A program made the translations under genes and the position numbers. Shown here one piece after another: positions 1-64,000 of a stretch of DNA of 64,000 bases (the first letter of the stretch is position 1; the number at the start of each line of letters is the position of its first letter). The notes under the pieces are model-generated. The model did no database searches. It worked only from the letters and a program-made list of their open reading frames with translations, and was not told the DNA's origin. Source of the DNA: Phycisphaerales bacterium Planc_01 (lineage in GTDB: Bacteria > Planctomycetota > Phycisphaerae > Sedimentisphaerales > Anaerobacaceae); the NCBI GenBank assembly GCA_001603075.1, contig LVBB01000109.1, forward strand, positions 1 to 64,000. Reading direction: 5' to 3'.

Positions 1-2
1 CC

Positions 3-53
3 AACTGGACCGGCCGGGGCGGCGAAACCTCCGCCTCGACCTACGTCGTCTGA
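3..53 (+). CDS. C-terminal end of an unknown gene (partial)
   Basis: The first bases read in one frame as NWTGRGGETSASTYVV followed by a TGA. Codon third positions are GC-rich like the neighbours, and a perfect hairpin follows ten bases after the stop, as expected at a gene end. Too little is present to name a family. Confidence 0.4.
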   Translation, partial: NWTGRGGETSASTYVV

Positions 54-62
54 CACCGGCGC

Positions 63-92
63 GGCAGGGGCGAATGATGATTCGCCCCTGCC
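63..92. terminator. Perfect 13-bp hairpin after the first partial gene
   Basis: The arms GGCAGGGGCGAAT and ATTCGCCCCTGCC are exact reverse complements around a GATG loop. There is no T-run after it, so it may act as an mRNA end-stabilising or REP-like element rather than a classical intrinsic terminator. Its arms share the GGGGCGA core with three other intergenic palindromes in the window (6767, 25904, 40773). Confidence 0.55.
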
Positions 93-240
93 GACGAATC
101 ACCACTTTGCGACCCGAGGTGGCCATTGTCGCCAAGAAACGGCGGCCGTCCGACTCAGGATTCACCATTTCCTGACGATGACGTTCGACAGCACGCAACC
201 ACCCCGGTTTGTCCTTCACAAAACCTCAGTTCCTGATGGA

Positions 241-259
241 CATCGGGATCGGCCCGATG
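241..259. promoter_or_regulatory. Inverted repeat upstream of araA, possible operator
   Basis: CATCGGG and CCCGATG form exact 7-bp arms around ATCGG, about 60 bases before the araA start. This is a plausible regulator site or leader hairpin. The rest of the 93-317 stretch holds nothing else I recognise, and no convincing -35/-10 pair. Confidence 0.3.
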
Positions 260-317
260 GTAAGCTAATCGCAATTCCACGATAGGCCGAACGACAGGTA
301 TTTGGATGGAGAACCCT

Positions 318-1826
318 ATGATTGAAGACATCAAGAAACTGGAGGCCTGGTTCGTCACCGGGAGCCAGCATCTCTATGGCCCGGAAACCCTCGAACAGGT
401 TGCGAAGGACTCGAAGGAAATCGCACAGGCCCTTTCCCGCGCAAGACAGGTGCCGGTGAAGGTGGTGTTCAAGCCGGTCCTGACGACGCCGGAAGCGATC
501 TACGATCTCTGCATGAAAGCCAATACCACGCCCAACTGCATCGGCCTGATCACGTGGATGCACACCTTCTCGCCGGCGAAAATGTGGATCGCCGGTCTCA
601 AAGCCCTGAGCAAACCGTTCGTCCATCTGCACACGCAGTACAACCGGGACATCCCCTGGGCCGAGATCGATATGGACTTCATGAACCTCAACCAGAGCGC
701 CCACGGCGGTCGTGAGTTCGGGTTCATCTGCACGCGGCTGCGCCGCAACCGCAAGGTCATCGTCGGCCACTGGCAGGAAGCCGGCGTCCAGGCGGAACTG
801 GGCGTGTGGGCCCGCGCCGCCTGCGCCTGGCACGACACCCAGGGGGCCAAGCTCGTGCGCTTCGGCGACAACATGCGCGAGGTCGCGGTCACCGAAGGCG
901 ACAAGGTCGAGGCCCAGAAGCAGCTTGGCTATTCGGTGTACGGCTACGGCGTCGGCGACCTCGTCGCGCGAGTGAACAAGGTCACGGACAAGGAGATCGA
1001 CAAACTTACAGCGGAATACGAGGCGACCTACGAGCTGACCAAGCCGATCAGCAAGGACGGCAAGCAGCGGGAAGCGCTGCGGGAAGCGGCCCGGATCGAG
1101 CTGGGCATGCGGGCATTTCTCGAAGAGGGCAACTTCAAGGCGTTCACCACGAATTTTGAGGACCTGCACGGCCTCAAGCAACTGCCGGGCCTGGCGGTCC
1201 AGCGGTTGATGGCCGACGGTTACGGCTTCGGCGCCGAAGGCGACTGGAAAACGGCCGCCCTGGTCCGCGCGATGAAGGTCATGGCCGCCGGTCTGCCGGG
1301 CGGCACCAGCTTCATGGAAGACTATACCTACCACCTCGACCCGGCCGGACCGAAGGTCCTCGGCGCGCACATGCTCGAAGTCTGTGCCTCCATCGCCGAG
1401 AGCAAGCCCTCACTGGAGGTCCATCCGCTGGGCATCGGCGGCAAGGCCGATCCGTGCCGTCTTGTGTTCAACGTCCCGACGGGGGCGGGCCTCAACGCCT
1501 CACTGGTCGATATGGGCAACCGGTTCCGTATGATCGTCAACGAGGTGGACGTGGTCTCGCCGGACGCCGCGTTGCCCAAGCTGCCGGTGGCGCGGGTCGT
1601 CTGGGTGCCGAGACCCAGCCTCAAGATCGGCGCCGCCGCCTGGATTCTCGCCGGGGGCGCCCACCACACCGGATTCACGATGGCGCTGACCAGCGAGCAC
1701 ATGCAGGACTTCACGGAGATGGCGGGCATCGAGTACGTCCAGATCGACGCCGGCACGAAGATCTACGACTTCAAGAAGGAACTCCGCTGGAACGAGATGT
1801 ACTACATGCTCGCCAAGGGCCTGTAG
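318..1826 (+). CDS. araA: L-arabinose isomerase
   Basis: AraA is the cytoplasmic Mn-dependent enzyme interconverting L-arabinose and L-ribulose, the first step of L-arabinose use. The 502-residue length matches the family (about 500). The N-terminus [17 protein letters not shown] and the later GGREFGFI and [14 protein letters not shown] segments are typical AraA. I chose the ATG at 318 because GGAGA sits five bases before it; an in-frame ATG at 306 would add four residues but has a poorer ribosome site. The gene stands alone: no araB or araD is visible nearby. It fits with the GH127, GH43 and CE1 genes elsewhere in the window that would release arabinose or open arabinoxylan. A strong hairpin follows the stop. 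Confidence 0.96.
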
Positions 1827-1864
1827 ACGCTTTCGTCGCAAGCCATCTTATCGACAGCACGACC

Positions 1865-1893
1865 GGGTGAGCCCCCAGCGGCTCACCCCTTTC
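1865..1893 (+). terminator. Intrinsic terminator after araA
   Basis: The arms GGGTGAGCC and GGCTCACCC form a 9-bp perfect stem with a 6-base loop, followed by CTTTCTG. It lies 39 bases after the araA stop. Confidence 0.7.
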
Positions 1894-2051
1894 TGTTGGC
1901 GTTCACCTGTGCCCGCAAGAGCATGACACGACATGGCCTGGGCCGCGGTCATGGCGAATCCCTGGAACCTCGACCGGGCAAGCGGCGTAGTGAACCATGA
2001 CGGGCGCGATTGGGCGCTGACAGACCACGCATATTGCAGGGAGTGACCGAC

Positions 2052-2606
2052 ATGGCAGAGACGATTAGCATTCTTGGATTCGCGGGCAGCTTGAGAAAGG
2101 GTTCGTACAACAAGGCGTTATTGCGCGCCGCGGCCGAATTGGCACCCGAGGGATCGGAGGTGCAGGTATTCGATCTCGAGGGGATTCCACCATTCAGCGA
2201 GGACTTGGAGGGCAAACCGGCCGCCCGGGTCAAGGACTTCAAGGCGGCGATCGAGGCGGCCGACGCCGTGCTGATCGTCACACCCGAATACAACTACTCT
2301 ATGCCTGGCGTGCTTAAGAACGCCATCGACTGGGCCTCGCGACCCTATGGCGACAATTCCTTCGCCGGCAAGCCGGTCGCGATCATGGGCGCATCCGTTG
2401 GGACCCTGGGGACCGCCCGGGCCCAGTACCACCTGCGTCAGTGCTGTGTCTTTCTGAACATGCACGTGTTGAACCAGCCGGAAGTCATGGTGGCCTCGGC
2501 CCAGGACAAGATCGATCCGGCCGGTCGCGTAACCGACGAGGAGACCCGAAAGAGAATCGCGCAATTGCTGGTGGCACTGGTGGCCTGGACTGAGCAATTG
2601 CGATGA
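2052..2606 (+). CDS. NAD(P)H-dependent FMN reductase (flavodoxin-like fold)
   Basis: A 184-residue protein of the NADPH-dependent FMN reductase family (ChrR/YieF/azoreductase type), which uses bound FMN to reduce quinones, metals or azo compounds in the cytoplasm. The phosphate-binding loop GSLRKGSYN lies near residue 12 and the family signature TPEYNYSMPGVLKNAIDW near residue 79. The ATG at 2052 is preceded by GGGAGTG; an upstream in-frame start at 2010 would add 14 residues unlike the family. The true substrate cannot be read from sequence. It appears monocistronic. Confidence 0.88.
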   Translation: MAETISILGFAGSLRKGSYNKALLRAAAELAPEGSEVQVFDLEGIPPFSEDLEGKPAARVKDFKAAIEAADAVLIVTPEYNYSMPGVLKNAIDWASRPYGDNSFAGKPVAIMGASVGTLGTARAQYHLRQCCVFLNMHVLNQPEVMVASAQDKIDPAGRVTDEETRKRIAQLLVALVAWTEQLR

Positions 2607-2716
2607 TCCACCCACCGGACGCGGGACAGGAGAAAGCCCCTCTGCCGCTGTCGCCGTCCCTTGCGTGATTGTGCGCTTCGTTTTTCGTCCGAAATGACTG
2701 AAAGCGTTGGCCCAGG

Positions 2717-2745
2717 TTGACCTTGCCGGAGAATTCCGGTACGAT
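2717..2745 (+). promoter_or_regulatory. Sigma-70-like promoter for the small membrane protein and uxaC
   Basis: TTGACC, a 17-base spacer and TACGAT lie about 85 bases before the small membrane protein gene. Both boxes match five or four of six consensus bases. Confidence 0.6.
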
Positions 2746-2831
2746 TCGGACAGATCGAACGTCGAGCCCCGATCGCGAGATTCACGGGGATCGGGGTCAG
2801 GAGTATTGGGTGCACAAGAAGGGAAGACGCC

Positions 2832-3065
2832 ATGTGGTTCAGGATCTTCATGATCGTGGGAGTCATCGTCGTCGCCGGCGGCTGGATCGTCTACGGCATC
2901 TATGACTACAAGATGCGGCAGGAGGAGAAGAAACAGCCGAAGCCGCGTTCCGAGAAGCTCCAGAAGACACAGACCGAGGTTTCCGACTGGGCCAAGCAGA
3001 TGGCCGCCTTCAAGAAGCCCGTGGCCAAGCGGCAGGCCCGAGGCGACCAGGACGACGACGCATAG
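2832..3065 (+). CDS. Small single-pass membrane protein of unknown function
   Basis: A 77-residue protein with one strongly hydrophobic segment at residues 4-25, then a charged region rich in Lys, Glu and Gln that ends in an acidic tail (GDQDDDA). I recognise no family. The helix plus charged tail suggests an inner-membrane protein with a cytoplasmic or coiled tail. It lies 35 bases before uxaC on the same strand and probably shares its promoter at 2717. A GGGAAGACGCC stretch before the ATG is a weak ribosome site. It could be a membrane anchor or accessory protein, but nothing ties it to uronate metabolism beyond position. Confidence 0.6.
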   Translation: MWFRIFMIVGVIVVAGGWIVYGIYDYKMRQEEKKQPKPRSEKLQKTQTEVSDWAKQMAAFKKPVAKRQARGDQDDDA

Positions 3066-3100
3066 AGGCCGATCGCCACCTCTCTTTTCGGGAGCCTGCC

Positions 3101-4516
3101 ATGACCAGCCACTTCCTGACCGAGGACTTTCTCCTTCCGAGCGAGACGGCCCGGCGTCTGTACCACGATCACGCGGCGAAGATGCCCATCTACGACTATC
3201 ATTGCCACCTGCCGGCCCACCAGATCGCTTCCGATCATCGGTTCGAGAACCTGACGCAGGCGTGGCTGCACGGGGACCACTACAAATGGCGGGCCATGCG
3301 AACCAACGGCGTGGCGGAGAAGTACATCACCGGTGACGCCGGCGACTACGAAAAGTTCGAGCAATGGGCGGCCACCGTGCCCTATTGTATCGGCAATCCG
3401 CTTTATCATTGGACGCACCTGGAGCTGCGCAAGCCGTTCGGGATTACGGCCAAGCTGCTGAACCCTCAGACCGCCAAGGAAATCTACCATGCGTGCAGCG
3501 AGATGCTGCGCAGCGCCGAGTTCAGCGTCCGCAACATCATGCGGAAGATGAACGTCAAGCTGGTCTGCACCACGGACGGGCCGCTCGACTCGCTCGAACA
3601 CCATCGCCAGGTTCAGGAGGACGGCTTCGAGATCAAGGTGCATCCCGCCTGGCGGCCCGATCCGGCGATGGCCACAGAAGACCTCCAGGCGCTGAACGCC
3701 TTCATCGACAAGCTGGGTGCTCTGTGCGACATAGAGATTGTCAGCTTCGATGACTACCTTGACGCACTGGTCCAGCGTCACAGCTATTTCCACGAGCAGG
3801 GCTGCCGATTGTCCGATCACGGCCTGGAGACGGCCTATGCGGAAGACTACACCGAGAAGGAAGTGCGGACCATCTTTGGCAAGATTCGGGCGGGTAGGGA
3901 GCTGACCGCACGCGAGAGCCTCCAGTTCAAGTCGGCCATGATGGTCGAGTTCGGACTGATGGACGCCGAACGTGGCTGGGTCCAGCAGCTCCACCTCGGC
4001 GCGTTACGAAACAACTGCACGCGCCTGTACACCCAACTCGGGCCCGATATCGGGTGCGACTCCATCGGGGATTTCGAGATCGCCAGGCCCCTGGCGAAAT
4101 TCCTGGACCGCCTGGACCGGAAAGGCAGGCTGCCCAAGACGATTCTCTACAACCTCAATCCGCGCGACAATGCCCTTCTGGCTACGATGATCGGCAACTT
4201 CCAGGATGGCTCGGCCCCGGGCAAGATGCAGTGGGGTTCGGGCTGGTGGTTCCTCGACCAGAAAGACGGGATGGAGGACCAGATGCGCACGCTGGCGAAC
4301 ATGGGCCTGCTGAGCCGCTTCGTCGGGATGCTGACCGATTCAAGGAGCTTCCTGTCCTATCCTCGACACGAGTATTTCCGTCGGACGCTGTGCAATCTGC
4401 TGGGCGGCGACGTCGAGGCCGGCCTGATCCCCAGGGACATGGGCCTGCTCGGCAAGATGGTCGAGGACATCTGCTACAACAACGCCCGCAACTACTTCCC
4501 CATGCAATTGGACTGA
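3101..4516 (+). CDS. uxaC: Glucuronate isomerase
   Basis: UxaC converts D-glucuronate to D-fructuronate and D-galacturonate to D-tagaturonate, the entry to the hexuronate pathway. The 471-residue length matches the family. The amidohydrolase-fold metal site motif YDYHCHLP is near residue 30, with later typical segments TDGPLDSLEHH, KVHPAWRPD and the C-terminal YNNARNYFP. GGGAGCC precedes the ATG. No uxaB or uxuA homologue is visible next to it. Uronates would come from pectin or glucuronoxylan, in keeping with the other hydrolases here. Confidence 0.96.
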   Translation: MTSHFLTEDFLLPSETARRLYHDHAAKMPIYDYHCHLPAHQIASDHRFENLTQAWLHGDHYKWRAMRTNGVAEKYITGDAGDYEKFEQWAATVPYCIGNPLYHWTHLELRKPFGITAKLLNPQTAKEIYHACSEMLRSAEFSVRNIMRKMNVKLVCTTDGPLDSLEHHRQVQEDGFEIKVHPAWRPDPAMATEDLQALNAFIDKLGALCDIEIVSFDDYLDALVQRHSYFHEQGCRLSDHGLETAYAEDYTEKEVRTIFGKIRAGRELTARESLQFKSAMMVEFGLMDAERGWVQQLHLGALRNNCTRLYTQLGPDIGCDSIGDFEIARPLAKFLDRLDRKGRLPKTILYNLNPRDNALLATMIGNFQDGSAPGKMQWGSGWWFLDQKDGMEDQMRTLANMGLLSRFVGMLTDSRSFLSYPRHEYFRRTLCNLLGGDVEAGLIPRDMGLLGKMVEDICYNNARNYFPMQLD

Positions 4517-4562
4517 TCCAGCCTTTCCACCATCGGCCGCCGAGGATCAATCGCGTCGGTTC

Positions 4563-5426
4563 TCACTCGCGACGTTCCTTCGCGATGAAATGCTCGATCA
4601 GCCAGTACAGGTCTTCGTTTCCTGCAGAATTCACGTATGCGCCGGAGAGGGCCGAGGTGTCGTCGCCCAGGCTTGCGATGAATTCGAGCGTGCGTTTGTC
4701 CGTCCACTTCTGTCTCTCGGCATGGCCGTCGGCAAAGCCGAACGTGCTCGACTTGTTGTGGAAGGAGGCCAGCGCGTCGTAGAAGGTGTAACTGGCCGGG
4801 TTCTCCAGCACGTTCTGCCCGCCGTCGAGCCGGAAGTGCCAGCCGCCCTCGTTCTCGCCATAGTTGCCGCCCTGATGCTCCTCTTCGAGGAACACGTAGT
4901 AGAACGCACCGTTCTTGATGTCGGTCAGTCTGCGATAGGGGCGGTAGCCATAGGTGCCCGTGCGAACGTGGCCAAACGCATACGAGATGGAGTAGCTGCG
5001 CCAGCAGTCGCGCGGCGGGTTTCGCGTGCTTCGGCGATTGTCGCCCGGGCAGCGATAGGCGCCGACGTCCTGGACGTATTTCCAGAGCGATCCGGCCTGG
5101 ATGCCGCGAAACCGGTCCTGGTCCGTGATGGTGATCGGGGCCGGCTTGATCAGGTCGTTGCCCGCCGCGTCCTTGGGCCGCAGGACCCACGGCGTCCTGT
5201 CGTCGGGCGTATCGTAACAGGCCCGGTTGTTGACGAGCAGACCATCGTAGTCGTCGGCGTAGAGAAACCAGGCGGTCAGCAAGGTGCGATGGTTGCCGAG
5301 GCAGGCCGCCGACGAGGCGACCTTCTTGGCCGTGCTCAGGGCCGGCATGATGATGCCCATCAGAACGGCGATGATCGCGATGACCACCAACAGCTCGATC
5401 AGTGTGAATCCCTTGGTTCTGCTCAT
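4563..5426 (-). CDS. Pseudopilin-like secreted protein with H-X9-DG motif
   Basis: This 287-residue protein begins with a type IV prepilin leader: short basic MSRTKG, cleavage before the Phe of [13 protein letters not shown], then a hydrophobic helix. Residues beyond about 35 form a soluble domain of the kind found in large numbers in planctomycetes and Lentisphaerae. Near the C-terminus, His followed by nine residues then Asp-Gly (HNKSSTFGFADG) fits the prepilin-type processing-associated H-X9-DG motif. It is the last gene of a minus-strand run after the LamG and FG-GAP proteins, with a 21-base gap from the latter. It is likely processed by a prepilin peptidase, which is not in the window. 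Its partner is unknown. Confidence 0.85.
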   Translation of the reverse strand: MSRTKGFTLIELLVVIAIIAVLMGIIMPALSTAKKVASSAACLGNHRTLLTAWFLYADDYDGLLVNNRACYDTPDDRTPWVLRPKDAAGNDLIKPAPITITDQDRFRGIQAGSLWKYVQDVGAYRCPGDNRRSTRNPPRDCWRSYSISYAFGHVRTGTYGYRPYRRLTDIKNGAFYYVFLEEEHQGGNYGENEGGWHFRLDGGQNVLENPASYTFYDALASFHNKSSTFGFADGHAERQKWTDKRTLEFIASLGDDTSALSGAYVNSAGNEDLYWLIEHFIAKERRE

Positions 5427-5447
5427 AGGAATACCCTCTGCGCCATA

Positions 5448-6731
5448 TCAGTCGCGTGAGGCCTTCGGCGTGGACGTACGCACCGGCGTGTCGTTCCGCC
5501 AGAAGTCCGCATGATACGTGGGACCATCCTTGTTCCATATCTTGCTGACGATGTCGATGTCTCCGTCGCCGTCCACGTCACCGAGCACGGCGTCGTGCCA
5601 GCCGGGATTGCCGACGTGGATGATGTTCGGCGTGAAGGTGGGCTTGGCGCCGCCGGAACTGAGCCAGATCACGCCGCGCGGCTTGAGCCCCGGCGTCTTC
5701 ATCGGCAGCTTGCCCTGCGACTGCATGTAGGTGTCGGGGTCTTCTTGCTCACCGGCAAAGACGTCGGGAACCCCATCGCCGTTGAAGTCGGCCACGCCCA
5801 GGGAGTGGAACGACCCGGTGTGCGGATCGCCCGGCGGGTCGGGCAGTTGGTGACGGACCCAGCCGGTCCCGCCGCCGGTGTTCTCGACCCAGTAGACATG
5901 GGAGAACCCGGTGTCGCAGTCGCTGTAGACGATGTCCTCGTGTCCGTCGCCGTTCATGTCGGCGACCCAGACCCGGATGCTCGTTCCGTAGGAGGCGTTG
6001 GGGATCGGCTTGTGGGGCCAGGGGTGTCGTTTCCAGGGGCCGCGGCCGTCGCCGGGGTTTTCAAACCACAGGCCCGGAATCACCAGGTCCGTGTGTCCAT
6101 CGCCGTTGATGTCGCCGAATCCTTTCGGGGCCACGCCGCCGTGGTCGTCGCGATCGTCGGCCACCACCGTCTTGGCGAGGTCGGCGGTCGTGTCGAACCA
6201 TGCCAGAACGTGGCCGTCGTAGCTGACGATGTCGAGCTTGCCGTTGCCGTTGATGTCGGCGGCGATGACATCGTGACCGCCCCCGTCATAGGGAAAGACT
6301 TGCCATGGGGTATCGGGCTTGTCTGCGAGGACGCCGGGGTTCTTGAACCAGATGCCGCGATACACCATATCGACGAATCCGTCGTGGTCCACGTCGAGAG
6401 CCACGGCGCCAAGTGTGTTGGCGAACGTCTCCGATGTGCCGATGACGTGCTGGACCCAGGTCGCATCGTCTTTGCGTTCGTACCAGTAAGCCGTCTGCGT
6501 CTCGCGCCGGGAGATTGCCATGTCGAGATCACCATCGCCGTCGAAGTCAGCCAGGCCGATGCCCCCCGTTCCCCACGACGAACCCGGCAGCGGATCGGCG
6601 ATCACGAAGTGCGTCCACTTCATCTCGGCTGCCTTCGTTGCCACCGTGCCGAGGGCACCGACGGCACAGATCAACATCAGCGTCCCGGTTGTCAGGGCAC
6701 GTCTTCCGGCAAAATGGGGCTGGCTGGTCAT
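5448..6731 (-). CDS. Secreted FG-GAP/VCBS repeat protein
   Basis: A 427-residue protein with a signal peptide (hydrophobic residues about 12-35) and at least seven calcium-binding loops of the form D-x-D/N-G-D/N-G-x-x-D, for example DFDGDGDLD, DINGNGKLDI, DMNGDGHEDI and DVDGDGDIDI. This indicates an integrin-alpha-like beta-propeller that acts outside the cell in binding. The ATG at 6731 has GGAGG seven bases upstream; a farther in-frame start at 6758 lacks a site. It lies between the LamG protein and the pseudopilin on the same strand. Its ligand is unknown; polysaccharide binding is a guess from context. Confidence 0.85.
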   Translation of the reverse strand: MTSQPHFAGRRALTTGTLMLICAVGALGTVATKAAEMKWTHFVIADPLPGSSWGTGGIGLADFDGDGDLDMAISRRETQTAYWYERKDDATWVQHVIGTSETFANTLGAVALDVDHDGFVDMVYRGIWFKNPGVLADKPDTPWQVFPYDGGGHDVIAADINGNGKLDIVSYDGHVLAWFDTTADLAKTVVADDRDDHGGVAPKGFGDINGDGHTDLVIPGLWFENPGDGRGPWKRHPWPHKPIPNASYGTSIRVWVADMNGDGHEDIVYSDCDTGFSHVYWVENTGGGTGWVRHQLPDPPGDPHTGSFHSLGVADFNGDGVPDVFAGEQEDPDTYMQSQGKLPMKTPGLKPRGVIWLSSGGAKPTFTPNIIHVGNPGWHDAVLGDVDGDGDIDIVSKIWNKDGPTYHADFWRNDTPVRTSTPKASRD

Positions 6732-6766
6732 CCGCGTACCTCCGTGAAAATCATGCATTGGTTGTA

Positions 6767-6790
6767 GGGGGCGAGGCTCCCCTCGCCCCC
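6767..6790. terminator. 10-bp hairpin between the LamG and FG-GAP genes
   Basis: GGGGGCGAGG and CCTCGCCCCC pair exactly around CTCC. It lies after the LamG stop and before the FG-GAP start, so it could attenuate or punctuate the transcript. It resembles the REP-like palindromes at 63, 25904 and 40773. Confidence 0.5.
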
Positions 6791-6832
6791 ACCGCGTTCT
6801 GCATCTATCCCAATACGAGTCCGGCGGTCCTT

Positions 6833-9800
6833 CTACGGCTCGGCGTCCATGACGCGGACGTCGTCGATGTAGATCGTGCCGATGCCGCCGGGCATCGGAT
6901 CATTCCGGTCGCCGACCCCGACCACCATCTTTCGGATGGCCGCCGGATTCACTCCTGGGAAATCCGCAAGCGGAATTTCCCATTTCTGCCACGCATCCGT
7001 AGTGGCCAGTCCGGCGTCCTTGACGGTGGCCATTCGGCCGGCGCTGTCTTCCAACGCCACATATACCTGTTCGGGCGGATTGCTGGCAATGCCCACGTCG
7101 CGAGAGACCGTGAACGGGCCGGCGGGCACCACCTGCCCGGTCGTGCTGACGTTGGAGAATCGCCCCTCGATGAACTGGCCGGAGGCGTGAGAGCAGACGA
7201 CCAGCCCGATGTAGACCGGGTCCATCATGCTGATGTTCACCTCAGAACCACTGTCGAGCAGCGGCATCCAATTCACACCGTCGTTCGACCTGGCCGCCTT
7301 GAAGACAAACCCTTCTCGCGTCAGGCGCAACCAGATCGGCGTCGTTCCAACGCCATCGATGGTGGCGACGCTGGATGTGTCGCCGCCGGTGGTGACGCGA
7401 GCCGTCAGCCGGGTCCTCGGATCAGGTTCGGCAAAGACGATCGCGTTGGCCGCGTTGTAGTCGAGCGTGTCCCGAATCATCACGCCGACTCTCGGATCGC
7501 CGTGAGGAAGCTCTTCGCTCATCCCGTCGACGCGAACCGTGATCGAGCCATCGCCCGTCAGTTCTTTGTAGGCGAAGTGGAACTGGTCCGACGTGGCCCA
7601 GATGTTGTACCCGGCGCCGGTGATCGTATAGGTCTGTGACAGCGGATCGTAGTGAGTGGCTCCCGACAGCGTGCGGCCACGGACCTGCATCTGAAGCGAG
7701 CCGCCTCCATAGGCCGTCCAGTCCTGCGGCGAGAACCAGCTCCGCTCGGCCTCGGAGTAGTAAGGCGCGACGCTGTTGTCGAAATGCAGCGGCATGGATT
7801 GCCTGCCGCCGTGGACGACCCCTTGCTCGGCAAACGGGGCATCGAGGTGGCCTACGGTCGAACCGCTGCTGCCGTCGGCATAGCCGTCCAGCCAGGTCTG
7901 GAAGATGGTCTCGTCCGCATCGATATTGTCCGTGTAGCCCTCGAAATCGTCCACGATCAGATAGTCGGCCACGGTGAACGTCCAGATGTAGCCGGTGCTG
8001 ATGGTCCCATCGCTGCTGATCTCATCGACGCGCCAGAAGTACTGCCGGCCTCTTTCAACTGCCGGGGTCGGCATGTAGTTCGGCGCGTTGAACCGCCCGC
8101 GATAGATGCCGGTCGCGTCCGAGGCGTCGGCCTTTCGGACCAGCGCGCGGTCCGTGCCGAGATAAACGTCGTGCTGGAACGCCAGCGCTCCGGGCTGCCA
8201 GGTCAGCAGGACCGCGCCCGAACTGTCGGGCGTGGCGCCGTTGGCCGGATTCGGATTCGATGCCGGTAGCGGGTCGCCCTTCATCACCTGATCGAGATCG
8301 TTGAACGTCAGAGCCTTGTTGTACACCCGGACGTCATCGATGAGGCCGTCCCACGCGCGGAGTCCGGCGCCGCCGACGATGCTGTTGCCGATGGTGACGT
8401 CGAGATCAGGGTTGGCGGCCACGGCGGTGCCGCCCTTGCCGCTCTGGCCGACCTGTTCCCCATCCTTATACAGGAACATGTTCGTGCCGTCCCATGTGGC
8501 GGCGGCATGCGCCCACTCTCCAGCCGCCAAGGGCCCGGACATGGCCAACAGGGTGGTGCTGTCGCGATCGTCGTTTGTCTTAAGCCGGAACCGCAGAACG
8601 TAATTGGCCCCGCTGGAGTTCGAACCCAGCATCCACCACGCATCATTGGCGGCCGCGACGCCACTGGCCTTCTCGATGATGCGGGCATCGTGCTGTGAAA
8701 AGCTCTCGGGGCGAATCCACGCGGCCATCGAGATGCCGCCATCCGGCAGATCAAATGCGGGAACCACCACGGCGTCATTGGCATTGCCGTGCTCGAAGTC
8801 CAAGGCCCGGCCGAACAGACCGTCAACCCGGGCCACCGATCCTGTCAACGTGCCGTGGCGATCGTGACCCGAGGAGTCAATTGCGATCGTCCCATCCTCT
8901 TCATCGAACTTCCACCAGCCGACCAGGCTGGGATCGACGGGGGCGATCTCCCGGAGCGTCGTGAAGCTCCAGACGGGCCCGACGACCGTCGTGCCGTCGG
9001 AGAGGATCTCATCGACGCGCCAGTAATACGTCCTGCCTCTTTCGAGCGAGCCGGCTACGAACGCGGCTTCGGCCTGGCTGCCCTGGTAGGTGCCGTCGGC
9101 GCCCTCGGCAACGGCATTGGGATCGTCGCCGAAGTAGACCTCGTGCAAAACGGCGTCCAGACCGGGCGACCAGGTCAGCGCGGGCTGCTCGGCGCCGACC
9201 ATCTCGGCGCCGTCCTGCGGAACGGGGGCATGGGCCGACGACGGAGCGGCCATGAAACTCCAGACGGCGCCCTCATGAACGATCCCATCCACGTCGATCT
9301 CATCAATGCGCCAGTAATACGTGGCGCCGGGCTCGAAAGCGGGCGTATTCCAGTGCGTCACGCTGCTCGGGGTTTCATCGACCTTGTCGGCCTCACTCAA
9401 CTCCGGCGAAGTCCCAAAGTAGACGGCGTGTGAGATGGCGTACTCTCCGGCTCTCCACGCCAACGGGCCGGACGACACACCGTCGACCCCGTCCGCCGGC
9501 TGGGGTTCTGAGGCCTTGAAGGCGACGTACTCGGCTACAGCCATCACCTCCTCCACGGAGGGAGAGGCAATAATCGTGTTTCCAAAGCCGATATACACGT
9601 CCCAGATACGTACGAATCCACGGAACCGGTCATCCTCGACGTAGTGTCTGGCCCATGCGGCGGCATAGCGGCTGTTGCCGCCTGCCGACGAAAACACCGC
9701 CCTTGCCAGCACGGTGAAGCCGGTGGGGTCGTCGGGGATCGCGGTCGCCCGCGTCGAGGCCCACCTCTGAGTCAAACCCCAGTCCGTGCCCGCCGATGTC

Positions 9801-10276
9801 AGGACCACCTGTTGGTTGCTCTCATAGGGCTGATTGGCCGCGTTGAACCCCAGGATGCCGGTGGACCCTCCGTTGCCCCACGTTGTTGTCGTCCCATCGG
9901 CGTGGCCCTGGTAGTACAACGGAAGCTCGCCGTACCAGACGATCTTGCCGCCTGCATCGAGGTATTGACGCAGCGTGCAGTCTGCCGATTGCGACTCGGT
10001 GATCGTGTCGGGTACGACATCGCGACAGAACACCACCACGCTCAGCGCGCCGTCGTCGATGTGGTCGTCCATCCAACTCTTCAACTCGTCGGCGTTAAGG
10101 ATCGCGTAGCCGGCGCCGGCCAGGGCGTCGCGCATCGCTTCGCCGCTGCCGACCCATTGCGTGGCGTAGCGTCCATCCCAGTATGCGGCGCGTCTCCATT
10201 GCACAGCACCCGCTCTTGCCGCCGTCAATCCGAGGACAGCGGCGAGCAGCACAACAGGAAGCATCTTTCGAGACAT
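6833..10276 (-). CDS. Large secreted multidomain protein: ThuA-like region, three Fn3-like repeats, LamG domain
   Basis: A 1147-residue exported protein with a signal peptide at residues 1-23. Residues 28-250 resemble a glutamine-amidotransferase/ThuA-like fold, with the strand YLDAGGKIVWYGELPL. Residues 258-345, 350-440 and 672-770 are three fibronectin-like repeats, each ending in a copy of YYWRIDEI...VWSF. Residues 450-665 are a LamG/concanavalin-like domain starting LVGWWKFDEEDGT and ending WDGLIDDVRVYNKAL. The 770-1147 part is a beta-sandwich region starting YLIVDDFEGYTD and closing with GTIYIDDVRV. The ATG at 10276 has GGAGG six bases upstream. No catalytic residues can be assigned with confidence. 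It is probably a cell-surface carbohydrate-binding protein, followed by the FG-GAP and pseudopilin genes. Confidence 0.85.
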   Translation of the reverse strand: MSRKMLPVVLLAAVLGLTAARAGAVQWRRAAYWDGRYATQWVGSGEAMRDALAGAGYAILNADELKSWMDDHIDDGALSVVVFCRDVVPDTITESQSADCTLRQYLDAGGKIVWYGELPLYYQGHADGTTTTWGNGGSTGILGFNAANQPYESNQQVVLTSAGTDWGLTQRWASTRATAIPDDPTGFTVLARAVFSSAGGNSRYAAAWARHYVEDDRFRGFVRIWDVYIGFGNTIIASPSVEEVMAVAEYVAFKASEPQPADGVDGVSSGPLAWRAGEYAISHAVYFGTSPELSEADKVDETPSSVTHWNTPAFEPGATYYWRIDEIDVDGIVHEGAVWSFMAAPSSAHAPVPQDGAEMVGAEQPALTWSPGLDAVLHEVYFGDDPNAVAEGADGTYQGSQAEAAFVAGSLERGRTYYWRVDEILSDGTTVVGPVWSFTTLREIAPVDPSLVGWWKFDEEDGTIAIDSSGHDRHGTLTGSVARVDGLFGRALDFEHGNANDAVVVPAFDLPDGGISMAAWIRPESFSQHDARIIEKASGVAAANDAWWMLGSNSSGANYVLRFRLKTNDDRDSTTLLAMSGPLAAGEWAHAAATWDGTNMFLYKDGEQVGQSGKGGTAVAANPDLDVTIGNSIVGGAGLRAWDGLIDDVRVYNKALTFNDLDQVMKGDPLPASNPNPANGATPDSSGAVLLTWQPGALAFQHDVYLGTDRALVRKADASDATGIYRGRFNAPNYMPTPAVERGRQYFWRVDEISSDGTISTGYIWTFTVADYLIVDDFEGYTDNIDADETIFQTWLDGYADGSSGSTVGHLDAPFAEQGVVHGGRQSMPLHFDNSVAPYYSEAERSWFSPQDWTAYGGGSLQMQVRGRTLSGATHYDPLSQTYTITGAGYNIWATSDQFHFAYKELTGDGSITVRVDGMSEELPHGDPRVGVMIRDTLDYNAANAIVFAEPDPRTRLTARVTTGGDTSSVATIDGVGTTPIWLRLTREGFVFKAARSNDGVNWMPLLDSGSEVNISMMDPVYIGLVVCSHASGQFIEGRFSNVSTTGQVVPAGPFTVSRDVGIASNPPEQVYVALEDSAGRMATVKDAGLATTDAWQKWEIPLADFPGVNPAAIRKMVVGVGDRNDPMPGGIGTIYIDDVRVMDAEP

Positions 10277-10417
10277 GTTCATCCTCCTTCGCAATCTGAC
10301 TTTTCGGTTGTCCGTGGTTCCGGGGACCGGACGGTTCTTGCCAGGCCGCACGACGGCGGCGTACACAAGTCGACCTCGACGCCGTCTGGCGCTGCCCAGA
10401 TCGGCGGCAACGTGTCT

Positions 10418-10446
10418 ACTCTACATCGCGATTATCGGGATTCCGC
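10418..10446 (-). promoter_or_regulatory. Weak candidate promoter for the LamG gene
   Basis: On the minus strand a -10-like TAGAGT (plus 10418-10423) has no good -35 at 17 bases (GCGGAA). A weak -35 would suit an activator-dependent promoter; the direct repeats at 10461-10492 lie just upstream. This is inference only. Confidence 0.25.
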
Positions 10447-10460
10447 CGTCTCGGTTCCTG

Positions 10461-10492
10461 GCCATCTTGCGTCAATTTGTTGCCATTTTGCG
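10461..10492. promoter_or_regulatory. Two 11-bp direct repeats, 21 bp apart: candidate AraC-family binding site
   Basis: GCCATCTTGCG (10461-10471) and GCCATTTTGCG (10482-10492) are direct repeats with one mismatch and a start-to-start distance of 21 bases, two helical turns. AraC-family activators typically bind two such same-oriented half-sites. The site lies between the AraC-type regulator gene and the LamG gene. Confidence 0.45.
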
Positions 10493-10539
10493 GCATCCCC
10501 CGCTGAATGGCCCGCGCCGTGATGCCCAGAGACAGCGTG

Positions 10540-11706
10540 TCATATCATCTGCTGTTTGCGGTATTGCGCCGGGCTGATTCCCGCTTCCCGGCGGAAGAAC
10601 CGGCACATATGAGCCGCGTCGGAGAACCGCATCGCCTCGGCGATCTCTGAGATGGACATCTGTGTTTGCCCGAGCAGCCTCGTCAGCCGGTCGAGGCGGC
10701 TGCGGCGGATTTCGTCGTGTACGGACCGCTGGAGTGCTCGGCGAAAGCGGCGTTCCAACATCCGTCGCGAAAGGCCGGCGTGAACCGCCACGTCCTCGAC
10801 GGCCACAGGGTTTCTCGCCTGGTTCTGAATGAACCGCACGGCCGCCACCACCTGCGCGTCCTCGATCGCCAGGATGTCGGTCGATTGACGCATCACCACG
10901 CCGGTCGGCTGGATACGCAGAGCGGGCCTGTCCGACTGGCGGCCCGTGAGGATGCGATCGAGCGATTGGGCGGCCTCGTAGGCCACCTTCTGCGTATTCA
11001 TCGCGACGCTCGAAAGGGAAGGGCTGCACAGGTCGCAGATCATGCTGTCGTCGCCGACGCCCACGACCGCCACTTGATCGGGGACCCGCAGATCGGCGGT
11101 TCGGCAGGCGTTGAGGACCACCTCGGCCCGGTCGTCGTTGCAGGCCATGACCCCCACCGGTTTCGGCAGGGCCGCAAGCCAGGTCCCCACGCTGCGCATC
11201 TCTTCGTCCCATCCCGATGGACGCCGCGACCGCGATTTGGCGCACGGCGCCACGTAGACGTCCGTCGGAAAACCCGCACGATTCACCTCGGCACAGAAGC
11301 TGTCCCGCCGCCGGCGCGACCACCACCAGTCGTCGAAACCGCAATAGGCGAAATGGTGCAACCCCCGATCCAGCAGATGTCGGGCCGCCGTCTTCCCAAC
11401 GGCCTCATGATCGCTGAGCAGGTTGACGACGCCCGGTATTTGCTCCTGCGTGTACGGCACGCAGACGATCGGTACGCCCAACCTGATGATCCGGTCGATC
11501 TCCGGAGGCTCCCGCATGAAGACACCGTCGGGCTTGAGCCTTCTGAGAAACGGCATGATCTTGCCTTCGCAGGCGGCCTCGTCGAATCCCAGCGGCCGAT
11601 AGAACGTCCAAAGCGTGTGCAGACGGGCATACTGTCCAAAGCCGCTGAGCAGGTGCCGGGTGTACTCTCTCGACGGATTGATCAACAGAACGATCTTCCT
11701 GGGCAT
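10540..11706 (-). CDS. XylR-like AraC-family transcriptional regulator
   Basis: A 388-residue regulator. Residues 3-270 form a LacI/PurR-type periplasmic-binding-protein-like sensor fold (start PRKIVLLINPSREYTRHLL, later VGVMACNDDRAEVVLNAC). Residues 285-385 form an AraC double helix-turn-helix, with ISEIAEAMRFSDAAHMCRFF as the second HTH. This matches the xylose regulator XylR, which binds a sugar and activates transcription. The ATG at 11706 has GGAGG 11 bases upstream; a TTG at 11724 is the alternative. It follows hflC by 59 bases and precedes the LamG gene. Its ligand is probably a sugar, but which one is not known. Confidence 0.9.
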   Translation of the reverse strand: MPRKIVLLINPSREYTRHLLSGFGQYARLHTLWTFYRPLGFDEAACEGKIMPFLRRLKPDGVFMREPPEIDRIIRLGVPIVCVPYTQEQIPGVVNLLSDHEAVGKTAARHLLDRGLHHFAYCGFDDWWWSRRRRDSFCAEVNRAGFPTDVYVAPCAKSRSRRPSGWDEEMRSVGTWLAALPKPVGVMACNDDRAEVVLNACRTADLRVPDQVAVVGVGDDSMICDLCSPSLSSVAMNTQKVAYEAAQSLDRILTGRQSDRPALRIQPTGVVMRQSTDILAIEDAQVVAAVRFIQNQARNPVAVEDVAVHAGLSRRMLERRFRRALQRSVHDEIRRSRLDRLTRLLGQTQMSISEIAEAMRFSDAAHMCRFFRREAGISPAQYRKQQMI

Positions 11707-11765
11707 ACGCCGTCTGACCTCCAACGCAGGCCGCCCATCGAGCCGGCCGAGAGAGACGCAAACGA

Positions 11766-12713
11766 TCAGGGCTGCCGGGTCGACTCGAGGTAGCGGAAGA
11801 ACTCCGCGTCGGCGCCGATCATCAGGGTGGTGTTGCGTCCCATGGCGCGATAACTTTCGAGGGTGCGGAAGAACGCGAAGAACTCCGCGTCGGCGCCATA
11901 GGCGGCGCCATAGGTGCGGGTGGCTTCGGCATCGGCCTTGCCACGAATCTCCTCGGCCTGCCGCTCGGCTTCCGAGCGAATCTGGCGCAACTGACGTTCC
12001 ATCTCGCCGAGAATCTCCTGGCTGCGTCCCTCGCCTTCGGATCGGAACTTGGCCGCGATGCTCTGTCGCTCGGAGATCATGCGGCTCTCGACCTGCCGGC
12101 GGACCGATTCGATGTAATTGATCCGCTTGATGCGGACATCAACGAGTTCGATGCCCAGTTCCGGCATCAGACGCGATGCGGCGATCCGCATCTGCTGCTC
12201 CAGACGCTCGCGACCCATCTTCGGTTTCTCCAGGGCCACGTCCTCGCGAACCAGCGTCTCGTCCTCCAGATCCTCCACATCCACGTCCCAGTCGTGCGAT
12301 CGAACGATCTCTTCGAGATCGGCGCCGGAAACGATGTCACGCACCACCGAATCGATGATGTCGTCCAGACGCGTGCGCGCCCCCAGCTCGTCGCGTACGG
12401 AGCGGAGGAACTGCAGCGGATCGACGATTCGCCAGCGGGCCGTCGTATCGACCACAATGAACTCGCGGCCCAGGGTCGGAATCTGACTGACGTCCCCGTC
12501 CCACGCCAGCAGGCGCTTGTCGAACCGGCGGACCTCCTGGATGAATGGACGTTTCCAGTGCAGGCCCGGCGTGGCGATGACATCACCCACAGGCTCGCCG
12601 AACTGCACGATGATGCCCTGCTCGGCCTGGTCGATGACGAACAGGGTGCTGCCGAGAATCACCGCGAGGACCACGACGCCGACAAGAAGGATGGCCGGAA
12701 TGACAGGCTTCAT
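11766..12713 (-). CDS. hflC: HflC, SPFH-domain protease modulator
   Basis: A 315-residue SPFH/band-7 protein with one membrane helix at residues 5-28. It forms with HflK the membrane complex that modulates the FtsH protease. The segments QAEQGIIVQFGEPVGDVIATPGLHWKRPF, FIVVDTTARWRI and the Glu/Arg-rich coiled coil (residues 205-270) are typical HflC. Its ATG overlaps the hflK stop by four bases (ATGA), so the two genes are translationally coupled. Confidence 0.93.
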   Translation of the reverse strand: MKPVIPAILLVGVVVLAVILGSTLFVIDQAEQGIIVQFGEPVGDVIATPGLHWKRPFIQEVRRFDKRLLAWDGDVSQIPTLGREFIVVDTTARWRIVDPLQFLRSVRDELGARTRLDDIIDSVVRDIVSGADLEEIVRSHDWDVDVEDLEDETLVREDVALEKPKMGRERLEQQMRIAASRLMPELGIELVDVRIKRINYIESVRRQVESRMISERQSIAAKFRSEGEGRSQEILGEMERQLRQIRSEAERQAEEIRGKADAEATRTYGAAYGADAEFFAFFRTLESYRAMGRNTTLMIGADAEFFRYLESTRQP

Positions 12714-13717
12714 CGGTCAACCTCCTTCAGGTTCTGCGCCTCTCGCAGGTGCAGCAGAGGCAGCGGCGTGCTCTGGCCTTCCTGGATCACCAGCACCGAT
12801 CCGATCTGAGGCAGGATTTCGGACAGGGTTTCCAGGTACATGCGCCGACGCGTCACCTCGGGGGCCGCCTGATACTCGGTGAGGATCGAGCGAAACCGCG
12901 CCGCCTCACCCAAGGCCTGGTTGGTTCGCTCGGCAGCATACCCCTGGGCCTCGGCAATGATGCGGTTGGCTTCACCCTTGGCGCGAGGGATCGCTTCATT
13001 GGCCCGCTTCGTGGCCTCGTTGATCATCCGTTCCCGTTCCTGCCGGGACTCGTTCACCGCGTTGAAGGCCGGCTGAACGGCGCGGGGCGGCACGACGTTC
13101 TGCAGTTCCACCGTCACGATGTGGATCCCCGTTTCGTACAGGTTCATGGCGGCCTGGATCTCCTCGCGCGTGGTGCCGGCGATCTTGACCCGGGCCGTCG
13201 TAAGGATCTCGCTGCCGAGATGGTTGCCGACGACCCGCCGCATGACCGATTCGGAGATGTCGCGCAGGGTCCGCGTCGGCTCGCGCATGCTGTAGAGGAA
13301 CTTGATCGGGTCGCCGATGCGATACTGCACGACCCATTCGACGTCGATGATGTTGAGATCTCCCGAGAGCATCAGTGATTCGTCGGGAAAACTGCGCTCG
13401 ACGTAGCGCGTCGGCTCGCCCGTCGCCGCCGTGCGAAAACCGAACTCTTCCTTGAGCACCCGCTCGGTGGCGACCCGCTGGACCTCGTCAATGCCGAAAG
13501 GCAGCTTGAAATGGAGACCGGGATCGGTGGTCTTGATCACCGCACCGAATCGCTTGACCACAGCGCGTTCTTCCGGCTGCACCGTATAGACCATCGTCAC
13601 CGTGGCGAAAGCCGCGAGCAACACGATGAGCCCTGCAGCCACAATCGGCAACCAGCGGCGCAGATCGGCGAGCAGCACATTGACGTCCGTGTAATTGCGC
13701 TCTTCGGGAAATCTCAT
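12710..13717 (-). CDS. hflK: HflK, SPFH-domain protease modulator
   Basis: A 335-residue partner of HflC with a membrane helix at about residues 21-45 (IVAAGLIVLLAAFATVTMVY), then the SPFH core (YTVQPEERAVVKRFGAV, DPGLHFKLPFGIDEV) and a coiled coil rich in Arg/Glu. It modulates FtsH at the inner membrane. The start is uncertain: ATG at 13717 and ATG at 13756 are both in frame and neither has a clear ribosome site; I kept the shorter. It lies downstream of the symporter on the same strand. Confidence 0.9.
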   Translation of the reverse strand: MRFPEERNYTDVNVLLADLRRWLPIVAAGLIVLLAAFATVTMVYTVQPEERAVVKRFGAVIKTTDPGLHFKLPFGIDEVQRVATERVLKEEFGFRTAATGEPTRYVERSFPDESLMLSGDLNIIDVEWVVQYRIGDPIKFLYSMREPTRTLRDISESVMRRVVGNHLGSEILTTARVKIAGTTREEIQAAMNLYETGIHIVTVELQNVVPPRAVQPAFNAVNESRQERERMINEATKRANEAIPRAKGEANRIIAEAQGYAAERTNQALGEAARFRSILTEYQAAPEVTRRRMYLETLSEILPQIGSVLVIQEGQSTPLPLLHLREAQNLKEVDR

Positions 13718-13811
13718 GAGCGCATCGTACGCGATCCGTTGGTCCCCGTCAAGCATCCCGAGCGGTTCTTTTTCGCTCTGTTCTCAGCCGGCACGCGTCA
13801 AGACACAACGG

Positions 13812-15398
13812 CTACACTCGGGAAACTCCCTGCCCCGCCTTGAAACGACTGACCAGCAAACCGACCAGCAGGATCGTCAGCGTGCCAAACACCGGGACGA
13901 GAAAGGCGTGGAGCCCGCTGCGCAGGGCCGCCCATCCCTCGGGCAGACGGCTCGAAAGCGACATCCAGGCGATGACCAGCATGCCCAGACAGACCCCGGC
14001 CACGGCCGCCGGATTGCCCGCTCGCCGGGAGATCATCCCCAACAGAAACAGGCCGAGCATGCCACCGCCGAAGATGCCCGACAGCGTCCACCACGCATCG
14101 AGCGCGCTGGTGACCTGGACCAGCAGCAGCGCCATGCCCGTGCCCAGCAGGCCCCAGACCACGGTCGCCCCGTACAGCACGGTCATCGACTGACGCTCGC
14201 TCGCGGTGCGATTGACGTACCGCTGGTAGTAGTCCCGCAAGATCAACGTGGCCGAGGAATTCAGGCTGGTCGAAACCGTGGACATGGCTGCGGCGAAGAC
14301 GGCGGCGATCAGCAGGCCCGTGATGCCGACCGGCAGCCGGGCACCGATGAAGTGCGGAAAGACCTTGTCGCCGATCTCTTCCTGGGTCAGAGCGTCGCGC
14401 GTCGCGGCCCATACATCCGGGTTGGCCGCCGGGTCGAGGCCTTCGGCCTGGAGCTTCTGCGCAGCCACCATCGTGCGAACCTCTTCGAGCGCCTCGGGAT
14501 GGACCTGGTAGTGGGCGAACAGGCTCGTGCCAATGAAAAAGAAGACCGCGGAGACCGGTACATACAGCAGACCGCCGAGCCAGACGCTCTTACGGGCCTC
14601 CCGATCCGAGCGCGAGGCGATATAGCGTTGGACGTAGTTCTGATCGATTCCGAAGTTCTGGAGATTCATGGTCACGCCGTAAATCAGAACGACCCAGAAG
14701 GTCGGGTCGGCCAGCGAGAATCCGAAACTGCCGAGGCTGAACTTGTCGCGGGCCGCCGCGATCGAGAAGACCTGCCCCGGCCCCTCCGGCATCCCCAACA
14801 GCATGACGGCCACGCAGACGGCGGCGCCGGCCATCAGCACAATCGACTGCATCGCGTCGGCCCAGATCACCGCCACGATCCCGCCGACGAACGCATAGAT
14901 CGTCACGGAGACACCGGTGATCAGGATGATCGTGCGGATGTCCCAGCCCAGCAGAACGCTGAGCGGAAGGGCCATCAGATACATCACCGCTCCCATGCGG
15001 GCCAATTGCGTGAGCAGATAGAAGACGCTGGCATACACCCTCGCCCACGGGCCGAAGCGGCTTTCGAGGTGGGCGTAGGCCGAAACCTCGCCCGTCCGTC
15101 GGTAGTATGGCAGAAACCACCGCACTGCAATCCAGGTCGCCAAGGGCAGGGACAGGCTGAAAACGAACGGGTTCCAGTTGGACGCGTAGGACTTGCCCGG
15201 CAATGCCAGAAAGCTGATACTGCTGAGGTAGGTAGCGAAGATCGACAGCCCGCACACCCAGCCGGGCAACGAACGCCCCGCCGCGGTGAAGCCCTCGGTC
15301 GAGCGGCTCTTGCGATAGAAGTAGAAGCCGATCGCCATCGTGCCCGAGAAATAGGCCGCCAAGACGATCCAGTCAATGCCGGTAAAATGCGTCCTCAT
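13812..15398 (-). CDS. Sodium:solute symporter (SSS family)
   Basis: A 528-residue membrane transporter with about 13 hydrophobic helices. It begins [20 protein letters not shown] and contains the SSS hallmark region around [28 protein letters not shown], the place of the sodium site. The C-terminal helix region [24 protein letters not shown] is also typical. Proteins of this type import sugars, amino acids or sialic acid with sodium. The substrate here is not evident. The ATG at 15398 follows GGAAGGGCGCGC. It has its own promoter at 15458-15486 and heads the minus-strand run that continues into hflK. Confidence 0.9.
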
Positions 15399-15457
15399 GC
15401 GCGCCCTTCCAGAGAGTATCCCGACGTCCATCGGGATCAGCCTGTGCGTTGTGGCAG

Positions 15458-15486
15458 AGTGTGGGCTGTCCAGTGGGACCTGTCAA
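15458..15486 (-). promoter_or_regulatory. Sigma-70-like promoter for the symporter
   Basis: Minus strand: TTGACA (plus 15481-15486), a 17-base spacer, then CACACT (plus 15458-15463). The -35 box is perfect. It is divergent from the purC promoter. Confidence 0.55.
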
Positions 15487-15515
15487 GCGTGAAGTGTGAC
15501 GGCTCTGCGTCGGGA

Positions 15516-15544
15516 TTGACACGGCCCGGCACGTCGGGTAAGGT
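15516..15544 (+). promoter_or_regulatory. Sigma-70-like promoter for purC
   Basis: TTGACA, a 17-base spacer and TAAGGT lie about 80 bases upstream of the purC start. The -35 is perfect and the -10 is weak. Confidence 0.55.
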
Positions 15545-15624
15545 GTGCCGCGCATGCCGACCTCTCGTCGGATGATGCTCAAACAGTGGGCATGGCCCAA
15601 TCGAGAAGGTGAAAGGAATTCCTG

Positions 15625-16521
15625 ATGCAGACCGTGCTACAGACGAGTATCGCCGGTACGAAGCCGAGCCGGGGCAAAGTCCGCGATATCTACGACCTGG
15701 GCAAGACGCTGCTGATCGCGGCGACCGACCGGATCAGCGCGTTCGACGTGATCATGACCAACGGCATTCCTTATAAGGGCATCGTCCTGACGCAGATCTC
15801 GAAGTTCTGGTTCGATTTCTTCGCGGGCCAGATCGAGCACCATCTCATCAGCGACGACGTCGCGGACTTTCCCAAGCCGTTCTGCGACCACGGCGACCAG
15901 CTTGCCGGCCGGAGCATGCTGGTGAAGAAGGTCGAAGTGCTGCCGATCGAGTGCGTCGTGCGCGGCTACCTGGCGGGTTCGGGCTGGAAGGAGTATCAGG
16001 CGGACGGCACGGTCTGCGGCGTGAAGCTGCCGGCGGGCCTCAAGCAGTGCCAGAAGCTCCCCGAACCGATCTTCACGCCCGCCACCAAGGCCGAACTGGG
16101 CGCTCACGATGAGAACATCAGTTTCGAGCGGGCCGCCGAGATCGTCGGTCGCGACAAAGCCGCATACGTCCGTGACCGCAGTATCGAGATCTTCCTAAAG
16201 GGCAGCGCCTACGCCGAAAGCAAAGGGCTGATCCTGGCCGACACCAAATTCGAATGGGGCCTGGTCGACAGCAGGATCATCCTGATCGACGAGGTGCTGA
16301 CGCCGGATTCGTCGCGTTTCTGGCCGGCCGACAAGTACGAGGCAGGCCGCGACCAAGAGAGCTTCGACAAGCAATTCGTTCGCAACTATCTCGAAGACAT
16401 CCGGTTCAACAAATCCGGCCCGGGCGTCGAGCTGCCGCCTGAGATCGTCGCGAAGACCAGCGCCAAATACATCGAAGCCTACGAACGCCTTACCGGCCAG
16501 ACCTTTGCCTGGCAGCAGTAG
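15625..16521 (+). CDS. purC: Phosphoribosylaminoimidazole-succinocarboxamide synthase
   Basis: PurC (SAICAR synthetase) joins aspartate to CAIR using ATP in purine synthesis. The 298-residue length fits the longer bacterial/yeast-type form. Visible motifs are the N-terminal GKVRDIYDLG with ATDRISAFDVIM, the central VEVLPIECVVRGYLAGSGWKEY and ILADTKFEWG, and the late LIDEVLTPDSSRFW. AAAGGAA precedes the ATG. The gene is isolated from other pur genes in this window. Confidence 0.96.
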   Translation: MQTVLQTSIAGTKPSRGKVRDIYDLGKTLLIAATDRISAFDVIMTNGIPYKGIVLTQISKFWFDFFAGQIEHHLISDDVADFPKPFCDHGDQLAGRSMLVKKVEVLPIECVVRGYLAGSGWKEYQADGTVCGVKLPAGLKQCQKLPEPIFTPATKAELGAHDENISFERAAEIVGRDKAAYVRDRSIEIFLKGSAYAESKGLILADTKFEWGLVDSRIILIDEVLTPDSSRFWPADKYEAGRDQESFDKQFVRNYLEDIRFNKSGPGVELPPEIVAKTSAKYIEAYERLTGQTFAWQQ

Positions 16522-16610
16522 CACGGGAACAGGCCTCGTCACAGCAGGCACAGATCAACAGAACCCAGCGCCGCCTTGGCGTGCGAGCAGATATGTGGAG
16601 AGACGGAGGC

Positions 16611-16850
16611 ATGGAGACTACCGGACGCGTGACGTATCACGTGGTCTTCTCGGAACACGACGGCTGGAACGTCGTGCAGGAGAATTCGGGACGGGTGGTG
16701 GGCACACATCGTTCGCGGACTAACGCCATCCTTCAGGGACGCGACCTGGCAAGGACACACGCATACAGCCTCCTGGTCATCCACGACCGTGAGGGCCGGA
16801 TCGAGAAGCAATACAACTACGGCCTGCGTCCTCGCGATATCGCCGTATGA
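16611..16850 (+). CDS. DUF2188-type small protein
   Basis: A 79-residue protein resembling the DUF2188 family: an N-terminal strand TYHVVFSEHDGWNVVQENSGR, a helix of the type RTNAILQGRDLART, and a closing strand with GRIEKQYNYG. Members are small soluble proteins of unknown role. The ATG at 16611 is preceded by GGAGGC. It follows purC by 89 bases and may be in the same transcript. A hairpin closes the unit at 16864. Confidence 0.75.
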   Translation: METTGRVTYHVVFSEHDGWNVVQENSGRVVGTHRSRTNAILQGRDLARTHAYSLLVIHDREGRIEKQYNYGLRPRDIAV

Positions 16851-16863
16851 CGGGCGGTGCGAT

Positions 16864-16881
16864 CCGGCGAAGTCTCGCCGG
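16864..16881 (+). terminator. Short hairpin after the DUF2188 gene
   Basis: CCGGCGA and TCGCCGG pair around AGTC, 13 bases after the stop. It has no T-run. The rest of the 16882-17113 stretch holds no gene I can support, only a degenerate tRNA-like segment that I rejected. Confidence 0.45.
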
Positions 16882-17113
16882 CAAACGTGACATTCACGCC
16901 TGTCCGGATGGTCTATGCCGTCGCACCAAGCCAATGTCCTATAACTGACGCCCTCAAGACGCAGATCGAACCCCGCCGTATCACCAGACGGTGTAACCAT
17001 TCCGCGATTAAAGGTCGCCGTATGCCCGAAGCCCCTCGTCCTGCCCCGATGTCCATTTCCGATAAGAATTTAGGTATCATGGTAAAAAGCGGGGTTTCGG
17101 TGTTTTTTTCGAC

Positions 17114-17142
17114 TTGACAAACCGGCGGACAGTGGTTAATGT
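17114..17142 (+). promoter_or_regulatory. Promoter for the HTH-receiver gene
   Basis: A perfect TTGACA is followed, 17 bases on, by TAATGT. It lies 67 bases before the proposed start at 17209 and just after a T-rich run. Confidence 0.5.
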
Positions 17143-17208
17143 GGGCCATCAAGGCAACCTGGAAGGGCCTTCTGTCAAATGGAGTTGGCGAAAAAGGAAG
17201 GGGCAAGG

Positions 17209-17775
17209 ATGAAGGATCTATTCACCACCGGCGAGGCCGCCGAGATTTGTAGAGTCAGCCAGCAAACCATCATTCGCTGTTTTGACTCGGGCCGACTCAA
17301 GGGCTTTCGCGTACCCGGTTCGAAGTTCCGCCGCATTCCACGCCAGAATCTGATCAAGTTCATGCGGGACAACAACATCCCGCTGGACAATCTGGATTCG
17401 GGCAAGAAGAAGGTGCTCGTGGTCGATGACGACGCCGAGATCGTCGAGCTGATCAGTGACATCCTGAGCCGGGACGGTCGGTTCGACATTCGGACAGCGT
17501 CAAGCGGCTACGAGGCGGGCATGGCCACGCAGCAGTTTCGGCCGGACCTGATTCTGCTCGATTACATGTTGCCCGATGTCAACGGCAACGTCGTCTGCCA
17601 GACGATCCGAAGCAACCCGGAGTTCGAGAACACGCGGATCATCATCGTCAGCGGCGTGATCAAACAGGAAGAGATCGACCAGCTCCTGCGATCGGGTGCC
17701 GAGAGCTTCGTTCGCAAGCCCTTCACCATCGCGGAACTGACGGAGAAGGTCGATGCGGCCCTGCAATTCGCGTAG
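17209..17775 (+). CDS. Response regulator with N-terminal MerR/excisionase-type HTH and C-terminal receiver
   Basis: A 188-residue protein. Residues 1-60 are a MerR/excisionase-like DNA-binding domain (MKDLFTTGEAAEICRVSQQT, then SGRLKGFRVPGSKFRRIPRQ). Residues 66-188 are a receiver domain with the acidic pocket VVDDDAEI, phosphoacceptor Asp118 in LLDYMLPD, and the conserved Lys in VRKPF. This order is the reverse of most response regulators. The ATG at 17209 follows AAGGAAGGGGCAAGG; an in-frame ATG at 17179 would add ten residues. The soluble HDOD-histidine kinase gene starts 105 bases downstream and is the obvious candidate partner, though pairing is inferred only from position. Confidence 0.9.
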   Translation: MKDLFTTGEAAEICRVSQQTIIRCFDSGRLKGFRVPGSKFRRIPRQNLIKFMRDNNIPLDNLDSGKKKVLVVDDDAEIVELISDILSRDGRFDIRTASSGYEAGMATQQFRPDLILLDYMLPDVNGNVVCQTIRSNPEFENTRIIIVSGVIKQEEIDQLLRSGAESFVRKPFTIAELTEKVDAALQFA

Positions 17776-17880
17776 GCCAGACGGAACCGGCCGGGACAAT
17801 AGGCGCTCAAGCAACGCAAGGACATGCTGCTTCATCGAGGCGGGTGAACCACATCGCAAGGACGGAACGAGGGCATCGGC

Positions 17881-20118
17881 ATGGCCGAACGAAGTGTGAA
17901 CGCAGCCGCTTCCCGCAAGGTGGAACTGGCCGCAGGTGAACTGGAGGCGCTGTCGGTGCCGCCGTGCATCGCGGTTCAGTATCTGTCGAGGATGCTGGAA
18001 GGTCGTTTCTCCGCCGGCTCCGTCAGTTCCATTGCCGAGTGCGAGCCGGTGATGGCGGCGCGAATCCTCGCGCTGGCGCAACACTGTCCCGCCGCCCCGG
18101 TCGGCCAACGTCACGCGATTCATCTCGTGCTCGACCGCCTCGACGCCGACGAGGTCCGCGACGCCCTGCTGGGGCTCAGGGTCCCATTTCCGGCAGACAT
18201 CGGCGGCGAGTTCTCCGAGAGCCAGCCGCCCTTGCTGGCGCGAGCCGATCTGATCCGCCACAGTCTGGCCGTGGCGGTCTGCGCCCGGCACATCGTGGAG
18301 GCTTCTCAACCGGCTTTGGATCCGCACATGGCCTATTCGGCCGGTCTGCTCCACGACATCGGCAAGTTCGCCCTTCAGGACATCATGCCCAAGAGCCTGG
18401 CTGCCATCGTCCAGGAGGCCGAGGCCACCGGATCGAGCCTGTACGCGGTCGAACAGAAGCATCTCGGGACACACCACGCCATGCTCGGCAGGCAATTGGC
18501 AAGAAAATGGCGCTTGCCGGAACCGATCGCAACGGCAATCTGGCTGCACCACAGCGCCCCCGTCACGGCGTTGCCGGGTCTGCCGGAGACGGATATCGCC
18601 CGGATCGTGTGGGCCGCCGATCACGTCGTCCGCCACATCGGGATCGGCCGTTCAGGCAGCTTCGACCTGCCCGAGCGGATCGGCACCATCGCCAAAGCCA
18701 TCGATGCCGACGCCGAGACGCTCGCCCGGATCGCCGAGGCTCTGCCACAGGAAGTGGCGAAGAAGGTCGAGGTGCTGAACCTGACCCTGCCCAACGCCGC
18801 CGCACGGTATTGCGATGCAGTCCAGGCGATGGCGGCGAGACTCTCCAAGGCGCAGACGAACCTCTCGAACGAGGCAGTGGACCTCAAGATGGCGTCGAAC
18901 TATCTCGACTTCGCCCGCGAATTCCTCGGCGACGTCGGCCCGAGCGCCAGCCCGAGCGCTATCGCCGAGAATCTGGCTCGCCGATGGCAGCGGTTCTTTC
19001 AGACCGGATCGGTCTGCCTTTACCTGGCCGGCGGTCTCCACGGCGGCGCCCTCGATACCGTCGTCGTCGAGGCCCTGGGCCACAGCCACAAGATGGTGTT
19101 GGAGGCGCCTGAAGACCGGCCGGTCGTCCCGCGTTCGATCGCCGAGCGTTTCGCCGTGCTGGATGCCCGGGACCATATCGGCTGGCTTGTCGAACAGGTC
19201 GATATCGAGCTCGACCCCGGGCGAACCCGACTCGTACCGTTGCTGGCGGACGGCCGCGCGGTTGCCGTCCTGGCCTTCGAGCTGAACTACCCGGGCGATG
19301 TGGCGTTGTTCGCCGAGAAGTTCCAGACGGCCGCGGCGATGGCCGGTGCCGTACTCGGATTCGCCCTGGCAAAAGACCGACAGATGCGTTTCTCTGAGCG
19401 ACTGGTGCGGGCGATGAGCGACGCCAAACCGGCCGCCGAACCCAAAGCGGTCGAGAGGCCGACGGAGGCCCTTGCCGAGATGGCCGCAGGTGTCGCCCAC
19501 GAACTGAACAACCCGCTGTCGGTCATATCCGGCCGGGCGCAACTGCTGGCCGAGAGCGAGGCCGATACGGAGCGACGGCGGGACCTTCAGCAGATCCAGG
19601 ACAACGTCGGCGAGGCAACCGGGGTGATCGACGATCTGATGGCCTTTGCCGAACCGTCGAGACCCAGACCCACCCGAACCACCGTCCACCAGATTATCGA
19701 GGAGGCCCTCGAACTGGCCGGGCAGAAGAGCAAGGTCGATCATGTCAACGCCCAGATTCAAACGGTCGAAGCCGTCGGCGAGGTGTTCGTCGATTCGGCT
19801 CAGGTCGTCTCGGCTCTGGCGAACATCGTCTCCAATGCGATCGAGTCGTATACCGACCCGGCCGGACCGATCAAGATCGTCGTCGAACGTGCCACCGACG
19901 GGATCGCGCTGCAAGTCCGCGATCTTGGTTGTGGGATGGATGCCGAGACGCTGCGAAAGGCGACGCATCCATTCTTCAGCGCCAAGCCCGCCGGTCGAAA
20001 ACGAGGCATGGGCCTGGCCTACGCCGCCCGACTGATCCAGCTCAACCACGGTACTCTCGCCCTGGCCAGCATCCCCAATCAGGGCACCACTGTCACCGTC
20101 ACTCTGCCCTGCGAATAG
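17881..20118 (+). CDS. Soluble HDOD-domain sensor histidine kinase
   Basis: A 745-residue protein with no clear membrane helix. Residues 15-290 form an HDOD domain with an HD pair at His158-Asp159 (GLLHDIGKF). Residues 340-500 look like a GAF-type sensory domain. The kinase core includes the H-box AAGVAHELNNPLSVISGRAQ with His540, N-box IVSNAIESY, G1 DLGCGMD and G2 KRGMGLAYAARL. HDOD domains occur in bacterial signalling proteins. The kinase lacks a DNA-binding part, so the neighbouring HTH-receiver protein at 17209 is a likely target. The input signal is unknown. Confidence 0.9.
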   Translation: MAERSVNAAASRKVELAAGELEALSVPPCIAVQYLSRMLEGRFSAGSVSSIAECEPVMAARILALAQHCPAAPVGQRHAIHLVLDRLDADEVRDALLGLRVPFPADIGGEFSESQPPLLARADLIRHSLAVAVCARHIVEASQPALDPHMAYSAGLLHDIGKFALQDIMPKSLAAIVQEAEATGSSLYAVEQKHLGTHHAMLGRQLARKWRLPEPIATAIWLHHSAPVTALPGLPETDIARIVWAADHVVRHIGIGRSGSFDLPERIGTIAKAIDADAETLARIAEALPQEVAKKVEVLNLTLPNAAARYCDAVQAMAARLSKAQTNLSNEAVDLKMASNYLDFAREFLGDVGPSASPSAIAENLARRWQRFFQTGSVCLYLAGGLHGGALDTVVVEALGHSHKMVLEAPEDRPVVPRSIAERFAVLDARDHIGWLVEQVDIELDPGRTRLVPLLADGRAVAVLAFELNYPGDVALFAEKFQTAAAMAGAVLGFALAKDRQMRFSERLVRAMSDAKPAAEPKAVERPTEALAEMAAGVAHELNNPLSVISGRAQLLAESEADTERRRDLQQIQDNVGEATGVIDDLMAFAEPSRPRPTRTTVHQIIEEALELAGQKSKVDHVNAQIQTVEAVGEVFVDSAQVVSALANIVSNAIESYTDPAGPIKIVVERATDGIALQVRDLGCGMDAETLRKATHPFFSAKPAGRKRGMGLAYAARLIQLNHGTLALASIPNQGTTVTVTLPCE

Positions 20119-20202
20119 GGGGGAGCCAGTCGCATGCGGTGCCCACACCTCGCCAGCGGCAAACACAGACGCCGCATTTTTCGCATTCTCCCCGGAAAAC
20201 AC

Positions 20203-20231
20203 TGGACAAATCGGTCAACAGGTATTACACT
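20203..20231 (+). promoter_or_regulatory. Promoter for the first tandem lipoprotein
   Basis: TGGACA, a 17-base spacer and TACACT lie about 130 bases upstream of the lipoprotein start. Confidence 0.55.
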
Positions 20232-20248
20232 CGCGCCCAGCTTGGCAG

Positions 20249-20267
20249 CGTAGGTCAGGGACCTACG
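20249..20267 (+). other. Hairpin in the 5' leader of the tandem lipoproteins
   Basis: CGTAGGTC and GACCTACG form an exact 8-bp stem around AGG, about ten bases after the predicted transcription start. A second stem (GCGGC/GCCGC) follows near 20300. The leader is long enough for regulation but matches no riboswitch consensus I know. Confidence 0.4.
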
Positions 20268-20341
20268 GGCGGATCGAGAATCCAGCCCATGCGGCTCGGA
20301 GGCCGCGTGAGGGCCCAAGCAAGGGATCGATGAACCGAGTA

Positions 20342-20369
20342 ACTCTATAAGGAGGTAGGGTTATGTGCG
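20342..20369 (+). repeat. Duplicated leader/ribosome-site segment, copy 1
   Basis: These 28 bases around the start codon of the first lipoprotein match 21032-21059 around the second with three differences. Both contain AAGGAGGT and an ATG eight to nine bases on. This indicates the duplication included the translation start region. Confidence 0.75.
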
Positions 20370-20983
20370 TTCAAGCACACCGTCCAGTCAGACCATTTCT
20401 GCTTATCGTACTTCTTCTGGTCGCTTGCGGCGCCGTGGGTTGTCGTTGCACCGACTGCGAGGGCGCCAAGTGCGTGCCGCGAAGCCCGTGGCAATCACCG
20501 ACGATCCAGGCGACGCGCAGCCTGCTACTGGTTAACCGCGCCGAGTTGCGAATCGTACACATCGATGGCAAGGGCGCCGATCCGACCTGCGTCAGTGAAC
20601 AGGGCCTGGAGGAATACCATCTCCTGCCGGGCCGGCATACGCTGACAGCCGTGTTTCGCTATGCGGCGCCCCCAAGCGAGGGCGTGCTGGCCGACGTACA
20701 CGGGCGGCCGTTGACGCTGGAGCACGAGTTTCTGGCCGGGCACGAGTACGTGGCCGTCTACCGCGAGCATGAAGGCCCCACACCTGAGGCCCGGTTCGGC
20801 GTCGCAGACGTTGCAACCAACGTTCTGAATCCACCGCAGTTGTATTGGACGCTGGAGATCGTGGACGTCGCCGACGCCTCCATGAGCTTTGAGCCGGAGG
20901 TGGCCGACGCCCAGAGCTATCTGTCGTGGGTCAAGGACGTGCCCGGCGTCGCCAAGGGCCCCGAGGATTCAAACATCTATTAG
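20363..20983 (+). CDS. Lipoprotein of unknown function, tandem paralogue 1
   Basis: A 206-residue predicted lipoprotein: a hydrophobic signal ends in the lipobox GAVGC at residues 23-27, followed by several Cys (CRCTDCEGAKC). The body shares with the next gene the segments PWQSPTIQATRSLLLVN, an IDGK motif, and GRPLTLEHEFLAGHEYVAVYRE. It would be tethered to a membrane facing the periplasm. The body looks like a small all-beta domain. I recognise no family. A strong AAGGAGGT ribosome site supports the start. It is co-oriented with its paralogue, 69 bases before the latter's start. Confidence 0.75.
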   Translation: MCVQAHRPVRPFLLIVLLLVACGAVGCRCTDCEGAKCVPRSPWQSPTIQATRSLLLVNRAELRIVHIDGKGADPTCVSEQGLEEYHLLPGRHTLTAVFRYAAPPSEGVLADVHGRPLTLEHEFLAGHEYVAVYREHEGPTPEARFGVADVATNVLNPPQLYWTLEIVDVADASMSFEPEVADAQSYLSWVKDVPGVAKGPEDSNIY

Positions 20984-21031
20984 GCGCACGAGGTGCCCCG
21001 GTCCCGATGTCCGTCGGAGTCGGCACATCTC

Positions 21032-21059
21032 ACTCTACAAGGAGGTGGGGTTATGCGCG
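21032..21059 (+). repeat. Duplicated leader/ribosome-site segment, copy 2
   Basis: This is the second copy of the 28-base start region described at 20342, with substitutions at three positions, two of them outside the ribosome-site core. Confidence 0.75.
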
Positions 21060-21658
21060 ATCGAACGCTTTGTACGATGATCTTTCTTCTGATCGCCGGA
21101 TCGCTGACTGCGACATTTGTGTCGGGTTGCACCCGGCAATGCCGCAGTCGATGCGAGCCGCGAGGCCCCTGGCAGTCGCCGACGATACAGACCACGCGGT
21201 CGCTGCTTCTGGTCAATACCACGGAACTGAAGATTCTCCGCATCGATGGACGGAACGTCCGCCCGTCCTGCATCGGCCAGGGCGGCGTGCACGAATATCA
21301 CATCGCTCCCGGCGAGCATGAGTTGACTGCGTCGTTCCGCTATATGGCCCGCGTCGGCGCCGGGTTGATCAGCGAGGCGTACGGCCGGCCGCTCACGCTG
21401 CGCCACACCTTTCTGCCGGGACATGAATACGTCGCACTCTATCGCGAGCAGTTCAGACCGAAGGGGGAGGCCGCCACACTGGCCCAGGCGCTGGCGGTGA
21501 CGGTCTTGCAGCCCTATGAGGGCACCTGGTCCATGCGGATCATCGATCTGGCCGACGTCGAGCCCGACGAGCCGGAAGTCCTCAATGCACAAATCTATAG
21601 CGCCCTGATCGGCGCATCGGCCCGGGCGATGGAACGGGACATGCCGGCGAGTTACTGA
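21053..21658 (+). CDS. Lipoprotein of unknown function, tandem paralogue 2
   Basis: A 201-residue paralogue of the preceding lipoprotein. Its signal peptide ends in FVSGC at about residue 26, then Cys-rich TRQCRSRC. The conserved core is PWQSPTIQTTRSLLLVN, IDGR and GRPLTLRHTFLPGHEYVALYRE. It differs mostly after residue 160, where the two C-termini diverge. The start is set by AAGGAGGT just before the ATG. Its stop overlaps the convergent deoC gene by seven bases. Function unknown; the duplication suggests dosage or specialised partners. Confidence 0.75.
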   Translation: MRDRTLCTMIFLLIAGSLTATFVSGCTRQCRSRCEPRGPWQSPTIQTTRSLLLVNTTELKILRIDGRNVRPSCIGQGGVHEYHIAPGEHELTASFRYMARVGAGLISEAYGRPLTLRHTFLPGHEYVALYREQFRPKGEAATLAQALAVTVLQPYEGTWSMRIIDLADVEPDEPEVLNAQIYSALIGASARAMERDMPASY

Positions 21659-22344
21659 CCGCCGGCAGCAAGCCGGCGTCTGCACTCATCGAGGATCTCG
21701 GCGGTGCGGGTGGCGCCGATACGCGTGACGCCGATCGCGCGGACCTCCAGCAGCCTGTCCAGGTCGCGGACCCCACCGGCGGCTTTGACCTGCACGCCAC
21801 TGGGGCAGTGCACCCGCATCAGTTTCAGGTCTTCCATCGTCGCGCCGCCCGTGCCGTAGCCGGTCGAGGTCTTGACCCAGTCGGCGCCGAGCGCTGTGCA
21901 GATCTCGCAGAGCCGGACCTTCTGATCGTCGTTCAGGTAGCAGTTCTCGAAGATGACTTTGACCTTCTGTTGGTGCTTGTGAGTCAGGTCGATCACCGCG
22001 CCGAGATCGCTGCGGACGTAATCCCAGTCGCCGCTGAGAACCTTGCTGATGTTGACCACCATGTCCAGTTCCTGGCCGCCGTCGCGAAGGGCCTGTTCTG
22101 CTTCAGCCACCTTGATGGCGGTGGTATGCCCGCCGTGTGGAAAGCCGATCGTCGTGCTCGCCGCGACCGTGCTGCTCTTTAGGATCTCCGCACACCGCTT
22201 GAGGTAGTAAGGCAGGATGCAGACGCTGGCGACGTCGTATTCGACGGCCAGCCGGCACCCCTGTTCGAGCTGTTGATCCGTCAGCGTCGGGTTCAGCAGA
22301 GAATGGTCGATCATCTTGGCGATATCAAGATACGTGTAATCCAT
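21652..22344 (-). CDS. deoC: Deoxyribose-phosphate aldolase
   Basis: DeoC cleaves 2-deoxyribose-5-phosphate to glyceraldehyde-3-phosphate and acetaldehyde. The 230-residue length is typical of a class I aldolase. Lys158 in WVKTSTGYG is the Schiff-base lysine, and the second lysine lies in VKAAGGVR at about 187. The acidic residue in QELDMVVN is also present. It is the last gene of the minus-strand series that includes the epimerase-like and Gfo/Idh genes, 57 bases after the former. The start at 22344 has AGGAGCCACC upstream. Confidence 0.94.
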   Translation of the reverse strand: MDYTYLDIAKMIDHSLLNPTLTDQQLEQGCRLAVEYDVASVCILPYYLKRCAEILKSSTVAASTTIGFPHGGHTTAIKVAEAEQALRDGGQELDMVVNISKVLSGDWDYVRSDLGAVIDLTHKHQQKVKVIFENCYLNDDQKVRLCEICTALGADWVKTSTGYGTGGATMEDLKLMRVHCPSGVQVKAAGGVRDLDRLLEVRAIGVTRIGATRTAEILDECRRRLAAGGQ

Positions 22345-22401
22345 GGTGGCTCCTGATTGCGCTACTTTGTGACAGACGGCCTTTTCGATTCCTGCTCAGG
22401 A

Positions 22402-23316
22402 TTATGCGATGAACTGGCGAAGGAAACGTGCGCTCTGGCGAAGGGCCGCCTTGCGAGTTTCCAATGACCCCTCGTAGGCCCGGTCCTCGACCTCGACGCA
22501 CACCGGACCATCGTAGCCGGTCTCGCCCAGGACCGAGCAGAACCGTCCCCAGTCGACCTGGCCCAGCCCCGGCAGCTTCGGGCTGTGATATTGCAGCGGC
22601 GTCTCGAGGATGCCGACGTCGTCCAGACGGTCGCGGTCCAGGCGGACGTCCTTGGCGTGCACGTGAAAGATGCGATCCTTGAACTCCCACAACGGCTTGA
22701 TGTAATCCATTTGCTGCCAGATCATGTGCGATGGATCGTAGTTGAGCCCGAAGTACCTGGACGGAATCTCCTCGAACATCTGACGCCAGATGCGAGGGCT
22801 GTGGGCAAGGTTCTTGCCGCCCGGCCATTCATCGTTCGTAAACAGCATGGGGCAGTTCTCGATGCCGATTCGAACCTCATGATCTTCCGCGAATCTCACC
22901 AGCGGAGCCCAGACCTGCCTGAATCGGGGCCAGTTGTCCTCGATGGATTTCGTCCAGTTCCGCCCGATGAAGGTCGTCACCTGCCCAACACCCAGCAGCG
23001 CCGACGCGGCGATGACCTTCTTGAAATGGGCCGTCACCGCCCTGGCCTCGTCCGCGTTGGGCGTCAGGTAATTGGGGTAGTAACCGAGCGAGCTGATACT
23101 CACTGCCGCGTCCTTCAGGACAGCGCGAATCTTCTGGGCATCGGCCGACTTGAAACCGGCCACATCGACGTGAGTGACGCCGGCATAACGGCGCTCCGCC
23201 CTGCCTTTCGGCCAGCACATCAGCTCCACACAGGAATACCCGGTCTCCGATGCAAACCGGATCACTTCTTCGAGCGGCAGATCGGGCAGAATCGCACTGA
23301 CGAATCCCAGTTTCAT
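22402..23316 (-). CDS. Sugar phosphate isomerase/epimerase (xylose-isomerase-like TIM barrel)
   Basis: A 304-residue cytoplasmic protein of the AP endonuclease 2/xylose-isomerase-like TIM-barrel family. Metal-site residues appear in [25 protein letters not shown] and [10 protein letters not shown]. Such proteins interconvert keto sugars or inositol derivatives. The ATG at 23316 follows GGAGAACGTTC and overlaps the stop of the Gfo/Idh gene by four bases, so the two are coupled. That pairing (dehydrogenase plus isomerase) is common in pathways for inositols or oxidised sugars; the exact substrate cannot be told. Confidence 0.88.
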
Positions 23317-24476
23317 GAACGTTCTCCTTTCAGTTCGACCCATCGCTGCTCCCGATGGCTCCGCAGTATGGCCTCGCACAGCAGGATCTCACGATGGCCA
23401 TCCGCAAACGTGGGGAAGGTTGGCGGCGCCGTGAAGTTGCCGGCTTCGAGATATTCGTAGAACGCGCGGAAGCATTGCTTGAACGTATCGGGGAATCCCT
23501 CGTTGTGCCCACCCGGATAGTTGATGAAGTGACGTGCCCGCTCGGACACGAGGGCCGGGTCGCGGATCAAGGTCTCGTTGGGTCGGTCGCGGTGCCCTAC
23601 CCACAGTTCATTGGGCCGCTCGCTGCACCAGGCCAGCGCGCGCTGGGTGCCGGCGATCTCGTATCGCAGGCAGTTCTTGCGACCGGCCGTGACCTGGGAG
23701 ACTTCCAGGCAGCCGCGAGCGCCGCCTTTGAATCGAATCAGCACGGCTCCGTAGTCCTCAGTGCTGATGTCCACTGGCTCGGTCCGAGCTGGCCCGGCCA
23801 CCTCCTTGCCCTTGAACGTCTGAACCTCTCCGACGGGGCGCTGCCGAACGGGATGGACCGTGGACAGGTCCGCGCAAACCGCTTCCGCCTCAAGGCCCGT
23901 AATGGCGTGGACCAGATCCAGCCAATGCGTCCCGATGTCCGCGATCGCTCGCAGTTCACCCCCCTCTTCGGCCAGAACCCGCCAGTTGTAGTCCGTCGGG
24001 TAGAGCAGCCAGTCCTGCACGTAGCTGCCGCAGACGGAGTAGACTTCGCCCAGGTCGCCGCGTCGAACGATGTCCGCCGCCTCCAGGCACAGCGGATAGT
24101 AGCGGATGTTGTAGTTGACTCCCGCTGCCAGGCCGCTCTTGCGGGCCAGCTCGACCAGCTCGCACGACTCGGCCGAATTCATGGCCAGAGGCTTTTCGCA
24201 CAGCACGTGCTTGCCCGCATCCAGGGCCGCTTTGGCCATCGGATAGTGCAACCGATTGGGCGTGGCGATGTGCACCACCTGCACCGTGCCGTCTTCGAGC
24301 ACCTCGTCGAAGCTTCGGTATGCCTTCGGCAGGCCCAGCCTGCTTGCGGCCGCCTTGGATTCCTGATCGGAGACCCCGAGAATCCCCGTGACCTTGACGC
24401 CGACTCGCCCAAGGGCCTCGACATGTACCGGGCCGATGAACCCGGCCCCGACAACTGCCGCACGTCTCTCTGACAT
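23313..24476 (-). CDS. Gfo/Idh/MocA-family oxidoreductase
   Basis: A 387-residue NAD(P)-dependent oxidoreductase. The N-terminal Rossmann motif is [14 protein letters not shown]; the family signature HVLCEKPLA lies near residue 93. The C-terminal half is the substrate-binding alpha/beta domain, with [13 protein letters not shown] carrying the usual Asp and His. It is cytoplasmic and lacks an export signal, unlike the Tat-exported relative at 28929. The ATG at 24476 follows GGAGCAGAGTC. It follows the PTPS-like gene by 13 bases and is coupled to the isomerase downstream. The substrate is unknown. Confidence 0.9.
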
Positions 24477-24489
24477 GACTCTGCTCCTT

Positions 24490-25287
24490 TCAGCCACAGC
24501 AGGTGCAATACGTACGGTCGGACTCCCAGACGGTAACGCTGTGCAGCCGTGCCGGATCGAACTTGTCCACGAGGCGGCGCCACGCGAAGGCGGCGAGGTT
24601 CTCGACGGTCGGGATCGCCTCGCGGAACTCGTCGAGGTCGGCATTGAGGTTCTTGTGATCCAGCAGCGAGATCAGCTCCGCCTCAACCGTCTGCTGGAAC
24701 CGCCCTGTCTCGAACCCCGCCGCATCGGCGGGCATCGACACCGTGACATCGACGATGTAGTTGTGCCCGTGTCCGGTGGGGTGGGCGCATTTGCCGAAGA
24801 CCTCGAAGTTGCGCTGCTCGCTGAAGGCGTCGTTCCAGAGCTTGTGCATCGCCGCGAACTCGAACTTCTCGCTGAAGCGCAGTACGTGCGGCTCGTTGGC
24901 ATCCATCGTGAGCTTCCTGTACGGATTGAGGTTGAGAATCAGCCGGTCCACCTCGGCGGCGCCGAACCGGCCCGTCAACTGTTGCTGAGCCTGCCTGAGC
25001 ATCTGCACGACGAGGTCCAGACCGATCGGACAACCGCATCGGTACCGTTCGCGAACGCCCTGGGCAAACACGGGCACGGCAAACTGTCTGGCGATCCGAT
25101 CCATGTCCATGACGTTGACGACGAAGCCGGTTTCGGGCGCCACCCGACCGACGATCTCGATCGTCAGCTCCAGGAACAGGGCCAGGCCTTCGCCGGCGGG
25201 TCTGGACGCGTAGGCATTGGCGCCGGGATGGTCCCGATCGCGAAACGGATTGATCGAGAATCGGACCTGCCGGGCCAGCCGCACCAT
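24490..25287 (-). CDS. Double-length 6-pyruvoyltetrahydropterin synthase / QueD-like protein
   Basis: A 265-residue protein about twice the usual length. The C-terminal half (residues 132-265) has all PTPS/QueD marks: zinc His148, His173 and His175 (HKLW and HGHNY), catalytic Cys167 in [13 protein letters not shown], and Glu255 in VTVWESD. The N-terminal half (residues 8-130) has the look of the same fold ([27 protein letters not shown]) but lacks the Cys and His set, so it is probably structural or regulatory. It starts 11 bases after folE, which makes dihydroneopterin triphosphate, its substrate. The product could be a queuosine precursor or a pterin. Confidence 0.88.
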
Positions 25288-25298
25288 GAGAGGCTCCT

Positions 25299-25883
25299 CT
25301 ATACCGTGCCCTGGTGCATCAGGCTCAGCACCTCGTTGCGGCTGCGGGCGTCTCTCTTGAAGATCCCGCGCAGCGCCGAGGTCACCATGAGCGACCCGGG
25401 CTTCTTGATGCCGCGAATCGTCATGCAACTGTGCGAGGCCTGGAGTACGACCGCCACGCCCTGGGGCTTGAGGTTCTGCATCAGGACGTCCGCAATCTGG
25501 CCCGTCAGCCGCTCCTGCGTATGCAGGCGGTGTGCGTAGCAATCCACGATCCGCGCCAACTTGCTTACACCGAGGACCTTGCCCGTCGGCAGATACGCCA
25601 CGTGGGCCTTGCCGATGAACGGCAGCAGATGGTGCTCGCAAAGCGAGTAGAAAGGAATATCGCGCAGCAGAACGATCTCATCATACTCTTCGGTGAAGAC
25701 GCTGCGCAGATACAGGTTCGGGTCTTCGAACATCCCGCCCAGCAGTTCGGCGTACATCCGCGCGACTCGCTCGGGGGTCTTCTGGAGCCCTTCGCGATCC
25801 ACATCTTCACCCACGGCCAGCAGGATTTCGCGAACCGCGTTGCGGATCCGTTCCTGGTCAACCTGCTTCGCTTTTTTTGCCAT
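25299..25883 (-). CDS. folE: GTP cyclohydrolase I
   Basis: FolE converts GTP to dihydroneopterin triphosphate, feeding folate, biopterin or queuosine. The 194-residue length is standard. Zinc ligands are in [10 protein letters not shown] and [21 protein letters not shown] and [17 protein letters not shown] are family motifs. The start has only a weak ribosome site, GGATGGCTGTGG. It lies 41 bases after pepA with a palindrome between them. Confidence 0.95.
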
Positions 25884-25903
25884 CCACAGCCATCCAAGTC
25901 ATG

Positions 25904-25926
25904 AGGGCGACGCCTGCGTCGCCCCT
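25904..25926. repeat. REP-like palindrome between pepA and folE
   Basis: GGGCGACGC and GCGTCGCCC are exact 9-bp arms with a 2-base loop, overlapping the pepA stop region. The flanks (AGGG... CCCCTAC) match the other palindromes in the window. Confidence 0.5.
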
Positions 25927-27457
25927 ACGTGGTAAGATTCATCAAGTAGGTTACGACCAGCCGCACGCCGAAGCCGGTTGAACCCGGTGCGGCGTAGTCG
26001 GTGCCCTTCTGGAGGATGTCCATCCCCGCAATGTCCAGGTGGGCCCATTTCGTTTCGCCGACAAACTGTCGCAGGAAGGCCGCCGCCGTGCAGGCCCCGC
26101 CCCACCGGCCGCCCGTGTTGCGCAGGTCGGCAATTTTGCTCTTCATTTCGTCGGCATACTCGTCGCCGCTGGGCAGGTGCCAGACGTCTTCACCACTGTC
26201 GTCGGCGGCGCGGCGGAGCTGCGCGACCAGATCGTCATCGTTGCTCATCAGGCCGGCCTTGTATTGCCCCAGCGCGACCATGCACGCGCCCGTCAGCGTC
26301 GCGATGTCGATGATGGCTTCGAAGTTCTGCCTGGCCGCATAGGCCAAAGCGTCACAGAGGATCATCCGCCCTTCGGCATCGGTGTTGAGAATCTCGACCG
26401 TCTTGCCGCTGTACGTGGTGACGATATCGCCGGGTCGATAGCTCGATCCGCTCGGCAGGTTCTCCGCCGAAGGGATCAGACCCCAGACGTTCACCGGCAG
26501 TCCCAACTCGGCCACCGCCTTCATCGTCGCCAGGACCGCGATCCCGCCGCTCTTGTCCAGCTTCATCTGATCCATATCCGCCGACGGCTTGATGCTGATC
26601 CCGCCCGAATCGAACGTGATCGCCTTGCCCACCAGGGCCACGCGCGGCGATCCCTTGGCCGGCTTCCTGGGAGGGGTGTATTTGAGGATGATGAGTCTTG
26701 GCTCGTTCTTCGATCCGGCGCCGACGGCCAGGATGCCCCCCATCCTCTTGGTCTTGAGCTGCCGAGCGTCGAAGACAGTGCATTGGAGCCCTTTGGTGCC
26801 CCGAGCCATCTCCACAGCCGCCCTGGCCAGCGTCGAGGGGGTGATGACGTTCCCCGGCCGGTTGGCGATGGTCCTGGCGTAGCTCTGGGCATGGCCGATG
26901 ACCGCCCCGGCGGCAAGCCCCTGGTTCAGCGCTTTGATCGGGCCGCCGTCGGCGTCCACCACCTCCACCTTCAATGCATTGCGCCGCCCGTTCTGGCTCT
27001 CGGTGACGAATTCGTCGTAGCGATAGCTGCCGAAGTGAGCCCCTTCGGCCATCGCCTTGCCCATCGGCGCTGTGTCGAGCTTGCCTTGCGCCGCCTGGTG
27101 CAGGGCCAGCGACAGCGTTTGGAGCTTCATGTTGACGGCCTGGTTGGCAGCGGTTGCGGCGGCCTTGCGAATCGTCTCCAATGTGGCCTTCTTCCGCTCG
27201 CCCAGGCCGATCAGCATCACGCGCAGCGCCGGGATCTTGCCGTCACCATAGAGGATCGCGCTGGTTCCGGCTTTGCCGACGAAGTCGCCCAGCTTGGCCA
27301 GCCGACCGATCGCTCCCCCCAGTTTGTCGTCCAGGGCCTTTCCCGTCCTGTCCCGTCCGGCCCCATCGGAGAAACGCCCCAAAACGAGCATGTCCGTCTT
27401 GCACCGGGCCGGATCGACCCTCCGTGTCTTGATATCCACCGTAATGATCTGTTTCAT
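25925..27457 (-). CDS. pepA: Leucyl aminopeptidase (M17)
   Basis: A 510-residue cytosolic M17 aminopeptidase that removes N-terminal residues from peptides with two metal ions. The C-terminal catalytic domain carries VGKAITFDSGGISIKPS, the second metal motif with DKSGG, and the signature NTDAEGRMILCDAL. The N-terminal domain (1-170) is divergent, as usual. The start at ATG 27457 is 12 bases after prfB; a GTG at 27466 is an alternative. GAAGAGA precedes the ATG. Confidence 0.94.
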   Translation of the reverse strand: MKQIITVDIKTRRVDPARCKTDMLVLGRFSDGAGRDRTGKALDDKLGGAIGRLAKLGDFVGKAGTSAILYGDGKIPALRVMLIGLGERKKATLETIRKAAATAANQAVNMKLQTLSLALHQAAQGKLDTAPMGKAMAEGAHFGSYRYDEFVTESQNGRRNALKVEVVDADGGPIKALNQGLAAGAVIGHAQSYARTIANRPGNVITPSTLARAAVEMARGTKGLQCTVFDARQLKTKRMGGILAVGAGSKNEPRLIILKYTPPRKPAKGSPRVALVGKAITFDSGGISIKPSADMDQMKLDKSGGIAVLATMKAVAELGLPVNVWGLIPSAENLPSGSSYRPGDIVTTYSGKTVEILNTDAEGRMILCDALAYAARQNFEAIIDIATLTGACMVALGQYKAGLMSNDDDLVAQLRRAADDSGEDVWHLPSGDEYADEMKSKIADLRNTGGRWGGACTAAAFLRQFVGETKWAHLDIAGMDILQKGTDYAAPGSTGFGVRLVVTYLMNLTT

Positions 27458-27469
27458 TCTCTTCACTTT

Positions 27470-28589
27470 CTACGCGGTCTTCGTCTTGTCCTTGGCCCGG
27501 TGCCGCAGGAAGCTCTCGATGAGGGCGTCCAGGTCCCCGTCCAGCACGGCTTCGACGTTGCCCGTCTGGTAGTTCGTTCGATGGTCTTTGACCATCTGGT
27601 AGGGTTGCAGCACATAGCTGCGAATCTGGTTGCCCCAGGCGATTTCGCCCTTGTCGCCGTAGAGCTTGGCCACCTCGGCATCGCGCTTCTGCTGTTCGAG
27701 CATGTAGAGCCGACTCTTGAGCACCTTCATGGCCTGGGCCTTGTTCTTGTGCTGGCTCCGCTCGTTCTGGCACTGTACGACCAGACCGGTCGGCACGTGC
27801 GTGATGCGGACCGCCGAACTGACCTTGTTGACGTGCTGGCCCCCGGCACCGCCGGCGCGGTAGGTGTCGATGCGAAGATCGTCCTCGCTGATCTCGATCT
27901 CAATGTCTTCATCGAACTCGGGAGTGCAATCGACGGCGGCAAAGCTCGTGTGCCGACGCTTCTGCGAATCGAACGGGCTGATGCGCACGAGACGGTGGAC
28001 GCCGACTTCACACGAGAGCTTGCCGAACGCGAACGGCCCGATGACGCGCACCGTCACCGAGCGGATTCCTGCTTCTTCACCCGGCACAAGGTCCAGTTCC
28101 TCGTATTTAAGCCGGCTGGCGTCGAAGAAACGCGTATACATCCGCAGCAGCATGTTGGCCCAGTCGCAACTCTCGGTGCCCCCTGCCCCGGCGTGGATGC
28201 TGATGAAGCAGTTCTTCGTGTCCTCCGGACGCGACAGCAGGCCCGCCAACTCGATCTGCTCACAACGGCGGACGAGCGAATCGACGTCCTCCTCCAACTG
28301 CTCCAGTTCGTCGCCGTCTTCTTCCTCGGCGGCCAGTTGATACAACTCGCTCAAATCCGCCACCTCGCGATGCAGCTCCTCGACCGGCTCGACCACCGCC
28401 TTCAGCGCGCTGAGCTGGCTGGTGACGCGCTGGGCCGCCTCCGGGTTGTCCCAGAAGCCCTCGCGAGACATCTGCTGTTCCAGTTGATCCAGTTGCGCCC
28501 TCTTGCCGGGCAAGTCAAAGCCAGTCCCGAATCTTCACGACTCGGGCCTCAAGTTCGCCGATCAGACCTTTCAGTTCCGCTACTTCCAT
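27470..28589 (-). CDS. prfB: Peptide chain release factor 2, with programmed +1 frameshift
   Basis: RF2 releases peptides at UGA and UAA. Reading starts at ATG 28589 (after GGGAGG) with MEVAELKGLIGELEAR and reaches an in-frame TGA at codon 25 (28517-28515). The context is CTT TGA C, the conserved RF2 autoregulatory slip site. Skipping one base restores the frame as D-L-P-G-K-R and continues to the stop at 27470, giving 372 residues. The catalytic GGQ loop lies in RAGGAGGQHVNKV, and the anticodon-like SPF tripeptide in VRISPFDSQKRRHTS. pepA follows by 12 bases. Confidence 0.95.
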
Positions 28590-28681
28590 AGAACCTCCCA
28601 ATGGGTTATTCCAACATGCCAGAGCACAGCCCCACAGGCGAATCAGAAATCCACAATCTGCAATCCGCTGTTTGATAAGGC

Positions 28682-28710
28682 CTTATACCACATCCAGCGG
28701 TAGAATGCAA
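28682..28710 (-). promoter_or_regulatory. Sigma-70-like promoter for prfB
   Basis: Minus strand: TTGCAT (plus 28705-28710), a 17-base spacer, TATAAG (plus 28682-28687). A 12-bp palindrome ATAAGGCCTTAT (28675-28686) overlaps the -10 and could be an operator or chance. Confidence 0.6.
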
Positions 28711-28771
28711 CGAATCCCTCGGGCCGTAGCCCAGCCGGGCGCGATCCGTCGAGGTGGGGCCGATTCTTCGC

Positions 28772-28800
28772 TTGCATCTGCCGGCGGCGAAGACTACACT
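28772..28800 (+). promoter_or_regulatory. Divergent sigma-70-like promoter for the Tat-exported Gfo/Idh gene
   Basis: TTGCAT, a 17-base spacer and TACACT lie about 130 bases before the gene at 28929. The 28590-28928 stretch (339 bases) otherwise holds no gene, only this promoter and the prfB promoter. Confidence 0.5.
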
Positions 28801-28928
28801 TGGGATCGCTATGATCGATACGATTGATTTGACGCATCGCCTGCCCACCTTCTGTCGGACCTATCGTCTTTCCGCATATCCCAGGAAGGAAAACCTCTAA
28901 CGTTCCACCGTCTATCGAGGAGACCACC

Positions 28929-30290
28929 ATGACTCAACCCGTCAGCAATTCCAACGTCAATCGCAGGCAGTTTCTCCAGGCGACCGGCTCGCTTGCGGCG
29001 GGTGCCGCCGTGCTCGGGGGTCTCTCTCCGGCCGCGTTCGCCAGCCAGGACAACACCATTCGCCTGGCACTGCTCGGCTGCGGCGGGCGCGGCACCGGCG
29101 CCGTCGGCGATGCCCTCGGCGTGCCCGACGGCGGACCAATCAAGCTCTACGCCATGGCCGACGTCGTGGAAAGCCGTATGACCAACGCGTACAAATCGCT
29201 CAAGGAGCAGTTCGGCGACAAGATCGACGTGCCGGAGGACCGCAGGTTCATCGGCTTCAAGGGCTACCAGAAGGCCATCGACATCCTCCGTCCGGGCGAT
29301 GTGGCGATGTGTACCACGCGATCTTACATCCGGCCGCTCCACGTCGAATACGCCATCAAGAAGGGGATCAACGTCTTCATGGAGAAACCCTTCGCCTCCG
29401 ATCCGGGCGGTCTGCATCGGCTGCTCCGCGCCGGCGAAGAGGCGGATCGCAAGGGCGTCAAGGTGCTGGCCGGCGTACAGTGCCGCCATTCGCCCGCCCG
29501 CCAGGCGCTGATCGAGAAGATCCGCAACGGCGAGATGGGCGAGATCCCGCTGATTCGCGCCAACCGCCTGGGCGGCACCGGGTGGCTGGGCAACCAGGGC
29601 GCCAACGCCAACAAGCTGATGAGCCAGCTCGAATTCGGCCGGGCCGAGCTGTACTGGGTCGGATCGGGCCATATGGTCGACAATCTCATCCACCAGATCG
29701 ACGAATGCTGCTGGATCAAGGACGCCTGGCCGGTGAAGGCCGAGGGCTTGGGCGGGCGCGTGCCTCGCAGCCAGGACCACGGACAGAACATCGACGTCTA
29801 TTCGATGGAGTACACCTTCGCCGACGGGACCAAGGCGTTCTGCGGGTTCCGGCGGATGAATCACTGCCGCAGTGAGTTCGCCACGTTCATCCACGGGACC
29901 AAGTGCGCCGCGCAGTTCTCCGGCGACGTCCACGCCGCAACCGTCCATATGTTCAAGGACCAGCGGATCGACAAGAGCAACATCGCCTGGACGCCCACGA
30001 GAGACCGGTACAGTCCGTGGCAGTACGAGTGGAACGTCTTCATCGACAGCATTCGCAACGACCGGCCGCACAACGAGGTCAAGCGCGCCGTCTATTCGGA
30101 CCTCACCTCGTGCATGGGCCGTGCCGCCTGCCATACGGGCCAGACCATCACGTGGGACGACATGATGAAGTCGCGCTTCCAGTTCTGCGATTACCTCGAC
30201 GACCTGGACTACGACAGCCCGGCCCCCGTCAAGGCCGACGCAGACGGCTGGTTCCCCATCCCCATCCCCGGCCAGTGGACCGAAGTCTGA
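28929..30290 (+). CDS. Tat-exported Gfo/Idh/MocA-family oxidoreductase
   Basis: A 453-residue protein with a twin-arginine signal (NRRQFLQATG at residues 11-20, hydrophobic stretch to about 38), so it is exported folded with its NAD(P) cofactor. The Rossmann motif is LLGCGGRGTGAVGDAL, and the family lysine is in NVFMEKPFASDP. The C-terminal domain holds GHMVDNLIHQIDECCW. This subgroup is abundant in planctomycetes and related to exported glycosidase-like members such as GH109; whether this one oxidises sugars or acts by an NAD-dependent hydrolytic route cannot be told. GGAGACCACC precedes the ATG. A GH127 gene follows after about 250 bases. Confidence 0.88.
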   Translation: MTQPVSNSNVNRRQFLQATGSLAAGAAVLGGLSPAAFASQDNTIRLALLGCGGRGTGAVGDALGVPDGGPIKLYAMADVVESRMTNAYKSLKEQFGDKIDVPEDRRFIGFKGYQKAIDILRPGDVAMCTTRSYIRPLHVEYAIKKGINVFMEKPFASDPGGLHRLLRAGEEADRKGVKVLAGVQCRHSPARQALIEKIRNGEMGEIPLIRANRLGGTGWLGNQGANANKLMSQLEFGRAELYWVGSGHMVDNLIHQIDECCWIKDAWPVKAEGLGGRVPRSQDHGQNIDVYSMEYTFADGTKAFCGFRRMNHCRSEFATFIHGTKCAAQFSGDVHAATVHMFKDQRIDKSNIAWTPTRDRYSPWQYEWNVFIDSIRNDRPHNEVKRAVYSDLTSCMGRAACHTGQTITWDDMMKSRFQFCDYLDDLDYDSPAPVKADADGWFPIPIPGQWTEV

Positions 30291-30317
30291 GATCGCCACT
30301 GGCACGAGAATAGCCAT

Positions 30318-30366
30318 GGGTGGCAGCCTTAGGTCCTGCGGGCTTGCGGTTGCCACCCTTTCTATT
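30318..30366 (+). terminator. Candidate terminator after the Tat-exported Gfo/Idh gene
   Basis: GGGTGGCA and TGCCACCC pair across a 25-base loop, followed by TTTCTATT. It lies 28 bases after the stop. Confidence 0.5.
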
Positions 30367-30443
30367 GCGACAACTTGTGACAACTCGTGGGGACATCCTC
30401 CTGTTCAGCGAGACGACGTGCGGGAAGTGGTGAAAAGACAGCC

Positions 30444-30473
30444 TTGAAATTGCCAGTGGACTTGATCTAAGAT
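30444..30473 (+). promoter_or_regulatory. Promoter for the GH127 gene
   Basis: TTGAAA, an 18-base spacer and TAAGAT lie 70 bases before the start. This supports separate transcription from the upstream gene. Confidence 0.55.
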
Positions 30474-30542
30474 TCGATCCAGGAATACCGTCGAGCAACC
30501 ACGAACCGTCGTGCGCGGACGCACGACCTGCAGGAGGCCGCA

Positions 30543-33269
30543 ATGAGGAAAACGACGTTCATCACCCTATCACTGGCTCTGACGTTGGGTGGCTCGGTTT
30601 TCGCCCAGGGACACGACTCGACCGAGTCATCGACCGGCGCCAATCTGGCTGTTGTCGCCGAGCCGTCGAGTTCGTATGTCTCCGGCGACACCTCCAATGC
30701 GGCGATCAACGACGAATACAATCCACGAAGCTCGCGCGACAATCGCCGGGGCTCGTACGGCAACTGGCCCCGAACGGGAACCCAGTGGGTGCAGTACGAA
30801 TGGAGCCAGCCCATCAGCACGGACAAGATCGACGTGTACTGGTGGGACGACCGCCAAGGCGTCCGTCTGCCCAAGGCCTGCCGCCTGCTGTACTGGGACG
30901 ACAACACGTTCGTTGCCGTGAGCAATCCTTCCGGCCTGGGCGTAGCAGGCGACCGATACAACACCACGACCTTTGACGAGGTCCGCACCTCGAAGCTCCG
31001 GCTGGAGATCGACTCGAACGACACCTTCTCCACCGGCGTCCTCGAATGGAAGGTCTACGATTCGGGCCGGTCGCCCGATTTCCCGCCTCGCGTTGATGCA
31101 GGCGTCGATCGCGTGGTCGTGCTCGGCGGCAGAACCTATCTGTCGGGCACGACGAAGTCGCTGGCGAGGAAGGATGCGCCGCCGATGAAGGTGACCTGGA
31201 GCAAGGAATCGGGCCCTGGGTCAGTCGTTTTCGAGGACACCGGCGCCGAGACGACGAGTGCGACGTTTTCGGCCGTCGGCGATTACGTGCTCAAGCTCAC
31301 TGCCGCCCGGGGTCCGCTGAGCGGCTCATCGACTGTGAACGTCCGGGTCGTGACGCCGCCGCCGGCCGAGAACCTCCATCTGGTCGATACCAAGCCGTAC
31401 CGGATCGACAGTCGCCTGTGGAACGACCGGGCCAAAGCCCTGATCGTCAACTGGATCCCGCATTGCATCGCAAAGATCTCCGATCCGAACCTCAGAGAAG
31501 GCGGGATCAACAACTTCATCGACGCCGCCAACAAGCTGGCCGGCAAGCCCCACGGCCGGCACCGCGGCTACGTCTTCTCCAACGCATGGGTCTACAACAC
31601 GATCGAATCGATCTGCGTGGCCCTGATGGTCGATCCTCAGGGCGACCGGGCGATCATCGAGGCCCAGCAGGCCATGAAGGCCACACTCGACGACTGGATC
31701 CCCAAGGTCCTGGCCGCCCAGGAGCCGGACGGCTACATCCAGACCGTCTATACGCTCAGCGACCGCCAGCGCTGGTCGCCACGGTATCGGGCAGACCACG
31801 AGGGCTACGTCGCCGGCTACTTCCTCGAAGCCGCCATCGCCCACCACAACCTCACCCAAGGCCGGGACCTGCGCTTCTACAACGCGGCCAGGAAGCTCGC
31901 CGACTGCTGGGACACCAACATCGGCCCGCCCCCGAAAAAGGAATGGTACGACGGCCACCAGGCGATGGAGATCGCTCTGGTTCGATTCGGCCGATTCGTC
32001 AACGACACCGAGGGACAGGGCCAAGGCGACAGGTATATCCAACTGGCCAAGTTCCTCCTGGACTGTCGAAAGGACGGCTCGGAATACGACCAGAGCCATG
32101 TCCCCGTCATCGAACAGTATGAAGCGGTTGGCCACGCCGTGCGCGCTTCCTATTCCTACGCGGGCATGGCCGACGTGGCGATGGAAACGGGCGACATCGA
32201 CTATCACAGCGCGGTCATAAGCCTCTGGGACAACATGGTCAACCGCAAGTACTATGTGACGGGCGGAATCGGCAGCGGCGAGACGTCCGAGGGATTCGGC
32301 CCGGACTATTCCTTGCGCCACAACGCCTACTGCGAATCGTGTTCGAGCTGCGGCCTGATCTTCTTCCAGCACAAGCTCAACATGACCTACCATGACGCAC
32401 GCTTCGCCGACCTCTATGAAGAGACGCTCTACAACGCTCTGCTCGGGTCGGTCGATCTCGATGCGAAGAACTTCTACTATCAGAACCCACTCGATTCGTA
32501 CGGTCCGCGCTACGACTGGCACGTCTGCCCCTGCTGCGTCGGCAATATCCCCCGGACACTGCTGATGCTGCCCACATGGACCTACGTCACGAGCGACGAC
32601 AGCATCTATGTGAACCTGTTCATCGGCAGCACCGTGACGATCGAGGGCGTTGCCGGCACCGACGTCGAGATGGTCCAGAAGACCGACTACCCCTGGTCCG
32701 GCGAGGTGTCCATCACCATCCGTCCCGCTGCTCCCAGGAGCTTCGGCATCAAGATTCGTACGCCGAACCGCAGCGTCAGCGAGCTTTACAGCGCAACACC
32801 TGCGGCCGACGGCATCAGTTCCATTGCCGTCAACGGGGCAAAGATCTCCCCGATCATCGAGAACGGCTACGCCGTGATTACGCGCACGTGGCAGGCCGGG
32901 GATGAAATCACCCTGACCGTGCCGATACAGGTCCAGCGGATCAAGGGCAGCGAAAAGATCGAGGCGACCCGAGGGCAGGTGGCCCTTCGGTATGGCCCGC
33001 TGATCTATAGCGCCGAAAGCGTCGATCAGGACCTGAACAACGTTCTGAGTCCGACGTCGACCCTGACGGCGAAGTGGATGGACGATCTGCTCGGGGGTGT
33101 GATGGCGATCGAGGGCACGTGGGCCGACGGTTCGGCCTTCCGCGCGATCCCCAACTACGCCAGGGACAATCGCGGCACCGGCGTCGTCGAGGACAGCCAG
33201 GACGGTCCCGACCGTCGCGGGCGCGGTCGCCGCACGCTCAGTTCATCCGTCTGGTTAAAAGACCAATGA
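30543..33269 (+). CDS. Secreted GH127-family glycoside hydrolase (beta-L-arabinofuranosidase type) with N-terminal accessory domains
   Basis: A 908-residue exported enzyme with signal peptide at residues 1-21. Residues 35-170 look like a discoidin/F5-8-type binding domain (ending LRLEIDSNDTFSTGVLEWKV) and 178-275 like a PKD/Ig-type domain. The rest is the GH127 (alpha/alpha)6 barrel. The zinc-cysteine catalytic set is visible as Glu598-Ser-Cys600 (YCESCSSCG) and Cys664-Cys665 (HVCPCCVGN), matching the Glu/Cys residues of characterised beta-L-arabinofuranosidases. It would release L-arabinofuranose outside the inner membrane. GGAGG precedes the ATG. araA elsewhere in the window could use the product. 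Other DUF1680-fold specificities (GH137/142/146-like) cannot be excluded. Confidence 0.88.
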   Translation: MRKTTFITLSLALTLGGSVFAQGHDSTESSTGANLAVVAEPSSSYVSGDTSNAAINDEYNPRSSRDNRRGSYGNWPRTGTQWVQYEWSQPISTDKIDVYWWDDRQGVRLPKACRLLYWDDNTFVAVSNPSGLGVAGDRYNTTTFDEVRTSKLRLEIDSNDTFSTGVLEWKVYDSGRSPDFPPRVDAGVDRVVVLGGRTYLSGTTKSLARKDAPPMKVTWSKESGPGSVVFEDTGAETTSATFSAVGDYVLKLTAARGPLSGSSTVNVRVVTPPPAENLHLVDTKPYRIDSRLWNDRAKALIVNWIPHCIAKISDPNLREGGINNFIDAANKLAGKPHGRHRGYVFSNAWVYNTIESICVALMVDPQGDRAIIEAQQAMKATLDDWIPKVLAAQEPDGYIQTVYTLSDRQRWSPRYRADHEGYVAGYFLEAAIAHHNLTQGRDLRFYNAARKLADCWDTNIGPPPKKEWYDGHQAMEIALVRFGRFVNDTEGQGQGDRYIQLAKFLLDCRKDGSEYDQSHVPVIEQYEAVGHAVRASYSYAGMADVAMETGDIDYHSAVISLWDNMVNRKYYVTGGIGSGETSEGFGPDYSLRHNAYCESCSSCGLIFFQHKLNMTYHDARFADLYEETLYNALLGSVDLDAKNFYYQNPLDSYGPRYDWHVCPCCVGNIPRTLLMLPTWTYVTSDDSIYVNLFIGSTVTIEGVAGTDVEMVQKTDYPWSGEVSITIRPAAPRSFGIKIRTPNRSVSELYSATPAADGISSIAVNGAKISPIIENGYAVITRTWQAGDEITLTVPIQVQRIKGSEKIEATRGQVALRYGPLIYSAESVDQDLNNVLSPTSTLTAKWMDDLLGGVMAIEGTWADGSAFRAIPNYARDNRGTGVVEDSQDGPDRRGRGRRTLSSSVWLKDQ

Positions 33270-33330
33270 GTCACATACGCAAGTCACATGCTTGAACCGT
33301 CTGCCGTGGCGAATGCGTTGGAGGTCAGGA

Positions 33331-35760
33331 ATGAATCGAAACGGACATCTGACGAGACTGCTGCCGCATTGCGTGTTGACGACCATGATCCTGGGTGTAC
33401 CCATAGGATGGCCCCGGGCGATCCAAGCCCAGAGCCTGAACGGCCAGGTGGTCAAGCGCGTGCTGGATGCACGGGATGCCGGAGAGAACCTGCTGAAGGC
33501 GGACGGCTGGAGGCCTTGGGGAAAGGGTTTTGTCCGGCAGGACGATACCTTCGTCTGCGACAACGAAGGGGACTCGCAAGCGCAGCGGGGCATCTCGCAG
33601 GTGGTGACGCTCGACCAGGAAAAAGCCGAGCCGATCGTCGCCGTCGCCTGGAGCAAAGCCGAAGGGGTGGGCGGCAGCCGCGACAGCGATTATTCGCTGT
33701 ATCTCGATCTGACCTACCAGGACGGCACGCCGCTGTGGGGCCAGATCGATAGTTTCAACGTCGGCTCGCATGACTGGGAGAAGGCCGAGGTGATGGTCTT
33801 CCCGGACAAACCAGTCAAGTCGGTCGCCTTTTACATGCTCCTGCGCCGACATACCGGCCGAGCCCTCTTTCGCGGTGCCGAGCTGCGCGTCCTCAGTCCT
33901 CCGGCCGGCGCGACCCTGTTCGACGGAATGGTGATCGAGCCGACGGCGTCCCGGCGGGAGGGATTTCAGGTGCGCGACGTGGCCGCCGGGACGGATTTCG
34001 TTACGATCGAAGATTCCGCGCTCGATCTGGAGCTCGAATGCCAGACGACGGAAGAAGACGGCATCGCGTTCTTCGACGTGGTTCTCTCCGATACAGCCGG
34101 AGGCGATCGCGCCGTGACCCTGATCTACGCGATCCCCGTCGCGGCCGAGCAATGCCGGTGGTTCCACGACCCGCGGCGCAGCATGTCGGTCGAGCCGGGA
34201 CGCGAGTACCTCAATAGCACACGATTCGCGGTCGGGGTCAACGGGCAGTTGTCGCGATACCCCTTTGCGGCTGTCGCCAACGCGAGCGAGGCGACAGCGC
34301 TGGGGATTGACATGGCCCATCCGGCCTTCTTCCGCGCCGGGTACAATGCGGGGACCGAAGAGCTGTTTCTGGCCTACGACATCGGCCTGACCCCGGAGAA
34401 GCCCGCCGCTCGTCTGCGATTCTGCAAGTTCCATTTCGAGCCGGAATGGGGCTTCCGCGCAGCGCTCGAAGTCTACTACGAAGCCTTCCCCCGGCATTTC
34501 GTCCGGCGGGTCGCCGAACAGGGACTCTGGATGCCGTTTGCCAAGATCAGCGAGGTAAAGGGCTGGCAGGACTTCGGCTTCCGCTTCAAGGAAGGAAACA
34601 ATGAGACCGCGTGGGACGATGAGCATGGTATTCTCACCTTTCGCTATACCGAGCCGATGACGTGGTGGATGCGCATGCCCAAAGAGCTGCCCCGCACTCC
34701 GGACGCGGCCCTGGCCGAGGCGATGCGGCTCGCTCAGCAGGAGAATGACTCGCGTGCCCAAGCCCTGCTGACCAGCGGCTTTCACGATGAGCGGGGCCGG
34801 TTCCCCGCTCGCCTGCTGAACCTGCCCTGGAACGACGGCGCTGTGTGGAGCATCAATTCCATGCCCAACGTGCGCGGCGAAGCAACCGACTTCAAGAACA
34901 AATGGAACGCGACGTTGCGTGAGCGACTCTATGGCTCGCAGCGGACGGCCGATCTCGACGGCGAATACATCGATTCGAGCGAAGGATACGTCACCGATGA
35001 ATTGAACTTCCGCCGGGACCATTTCGCCATCGCACAGACTCCCCTGACGTTTTCGAGTACGGCGCACAGGCCGGCGATCTTTCGGGGATTGATCGCCTTC
35101 GAGTACGCTCGTGCTCTGGCCGACGACGTCCATGCGATGGACAAGCTGATGATGGCCAACTCGACGCCGATTCAGCTCTGCTGGCTGGCCCCCCTGCTCG
35201 ATGTCCTGGGCAGCGAGACCGACTGGAATCCAGCCGGGGTGTGGCGGCCCATGTCGGATGGCGACCTACTGTTTCGCCGAGCCCTCTGCGGGGACAAGCC
35301 CTACTGCTTCCTGATGAACAGTGAGTTCGAGCGTTTCTCGCACGAGTTGGTCGCCAGGTACATGAAACGCTGCCTGGCCTACGGCATGTTCCCAGGTTTC
35401 TTCAGCCACAACGCATCGGAAGGACACTACTTCACGCGCCCGGAACTGTACGAACGGGACCGCAGTCTCTTCAAGAAATACGTACCGCTGTGCAAGGCCG
35501 TCGCGGAGGCCGGCTGGGAACCGATCCCACACGCCCGCTCGAATCGCGAGGACGTCTACGTCGAGCGGTTCGGCCGGCAGTACCTGACCGTCTTCAACGA
35601 CAGCGGCCGCTCCCAGGAAGTGACCATTAATGCAGAGATCGACATCGCCGGCTCCACGCCCGATCTCGTCTCCGGCCGGAATATCGAATGGCGCAATGGC
35701 CAGGCAACGATCGCACTGGAGGCCGATGACGTAGCGGTCTTGCGAATCAGTAGTCCTTGA
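33331..35760 (+). CDS. Large secreted protein of unknown function, possible glycoside hydrolase
   Basis: An 809-residue exported protein (signal at about residues 5-34, ending AIQAQS). The first 170 residues resemble a carbohydrate-binding beta-sandwich ([40 protein letters not shown]). The middle has strands of a second sandwich, and residues 380-740 have the look of a TIM barrel with acidic segments [13 protein letters not shown] and [16 protein letters not shown] that could hold catalytic residues. A small beta domain closes it. I recognise no named family. The start follows GGAGGTCAGGA. It lies 61 bases after GH127 and probably shares its transcript. Its stop overlaps the convergent pseudopilin gene by 14 bases. 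Confidence 0.7.
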
Positions 35761-36556
35761 ACCTCACAATCCAGTCGGGCCAGTCGCTCGCGGTGACACC
35801 TCCCGCCAGGGTCCAGGGGCCGGCGGTGTCGAAGGTCTTGTGCCACTTCAGCGTCCAGAGTTCCTTCAGGCCCACCTTGCGGGCCGAGGCATCCGCAAAG
35901 ACACAACCGACGAATCCACCGTGCCGGTTGATGCAGCAGCGGGCCATGTCCTGATTCGTCCATGCCTCGAACTCATACGTCGCGGGGGCCGTGGTATGCT
36001 GAGGCCATAGGTCGAACCGCAGGGCGTCGATGAACAACGGGACATTGTTCGCATTCCTTACGTTGGTGAGCGTGCCCCAGAAACTCTGGCTGCTGCTGGC
36101 ATCAAGCGTCCGACCCATCAGAAAACCGTTGAGCCCATAGCTGCCTGCCACGCCGTTCGGGCCGGCCTCGTATCCTTCGTAGGGATCGCGAAAGATCCCC
36201 CAGGCGTTGAAGATGTTCAACGTGGGGGCGTTCACGCCATACTCATCCACAATCGGCTTGGTTGCCGTGGGGCAGAACCAGGTCTTGTTCTGTTTCCAGT
36301 CCCTCTGCGATTCGGGAAGCTGATAGATCCACCACCAGGCATTGGTGCCGATCCCGCTCCAGAGTTTGCCGTCGTTGGCCTCGGCGTACATCGTAGACAC
36401 CAGGCCCCATTGTCGCAGATTGGCCATACACCCGATCATGCGGGCCTGCTCGCGCACCCGTGCCAGCGCCGGCATCAGGATCGACATGAGCAGAGCGATG
36501 ATGGCAATCACAACCAGAAGCTCGATCAGTGTGAAGCCTCGATTTCTTCGCATCAT
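35747..36556 (-). CDS. Pseudopilin-like secreted protein
   Basis: A 269-residue protein with the prepilin leader MMRRNRG then [20 protein letters not shown]. The soluble domain includes the region [19 protein letters not shown], equivalent to the H-X9-DG motif but with Asp-Ala in place of Asp-Gly. The next gene upstream on the same strand is a paralogue, 42 bases away. It is processed and exported like the other pseudopilins here; the substrate or filament it belongs to is unknown. Confidence 0.82.
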
Positions 36557-36598
36557 GGAACTCCAATACAGTGCCGCCGAAAGACGGCCCCATCCACC

Positions 36599-37369
36599 TT
36601 ATGGATCGTAACCCAGCCGACCCCAGCAGGCCTTCTGGATCTTCTCAAGGTCGTGGTTGCCCGGCTGGGTCGTCAGGTCGCTGCCCTTCTGGGCCTCGGC
36701 CTCCTGCCAGGTCAACTGCGCCCACTCGATGGTCCGTGGGTCGGTCCAGCTATAGAACTCCGCGTGTCCATCGGCATGTGAGGCCACCGTTCCTTTGCCG
36801 TGCCGCATGGGAATCGGATTCCACCACTTGGGCAGATTGTAGTATACGGCCCACGCGGCATCGTAGTCCTGGCCGTAATCGTCGATGAACACGACCCGCA
36901 TGCCCGGCTGCTTGACGTCATGAATCCGTTTGCAGACCGGAGCGGTCGCCCCGAAATCGTAGCCGTTCATGGCGTGAACAATGCTGTATGTCCGCATCTC
37001 GGTCTTGGCGGCCACGGGACAGCGAAAGACCTTGACGTTGGGCGCGTAGGCGAACAGCACCCCGGCTTGCAGGGCCTCGATCTGGTCTTCTGTCGCCGAT
37101 TCCACCGGCAAGGTCCCCGGCGGCTTGCGGATCCAGCAGTCCGTGATCGCCCGATCTTCACTCGCCTGGGCCCGGGGCAGCCGGCCTTCGTTGGCGTCGG
37201 CATACATCAGCCAGGCCAGAACCAGGCTCTTGGTGTTGTTCAGACACGCCGCACGCCGGCCCTGCTCCCGCGCACGCTGCAATGCCGGCATCAGAATCGA
37301 CATGAGCACAGCGATGATGGCGATCACGACCAGAAGCTCGATCAGTGTGAAGCCTCTACCTCGTCGCAT
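36599..37369 (-). CDS. Pseudopilin-like secreted protein with H-X9-DG motif
   Basis: A 256-residue protein with the leader MRRGRG then [20 protein letters not shown]. The H-X9-DG motif is intact in [17 protein letters not shown] chose the ATG at 37369 because it gives the canonical short basic leader; a longer open frame upstream has no family resemblance. It lies 80 bases downstream of the Tat-exported fucose-isomerase-like gene and upstream of a second pseudopilin, forming a pair. Confidence 0.84.
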
Positions 37370-37449
37370 CTCAGAACTCCGTTCAAACGGTGTCCATCGG
37401 CCCGAGGCCCAGGGCCCCAAGCCCTCCAGGCCCCGGCGCCGCATCGCGA

Positions 37450-38979
37450 CTACATCAGAACCCCGCCGGTAATATGTTCCACCGTCACCCCGGAAAGCTG
37501 GGCCCATGCCCGTACTGTGTGCAGGTGTTTGCCATAGGTCAGGATCTTGTGGTGTCCTCGGACATCGCGCACATCCTTGACGTCGTCCAGAGCCATCTCA
37601 AAGGCGCACCGGCAGCCGCCGATTCCGTCGGCAGGATGGCTATCGACGTTTCGCAGGATCGTGCCGGTGGCGATCATGAGCGTGTCGGCCGACAGGAACC
37701 GCCACAAGGTCGCCGGCTGATTCTCCTGGAACAGCACCTGCGGCACCGCACCGTAATCCGCCTCGTGATGGCTGCGAATGATGTACGGTTCGGGATCGGC
37801 GTCGAATCCCGCCATTCGCGTGGGCGCCTTGCAGTGGGCCCCGGCATAGACGTTGCGCACCGTGTCATAGATGGGATTGTGCAGGAAGCCGGGCCGGCCG
37901 AGAAGGTAGCTGCTCAGCAACTCGGTAATGCCTGGAAAGATGTCCGCTTCGCAGCCACCGGTCGTGCCTTCATCGAGCAACTGCATGAACGCCAGGCACG
38001 GAGGGAAGATGTATGGACGCCGGCGTCTGGCCACGTGGGGGAAGCAATCCATCGTAACGGCATGACAGCGGGTGTCCTTCAGGAGCTGCCGGCTGGCCAC
38101 GTAGGCACGGGCCGCCTGGAGCAAATCGTCCTGCGATGGCTCGACCATTCCCTTGGCCTTCGAGCCGTACAGATGCATGATTTCCATCACCTCGTCCGAC
38201 TTGCTCGTCGCGTCGTAGACATCCACATACTTCTGGATCGGCGTATAGCAGAGCGTCGTCCCCAGCGGATCGAGCGTCTTGTCTCCTTCGGCATCGCCGG
38301 TGACCACCGCCAGTCGCGTTTGGGCCATCTGCCAGCGGGCCTTCAGCATGCGCAGGCCGTCGGCCAGCCAGTCCACGTTCGCGCTGGCGGCGGCAAAGAA
38401 ATAGGGTGCCTTGCGAAACCGCTCGTACACACCCGGATTGGAGTGGAGCGTTCCATGTGGCACGAAGGCGAGAACGGGCAGAGCACGGTCGCCCCGTCCG
38501 TCCAGAATGCGGTGCACCGCCTGCACGCCGTACACGTGGCCATCCATGTTGATCAGGACGACTCCATCGGCCTTCTGTGCGATGGCCTCGGCCAGGAAGG
38601 CATCGGCCGTCTCATGGTTCCTCAGACGCGTCTTCTGGACGTGAAGGTCAACACCCAGCCGATCCGCGCCCCCCTGGAGCGCCCTGGTATACGTGGCTTG
38701 GCTGGCATCGGCATCGTAGGCCTTGCCGGGCCAGCCGGTCTCCAGCAGATCGCCTGGACCCGCCTGGCAGAAGCCCACTCGGATCAGAGGTCTGGCCCCC
38801 CGCTGCCCCGGCAGCAGCGGCGCGCCCAGCACCTTGCCGGTGCTCCATTTGAACAGCCCCAGATTGATCGCCAAGGCCGCCCCGCCCAGAGTGCCCAAGC
38901 CCGCGAGGAAATCCCGTCGCCCCATCCGGGAACAGCAACGATTCGTCAGATGTGCCTGCCGATGTTCGTGTGTGCTCAT
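37450..38979 (-). CDS. Tat-exported L-fucose/L-arabinose-isomerase-like protein
   Basis: A 509-residue protein with a twin-arginine signal ([14 protein letters not shown] at residues 20-33). The body resembles the L-fucose isomerase superfamily: alternating alpha/beta N-terminal domains, then [11 protein letters not shown] and the metal-site-like stretch [26 protein letters not shown] at about residues 320-350. Such isomerases normally act in the cytoplasm, so export is unusual. Isomerase activity is not proven; it may be a sugar-binding relative. The start follows AAAGGAG, with a strong promoter at 39036. Pseudopilin genes follow. Confidence 0.78.
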
Positions 38980-39035
38980 CGTGAATGTCTCCTTTCACGC
39001 GCCTGCTCTTGCTGAAGCATCGACCATGTGTGTCC

Positions 39036-39064
39036 ATTGTAGGTCTCCGAGCCCACGAATTCAA
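39036..39064 (-). promoter_or_regulatory. Promoter for the Tat-exported isomerase-like gene
   Basis: Minus strand: TTGAAT (plus 39059-39064), a 17-base spacer, TACAAT (plus 39036-39041). Both boxes are near consensus. Confidence 0.65.
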
Positions 39065-39102
39065 GGGGGGTTTCCAGCACCATTCGGAACGAAGTGTCGA
39101 AA

Positions 39103-39173
39103 GCCAACGGTCGGATTCGAACCGACAACCCCTGGTTTACAAAACCAGAGCTCTACCGTTGAGCTACGTTGGC
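39103..39173 (-). tRNA. tRNA-Thr (anticodon TGT)
   Basis: The minus strand folds as a 71-base cloverleaf: acceptor GCCAACG/CGTTGGC, D-arm GCTC/GAGC, anticodon arm CTGGT/ACCAG with loop TTTGTAA giving anticodon TGT, and T-arm GTCGG/CCGAC with TTCGAAT. The 3' CCA is not encoded and would be added after transcription. Confidence 0.95.
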
Positions 39174-39208
39174 GTCGTATTCGGCCGAGCGGGCCGGCCG
39201 AACGATGC

Positions 39209-39237
39209 AGTATATCGGCCGCCGGAGGCGTCTTCAA
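39209..39237 (-). promoter_or_regulatory. Promoter for tRNA-Thr
   Basis: Minus strand: TTGAAG (plus 39232-39237), a 17-base spacer, TATACT (plus 39209-39214), about 36 bases before the tRNA 5' end. Confidence 0.65.
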
Positions 39238-39295
39238 GAGCAATTCGCCGCAGCGTTCCCGTCCGAAACACGCCCTGTCCGACGACGCGAATTTC

Positions 39296-39324
39296 TTGAC
39301 TTCCCAAGTAGCGTGTGGAATAAT
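39296..39324 (+). promoter_or_regulatory. Promoter for the peptidyl-prolyl isomerase gene
   Basis: TTGACT, a 17-base spacer and AATAAT; each box matches five of six consensus bases. It lies about 84 bases before the start. Confidence 0.65.
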
Positions 39325-39407
39325 GCGGCGCATGGCCTTCCTTCGCGGGGATGGAGCCTGTCGCAATCATCAATCGGAACCGACGACAATCTTATCAGGA
39401 GTTGTTT

Positions 39408-40580
39408 ATGAGAAGAGCGATAAACCGAAAAGACCTGAGTCTTGCCGCCCTGACGGCGTGCCTGACTGTTGTTCTCGTTCTCGGCACAGTCGGCTGCGGA
39501 AAGAAGGAGGCGCAGGCACCCGATCCCGACAAACCCGCCGTCAGCGTCGGCGAGTCGGCATCCGAGGCGGGCGCCCCTGGCAGCGTGGCGGTCCAGCCGG
39601 AGCCGAAGCCCGATGCGAATGCCGTGATCGTCACGGTCAATGGAGAGCAGATCACCCAGGGCCGACTGGATCAGAATGTCGACCGGCAGATAAGAATGGC
39701 CGGGGCACAGTTGGGGAGCCTTCCCCCGGCGTATCTTGAACAGTTCAAGAAGCAGATGCGGCAGCGGATTCTCGACTCGCTGGTCAGCGAAACGCTTCTC
39801 GATCAGCAGGTCAAGGCGGCCAATATCGAGGTGACGGAGGCGGAGGCGATTGCGGCGATCGAAGAACGCGGCGCCCAGCAGAACCCGCCGATCACCATCG
39901 AGACGCTCCGACAGATGGTGGAGTCCCAGGGCGAGAGCTTCGATGAGTTCAAACGGCAGTACCGGGCGAACCTGGCCAGACAGGAGTTCATGGAGGCCCA
40001 GTGGGCGGGCAAGATCGACGTCAACGACACAGACACCCAGGCCTACTATGACGGACATTCCAAGGAATTCGAGACAGCCGAGCAGATTCAGGCCAGCCAT
40101 ATCCTGATCGCACCCGATCCGAACAACCCCGATCCAAACGAGGCGAAGGCGGTGGCCAGGACCAAGGCGGAAGAATTGCTCAAGCAGGTCCGCGACGGCG
40201 GGGATTTCGCCGAGCTGGCCAAGGCGAATTCCAGCTGTCCTTCCGCGGCCGGGGGCGGCGACCTGGGCCTGTTCGGTCGTGGCCAGATGGTCCCGCCGTT
40301 TGAGGAGGCGGCCTTCGCGCTGGAGCCGGGCGAGGTCAGCGATGTGGTCGAGACCCGATTCGGCTATCATATCATCAAGGTTACGGACCATCAGGACGCC
40401 CAGAAAGTTCCCCTCGAAGAGGCCAAACAGGGCATTGTCGAGCGGCTGATCGCGCAGAAGAAGCAGCAGGTTGTCCGCGAGTATCTCCAGGAGCTCAAAG
40501 ACAAGGCCACGATCGTCTATGCCGACGGCTTCGCGCCGGCCGCTGTTCGACCGGCGCCGACGGCTCCGGCCATGAACTGA
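39408..40580 (+). CDS. Parvulin-type peptidyl-prolyl isomerase lipoprotein (PrsA/SurA-like)
   Basis: A 390-residue predicted lipoprotein with signal and lipobox LGTVGC at about residue 33. A SurA/PrsA-type N-terminal chaperone region (residues 65-220) opens with VIVTVNGEQITQGRLDQNV. The parvulin domain (residues 225-335) carries QIQASHILI, DFAELAKANSSCPSAAGGGD and TRFGYHIIKV. It would help fold exported proteins. The ATG at 39408 has AGGAG six bases upstream; an in-frame start at 39351 lacks a site and would spoil the signal. A clear terminator follows. Confidence 0.93.
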   Translation: MRRAINRKDLSLAALTACLTVVLVLGTVGCGKKEAQAPDPDKPAVSVGESASEAGAPGSVAVQPEPKPDANAVIVTVNGEQITQGRLDQNVDRQIRMAGAQLGSLPPAYLEQFKKQMRQRILDSLVSETLLDQQVKAANIEVTEAEAIAAIEERGAQQNPPITIETLRQMVESQGESFDEFKRQYRANLARQEFMEAQWAGKIDVNDTDTQAYYDGHSKEFETAEQIQASHILIAPDPNNPDPNEAKAVARTKAEELLKQVRDGGDFAELAKANSSCPSAAGGGDLGLFGRGQMVPPFEEAAFALEPGEVSDVVETRFGYHIIKVTDHQDAQKVPLEEAKQGIVERLIAQKKQQVVREYLQELKDKATIVYADGFAPAAVRPAPTAPAMN

Positions 40581-40616
40581 GTCATCCCTTCGACCCGACG
40601 GGGTCAGGAATCTTTC

Positions 40617-40650
40617 GGGGCCCCCTCCTATGAGGTGGGCCCCTTTTCTT
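40617..40650 (+). terminator. Intrinsic terminator after the isomerase gene
   Basis: GGGGCCC and GGGCCCC pair around a short inner stem, followed by TTTTCTTTCTC. It is the clearest classical terminator in the window. Confidence 0.85.
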
Positions 40651-40772
40651 TCTCTCGCCGCTCGGCGTCGGCGACGTCGGGACCAATCGGTCTTCACGAG
40701 ACGCCACCCATCAATAGTACAGAAAAGGCTCGCCCGGTGCCGATATAAACGTAGATTGAGCAGGAGCCGGGA

Positions 40773-40784
40773 GGGCGTACGCCC
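40773..40784. repeat. REP-like palindrome upstream of ftsK
   Basis: GGGCGTACGCCC is a perfect 12-bp palindrome flanked by GA and CTGC, like the palindromes at 63, 6767 and 25904. No convincing ftsK promoter was found around it. Confidence 0.4.
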
Positions 40785-40830
40785 CTGCGGCATGTGATGT
40801 TATAGGACTCATTGAAGGGGGTGCTGTACG

Positions 40831-43329
40831 GTGGCCATGACCAAGAAGTCGCGATCGAAAAAGAACAGGCACAAGGCCATCGGAGCGGGCGTCCGCCTGG
40901 CGTTTCTGAGCATCGGCGTCGTCGTCTGCCTGGTACTTCTGTTCAGTTGTCTGAGCTTCGATATCGGTGATCGGCCCAGCCCGTATGCCTACCCGGCGAA
41001 CGACCCGGCCGCCAACTGGTGTGGATCGATGGGGGCCTTCGCCGCATTCTACCTGCTGTATTACATCGGCCCCGGCACATTCGTGCTGCTTGGCTCGCTG
41101 CTGTGCTACCTTCTGGCTCGGTTAGCGGATCGCATTGTGGACCAGGTTGTCTTCCGTTTCGTGGGGATGGTCCTGTTGACAGTAGCGGTCTCGACGACGT
41201 TCTACTTCTTCTGGCCGCACAGGGTCTACACGTTCCCGCTCGGCTCGGGGGGAGTACTCGGAGTTTCGGCGGCAACGTATTTGCGGAGCCACTTCGCCGT
41301 GCTCGGCACCTTCATTCTCCTCTCGGCGATTTGGGCGGTCGGCATGGCGCTTCTGGCCGACAGCGTGATCATCGGCGTCCTGGCCGCCTGCGGGATCGCG
41401 GTTCGTCGCGTCATCGGCGTCGTCGTACCCGCCTGGTCCGTGGCCAAGGAGCACTCCGAAGCCTTGACCGAGATCTGGCAGCGACTCAGCGCCCGACAGA
41501 AATCGCTGGCTCTGGCCGGAGGCGGAACCACGGAGGCCCGTGAAGAACCGGCCGATACATGCGCCGACGAGGAACAGGCCGAGCCAGAGGAGTACGAAGA
41601 CGAGGAGGAATATGAGGAAGACGAAGAGGACCAGATCGAGGAGGCTCAGGAGCCCCCTGCCGCGGCGCCGGTGAAACGTCCGTTGCCGATGGAGGTGCGG
41701 CGTCGCGCTGAGAAACGCCAGCCGCCGGCCTTCGTGCAGCCGTCCTACGACGACTATACCCTGCCCCCGATGGAGCTTCTGGCCGAGCCCGAGTATGGTT
41801 ACGCGGCCATCCAGGAGAAGGTGGTCAAGGCCAAGGCCAGCGCCCTCGAGAAGCTGCTGAGCGAATTCAACATCAACGCCCGTGTGGTCGCCGCCGAGAC
41901 CGGACCGGTGGTGACGATGTTCGAACTGGAGCTGGCCGCCGGCATCAAGGTCAGTCGCATCACGAATCTGTCCAACGACATCGCTCGGGCGCTCAGCGCC
42001 GGCGCTGTCCGCGTCGTAGCCCCCCTGCCGGGCAAGCATACCATCGGTATCGAGGTGCCCAATAGTGAGAAGGAGAAGGTCCGTATCAAGAGCCTGATGG
42101 ACCTGGGCGGCACACGGGCGGGCAAGATGGAAATCCCGCTGTTCCTCGGCAAGGACTCCTCGGGCGAGGCGCTGGTCTCGGACCTGACCCGCATGCCGCA
42201 TCTGCTGATCGCCGGGACGACCGGCTCGGGCAAGAGCGTCTGCATCAACAGCATCATCGTCAGTATCCTGCTGACGAAGCGCCCGGACGAGGTCAAGATG
42301 ATCCTGATCGACCCGAAGATGGTCGAGATGACCGCCTACAGCACGGTCCCGCACCTGATGTGCCCGATCGTGACCGAGACGCAGATGGCGGTCCAGATCC
42401 TCGAATGGGCGACGGTGAAGATGGACGAGCGGTATGCCCTGTTGGCCGAGGCGCGGGTGAAGAACATTGCCGAGTTCAACAAGCTGGGCGCCGAAGAGGT
42501 CGTTGCGCGGTTCAATCCCACCACGGAGGACGAAGAGGCGCAGATCCCCAAGAAGCTCCCGTACATCATGATCGTGATCGACGAACTGGCCGACCTGATG
42601 ATGACGGCATCGAAGGAGATCGAAAGCTATATCGTTCGCCTGGCCCAGAAGAGCCGCGCCGTCGGCATCCACATCGTGCTGGCGACACAGCGGCCGCAGG
42701 CAACGGTCGTCACCGGCCTGATCAAGTCGAACATGCCGTGCCGCATCGGGTTCCGCGTCGCCGCCCGAATGGACAGCCGGATCATCCTCGACCAGAACGG
42801 CGCCGAGACGCTCCTGGGCGAAGGCGACATGCTCTTTCTCAAGCCCGGCACCAGCGACCTGATCCGCGCCCAGGGCACATTCCTCGACGAGATGGAGATC
42901 CGCGGCATCATAAAGCACCTCAAGGAGATCGCCGAGCCGCAGTTCCATCCGGAACTGACACAGCTCAAACACGTCGACGCCGGCGAGATGCCGCGTGACG
43001 AGCTATTCGACGAGGCGGTGCGCGTCGTCCTGCAGAGCAAACGGGGCAGCGTCTCCCTGCTCCAGCGAAAGCTCAGCGTCGGCTACGCCCGCGCCTCGCG
43101 CATGATCGAAATGATGGCGGGGGCCGGCGTCCTGGGCGAATACAAGGGGAGCCAGGCCCGCGAGGTGCTGATGACGCTGGAGGAATACGAGGCGATCCGC
43201 CGCCAGATGGATGAGGACGCCGAAGCCGGCTACTCTGATCTCGCCGACGAAGAACAGGAGCATGCCCGCGCCTACGCCAGCGAAGGCCAGCAGGGATACA
43301 TCTCCAGCAGCATTGATGACGAGGATTGA
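40831..43329 (+). CDS. ftsK: DNA translocase FtsK/SpoIIIE
   Basis: An 832-residue septal DNA pump that clears chromosomes from the division site. Four N-terminal membrane helices lie within residues 20-200. A short, very acidic linker (about 225-275, runs of Glu and Asp) replaces the long linker of E. coli. The motor has Walker A GTTGSGKS (462-469) and Walker B IMIVIDELADLM. The C-terminal winged-helix gamma domain (about 745-815, GSVSLLQRKLSVGYARASRM) reads polarity sequences. The start is GTG at 40831 with AAGGGGG nine bases upstream; ATG 40837 is an alternative. Confidence 0.95.
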   Translation: MAMTKKSRSKKNRHKAIGAGVRLAFLSIGVVVCLVLLFSCLSFDIGDRPSPYAYPANDPAANWCGSMGAFAAFYLLYYIGPGTFVLLGSLLCYLLARLADRIVDQVVFRFVGMVLLTVAVSTTFYFFWPHRVYTFPLGSGGVLGVSAATYLRSHFAVLGTFILLSAIWAVGMALLADSVIIGVLAACGIAVRRVIGVVVPAWSVAKEHSEALTEIWQRLSARQKSLALAGGGTTEAREEPADTCADEEQAEPEEYEDEEEYEEDEEDQIEEAQEPPAAAPVKRPLPMEVRRRAEKRQPPAFVQPSYDDYTLPPMELLAEPEYGYAAIQEKVVKAKASALEKLLSEFNINARVVAAETGPVVTMFELELAAGIKVSRITNLSNDIARALSAGAVRVVAPLPGKHTIGIEVPNSEKEKVRIKSLMDLGGTRAGKMEIPLFLGKDSSGEALVSDLTRMPHLLIAGTTGSGKSVCINSIIVSILLTKRPDEVKMILIDPKMVEMTAYSTVPHLMCPIVTETQMAVQILEWATVKMDERYALLAEARVKNIAEFNKLGAEEVVARFNPTTEDEEAQIPKKLPYIMIVIDELADLMMTASKEIESYIVRLAQKSRAVGIHIVLATQRPQATVVTGLIKSNMPCRIGFRVAARMDSRIILDQNGAETLLGEGDMLFLKPGTSDLIRAQGTFLDEMEIRGIIKHLKEIAEPQFHPELTQLKHVDAGEMPRDELFDEAVRVVLQSKRGSVSLLQRKLSVGYARASRMIEMMAGAGVLGEYKGSQAREVLMTLEEYEAIRRQMDEDAEAGYSDLADEEQEHARAYASEGQQGYISSSIDDED

Positions 43330-43458
43330 GTACAGTCCGGTCGAACTGCAGCACTACGGCGCCGAGCCCGACCCCGGTGCGATCCCCGATCAGGGCGCAA
43401 GCGGCATGGTTCATGCCGTCAGATCGACCGTAATGGCCGCTTGTGGTAGAATGGGGTG

Positions 43459-44487
43459 ATGAACAAGGACCTCAAGGACAAGACGTTGGACGAGCTGGAG
43501 CGGCTCGTGGTGGAGTTGGGACAGAAGAAGTACGTAGCCAAGTACCTCTTCAGCTTCCTGCACGCAGAAGACGCCCGGACGATCGCGGACATCACGCCGC
43601 TGAGCAAAGCGTTTCGCCAGACGCTGGGCGAACGAGGTTACTTCATCTCGCTGCTCAAGACGCTCGATTGCCCGGTCGACGCGGATGGGTCGCGCAAATA
43701 CCTCTTCGAGCTGGCCGACGGTGAACGGATCGAGGCGGTGCTGCTGCGCGACGGCGACCGGCAGACGCTGTGCGTCTCGACGCAGGTCGGTTGCGCGATG
43801 GGTTGCGCGTTCTGTGCGACTGGTCGGATCGAACTGCGCCGCAACCTTACCGCCGGCGAAATCACCGATCAGGTCAATCGGGCCCAAGCGGATGCGGGCA
43901 AGATCCACAACGTGGTCTACATGGGCATGGGCGAACCGTTCGAGAACTACGACGCCGTGCTGAAGTCGGTCCGCATCCTGAACCATGCGTCCGGCAAGAA
44001 CATCGGGATCAGACACATTACCATCAGCACCTGTGGCATCGCACCGGCAATCGTACGGCTGGCCGACGAGAATGTCCAACCACGTCTGGCGATCTCACTG
44101 AATGCGTCGAGTGATACCCTGCGGGCTCGCATGATGCCGATCGCCCGGCGATACCCACTGAGCGAATTGCTCGAAGCCGTGGGCGCCTACCAGGCGAAGA
44201 CGAAGCAGCGAGTAACTTTCGAATACGTGCTGATCGACGGGCTCAATGACTCAACGGCACAGGCCCGGCAACTCGTCAAGCTGCTGCACGGCATCTCGTG
44301 CAACGTCAACCTGATCGAGCACAATCCCTACTCCGGCTGCGCGTTGGCCGGCAGCAGTCGCGATCGCATCGCGCGGTTTGCCTCGATCCTCAAGGACGCC
44401 GGGGTCGAGACCGTCACTCGCTTCAAGCTCGGCCGCCGGATCAAAGCCGCCTGTGGCCAGCTCCAGGCAGGTTACGGGCGTTCGTGA
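43459..44487 (+). CDS. rlmN: 23S rRNA (adenine-C2) methyltransferase RlmN
   Basis: A 342-residue radical SAM enzyme that methylates A2503 of 23S rRNA and A37 of some tRNAs. The cluster motif CAMGCAFC places the three cysteines at 112, 116 and 119. The typical FEYVLIDGLND and the C-terminal conserved Cys (RRIKAACGQL) are present. Family marks YMGMGEPFENYDAVL and ISLNASSDTLR confirm it. The preferred start is ATG 43459; a GTG sits just before it. The ribosome site is weak (GGGG). Confidence 0.94.
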   Translation: MNKDLKDKTLDELERLVVELGQKKYVAKYLFSFLHAEDARTIADITPLSKAFRQTLGERGYFISLLKTLDCPVDADGSRKYLFELADGERIEAVLLRDGDRQTLCVSTQVGCAMGCAFCATGRIELRRNLTAGEITDQVNRAQADAGKIHNVVYMGMGEPFENYDAVLKSVRILNHASGKNIGIRHITISTCGIAPAIVRLADENVQPRLAISLNASSDTLRARMMPIARRYPLSELLEAVGAYQAKTKQRVTFEYVLIDGLNDSTAQARQLVKLLHGISCNVNLIEHNPYSGCALAGSSRDRIARFASILKDAGVETVTRFKLGRRIKAACGQLQAGYGRS

Positions 44488-44565
44488 GCGTTCGTGGCGA
44501 CGCTATAAGGCCTTCTGTCTCATGCTCCTGCGAGCGCACTACAGACGGCATACGGCGCGCAGGGA

Positions 44566-45705
44566 TCAGCGGAGTTTGATGGTGGCCAGGGCCAGAGCGG
44601 CGAATGCGGCGGCCAGCAGCCAGAAGCGGACGACGACCTGTGGCTCGCTCCAGCCGGCCAGGTGGAAGTGATGGTGCAGCGGGGCGCAGCGGAACAGGCG
44701 TCTGCCGTGCGTGTACTTGAAATAGCCCACCTGGAGCACTACGCTCATCAGCTCGATGACGAAGACCCCCCCGATGACCAGCAGCAGCAACTCGTTGCGC
44801 GTCACCAGGGCGCCGTAGCCCATCGCCGCACCGAGAGGCAGCGAGCCGATGTCGCCCATGAAGGTCTGGGCCGGATAACAGTTGAACCACAGAAAACCCA
44901 GAACCGCTCCCAGAATCGCGGCAAAGAAGATGCTCAACTCACCCGCCTGCGGAATGTGAGGCAGCAGCAGATAGCTGGCCCACGTCATCGGCGTCGTCCG
45001 CGACATCGTCTCGGATGCGACGTAGCAGAGGAAGGCCAGCACGAGACTCATGATCGCGACGCAGCCGGAGGCCAGTCCGTCCATCCCATCGGCGAGGTTC
45101 ACCGCGTTGCTCGTAGCCGAAATGTAGAAGATGGCGATGAAGATGAAGGGCCAGGTGGCCAGCACCAGACCTTTCTTGTAGAAAGGTACCCACAGCAGTT
45201 TGGCATCGGGAATGTTCGCGAAGTCGAAGTACAGGAAGGACGCGATCAGAACGGCGCCGGCGATTTGGAAGATCAACTTCTCCCACGCATGAAGGCCGTC
45301 GCGCCCGCGCTGACGTGCGGCGGCCGTCAGCTTGAGCCAGTCATCGATGCCGCCGAGGATACCGAACCACAGCAGCACGAACAAGGCCTTCTGGACGAAA
45401 GGATTGTTGAGCCTGGCCCACAGCAGCGTGGTTGCGGCCGCCGAAGACAGGATGATCAGACCGCCCATCGTGGGCGTGTTGGCCTTTTCCTTGGTCAACT
45501 CGTTCAAAGCGGCATGGTGGAACTCGGGCCGGTCGCCAATTTTCTTTCGCATCAGCCAACGGATGATCCGCGGCCCGATCACCAGGGCAATCGCCAGGGA
45601 CGTCAGGATCGCCATAACGGCGCGGAACATGACGTACTGGTACGCATAGAAGTGCAGCGTCTCGGTCAGGAAATTGCTGTAATGGCGAAGCAGGTGATAG
45701 ATCAT
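44566..45705 (-). CDS. mraY: Phospho-N-acetylmuramoyl-pentapeptide-transferase
   Basis: MraY makes lipid I at the inner membrane by moving phospho-MurNAc-pentapeptide to undecaprenyl phosphate. The 379-residue length and ten or so membrane helices fit. Motifs TPTMGGLIIL, GGIDDWLKL, NAVNLADGMDGLASG and the LHHHFHLAGW histidine motif are all present. ATG 45705 is used here; GTG 45711 is possible. It is the third gene of the murE-murF-mraY set, 51 bases after murF. Confidence 0.96.
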   Translation of the reverse strand: MIYHLLRHYSNFLTETLHFYAYQYVMFRAVMAILTSLAIALVIGPRIIRWLMRKKIGDRPEFHHAALNELTKEKANTPTMGGLIILSSAAATTLLWARLNNPFVQKALFVLLWFGILGGIDDWLKLTAAARQRGRDGLHAWEKLIFQIAGAVLIASFLYFDFANIPDAKLLWVPFYKKGLVLATWPFIFIAIFYISATSNAVNLADGMDGLASGCVAIMSLVLAFLCYVASETMSRTTPMTWASYLLLPHIPQAGELSIFFAAILGAVLGFLWFNCYPAQTFMGDIGSLPLGAAMGYGALVTRNELLLLVIGGVFVIELMSVVLQVGYFKYTHGRRLFRCAPLHHHFHLAGWSEPQVVVRFWLLAAAFAALALATIKLR

Positions 45706-45756
45706 TGGCACTCGATGAATGACGACAGGCCATTGCGCTGAGCCGACAACGCCCTA

Positions 45757-47139
45757 TCATCCATAACCCTTTGTCAGTTCCTGGACCACGTTTTCCAGCC
45801 GGGCCGCACGTGAGCCCTTGACCAGTATTATGTCGTATTCCCTTACGAGCCTCCCCAGATTATCACAGAGAGCGGCCGTGTCGTCAAAACAAACTGTCTG
45901 CAGATCGTGTTTCGATGCATCGCGGGCGGCGGCGACGGTGGTTTTCGCCGCCTCGCCGACGGCGATCAGCAAGTCCACACCGACGCGAGCGACCTCGCGT
46001 CCCAGTTCGGCGTGCAACGTTTCGCTCTGCGCTCCGAGTTCGGCCATGTGACCACAGATGAAAACCGTGCGGCGTTTCGCGCCCTCCTCCGCTTTCGGTC
46101 GCAATCCGGCGAGGATCGCCAAAGCGTTCTTCATCGAGGCAGGATTGGCGTTGTAACAGTCGTTCAGCACGATCAGCGTGCCGATCTGCAGCGGCTCGGC
46201 CCGCATTGCCACGCCGGGAAGCGTCCGGATTCTGCAGGCGAACTCTTCGACAGTCAGGCCGAACTGCTTGCAGACTGCCCAAGCCGCCAGTGCGTTGTCC
46301 ACATTGCCCGGACCGGGCAGCGGCAGTTCGACGGGGGTGCCGTCGATGATGAAACTGCTGGTCAGACCGGAATGGATGACCTCGTCGGCCCGATAGTCGG
46401 CCTCCGGGGAGCGTCCGAACGTGTGGCACGGCCTGCCGAGACGGCCGCAGGCGGCCGTAAGGATATCGATGTCACCATTGACGATGAAAACGCCCTCGCT
46501 CGAAAGACCCTGGGCAATCGATGTTTTTTCTCGGACGATCGTCTCGACATCGCCAAAGCCCGCCAGATGGGCAGGGTAAACGTTGGTGACAACCGCCACG
46601 TTCGGCTGGGCGATCCGCGTCAGATACGCGATCTCGCCCAACTGGTTGGCGCCCAGCTCGGCGACGATAACTTCGTCGTCGGGCTCGGCGGCCAGCAACG
46701 TCAGTGGCAGACCGATCGTGTTGTTGAAGTTCTTCTGCGACTGATGAGTCTTGAAGTGCCCGCTCAGAACATGATGGACGATCTGACGGGTGGTGGTCTT
46801 GCCGACCGAGCCGGTGATGGCGACCACCTTGTAGCCGCCGGCCCTGCGGTACTCTCGTGCCAGATCGCCCAAGGCGACGATCGTGTCCTCGACCTTCAGC
46901 ACAGCCCCGGCGGCCAGCACATCGCGACTGACCACGGCACAGGCCGCCCCCTTGGCGAACGCATCGGCCACGTGATCGTGTCCATCGAACCGCTCACCCG
47001 CAAGGGCGAAAAAGCAATCCCCCGCCGTCGTCGTCCGCGAGTCCGTGCTGATTCCCGTGATGGACAGATGGCCCGCATTGCCTTGCGTAATCTCCGCATT
47101 CAAAATGCGGCTCACGGCTTCGACCGAAAGCTCTTTCAT
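45757..47139 (-). CDS. murF: UDP-N-acetylmuramoyl-tripeptide--D-alanyl-D-alanine ligase
   Basis: MurF adds D-Ala-D-Ala to complete the peptidoglycan pentapeptide. The 460-residue length is typical. The ATP loop is ITGSVGKTTTRQ, followed by NFNNTIGLPLTLL and the later LNDCYNANPASMKNAL, all MurF signatures. Its ATG at 47139 overlaps the murE stop by four bases, so the pair is coupled. Confidence 0.96.
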   Translation of the reverse strand: MKELSVEAVSRILNAEITQGNAGHLSITGISTDSRTTTAGDCFFALAGERFDGHDHVADAFAKGAACAVVSRDVLAAGAVLKVEDTIVALGDLAREYRRAGGYKVVAITGSVGKTTTRQIVHHVLSGHFKTHQSQKNFNNTIGLPLTLLAAEPDDEVIVAELGANQLGEIAYLTRIAQPNVAVVTNVYPAHLAGFGDVETIVREKTSIAQGLSSEGVFIVNGDIDILTAACGRLGRPCHTFGRSPEADYRADEVIHSGLTSSFIIDGTPVELPLPGPGNVDNALAAWAVCKQFGLTVEEFACRIRTLPGVAMRAEPLQIGTLIVLNDCYNANPASMKNALAILAGLRPKAEEGAKRRTVFICGHMAELGAQSETLHAELGREVARVGVDLLIAVGEAAKTTVAAARDASKHDLQTVCFDDTAALCDNLGRLVREYDIILVKGSRAARLENVVQELTKGYG

Positions 47140-48569
47140 CGGCGTCCTCGGATGCATTGCTGGGCGACTTCTTTGTCGCTGAAGTGGATCTTCTCGGCGC
47201 CGATGATCTGGTACGTTTCGTGGCCTTTGCCTGCGATCAGAACGATATCGTCCTTGCGGGCCTTCTGAATGGCCCATTCGATGGCCTTCGCGCGGTCCGC
47301 CTCGATCAGGATCGCGTCGGAGGCGCCATTGCGGAAGCCGGCGACGATGTCTTCGATGATCGCTTCGGGCCTCTCGGTGCGTGGGTTGTCGCTCGTGACG
47401 ATCACCATATCGGCCAGGCGTTGGGCGACGGCGGCCATTCGAGGCCGTTTGGTCTTGTCGCGGTCGCCGCCGCAGCCGAAGACGACGATCAGCCTGCCCT
47501 TGCAGAGCGGCTTGAGCGTCGTCAGGACGTTCTGCAGGGCGTCGTCGGTGTGGGCGTAGTCGACGAGGACGGAGAACTCGCCGGCGCCGACCTTCTCCAG
47601 CCGGCCGGGGATGGCTTTCAGTGACGAGAGCCCGGCCGCGACGGTGGGCAGATCGAAACCGGCGGCCAGGCAAAGACCGGCAGCCGCCAGGTGATTGGCA
47701 ACATTGTAGGCGCCGAGCAGAGGCGTGACCACTTTGGCCCGGCGGCCGTCGTGTTCGAGCGTGAATCGCGCACCGGCGACGGTCATGGATTCGACATGGG
47801 CGGTGATGTCGGCCGGCTCATCCACCGCGTACCAGCAGAGCCGAGCCCGCGTTTGCCTTGCGATGGCCTCGGACTGCGGCGCGTGCCTGTTCAGGACAGC
47901 CGTTGCATCCGGCCCCAGTGCGGTGAACAGACGCGTCTTGGCAGCCAGGTAGCTCTCTTCGGTCTTGTGGTAGTCGAGATGGTCGCCTGAGAGATTGGTG
48001 AACGCAGCCGCTCGGAAGTTGATGCCCGCCAGGCGGTCCTGGCTCAGGGCGTGGCTGCTGGCCTCGATCACCATGTACTCGGCGCCCGCCTCGACCATGC
48101 TGTGCTGCATCTGTGCGATGGTCAGCGCGTCCGGCGTCGTCAGCGAGGCGGGGGTCACACCCGATCCGGTGTCGTAGACGACGGTGCCCATCAGGCCGCA
48201 GCGTCTGCCGGCGTGCGTGATGCACGCGTGGACGAGAAAGGCGACGGTCGTCTTGCCGTTGGTTCCCGTCACCGCGAGGTTCGTCAGCTTCGAGGCCGGC
48301 CGACCTCTGCTCGCCTGGGCCAGGAGCCCCGCCGCCCGAGCCGAGTTCTCCACAACCACTGTCACAGCCGAAGCCGATGCGTGGTCGCGATCCTGGCAAA
48401 CGACATACCGGGCGCCGTTGGCGACGGCCTGGTCGATGAATCTGTGGCCGTCGGCAGCATTTCCCGCGATGGCGACGAAGATATCGCCCCGCCGGACGAG
48501 CCGGGAGTCGGTGCGCACCTCCGGCGAGGCGTCGGAAGAAACCGCGACCAGCAGATCATCGAACGTCAT
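47136..48569 (-). CDS. murE: UDP-N-acetylmuramoyl-tripeptide synthetase, probably meso-DAP specific
   Basis: A 477-residue Mur ligase that adds the third residue of the stem peptide. The ATP loop is VTGTNGKTTVAF, with IEASSHALSQDRL and FTNLSGDHLDYH downstream. TSDNPRTERPEAII carries the DNPR motif that marks meso-diaminopimelate enzymes, versus DDPR-like in lysine enzymes. This supports DAP-type peptidoglycan. The ATG at 48569 is chosen by homology; the longer upstream open frame shows no MurE resemblance. The ribosome site is weak. Confidence 0.95.
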   Translation of the reverse strand: MTFDDLLVAVSSDASPEVRTDSRLVRRGDIFVAIAGNAADGHRFIDQAVANGARYVVCQDRDHASASAVTVVVENSARAAGLLAQASRGRPASKLTNLAVTGTNGKTTVAFLVHACITHAGRRCGLMGTVVYDTGSGVTPASLTTPDALTIAQMQHSMVEAGAEYMVIEASSHALSQDRLAGINFRAAAFTNLSGDHLDYHKTEESYLAAKTRLFTALGPDATAVLNRHAPQSEAIARQTRARLCWYAVDEPADITAHVESMTVAGARFTLEHDGRRAKVVTPLLGAYNVANHLAAAGLCLAAGFDLPTVAAGLSSLKAIPGRLEKVGAGEFSVLVDYAHTDDALQNVLTTLKPLCKGRLIVVFGCGGDRDKTKRPRMAAVAQRLADMVIVTSDNPRTERPEAIIEDIVAGFRNGASDAILIEADRAKAIEWAIQKARKDDIVLIAGKGHETYQIIGAEKIHFSDKEVAQQCIRGRR

Positions 48570-48735
48570 GGTTGTATGTATCGGCAATCGGGGCGATTTG
48601 GGATGAAAAACGGGACAATGGCACGTACAATCGGCGTTGTGGGGCGAACAGGCCCCGACGTAATCGGTATGGAGTATCGAATCGAATGGCAATCTTGAAC
48701 GTCCCCGGCGACGTTTCGGGAGGGACACAGCAACC

Positions 48736-50313
48736 ATGAGAAGAGTGCTGAGCATCATCGTGTTGTTGGCCGCGGGGTACGCGCCGGCCCGGGCGGCACA
48801 GGAGGCCGAGTACTTCGCGGTCTTCATGCAGGGCAAGAAGGTCGGCCATGCAATCCACACCAAGTCGGTCGAAGGCGACACCGTTACGACGAGCGAAGAT
48901 GTGAGCATCACGATCAGCCGCATCGGCATCCCGGTCACGGTCCGGATGACTGAGACCAGCGTGGAGACCGCGACGGGCAAGGTTCTGAGCTTCGAGTCCG
49001 TCCAGCTTCTCGGGGCCATGACGATGAAGGTTGCCGGAACGGTCCGCAGCGACGGCCTCGTCGAGTTGGTCAATTCGTCCATGGGCACGCGACGCAAGAG
49101 CACGATGGACTGGCCCGACGGGGCCGTCATGGCCGAGGGGCTGCGCCTGATGACGATCGAAAAGGGCCTCGCGCCTGGGGCCGAGTACAACATACGGATA
49201 TTCAACGCCGGCATCATGCAGGCTGTCGATGCGGTCGTATCGGTCGGCAGCACGCAGGACGTGGACCTGCTCGGCCGGGTCGTGAAGCTCACCGAGGTCA
49301 CCAGCACGCTGGCCATGCCGGGGGCCGGCCGGATTTCCAGCACCAGCTACGTCAACGACGACATGCGGGCCTTGAAGAACAGCATGTTCATCGCGGGCAT
49401 GCAGGTCGATATGATCTCCTGCGCCAGGGAATTCGCCCTGGGCGACAACGACGTGCTTGAGATGATCGGTGCGATGTTCATCGACAGTCCGACGCCGCTT
49501 CGCAATCCACGCTCGGCCTCGGCGATCACCTACTGGCTGGCGCCCACGGGCGCCGAGGACTTCAGCATCCCGACGATGGACAACCAGCAGGCCGAGCGGC
49601 TCGACGACGGCCAAGTCAAGCTCATCGTGAGACCCGTCCCCGCCCCGGCCGGCGGGACGTTCCCTTATGAAGGTGACGACCAAGTGTTGCTCGATGCGGT
49701 GGTCCCCACGCGATTCCTTCAAAGCGATCATAAGGAGATCATCGAACTCGCACGGAAGGCGGTGAGCGACACGAAGGACGCCGCCGAGGCGGCCCGGCGA
49801 ATCGAGGCGTTCGTCGCCGATTACATCGACGACAAGAGCCTTTCGGTGGGCTATGCGTCGGCGGCCGAAGTCGCGGCCAGCCGCCAGGGCGACTGCTCGG
49901 AGTTCGCCGTCCTGACGGCGGCCTTGTGCCGGGCCGTGGGCATCCCGGCCCAAGTTGTCGTCGGGGTCGCCTACGTCGACGACTTCGCCGGCCATCAGGG
50001 CTTCGGGGGCCACGCCTGGACGCAGGCATACATCGCAGGCCGATGGATCGGCCTCGATGCGGCGTTCAAGAGCAGCGGTCGCGGCGGCTACGGCCCCGGA
50101 CACATCGCCCTGGCCGCCGGCAACGGCGACCCGGCCGACTTCTTCAACATCGCCAGCGCCCTCGGCCGCTTCAAGATCGATAGACTTGAAGTGGAACAGG
50201 TCGTGGATTCTGTTTCGGAGCGTGCGACAAGCGCTCCCGAAACACGTTGGTCGTCTCGCCCGGTCGTCTACTATTGGCGTTTTCCTGTTGACTTGGGGTC
50301 GGAGGTGGAGTAA
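48736..50313 (+). CDS. Secreted transglutaminase-like protein
   Basis: A 525-residue exported protein (signal about residues 1-20, ending ARA). Residues 25-330 are a beta-rich region of unknown type. The C-terminal transglutaminase-like domain has the triad Cys387 (GDCSEFAVLTAALCRAVG), His426 (GGHAWTQAY) and Asp441 (GLDAAF). Such proteins act as peptidases or crosslinkers on cell-surface peptides. GAGGGACACAGCAACC precedes the ATG. It is divergent from murE, about 165 bases apart, so a role at the cell wall is possible but not shown. Confidence 0.87.
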   Translation: MRRVLSIIVLLAAGYAPARAAQEAEYFAVFMQGKKVGHAIHTKSVEGDTVTTSEDVSITISRIGIPVTVRMTETSVETATGKVLSFESVQLLGAMTMKVAGTVRSDGLVELVNSSMGTRRKSTMDWPDGAVMAEGLRLMTIEKGLAPGAEYNIRIFNAGIMQAVDAVVSVGSTQDVDLLGRVVKLTEVTSTLAMPGAGRISSTSYVNDDMRALKNSMFIAGMQVDMISCAREFALGDNDVLEMIGAMFIDSPTPLRNPRSASAITYWLAPTGAEDFSIPTMDNQQAERLDDGQVKLIVRPVPAPAGGTFPYEGDDQVLLDAVVPTRFLQSDHKEIIELARKAVSDTKDAAEAARRIEAFVADYIDDKSLSVGYASAAEVAASRQGDCSEFAVLTAALCRAVGIPAQVVVGVAYVDDFAGHQGFGGHAWTQAYIAGRWIGLDAAFKSSGRGGYGPGHIALAAGNGDPADFFNIASALGRFKIDRLEVEQVVDSVSERATSAPETRWSSRPVVYYWRFPVDLGSEVE

Positions 50314-50316
50314 GGT
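50288..50316 (+). promoter_or_regulatory. Promoter for the marR-esterase operon
   Basis: TTGACT, a 17-base spacer and TAAGGT. It overlaps the end of the transglutaminase gene and lies just upstream of the palindrome at 50330. Confidence 0.45.
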
Positions 50317-50329
50317 CATCGCTGCGATG

Positions 50330-50347
50330 TCATACGTATACGTATGA
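50330..50347. promoter_or_regulatory. 18-bp perfect palindrome, candidate MarR operator
   Basis: TCATACGTATACGTATGA is a perfect inverted repeat 15 bases before the MarR start and just after the predicted promoter. Its size and position fit an autoregulatory MarR site. Confidence 0.65.
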
Positions 50348-50362
50348 TTTGTGGAGGTCGCG

Positions 50363-50842
50363 ATGGCCACCGGACACGACATTGCGATGGGTTTGCGAGC
50401 CGCGTACGCGAGGATGCACCGCCAGAGCAACATCTCTGTGGCTGGACGCGGCGTCACAATCGATCAGTTCGTACTCCTGACCCTCTTGGCCGAGCAGGAC
50501 GGGATCACGCAGCAGGAACTCGTCCGCAGGGCCTCATCCGACGCCAATACGGTCCGGGCGATGCTCGTGCTCCTGGAAGACGGCGGCTTGGTCGCCCGCG
50601 AACCCCATCCCACCGATCGCCGTGCCCGCCAAGTCACCCTGACGCGTAGGGGCCGACAAACCCTCGACCGACTGTGGACCGAAAGCGAACCAGTGCGACA
50701 ACGTCTGGCAGCGGCATTGACGCCAACGGAGGCCGACCTGCTGGTCGATTTCCTCCGGCGCATTTCCGAAGCCATGGCCCAGGAGAACGGCGGCCCCGCC
50801 ACTGCTGAAACCAAACGAGTCCTGAAAGGAGAAAGACGATGA
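50363..50842 (+). CDS. MarR-family transcriptional regulator
   Basis: A 159-residue winged-helix repressor. Residues 35-105 form the DNA-binding part, with the helix segment TQQELVRRASSDANTVRAML, then the wing REPHPTDRRARQVTLTRRGR. MarR proteins bind palindromes and release them on binding small aromatic ligands. GGAGG precedes the ATG at 50363. Its stop overlaps the next start by four bases (ATGA), coupling it to the esterase gene. The palindrome at 50330 is a likely target. A hydroxycinnamate-type ligand is a reasonable guess from the esterase neighbour. Confidence 0.9.
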   Translation: MATGHDIAMGLRAAYARMHRQSNISVAGRGVTIDQFVLLTLLAEQDGITQQELVRRASSDANTVRAMLVLLEDGGLVAREPHPTDRRARQVTLTRRGRQTLDRLWTESEPVRQRLAAALTPTEADLLVDFLRRISEAMAQENGGPATAETKRVLKGERR

Positions 50843-51984
50843 ACACGCCGAGAACAAGAACCCCACTGATCGTCGCTGTGGTACTGGCGTTCACATGCCC
50901 ATTGCAGGCCCAGTTCGGCGGGCAAGGTCCTCAGGTGGCGTCGCCCGAGGTCGCCGCCGATCGGCACGTGACGTTCCGTATCCTGGCGCCGAAGGCGGAG
51001 AGCGTCCTGCTGGCCGGCAGCGACATCCCGGACCTCGGTCAAGGGGCACAGATGAAGAAGGACTCGAACGACGTCTGGGAAGTAACGTTAGGTCCGATCG
51101 ACGCGGGCGCGTACCGCTACAACTTCAACGTGGACGGCGTCTCGGTGATCGACCCGCGCAACCCGGCCACCAGCGAATCCAATGCGAACACATGGAGCCT
51201 CGTGTACGTTCCGGGCTCGGACTTCATGGACACCAGGAACGTGCCGCACGGCGCCGTGGCGAAGGTGACATACTGGTCCACGTCGCTCGGGCGCTTCCGC
51301 CGGATGCACGTCTACACCCCGCCGGGCTACGAGTCGGGCCAGGGCACGTACCCGGTCTTCTACCTGCTGCACGGCGCCTTCGACTGCGACGATTCGTGGA
51401 CGTCGGTCGGCCGGGCCGGCTTCATCCTGGACAACCTGATTGCGGCCGGTAAGGCCAAGCCGATGGTCGTGGTCATGCCGGCCGGACACACGGGCCCGTT
51501 CACGTTCGGCCGCCGGCTGCCCATCGATGAGTTCACCAAGGACTTCGTCGGTGACATCATGCCCCACATCGAGAAGAACTACCGCGTCCACACCGACAAG
51601 GCCCGCCGCGCCATCGCGGGGCTGTCCATGGGCGGAGCGCAGACGCTCAGTATCGCGATTCCCTACCCGGACAAGTTCGGCTATGTGGGCGTCTTCAGCT
51701 CGGGCATCTTCGGCATCGCCGGCGGAATGGGCGGCGCGCCTGAAGGGCCGTCGTGGGAAGAGCAGCAGAAGGACATCCTCGACGGAACGGAACTGAAAAA
51801 AGACCTCAAGCTCGTCTGGTTCGCCACGGGCAAGAATGACTTCCTCGTCCAGACCTCGCGCGCCAGCGTCGAGATGCTCAACAAGTACGGCCTGGACGTC
51901 GTGTACAAGGAGACGGACGGCGCGCACACGTGGACGAACTGGCGGAACTACCTCAATGAATTCGCGCCGCAACTGTTCCGGTAG
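50839..51984 (+). CDS. Secreted CE1-type esterase with N-terminal CBM48-like domain (feruloyl/acetyl-xylan esterase-like)
   Basis: A 381-residue exported alpha/beta hydrolase. The signal is residues 1-24. Residues 35-125 resemble a CBM48/E-set domain (VTFRILAPKAESVLLAGSD, VWEVTLGPIDAGAYRYNFNV). The esterase domain follows, with nucleophile Ser263 in GLSMGG, a likely acid Asp in TGKNDFLV and His363 in GAHTWTNW. Related enzymes remove ferulate or acetate from xylan or arabinoxylan. It is the second gene of a MarR-controlled operon. The substrate is inferred. Confidence 0.9.
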   Translation: MNTPRTRTPLIVAVVLAFTCPLQAQFGGQGPQVASPEVAADRHVTFRILAPKAESVLLAGSDIPDLGQGAQMKKDSNDVWEVTLGPIDAGAYRYNFNVDGVSVIDPRNPATSESNANTWSLVYVPGSDFMDTRNVPHGAVAKVTYWSTSLGRFRRMHVYTPPGYESGQGTYPVFYLLHGAFDCDDSWTSVGRAGFILDNLIAAGKAKPMVVVMPAGHTGPFTFGRRLPIDEFTKDFVGDIMPHIEKNYRVHTDKARRAIAGLSMGGAQTLSIAIPYPDKFGYVGVFSSGIFGIAGGMGGAPEGPSWEEQQKDILDGTELKKDLKLVWFATGKNDFLVQTSRASVEMLNKYGLDVVYKETDGAHTWTNWRNYLNEFAPQLFR

Positions 51985-52066
51985 TCCTCGCGCCAATCCG
52001 CTTGCGGGACACAGGGATATCGCAACGACAGGTGCAGACCGATGTGCCGCGGCGATTGCCTTTGAT

Positions 52067-52615
52067 TCAGTCTTTGGAGACGGAGAAACTGGCTTCCACC
52101 TCGGTGTACATGTCCCACTTGACGGGCATCCACGCTGAGATGGTTCCACGACCGGTAATCCCTTTGTACCGTTTCGTCCCATCAACGAAGACGATGGATC
52201 CGACCTGTTTGGCCCCAGGCTGGCCGGAGGCGTCGATTTTGGCCAGGATGCTTGAACCGTCCTGGAAGTCATAAACGACAAAGCCTTGATGGTATTGCTT
52301 GCCGTCGGGCGAGCTGGTATGGACGACCCAGCCGGTCACGCGAGCGAACTGGCCCTCGCTGACCACGACAAATCCGGTGCGGTGGACCGCTTCGAGAGCC
52401 GCCATGCCGCTGCCAACCGGCCGCGTCTCCATGCCGTAGGAGAACTCCCTCCAGCGGATCAGTTCCATAGATGTCTGCGCCGGACTGAAGCTGCTGGTCA
52501 GTCCGAGAATCAACGCAATACAAAGACAGGAAGCGATGAAGATCGAACGACTGGACCTCGAACGGCGACAGGTGCTCTCTTCGAGCTTCGGAGCAATCAG
52601 ATTGTGATGGATCAT
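52067..52615 (-). CDS. Secreted protein of unknown function
   Basis: A 182-residue protein with an N-terminal hydrophobic signal (IFIASCLCIALILGLTSS, about residues 25-42). The rest is glycine-rich and beta-rich (GFVVVSEGQFARVTGWVV, HQGFVVYDFQDGSSILAKI, GTKRYKGITGRGTISAW). It has the look of a small beta-barrel like allene-oxide-cyclase-type proteins, but I cannot name a family. The ATG at 52615 has GGAGG ten bases upstream. It converges with the esterase gene and diverges from the GH27 gene. Confidence 0.65.
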   Translation of the reverse strand: MIHHNLIAPKLEESTCRRSRSSRSIFIASCLCIALILGLTSSFSPAQTSMELIRWREFSYGMETRPVGSGMAALEAVHRTGFVVVSEGQFARVTGWVVHTSSPDGKQYHQGFVVYDFQDGSSILAKIDASGQPGAKQVGSIVFVDGTKRYKGITGRGTISAWMPVKWDMYTEVEASFSVSKD

Positions 52616-52666
52616 GGTGGTATGCCTCCCCAAACACAGGGTGAGCGTCTTCGTTCGCCAAGAGGC

Positions 52667-52686
52667 GTCGTGTGAGAACACACGAC
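52667..52686. other. Inverted repeat upstream of the secreted protein gene
   Basis: GTCGTGTG and CACACGAC pair exactly around AGAA, about 50 bases before the gene at 52615 (minus strand). A TTGACA on the minus strand (plus 52706-52711) lies near, so this could be an operator or leader hairpin. Confidence 0.4.
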
Positions 52687-52812
52687 ACGCAAGTCATCCG
52701 GACGATGTCAACGTTTCATCGGCATTTGGGCCGAGCCGAATAAGTACGACCAGAGCAAAAGAATACGCGATCGCCCGAAGCTCGGCTTGTCTTGGACGGC
52801 AATAGAAATCGC

Positions 52813-52842
52813 TTGAAATCCCCCCTCAGCCGCCGGTATTCT
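52813..52842 (+). promoter_or_regulatory. Promoter for the GH27 gene
   Basis: TTGAAA, an 18-base spacer and TATTCT, 38 bases before the start. Confidence 0.5.
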
Positions 52843-52879
52843 TGGCTGTTTCGCAGGAAAGGCTTTGAAAGGACCCGCC

Positions 52880-54862
52880 ATGAAGCTCCATCGCGTACCG
52901 GCCCTGCTGTGCATGGGCATCGTTGCCGCCAGTTGGGCTGCCGCCGCCGAAACCTCTTCCCAGGGCAAGAAGGTATGGCTTTGCGACCTGGATATCAGCA
53001 AGACCCAACAGGGCTGGGGCGAGCCCCAGAAGGACAAATCCGTAGACGGCAACCCCCTGCGGATCGCAGGGCGCTCCTTCGATCGGGGACTGGGCACGCA
53101 CGCCGACAGCGCCCTCTACGTCAAACTGGCCGGAGGAAGCACACGGTTCACCGCCCTGGTGGGCCTGGACGATGAAGCCGGGCGCTTCGGGACCGTGCAG
53201 TTCCGCATCCTGGCCGATGGCGAAGAGATCTTCAAGACCGGCACGATGAAAGCGGGCCAGCCGGCTCGCGAGGTGGACGTGGACGTCACCGGCGTCGATC
53301 TGCTGATCCTGCTCGTCAGCGGCGGCAGCGACGGGATCAACTACGACCACGCCGACTGGGCAGATGCGGCATTCACCGTCGTCGGGAAGATGCCCGAGAC
53401 CATCGACGGGCCGAAAGAAGAGGCGATCATTCTGACGCCCAAGCCGGGACCCGCGCCGCGAATCAACAGCGCCAAGGTATTCGGCGTCCGGCCGGGATCG
53501 CCCGTGCTCTATACCATCGCCGCCAGCGGACAGCGGCCGATGGGATTCCACGCGGAGAATCTCCCCGAGGGGCTGTCGATCAGCGCTGAGACGGGGCGGA
53601 TCACGGGAAGACTCGACCGTAGAGGCGAATACAAGATCGGGCTGATCGCCCGCAATGACGTCGGCGAGGCCCGCGGCATGCTCCGGCTGGTCGTGGGCGA
53701 CACGATCGCACTGACGCCTCCGATGGGCTGGAACAGTTGGAACTGCTGGGGTTGCGCGATCGACGAGCAGAAGATCCGCCATGCGGCTGAGGCGATGGTG
53801 TCGAGCGGCCTGATCCACCACGGCTGGCAGTACATCAACATCGACGACTGCTGGATGAAGAAGCTCGATTCCGACGATGCGGTCGTCGGCGGGCCCACGC
53901 GAGACCAGTGCGGGCGCATCCTGACGAACACGCGATTTCCGGACATGAGGGCGCTGACGGATTACGTCCACCATCTCGGCCTCAAGGCGGGCATCTACAT
54001 CTCGCCCGGGCCATCGACATGCCAGCGCTACGAAGGAAGCTGGCAGCATGAACTGCACGACGCCCAGAGCTTCGCGGACTGGGGTTTCGACTATCTCAAG
54101 TACGACTGGTGCGGCTACGGCGACATCGTCCGCCGGCCCACGCTCGAACAGATGAAAGAGCCGTACATCTTCATGCGAGGCTGCCTGGACCGCGTGGATC
54201 GCGACATCGTCTATAGCCTGTGCCAGTACGGCATGGGCGAGGTCTGGACATGGGGCGCCGAGGTCGGCGGCAACTGTTGGCGGACCACGGGCGACATCGT
54301 CGATTCCTGGGGCAGCATGGCCGGCATCGGCTTCGCTCAGGCTCAGTGCTCGCCGTATGCGTCGCCCGGCCACTGGAACGATCCGGACATGCTGGTGGTC
54401 GGCAAGGTCGGCTGGGGTCCCAGCCTGCGTGAAAGCCGTCTGACGCCCAACGAGCAGTACACCCACATCAGCCTGTGGTGCCTGCTCAGTTCGCCGCTGC
54501 TGATCGGGTGCGACCTGACCCAGTTGGACGATTTCACGACGAACCTGCTGACCAACGATGAGGTGCTGGAGGTCAATCAGGACCCGCTGGGCCGGCAGGC
54601 GAGCCGCGTCGTCCAGGACGGCGTGCTCGAAGTCTGGGCCAAACCGATGGAGGACGGCTCGACCGCGGTGGGCCTGTTCAACCGCGACGAGACGCCCAAG
54701 ACGGTTGTCGCCAAATGGTCCGATCTGAAGCTCAGCGGCCCGATGCGGGTCCGCGATCTCTGGCGGCAGCAAGACGTCGGCGTCTTTTCAGGCCAGTATG
54801 GGGCCGAGGTCCCTCGGCACGGCGTCATGCTCCTGCGTCTGTTCCCAACCGAAGGCAGGTAG
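52880..54862 (+). CDS. Secreted GH27 alpha-galactosidase with N-terminal NPCBM domain
   Basis: A 660-residue exported enzyme. Signal residues 1-23, then an NPCBM-type domain (about 30-160, FDRGLGTHADSALYV), an Ig-like linker domain (170-270, FHAENLPEGLSISAETGRI), then the GH27 TIM barrel beginning PPMGWNSWNCWG. The nucleophile is Asp409 in YLKYDWC and the acid/base Asp472 in RTTGDIVDSW. It releases alpha-galactose or beta-L-arabinopyranose from galactomannan or other polymers. AAAGGACCCGCC precedes the ATG. The GH43 gene follows after 25 bases in the same transcript. Confidence 0.95.
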   Translation: MKLHRVPALLCMGIVAASWAAAAETSSQGKKVWLCDLDISKTQQGWGEPQKDKSVDGNPLRIAGRSFDRGLGTHADSALYVKLAGGSTRFTALVGLDDEAGRFGTVQFRILADGEEIFKTGTMKAGQPAREVDVDVTGVDLLILLVSGGSDGINYDHADWADAAFTVVGKMPETIDGPKEEAIILTPKPGPAPRINSAKVFGVRPGSPVLYTIAASGQRPMGFHAENLPEGLSISAETGRITGRLDRRGEYKIGLIARNDVGEARGMLRLVVGDTIALTPPMGWNSWNCWGCAIDEQKIRHAAEAMVSSGLIHHGWQYINIDDCWMKKLDSDDAVVGGPTRDQCGRILTNTRFPDMRALTDYVHHLGLKAGIYISPGPSTCQRYEGSWQHELHDAQSFADWGFDYLKYDWCGYGDIVRRPTLEQMKEPYIFMRGCLDRVDRDIVYSLCQYGMGEVWTWGAEVGGNCWRTTGDIVDSWGSMAGIGFAQAQCSPYASPGHWNDPDMLVVGKVGWGPSLRESRLTPNEQYTHISLWCLLSSPLLIGCDLTQLDDFTTNLLTNDEVLEVNQDPLGRQASRVVQDGVLEVWAKPMEDGSTAVGLFNRDETPKTVVAKWSDLKLSGPMRVRDLWRQQDVGVFSGQYGAEVPRHGVMLLRLFPTEGR

Positions 54863-54887
54863 TCACCGCTGAACAACAGAAGGGCTG

Positions 54888-55868
54888 ATGATGATACGAA
54901 TGACCCGCTATGCCGTTGTGATTCTGTGCTGCCTGGCCACCTCGTCGGCTCAAGAGATCCGCACGTTCACGCTGGCCCAGACAAGGCTGCGCGATCCGTT
55001 CATCTTTGCGGACCAGGCGACGCAGACGTATTATTTGGTCACCAGCTCTGTGAAACCCGCCGGCCTGAAGGCAAACGCCGTGTCTGTGCTGACGAGCAAG
55101 GACCTGCGCACGTGGACGGGACCGTTCACGGTCTTCGAGATCGGGCCTGACTTCTGGGCACAGGGCCACATCTGGGCCCCCGAGATGCACCTGTACAGGG
55201 ACAGGTACTACTTGTTCGCCACGATGAACGGCAGTCGCAGGTTGGCCGATGAGCCCTGGCCCGACTGGCCCGAGAAGACCGCGCGGGGTACGCAGGTGCT
55301 CGTCGCAGATTCGCCGATGGGCCCGTTCCGGCCGTTTGCCAACCGATCGCATACCGATCCCAACCTCATGGCCCTTGACGGGACCCTGTGGGTCGAGGAT
55401 GGCGTACCCTACATGGTGTACTGCCACGAATGGGTCCAGGTCAAAGACGGCACAATCGACCTGGTCCGGCTCAGAGACGACCTGTCCGACGTAGCCGGGC
55501 CGCCGATCACGCTGTTCAAAGCCAGCGACGCCCCCTGGACCCCCGAAAGCCGGGATCGGTACGTCACCGACGGGCCATGTCTCTACCGGACCCGGACGGG
55601 AAGGCTGATGATGATCTGGTCCAGCTTCACCGACAGCGGGTACACCACCGGCGTCGCCGCCTCGACCTCGGGTCGGGTCCAGGGTCCCTGGGTCCACCTG
55701 CCCGAGCCCCTCTTCCGAGAAGACGGCGGGCACGGGATGATCTTCCGAGCCTTCGATGGGACGTTGATGCTTCTGCTGCACAGCCCCAACCGCAGCCCGC
55801 ATGAGCGGGCTCGCCTCTTGACGTTGCTGGATGTCGGGGACACGCTCCAGATCCAAAACGAGCGATGA
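54888..55868 (+). CDS. Secreted GH43-family glycoside hydrolase
   Basis: A 326-residue exported five-bladed beta-propeller enzyme. The signal is about residues 1-21. Asp36 in RLRDPFIFAD is the likely general base, WAPEMH and HTDPNLM lie in the next blades, and the Glu in LWVEDGVPYMVYCHEW is a candidate acid. GH43 enzymes cut alpha-L-arabinofuranosyl or beta-xylosyl links. It overlaps no gene and follows GH27 by 25 bases; AAGGGCTG lies before the ATG. Which linkage it cuts is not clear. Confidence 0.85.
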   Translation: MMIRMTRYAVVILCCLATSSAQEIRTFTLAQTRLRDPFIFADQATQTYYLVTSSVKPAGLKANAVSVLTSKDLRTWTGPFTVFEIGPDFWAQGHIWAPEMHLYRDRYYLFATMNGSRRLADEPWPDWPEKTARGTQVLVADSPMGPFRPFANRSHTDPNLMALDGTLWVEDGVPYMVYCHEWVQVKDGTIDLVRLRDDLSDVAGPPITLFKASDAPWTPESRDRYVTDGPCLYRTRTGRLMMIWSSFTDSGYTTGVAASTSGRVQGPWVHLPEPLFREDGGHGMIFRAFDGTLMLLLHSPNRSPHERARLLTLLDVGDTLQIQNER

Positions 55869-56076
55869 CGTGCCTGCCTCTGAGCCGGTGTCACCTTCGG
55901 GCACGTGCCGGGGGCCTTGTCACAACACCAGAGAAAGCCCGCTTTTTCTTGGGGAATGGATCGTCGGGGGAGAACCTGCCCGCCATCCCGGCGTACCTTC
56001 AGACAATCGTGACATGCCGGGCCCCGAGGCTCGGCCCGACAGACGTCTGATGTTGCGTCGAACAAAGGAGATTGCG

Positions 56077-56538
56077 ATGGCACAACTCAAGGTGGGGGAC
56101 CGGGCGCCGGCGTTCACATTGAAGGACCAGGACGGCCATGAGGTCTCTCTGGCCGACTTCAGGGCCAGGAAGCTGCTTCTTTACTTCTATCCGAAGGCGG
56201 ACACCCCGGGCTGCACGGCCCAAGCCTGCGGCGTCCGCGACGCCATGGGGGAACTGGCTGAGGCCGGAGCCGTTGTGGTCGGCGTCAGTCCCGACCAGCC
56301 ATCCAGGCAGAAGGCATTCGACCACAAATACGACCTGGGATTTCCTCTGCTGTCCGACCCCGATCATAAGGTAGCTCAAGCCTACGGCGCCTGGGGAGAG
56401 AAATCGATGTACGGCAAGACCTACGAAGGAATCATCCGTTCCTCCTTTGTGATCGACGAGACGGGCAAGATTCTCCAGGCCTCATACAAGGTCAAGCCGC
56501 AGGACACCGTGCCAAACGCCCGGAGGGCGCTCTCCTGA
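56077..56538 (+). CDS. bcp: Thioredoxin-dependent peroxiredoxin (Bcp/PrxQ)
   Basis: A 153-residue cytosolic peroxiredoxin. The peroxidatic Cys46 is in DTPGCTAQACGVRD, with Cys51 five residues on as the likely resolving cysteine, as in PrxQ. AGDRAPAF-like VGDRAPAF starts the fold. The ATG at 56077 follows AAAGGAG; the longer upstream open frame shows no relation. The trxA gene at 59739 could supply electrons. The 55869-56076 gap holds no gene. Confidence 0.93.
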   Translation: MAQLKVGDRAPAFTLKDQDGHEVSLADFRARKLLLYFYPKADTPGCTAQACGVRDAMGELAEAGAVVVGVSPDQPSRQKAFDHKYDLGFPLLSDPDHKVAQAYGAWGEKSMYGKTYEGIIRSSFVIDETGKILQASYKVKPQDTVPNARRALS

Positions 56539-56736
56539 GAGGGTCGGCCGCACGATGTCGCGACGAGATCGCGCAGCAATATCTCCTCAGGCCGCCGTCG
56601 CGACATGCGGACTTGCGGACGGGCGACGGTGTCGCCGCGTATGGCGAACCCGCCAGAAATTGCTTCGTAGGATCTTGTGACGTGTGAGGTCCCTGTATCG
56701 CCGTGCGGTTTTTTCGGTCCTGGGGCGGAAAAAGTC

Positions 56737-56766
56737 TTGATCCTCACGTCGGAAGCCGCATAGAAT
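56737..56766 (+). promoter_or_regulatory. Promoter for the small HTH protein
   Basis: TTGATC, an 18-base spacer and TAGAAT, 56 bases before the start. Confidence 0.55.
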
Positions 56767-56821
56767 ATGTGTGCGTGTCTCAACCTACTAAGGTGCTCGA
56801 TACGTTGAAAGGAGGCGCCAA

Positions 56822-57016
56822 ATGGCAAGGAAGACACTTGTCAAGGGGATGTGGTCGAAGGACGACCTCAAGCAACTCCGGAGACTCTTCCCGAATCATG
56901 CCACGGCCGAAGTGGCCTCAAGCCTGGGGCGCCCGACGGAAGCCGTCAAGAAGAAGGCCTCCCGTATGGGACTCAAGAAGGCCAGACGGTACATGAAGTC
57001 GCTGGGACGGTCATAG
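56822..57016 (+). CDS. Small Myb/SANT-like helix-turn-helix protein
   Basis: A 64-residue basic protein. Its body WSKDDLKQLRRLFPNHATAE with SSLGRPTEAVKKKASRMGLK has the three-helix pattern of Myb/SANT-type DNA-binding domains seen in small bacterial proteins. A strong GGAGGCGCCAA precedes the ATG and it has its own promoter. It has no sensor domain. A nucleoid or regulatory role is inferred; the target is unknown. Confidence 0.7.
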   Translation: MARKTLVKGMWSKDDLKQLRRLFPNHATAEVASSLGRPTEAVKKKASRMGLKKARRYMKSLGRS

Positions 57017-57287
57017 GGACCGGTTCCGCTCGTCCAATCGCATTGACGCAAGCCGCGCCCTGTCGGGTGGTGGCCGGGGAGAGTGTGTCAAGACATCCCG
57101 CGATCGCGCAGCCGAACGGATGTCGAACCGGTGCAGTGCGGGACGGATCGGCGCCGTCTGGGGCATGCCTTTCGTGGTGTTCTCGTCTGTCAGTTCCAAG
57201 GGCCCATCGAGTCAGGCGGGGCAGGCTCTGTGCCCATATCGCGAATAGCGATGCTTCTCCTGTGCCGCGGTGTGAATTCCAAAGGGC

Positions 57288-57316
57288 TTGACGCCTGGGT
57301 CGGCAACGGGTATGCT
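57288..57316 (+). promoter_or_regulatory. Promoter for the trpS-DUF2007-scpA genes
   Basis: TTGACG, a 17-base spacer and TATGCT, 57 bases before the trpS start. The rest of the 57017-57372 stretch (356 bases) contains no gene or repeat that I can support. Confidence 0.65.
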
Positions 57317-57372
57317 CAGAACGTGCCTTGGTCCACCGTGTTTGTTCCTGTTCTTGCTTCTTGGAGGCGCCG

Positions 57373-58338
57373 TTGAGAGTCTTATCAGGCATTCAGCCCT
57401 CGGGGCGGTTGCACGTCGGCAACTACTTTGGTGCGATGCGACAGCATCTGGAGTTGCAGGCGGAGCATGAGGGCTTCTACTTCATCGCCGATTACCACGC
57501 CCTGACGAGCGGTCCGTCGCCGGAGGCCTTGGCCCGGCATACCCTCGACGTCGCGATGGACTACATCGCGTTGGGGCTCGACACGGAGAAAACCGTGTTC
57601 TGGCGGCAGTCCGACGTCCCTGAAGTGACCGAGCTGACCTGGCTGCTGAGCTGCGTCACCCCGCTGGGCCTGCTTCAACGGTGCGTCAGCTACAAGGACA
57701 AGGTCGCCCAGGGGCTTTCGCCGAACCACGGACTGTTCGCCTATCCCGTTCTCCAAGCAGCCGACATTCTGATCTTCCAATCGAATCTCGTGCCCGTTGG
57801 GGCCGACCAGAAGCAGCATATCGAGGTGACCCGCGACATCGCCATGCGATTCAACAACGCCTATGGGGAGGTCTTCACGATCCCCGAAGAGCACATCATC
57901 GAATCGGTGGCGGTCGTGCCCGGCACCGATGGGCGCAAGATGAGCAAGAGCTACGGCAACACCATCGAGATCTTCGAGCCGGAGAAGAGTGTCAAGAAGA
58001 AGATCATGAAGATCGTCACGGACTCGACCCCCGTGGAGGACCCCAAGGACCCGGCCAAGTGCAACGTCTTCGCCCTGCTGAAGCTGGTCGCCTCTCCGCA
58101 GGAGTTGGCCGAGTGGGACGCCAGGTACCGCAACGGAGGTATGGGCTACGGCGAAGCCAAGAAACGGCTGGCCGAGTTGATGATCGACTATTTCCAGCCA
58201 TACCGCCACAAGCGAGCCGAACTCGAAAACAACTCCGGCGATGTGAGGAAGATGCTCGAGCGAGGCGCCGCCCGAGCCAAGGCCGTCGCCGCGCAGACGC
58301 TGAGCGAGGCCCGAAAGGCCGTTGGGTTAGGAGCCTGA
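57373..58338 (+). CDS. trpS: Tryptophanyl-tRNA synthetase
   Basis: A 321-residue class I synthetase that charges tRNA-Trp. It begins (TTG)RVLSGIQPSGRLHVGN, the last four being the HIGH-type motif, and has KMSKS in GRKMSKSYGN. The start is TTG at 57373 with GGAGG five bases upstream; an in-frame upstream start at 57328 would add 15 residues unlike the family. It is first in a four-base-spaced run with the DUF2007 protein and scpA. Confidence 0.95.
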   Translation: MRVLSGIQPSGRLHVGNYFGAMRQHLELQAEHEGFYFIADYHALTSGPSPEALARHTLDVAMDYIALGLDTEKTVFWRQSDVPEVTELTWLLSCVTPLGLLQRCVSYKDKVAQGLSPNHGLFAYPVLQAADILIFQSNLVPVGADQKQHIEVTRDIAMRFNNAYGEVFTIPEEHIIESVAVVPGTDGRKMSKSYGNTIEIFEPEKSVKKKIMKIVTDSTPVEDPKDPAKCNVFALLKLVASPQELAEWDARYRNGGMGYGEAKKRLAELMIDYFQPYRHKRAELENNSGDVRKMLERGAARAKAVAAQTLSEARKAVGLGA

Positions 58339-58340
58339 TC

Positions 58341-58556
58341 ATGGAAGACAAACTCGTTACCGTCGCTCGATTCGAGAACTACATCGAGGCCGAGCTGGCC
58401 AAACAGCAACTGGACGACAACGGCATCAAGGCGGTCGTCATGGGCGAGAACGTCGGCAACGTCTACGCCGGCGCGCCGGTCGTGCAGGATATCGAGCTCC
58501 AAACGTTCGAGCACGACGCCGAGAAGGCCCAGGAAATCCTGCGAGAGCAGGACTGA
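58341..58556 (+). CDS. DUF2007-family small protein
   Basis: A 71-residue protein of the DUF2007 type (LVTVARFENYIEAELAKQQL, VQDIELQTFEHDAEKAQEIL), a small ferredoxin-like-fold family of putative signalling proteins. AGGAG precedes the ATG, two bases after the trpS stop. Its role is unknown; it sits between trpS and scpA in one transcript. Confidence 0.8.
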   Translation: MEDKLVTVARFENYIEAELAKQQLDDNGIKAVVMGENVGNVYAGAPVVQDIELQTFEHDAEKAQEILREQD

Positions 58557-58568
58557 CAGGAGAGCCCC

Positions 58569-59639
58569 CTGGCTGATTACCGCGTCAATCTGGAGATCTT
58601 CGCCGGCCCGCTGGACCTGCTTCTGTACCTGGTCCGCAAGGAGGAGGTCGATATCTACGACATTCCGCTGGCGAAGATCACGGACCAATACCTTCACTAT
58701 GTCGAGATGCTCAAGCAATTCGATATCGATCTGGCGGGCGATTTTCTCGTCATGGCCGCCACATTGATGGAAATCAAGTCGGCCATGCTGCTGCCGAAGG
58801 CCGCGCCGGAGGAGATGGCCGAGGATGAGGCCGGCGATCCGCGGGCCGAGCTGATCCGCCAACTGCTCGAGTATAAGAAGTTCAAGGACGCCGCCAACCT
58901 GCTCGACGCCGCCGCCGAGCAGCACCAGGAGCGGTTCGGCCGCCCCACCAGCCTCATCGACCGGCTGGCGCCCAATGCCGAGCCCGAGGTGGACATGGAT
59001 CAGGTCAGCATCTGGGACCTGCTTGAAGCCTTTGACACGGTCTGCAAGGCCATCGGCAACACCACCTACACAGGCCACATCAAGGACGACACCCCGATCG
59101 ACCTGTACCAGATCGAGATCCTGCACCGCCTCCAGACCGAAGGGCCGATGACGTTCGAGCGTGTTTTCGACACTCGTCCGAATCGCCTTGTCATGGTGGG
59201 GTTGTTCCTGGCGATGCTCGAACTGATTCGCGACAAGCTGATCTGGGCCGAGCAGAGCGACACCTCGCCCAGCCAGATCTACCTGCGTGCGTTGACCGAC
59301 GAGCCGGCCGAGCAGGCCGTGCAGAAGGCCATCCTCTCCGTTGCCGAGGAGGAACCCGAGACACCCCAGGAAAGCCTGGCCCCGTCGGATACCGAGCCGG
59401 CCCACGAACTGACGATCCCCATCATGGAACTGCCCGCCAAGGCGCACCCCGCCGCCCTTGCGGAGGAGTCGGCAGAACCAGACGTGTTCGACGACGAAGA
59501 CAGCCTCAGGGACCAATCCTTCGATGAGCTGCCGATCCCTATCCTGGAACTGCCTCCCAAAGGCAGATCGGCGACGCCCCAGCCGGATGCTCCACAGACC
59601 ATCGAGGACCAGCCGCCCTCAACTGCCGACGGTTTGTGA
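58569..59639 (+). CDS. scpA: Segregation and condensation protein A, with apparent CTG start
   Basis: ScpA is the kleisin of the SMC condensin. Conserved N-terminal YRVNLEIFAGPLDLLLYLVR and the winged-helix C-terminal part (FDTRPNRLVMVGLFLAMLELIR) are present. Between the preceding in-frame TGA (58554) and the conserved N-terminus there is no ATG, GTG or TTG. A CTG at 58569 lies six bases after AGGAGA, so it is the likely start, giving 356 residues. The first ATG (58707) would remove the SMC-binding part. After about residue 240 there is an extra acidic tail holding two copies of ELxIPIxELPxK. Confidence 0.9.
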   Translation: MADYRVNLEIFAGPLDLLLYLVRKEEVDIYDIPLAKITDQYLHYVEMLKQFDIDLAGDFLVMAATLMEIKSAMLLPKAAPEEMAEDEAGDPRAELIRQLLEYKKFKDAANLLDAAAEQHQERFGRPTSLIDRLAPNAEPEVDMDQVSIWDLLEAFDTVCKAIGNTTYTGHIKDDTPIDLYQIEILHRLQTEGPMTFERVFDTRPNRLVMVGLFLAMLELIRDKLIWAEQSDTSPSQIYLRALTDEPAEQAVQKAILSVAEEEPETPQESLAPSDTEPAHELTIPIMELPAKAHPAALAEESAEPDVFDDEDSLRDQSFDELPIPILELPPKGRSATPQPDAPQTIEDQPPSTADGL

Positions 59640-59640
59640 A

Positions 59641-59669
59641 TTGACAGCCCCTCGCCTCATCCTTAGAAT
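59641..59669 (+). promoter_or_regulatory. Strong promoter for trxA
   Basis: TTGACA, a 17-base spacer and TAGAAT, 70 bases before trxA and just after the scpA stop. It is among the closest matches to consensus in the window. Confidence 0.7.
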
Positions 59670-59738
59670 GCGCGGGTTTTTCGGACCGAACCGGTCGAGC
59701 CGCTCGAAGATGAAATTGGGCATGGGAAGGACAGGATC

Positions 59739-60065
59739 ATGGCGGGCAACACTATCGAACTGACGGATGCTACGTTTGACCAAATCGTGCACAACTGCGA
59801 GGTTCCCGTCCTGGTAGACTTCTGGGCGCCGTGGTGCGGCCCCTGCAAGATGATCGGGCCCGTCATTGAGGAGTTGGCTGGCGAATACGCCGGAAAAGCC
59901 AAAATCTGCAAACTCAACACCGATGACGCCCGCGACAGCGCGGTCGAGTTCGGCATCAGCGCCATTCCGACGATCATTCTGTTCAAAGACGGACAGGTTC
60001 AGAAAAAATGGGTCGGCCTGACGGCCAAAAAGGATATCACCGAAGCCATCGACAGCCTGCTGTGA
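59739..60065 (+). CDS. trxA: Thioredoxin
   Basis: A 108-residue thioredoxin with the active site WCGPC (Cys33, Cys36) and the cis-Pro loop ISAIPTIILF. It reduces disulfides in the cytosol, including those of peroxiredoxins such as the one at 56077. AAGGACAGG precedes the ATG, with a strong promoter upstream. nfnA follows about 100 bases later. Confidence 0.96.
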   Translation: MAGNTIELTDATFDQIVHNCEVPVLVDFWAPWCGPCKMIGPVIEELAGEYAGKAKICKLNTDDARDSAVEFGISAIPTIILFKDGQVQKKWVGLTAKKDITEAIDSLL

Positions 60066-60166
60066 TGCAACGAACCGGCAGGCGAGCGTTCATTCATCAT
60101 GCTGTCGTGTGAGACACGGCTCGCGGCAAAACGGACCACGGATCTCCGGAGAGAATCACCAACCGA

Positions 60167-61021
60167 ATGGCCCATCGAATCGCAGGCAAAAAGGAACTTG
60201 GCCCGGACGTCTTCTGGGCGCGCATCGAAGCTCCCCTGATCGCGAAGGCCCGTCAGCCGGGTCAGTTCATTATCCTCAGCATCAACAATGACTACTCCGA
60301 GCGGATCCCGCTGACCATTGCGGGAGCCGATCCGTCGGACGGCACGATCGAGTTGATCTGGCAGCGGGTCGGCAAGACAACCGCCGAGCTGGCGGACCTG
60401 GCCGAGGGCGACGAGATCGCCAATATCTCGGGGCCGCTCGGCACACCCACGCACATCGCCAACTTCGCCTCCGTGATCTGTGTCGGAGGCGGGATCGGGG
60501 CTGCTCCCCTGCTGCCCATCGCAACCGCCCTGAAGAGCGCTGGCAATCGCGTTGTCAGCATTCTCGGGTTCCGCTCGAAGGACCGGCTGATTCTCGAAGA
60601 GGAGTTTGCCCGGATCAGCGATGAGCTGATCGTCACCACCGACGACGGTTCTTACGCTCGCAAGGCCCTCGTGACGGAGCCACTCGCAGAGGTCTGCGGA
60701 CGCGATCCCAAACCCGGCCACGCCTTCATTATCGGTCCGACGATCATGATGAAATTCTGTTGCGGCGTAACCAGGAAGTTCGACGTGCCCACCCAGGTTT
60801 CGCTGAACACGATCATGATCGACGGGACCGGCATGTGCGGTGGATGCCGCGTCGAGGTCGACGGCAAGCCCAAGTTCGTCTGCGTCGACGGGCCCGAATT
60901 CGATGGCCACCGCGTCAACTTCGACCTGATGATCAAGCGCATGAACGCGTACAAACCGCAGGAGCAACAGGCGCACGAGCAATACGAGCAGCACCGATGC
61001 AGAATCGGCCTGGATGAATGA
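60167..61021 (+). CDS. nfnA: NADH-dependent ferredoxin:NADP oxidoreductase subunit A (NfnA-like)
   Basis: A 284-residue FAD/[2Fe-2S] protein related to dihydroorotate dehydrogenase electron-transfer subunits. The FAD region is RIPLTIAGAD, the NAD-binding stretch VGGGIGAAPLLPIA, and the cluster cysteines lie in GTGMCGGCRV and FVCVDGPEF. With the next gene it forms the NfnAB pair that bifurcates electrons between NADPH, NAD and ferredoxin in anaerobes. A single-enzyme sulfide dehydrogenase role is the alternative. It is followed by nfnB after 38 bases. Confidence 0.9.
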   Translation: MAHRIAGKKELGPDVFWARIEAPLIAKARQPGQFIILSINNDYSERIPLTIAGADPSDGTIELIWQRVGKTTAELADLAEGDEIANISGPLGTPTHIANFASVICVGGGIGAAPLLPIATALKSAGNRVVSILGFRSKDRLILEEEFARISDELIVTTDDGSYARKALVTEPLAEVCGRDPKPGHAFIIGPTIMMKFCCGVTRKFDVPTQVSLNTIMIDGTGMCGGCRVEVDGKPKFVCVDGPEFDGHRVNFDLMIKRMNAYKPQEQQAHEQYEQHRCRIGLDE

Positions 61022-61059
61022 CCGCAACCACCGCTGCACCTTGAGCAGGAATCCCCATT

Positions 61060-62541
61060 GTGACGCACGAACAGAGACAGGAACTGCTGGAGAGCCTGCT
61101 GGCCAAACAGAAAGCCGGCGCATTGAAGCCCAGGGACCGGTTCGACATTCCGCCGCAGGACATGCCTGAGCAGGACGCCGCAGTGCGGCGCCGCAACGTC
61201 CACGAGGTCGCATTGGGATACACCGAGACACAGGCCCGTCTCGAAGCGATGCGATGTCTCCAGTGCAAAACCGCCCCGTGCGTGCGGGGCTGTCCGGTCC
61301 GCATTCGGATCCCGGATTTCGTCGCTGCCATTGCGGAAGGCCAATACGGTAGAGCCCTCGACATCATCAAAGAGAACTCGTTGCTGCCGGCGGTCTGCGG
61401 ACGCGTCTGTCCGCAGGAGGTCCAGTGCCAGGAGACATGCACCGTCGGGCTCAGGTTCAAGGATGTCTCGAAGGCAGTCTCCATCGGGCGACTCGAACGA
61501 TTCGTCGCCGATCTTGGCCACAACGGCGCTGCCGCACCGGCGGTCGCGCCGCCGACGGGCAAGAAGATCGCCATCGTCGGCTCGGGCCCCGGTGGCATCG
61601 TGGCGGCGGCCGACACGCGCAGGGCCGGCCACGACGTCACTGTGTTCGAAGCCTTTCACAAACCGGGCGGCGTCATGGTCTACGGCATCCCGGAGTTCCG
61701 ACTGCCCAAAGCCATCGTTCACGACGAGATCGAGACATTGAAGACGATGGGCGTGCGAATCGTGCCCAACTTCATCGTCGGCCGCACGCGAACCATCGAA
61801 CAGCTCATGACCGAAGACGGCTTCGACGCCGTCTATATCGGCGTCGGCGCGGGCCTGCCCAGCTTCATGGGCATTGAAGGCGAATCACTCGTCGGCGTCT
61901 ACAGCGCCAATGAATACCTGACCCGAGCCAACCTGATGAAGGCCTACAGCTTCGGCTCGGGCGCCGACACACCCATAGCCGTCTCCAGGCGAGTCGCAGT
62001 CGTCGGAGGCGGCAACGTCGCGATGGATGCGGCCCGCACAGCGGTGCGCCTCGGGGCCGAGAAGGTTTACCTGATCTACCGGCGCACGGAGAAGGAGATG
62101 CCCGCGCGCGTCGAGGAGGTCCACCACGCCCAACAGGAGGGCATCGAGTTCCACCTGCTGCAAAGCCCCATTCGGATCGTGGGGGACGAGAACAGCCGCG
62201 CCACGGCCATCGAGTGCCTGCGTTACGAGTTGGGCGAGCCCGACGACTCCGGCCGCAGGCGGCCCGTGGCCATCGCCGGATCGGAGTTCCGGATCGACAT
62301 CGACACCGTCATCATCGCCATCGGCAACCAGGCCAATCCCCTGATTCGCCAAACCACGCTGAGCCTTGAATTCAACAAATGGGGCAATCTCGTCGTCGAT
62401 GAGAACTGTCGGACCACGATGCCGGGCGTCTACGCCGGCGGCGACATCGTCCTCGGCGCCGCCACCGTCATCCTCGCCATGGGCCAGGGCCGCATCGCCG
62501 CCGCCGCCATCAACAGCGACCTCGCCGACGAGCCTCAGTAG
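61060..62541 (+). CDS. nfnB: NADPH-dependent ferredoxin:NADP oxidoreductase subunit B (NfnB/GltD-like)
   Basis: A 493-residue flavoprotein related to the small subunit of glutamate synthase. N-terminal iron-sulfur cysteines appear in RCLQCKTAPCVRGCPV and CGRVCPQEVQCQETC. FAD and NAD(P) loops are VGSGPGGIVAAADTRRAGH and VVGGGNVAMDAARTAVRLG. The start is GTG at 61060 after AGGAATCCCC. Next to nfnA this is best read as NfnB; it could be a GltD acting alone, but no gltB is visible. Confidence 0.92.
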   Translation: MTHEQRQELLESLLAKQKAGALKPRDRFDIPPQDMPEQDAAVRRRNVHEVALGYTETQARLEAMRCLQCKTAPCVRGCPVRIRIPDFVAAIAEGQYGRALDIIKENSLLPAVCGRVCPQEVQCQETCTVGLRFKDVSKAVSIGRLERFVADLGHNGAAAPAVAPPTGKKIAIVGSGPGGIVAAADTRRAGHDVTVFEAFHKPGGVMVYGIPEFRLPKAIVHDEIETLKTMGVRIVPNFIVGRTRTIEQLMTEDGFDAVYIGVGAGLPSFMGIEGESLVGVYSANEYLTRANLMKAYSFGSGADTPIAVSRRVAVVGGGNVAMDAARTAVRLGAEKVYLIYRRTEKEMPARVEEVHHAQQEGIEFHLLQSPIRIVGDENSRATAIECLRYELGEPDDSGRRRPVAIAGSEFRIDIDTVIIAIGNQANPLIRQTTLSLEFNKWGNLVVDENCRTTMPGVYAGGDIVLGAATVILAMGQGRIAAAAINSDLADEPQ

Positions 62542-62565
62542 TCCGCCGAAACCTCCCACCCCCTC

Positions 62566-64000
62566 TCAAGGGGACGGAACCGGGCCAGGTGCGGCCTGCA
62601 GGGATGAGCAGTTCAACGACGTATCGTCCGACCCAGGTGACGATTGGAGCACCGCCAATAGCAGGATGGCGGAAGCGGTCCCGTCCATGGTGGGTTCATT
62701 GGTGCTGTAGTCGGCGAGATCGTCGTGGTAGACGGCGCGCGGGTCCTGGAACTCGGCCAACGGGTCGGGTTCGGTGATGCCGACGCCCTTGAGGGACTTA
62801 GAGATGCGTTCGTAGACCGGGCCGTCCACCAGGCCGCCACGCAAGGTCCGGCCGGTCAGCCGCGTGGTCATCAGGTGCACGTTCTGCGGCGAGACGACAC
62901 CGATGCCCATGAATTGCGTGACGCCCCAGGGATTTCGGCCCAGCAGCCAGTCGCGATGCCGGACGGCGAATTCGCGATAGCGCCCATCGCCGGTCATCCG
63001 CTCGTAGAGTTCACACTGCGTCACCAGGGCCACCACGAGGTTGTTCGAGCACCAGATGAACGGAACGCCGATGCCGAACGGGTGCTTTTCGCTCGCGACG
63101 CGGCAGCGTTCGATCCCCTCGCGATACCAGCCTTCGAGCCGCACTTGGAACTCGGCGTCCGCGACGCCGTGCAGGCGGAAATGGCCGGCGTTGAAGAATG
63201 GGTAGAACTCGTAGTGGCCGGTCTGCTCGCGGCCCATCCACGATTCCGAGTCGGCCAGGTGCGCGTAACGTCTGGCGTCGTCGAGGTAGCGCGGCTCGCC
63301 CGTCGCCCGAAACAGCTCGGCAGCGCCCCACTCCATGTCGTCGGCCCAGGTGGTCTCAGCGTAGCGATAGGGCGCGCCGTACGAGTTGCCCTGCTGGACG
63401 CCTTCGCGGGCGCGACCGAGGCGGTAGACCTCCTCCCCCGCCGTCAGGCAGCGCCGCGCGAACGCGGCCTCGTTCGGGTCGTCCTTCCAGACCTGGAAGG
63501 CCAGGGCCATCGCGGCAGCGTAGCGTCCGGCGAGGTTGGCCAGGCCGGTCGATTCGCTCGCGTAGCGTCCGAGTCCCTGCGGCCGGCCATCGGCGGCATA
63601 CACCACGCGGGGGCCGCCTTTGCCCCAGCCGTAGTCGGCGGGGTCATCCGGCGGCAGGCGCCAGCCGCAATGGTCGCGATCGTCCGCCACCTGATGATAC
63701 AGCACCTCCGGCGCTGGATGCAGTTTCAGCATCCATTCGAGACCCCAGCGGGCCTCGTCGAGAAGATCGGGCAGGCCGTTGCCGCCGGGGCGGCCGAGGG
63801 CGTCGAACCGATCGCCGAAGCTCGCCGATCGCGGTTGTTCCGCCGCCGCATCGTGCAATTCCCAGGCGAGCAGCATCTGCGCGGTGGCGTTGCTCGACGT
63901 GAGCAGATACTTCAGGAGGTCGGCGGCATCGTGCCAGCCGCCGCGAGCGTCGATGGCGGTTCCCGCCGGAAGCGGCCCGTAGGCGGTGCGGCCGTCGAGC
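62566..64000 (-). CDS. GH9-family glycoside hydrolase (endoglucanase-like), partial
   Basis: The last 478 codons of a gene whose start is beyond the window. The first part reads RGGWHDAADLLKYLLTSSNA, the GH9 catalytic region with its Asp pair, and the end holds YSTNEPTMDGTASAI with the acid Glu. These mark an inverting (alpha/alpha)6 barrel of GH9, acting on beta-1,4-glucan or related polymers. Signal and binding domains would lie upstream and are not seen. The C-terminus after TASAILLLAVLQ is a short unrelated tail. It converges with nfnB. Confidence 0.88.
   Translation of the reverse strand, partial: LDGRTAYGPLPAGTAIDARGGWHDAADLLKYLLTSSNATAQMLLAWELHDAAAEQPRSASFGDRFDALGRPGGNGLPDLLDEARWGLEWMLKLHPAPEVLYHQVADDRDHCGWRLPPDDPADYGWGKGGPRVVYAADGRPQGLGRYASESTGLANLAGRYAAAMALAFQVWKDDPNEAAFARRCLTAGEEVYRLGRAREGVQQGNSYGAPYRYAETTWADDMEWGAAELFRATGEPRYLDDARRYAHLADSESWMGREQTGHYEFYPFFNAGHFRLHGVADAEFQVRLEGWYREGIERCRVASEKHPFGIGVPFIWCSNNLVVALVTQCELYERMTGDGRYREFAVRHRDWLLGRNPWGVTQFMGIGVVSPQNVHLMTTRLTGRTLRGGLVDGPVYERISKSLKGVGITEPDPLAEFQDPRAVYHDDLADYSTNEPTMDGTASAILLLAVLQSSPGSDDTSLNCSSLQAAPGPVPSP

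Follow-up and report, generated by a model that had tools for sequence, protein, structure and literature searches.

The gene described here, which lies on a 64-kb stretch of planctomycete DNA that we refer to as the window, appears to encode an enzyme that belongs to the AraA/FucI/SftI superfamily, is exported and handles sugars freed outside the cytoplasmic membrane. This is the best-supported picture of those considered, and we give it a probability of roughly one half; the export of the protein, its metal, its sugar, its reaction and its partners are all matters that we infer. Metal-dependent sugar isomerases with the AraA/FucI fold are known as cytoplasmic enzymes, and we found no report of an exported protein of this fold among the papers listed by our searches on sugar isomerases, Tat substrates and planctomycetes. 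One of the residues that usually hold the metal is often replaced in the exported family, which suggests that chemistry as well as location may have changed.

The reading frame comprises 509 codons on the minus strand, running from an ATG at 38979 through to a stop and preceded by a Shine-Dalgarno-like sequence (Table 1), and the coordinates given in a preliminary description of this DNA are those of a genuine open reading frame. Searched on its own, the protein found nothing at a useful level in Pfam and no useful match in PHROGs, while NCBIfam returned two weak matches, to L-arabinose isomerase (11.9 bits, against an equivalog cut-off of 622) and to sulfoquinovose isomerase, SftI (NF048012; 11.4 bits, against a cut-off of 700).

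Table 1. Positions in the window of the gene, of residues discussed in the text and of neighbouring genes.
Feature	Coordinates	Strand	Basis
ORF for AraA/FucI-fold protein, 509 aa, predicted Tat-exported	37450..38979	-	ORF call and predicted structure
AGGAG, Shine-Dalgarno-like, 9 nt 5' of ATG	38989..38993	-	sequence
Twin-arginine motif RRDFL, residues 21-25	38905..38919	-	sequence and family conservation
C312, invariant in exported and cytoplasmic rows	38044..38046	-	alignment
C328, invariant in exported and cytoplasmic rows	37996..37998	-	alignment
C343, invariant, adjoins E344	37951..37953	-	alignment
E344, equivalent of FucI E337 and AraA E306 (metal)	37948..37950	-	profile alignment
N368, equivalent of FucI D361 (ligand and base), here Asn	37876..37878	-	profile alignment
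H382, equivalent of AraA H350, invariant	37834..37836	-	profile alignment
C383, in 79/81 exported and 28/28 cytoplasmic rows	37831..37833	-	alignment
C456, in 81/81 exported and 0/28 cytoplasmic rows	37612..37614	-	alignment
H477, equivalent of FucI H528 and AraA H450, invariant	37549..37551	-	profile alignment
Pseudopilin-like gene (N_methyl, DUF1559), downstream; true start probably near 37369	36599..37507	-	domain scan
Second pseudopilin-like gene (N_methyl), downstream	35747..36556	-	domain scan
GH127 beta-L-arabinofuranosidase-like gene	30543..33269	+	domain scan
Gfo/Idh/MocA-like oxidoreductase gene with Tat signal	28929..30290	+	domain scan
Second Gfo/Idh/MocA gene	23313-24644	-	domain scan

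The fold becomes apparent once the family is considered as a whole. A profile made from an alignment of 38 sequences (A1) matched L-arabinose isomerase in the PDB at E 9.4e-7 and, more weakly, sugar-binding proteins across the N-terminal lobe (2ioy, E 1.5e-4), and hhalign of the family profile gave probabilities of 98 for AraA and 87 for FucI. A structure predicted from the same alignment (mean pLDDT 87.4, pTM 0.86) drew 38 PDB matches at E<=0.001 in Foldseek, the best 33 of them arabinose or fucose isomerases; VIA-align superposed it on arabinose isomerase with Z 26.2 (rmsd 4.2, 411 residues aligned) and on E. coli FucI (1fui), whose three-domain fold is present in the model, with Z 25.2 (rmsd 4.3, 426 aligned), the first unrelated fold following at Z 13.9 over 135 residues. 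Among the VIA-align matches listed, chains of sugar-binding proteins aligned over 120-132 of the 509 residues, against at least 400 for AraA and FucI; one lobe may nevertheless be related to such proteins. As modelled, the mature part is a complete AraA/FucI isomerase fold and extends beyond the common Rossmann lobe alone, and the isomerase fold proposed in the preliminary description is upheld by both profile and predicted structure. The label 'fucose' attached to it there is not: since AraA is as close as FucI, and Pfam fucose isomerase domains above cut-off were absent from the protein and from the families listed for the 38 members, fucose is unwarranted as the name of a substrate and we have dropped it as the specific sugar.

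The first 50 residues comprise a polar n-region followed by RRDFL and a hydrophobic stretch (together residues 21-42), and the NCBI Tat model TIGR01409 scores the protein at 15.9 bits, just below its cut-off of 16.7, so that a call made from this sequence alone would be borderline. It is settled by conservation across the exported family, in which the RR pair occurs in all 76 rows with a readable N-terminus (five of the 81 aligned rows are unreadable there owing to contig ends, masking or truncation). None of the 28 cytoplasmic SftI-like relatives has a Tat signal, the one regular-expression match, in L060, falling upstream of the probable start codon. TatC is encoded in the same genome, and with an RRxFL motif and an N-terminal hydrophobic stretch the protein has the sequence hallmarks of a Tat substrate; it is thus predicted to be exported by this route, in keeping with the signal reported earlier. 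A lipobox-like motif downstream of RR in 8/76 rows (L002, L020, L098, L100, L101, L102, L116 and L079) suggests that these members are Tat lipoproteins.

The rows compared here represent part of the matches listed, namely 29 relatives' loci and further places fetched as DNA, and rows that repeated an earlier row exactly over their last 300 matched residues were dropped before counting. The exported set was reduced from 84 rows to 81 by leaving out L025 and L041 (partial, both with a Tat signal) and L004 (no Tat signal, divergent first half), and the cytoplasmic set from 29 to 28 by leaving out L055 (partial). The exported rows form one branch of the tree with a support of 94; the tree was made by a quick method, and its deep placements are unsure because AraA, FucI and some rows sit on long branches. 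Judged from sequence, the family represents an exported form within the AraA/FucI/SftI superfamily. Counting the query itself, its genome contains seven matches at E 0.01 or better, as well as a cytoplasmic relative (L042) at a place above the PF02952 cut-off; 28 of 61 genomes (this one and 60 relatives) have a match at 1e-10, and a member was found in 12 of 246 genomes when the phylum was sampled evenly (profile, 1e-38). These counts describe a planctomycete family that is patchy in distribution and often multi-copy where present. Five loci, from a named sequence collection, are on planctomycete, unclassified and Hydrogenedentota contigs. Truncated or divergent forms also occur. L095 (contig C3 of genome G005, 8842-9726) is a copy of 295 aa from which the first half is missing, and falls in the tree near L035, a full-length member from that genome, while L004 (also L086; contig C13 of the query's own genome, 7881-8813) is a divergent, Tat-less relative whose match to the family profile is confined to the latter's second half, and which adjoins ABC-transporter ATPase genes; it is possibly a cytoplasmic counterpart supplied by an importer.

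Metal ligands were mapped by profile alignment of the family to the E. coli K-12 sequences of AraA and FucI. The ligands of AraA we take to be E306, E333, H350 and H450, residue letters that are confirmed in the E. coli sequence, and of their equivalents E344, H382 and H477 are kept while the E333 position is occupied by His367. In FucI, according to the account in PMC6894278, Glu337 and Asp361 are manganese ligands and also the pair that moves protons in the ene-diol mechanism, His528 being the third ligand. Here the Glu and His are kept and the Asp361 position is Asn368; exactly which residue would be the ligand depends on the register of the alignment, which places E333 on H367 and D361 on N368. 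The view of the protein as metal-holding, for which loss of the ligands had been named as the decisive objection, therefore survives at E344, H382 and H477 and is undercut where the Asp ligand and base has become Asn and the second AraA glutamate His.

This substitution is not peculiar to one sequence. At residue 368 the exported rows divide into 42 with Asp and 39 with Asn, against Asp in 28/28 cytoplasmic relatives, and on the tree this state requires at least five changes within the exported branch; the query's branch (8 rows) is entirely Asn and its sister branch (7 rows) entirely Asp. At position 344 every Asp-type row has Glu (42/42), while the Asn-type rows have 31 Glu, 7 Gln and 1 Asp; counted over related sequences rather than independent events, Glu344 has thus been lost in 8/39 Asn-type and 0/42 Asp-type rows, which indicates that after loss of the Asp the Glu is sometimes lost too. 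Standing where Asp would be, Asn368 probably breaks the usual ene-diol proton relay, and the Asn branches, that of the query among them, probably do not perform standard isomerisation; in members with an intact Glu/Asp pair, aldose and ketose are probably interconverted in the periplasm.

The cysteines have remained where the acids have not. C312, C328 and C343 are present in 81/81 exported and 28/28 cytoplasmic rows, and C312, C328, C343, H382, C456 and H477 are invariant across all 81 exported rows; A1 has eight invariant columns, these six together with G391 and G483. At position 456 an earlier alignment (38 + 29 rows) had Cys in 1/29 cytoplasmic rows. In sequence C343 adjoins the ligand E344 and C383 the ligand H382, and in the secondary structure of the model C312, C343, C383, E344 and H382 all fall at strand ends of the central domain, so that the three cysteines may lie near E344 and H382 in space. 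Disulfides specific to the periplasm are an unlikely reason for the four shared cysteines, C312, C328, C343 and C383 being present in 28/28 cytoplasmic relatives. Because the cysteines stay invariant where Glu and Asp vary, we have entertained a bolder idea: several exported branches would have given up the Glu/Asp manganese dyad, and the invariant Cys/His set would constitute a Cys-rich metal or thiol site, assembled before Tat export and catalysing a periplasmic sugar reaction novel for the AraA/FucI superfamily. We consider this unlikely.

Gene neighbourhoods lend modest support to a role in the periplasmic processing of polysaccharide-derived sugars. A tRNA-Thr lies upstream of the gene, and the genes that follow it downstream are pseudopilin-like rather than sugar-related; the GH127 and Gfo/Idh/MocA genes are elsewhere in the window, as are two large ORFs without a Pfam match on the plus strand (33292-35760 and 26039-28591; 822 and 850 aa). 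Around other members, BLAST clustering of neighbouring ORFs placed Gfo/Idh/MocA-like genes in 8 of 26 loci compared. L078, of the sister branch, has an alpha-L-fucosidase and a sulfatase nearby, homologues of which were found by BLAST at L082; the neighbours of L079 include a GH10 gene and, directly adjoining the family member, a phosphoglucose-isomerase-like gene (PF00342; 3686-5137, minus strand), and those of L076 include a PQQ-type beta-propeller gene together with two of its homologues. We compared 18 chosen family loci (+/-4.5 kb) with 18 control stretches taken at round positions in some of the same genomes, with genes called by a purpose-made codon score; both scans list 25 families, which is why control counts are given as upper bounds. 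Gfo/Idh/MocA accounted for 6 of the 81 genes near family members and for no more than 1 of 93 in the controls (one-sided Fisher p 0.04 at worst), and the corresponding enrichment of sulfatases, 4/81 against at most 1/93, was not significant (p 0.14).

In the mechanism that we favour, the protein would fold and bind its metal in the cytoplasm and then be exported by Tat. In the periplasm, a sugar released by secreted glycoside hydrolases and sulfatases would bind the AraA/FucI-type site between the domains, where the query, being of the Asn type, would either perform an altered chemistry in which the invariant Cys/His set takes part or merely hold the sugar; it would act upstream of exported Gfo/Idh/MocA dehydrogenases. 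A more conservative proposal, that the protein is a genuine metal-dependent aldose-ketose isomerase of the periplasm in which Asn368 (or His367) is still a ligand and another residue serves as the base, strikes us as doubtful. The complete fold, the retention of E344, H382 and H477 and an acidic residue kept at position 372 in 33/39 Asn-type members all speak for it, but Glu337 and Asp361 of FucI, as described in PMC6894278, are ligands and proton-transfer pair at once, and a loss of Glu344 confined to Asn-type rows is what relaxed constraint would be expected to produce.

An isomerase-derived, catalytically inactive protein that binds or senses sugars would suit the Asn at the catalytic position, the many paralogues and the resemblance of the N-terminal lobe to periplasmic sugar-binding proteins. 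We judge this improbable, however, since AraA and FucI would themselves have a lobe of that type, the C-terminal domain has been retained, the six invariant Cys/His positions would be needless in a mere binder, and no sensor or importer gene adjoins the query among the window genes scanned. It is scarcely credible that the protein remains in the cytoplasm behind a non-working Tat signal; the TIGR01409 score and the absence of a clean AxA site behind the hydrophobic segment would allow it, but RR persists across deep divergence in every readable row, is accompanied by a lipobox-like motif in some, and has no counterpart as a Tat signal in the cytoplasmic relatives. The exported enzyme that we prefer has a difficulty of its own in L004, a divergent relative in the same genome that lacks a Tat signal and is found near ABC-transporter genes. 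If the preferred reading is true, an exported branch that is multi-copy, differs at the metal site and has one extra invariant cysteine would imply that sugars are remodelled before import in some planctomycetes; the family also supplies matched Asp-type and Asn-type members with which to probe the role of the second acid.

Among the closest known systems are the cytoplasmic SftI-like relatives (e.g., L042 and L045), which have in common with the exported family the equivalents of C312, C328, C343, C383, E344, H382 and H477, and differ from the query in having Asp (28/28), no Tat signal and no C456; no solved structure turned up when the sequence of L042 was searched against the PDB. The SftI model NF048012 itself matches 30 of the 38 A1 members weakly (best 2.1e-15), far below its cut-off. 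With AraA (2ajt from E. coli, 4r1o from G. kaustophilus, 7cwv from T. maritima) the query has the complete fold in common (Z about 25-26) as well as the equivalents of E306, H350 and H450, yet identity is about 14%, His stands at the E333 position, and the protein is Cys-rich and predicted to be exported. FucI (1fui from E. coli, 6k1g from Raoultella) is likewise similar throughout the fold (Z about 25) and in the equivalents of E337 and H528, from which the query departs by its Asn at the D361 position, its lack of a Pfam fucose isomerase match and its predicted export. Since the fold is that of these enzymes and the full ligand set of neither is present, we regard the protein as a variant, set apart from both the fucose and the arabinose isomerases.
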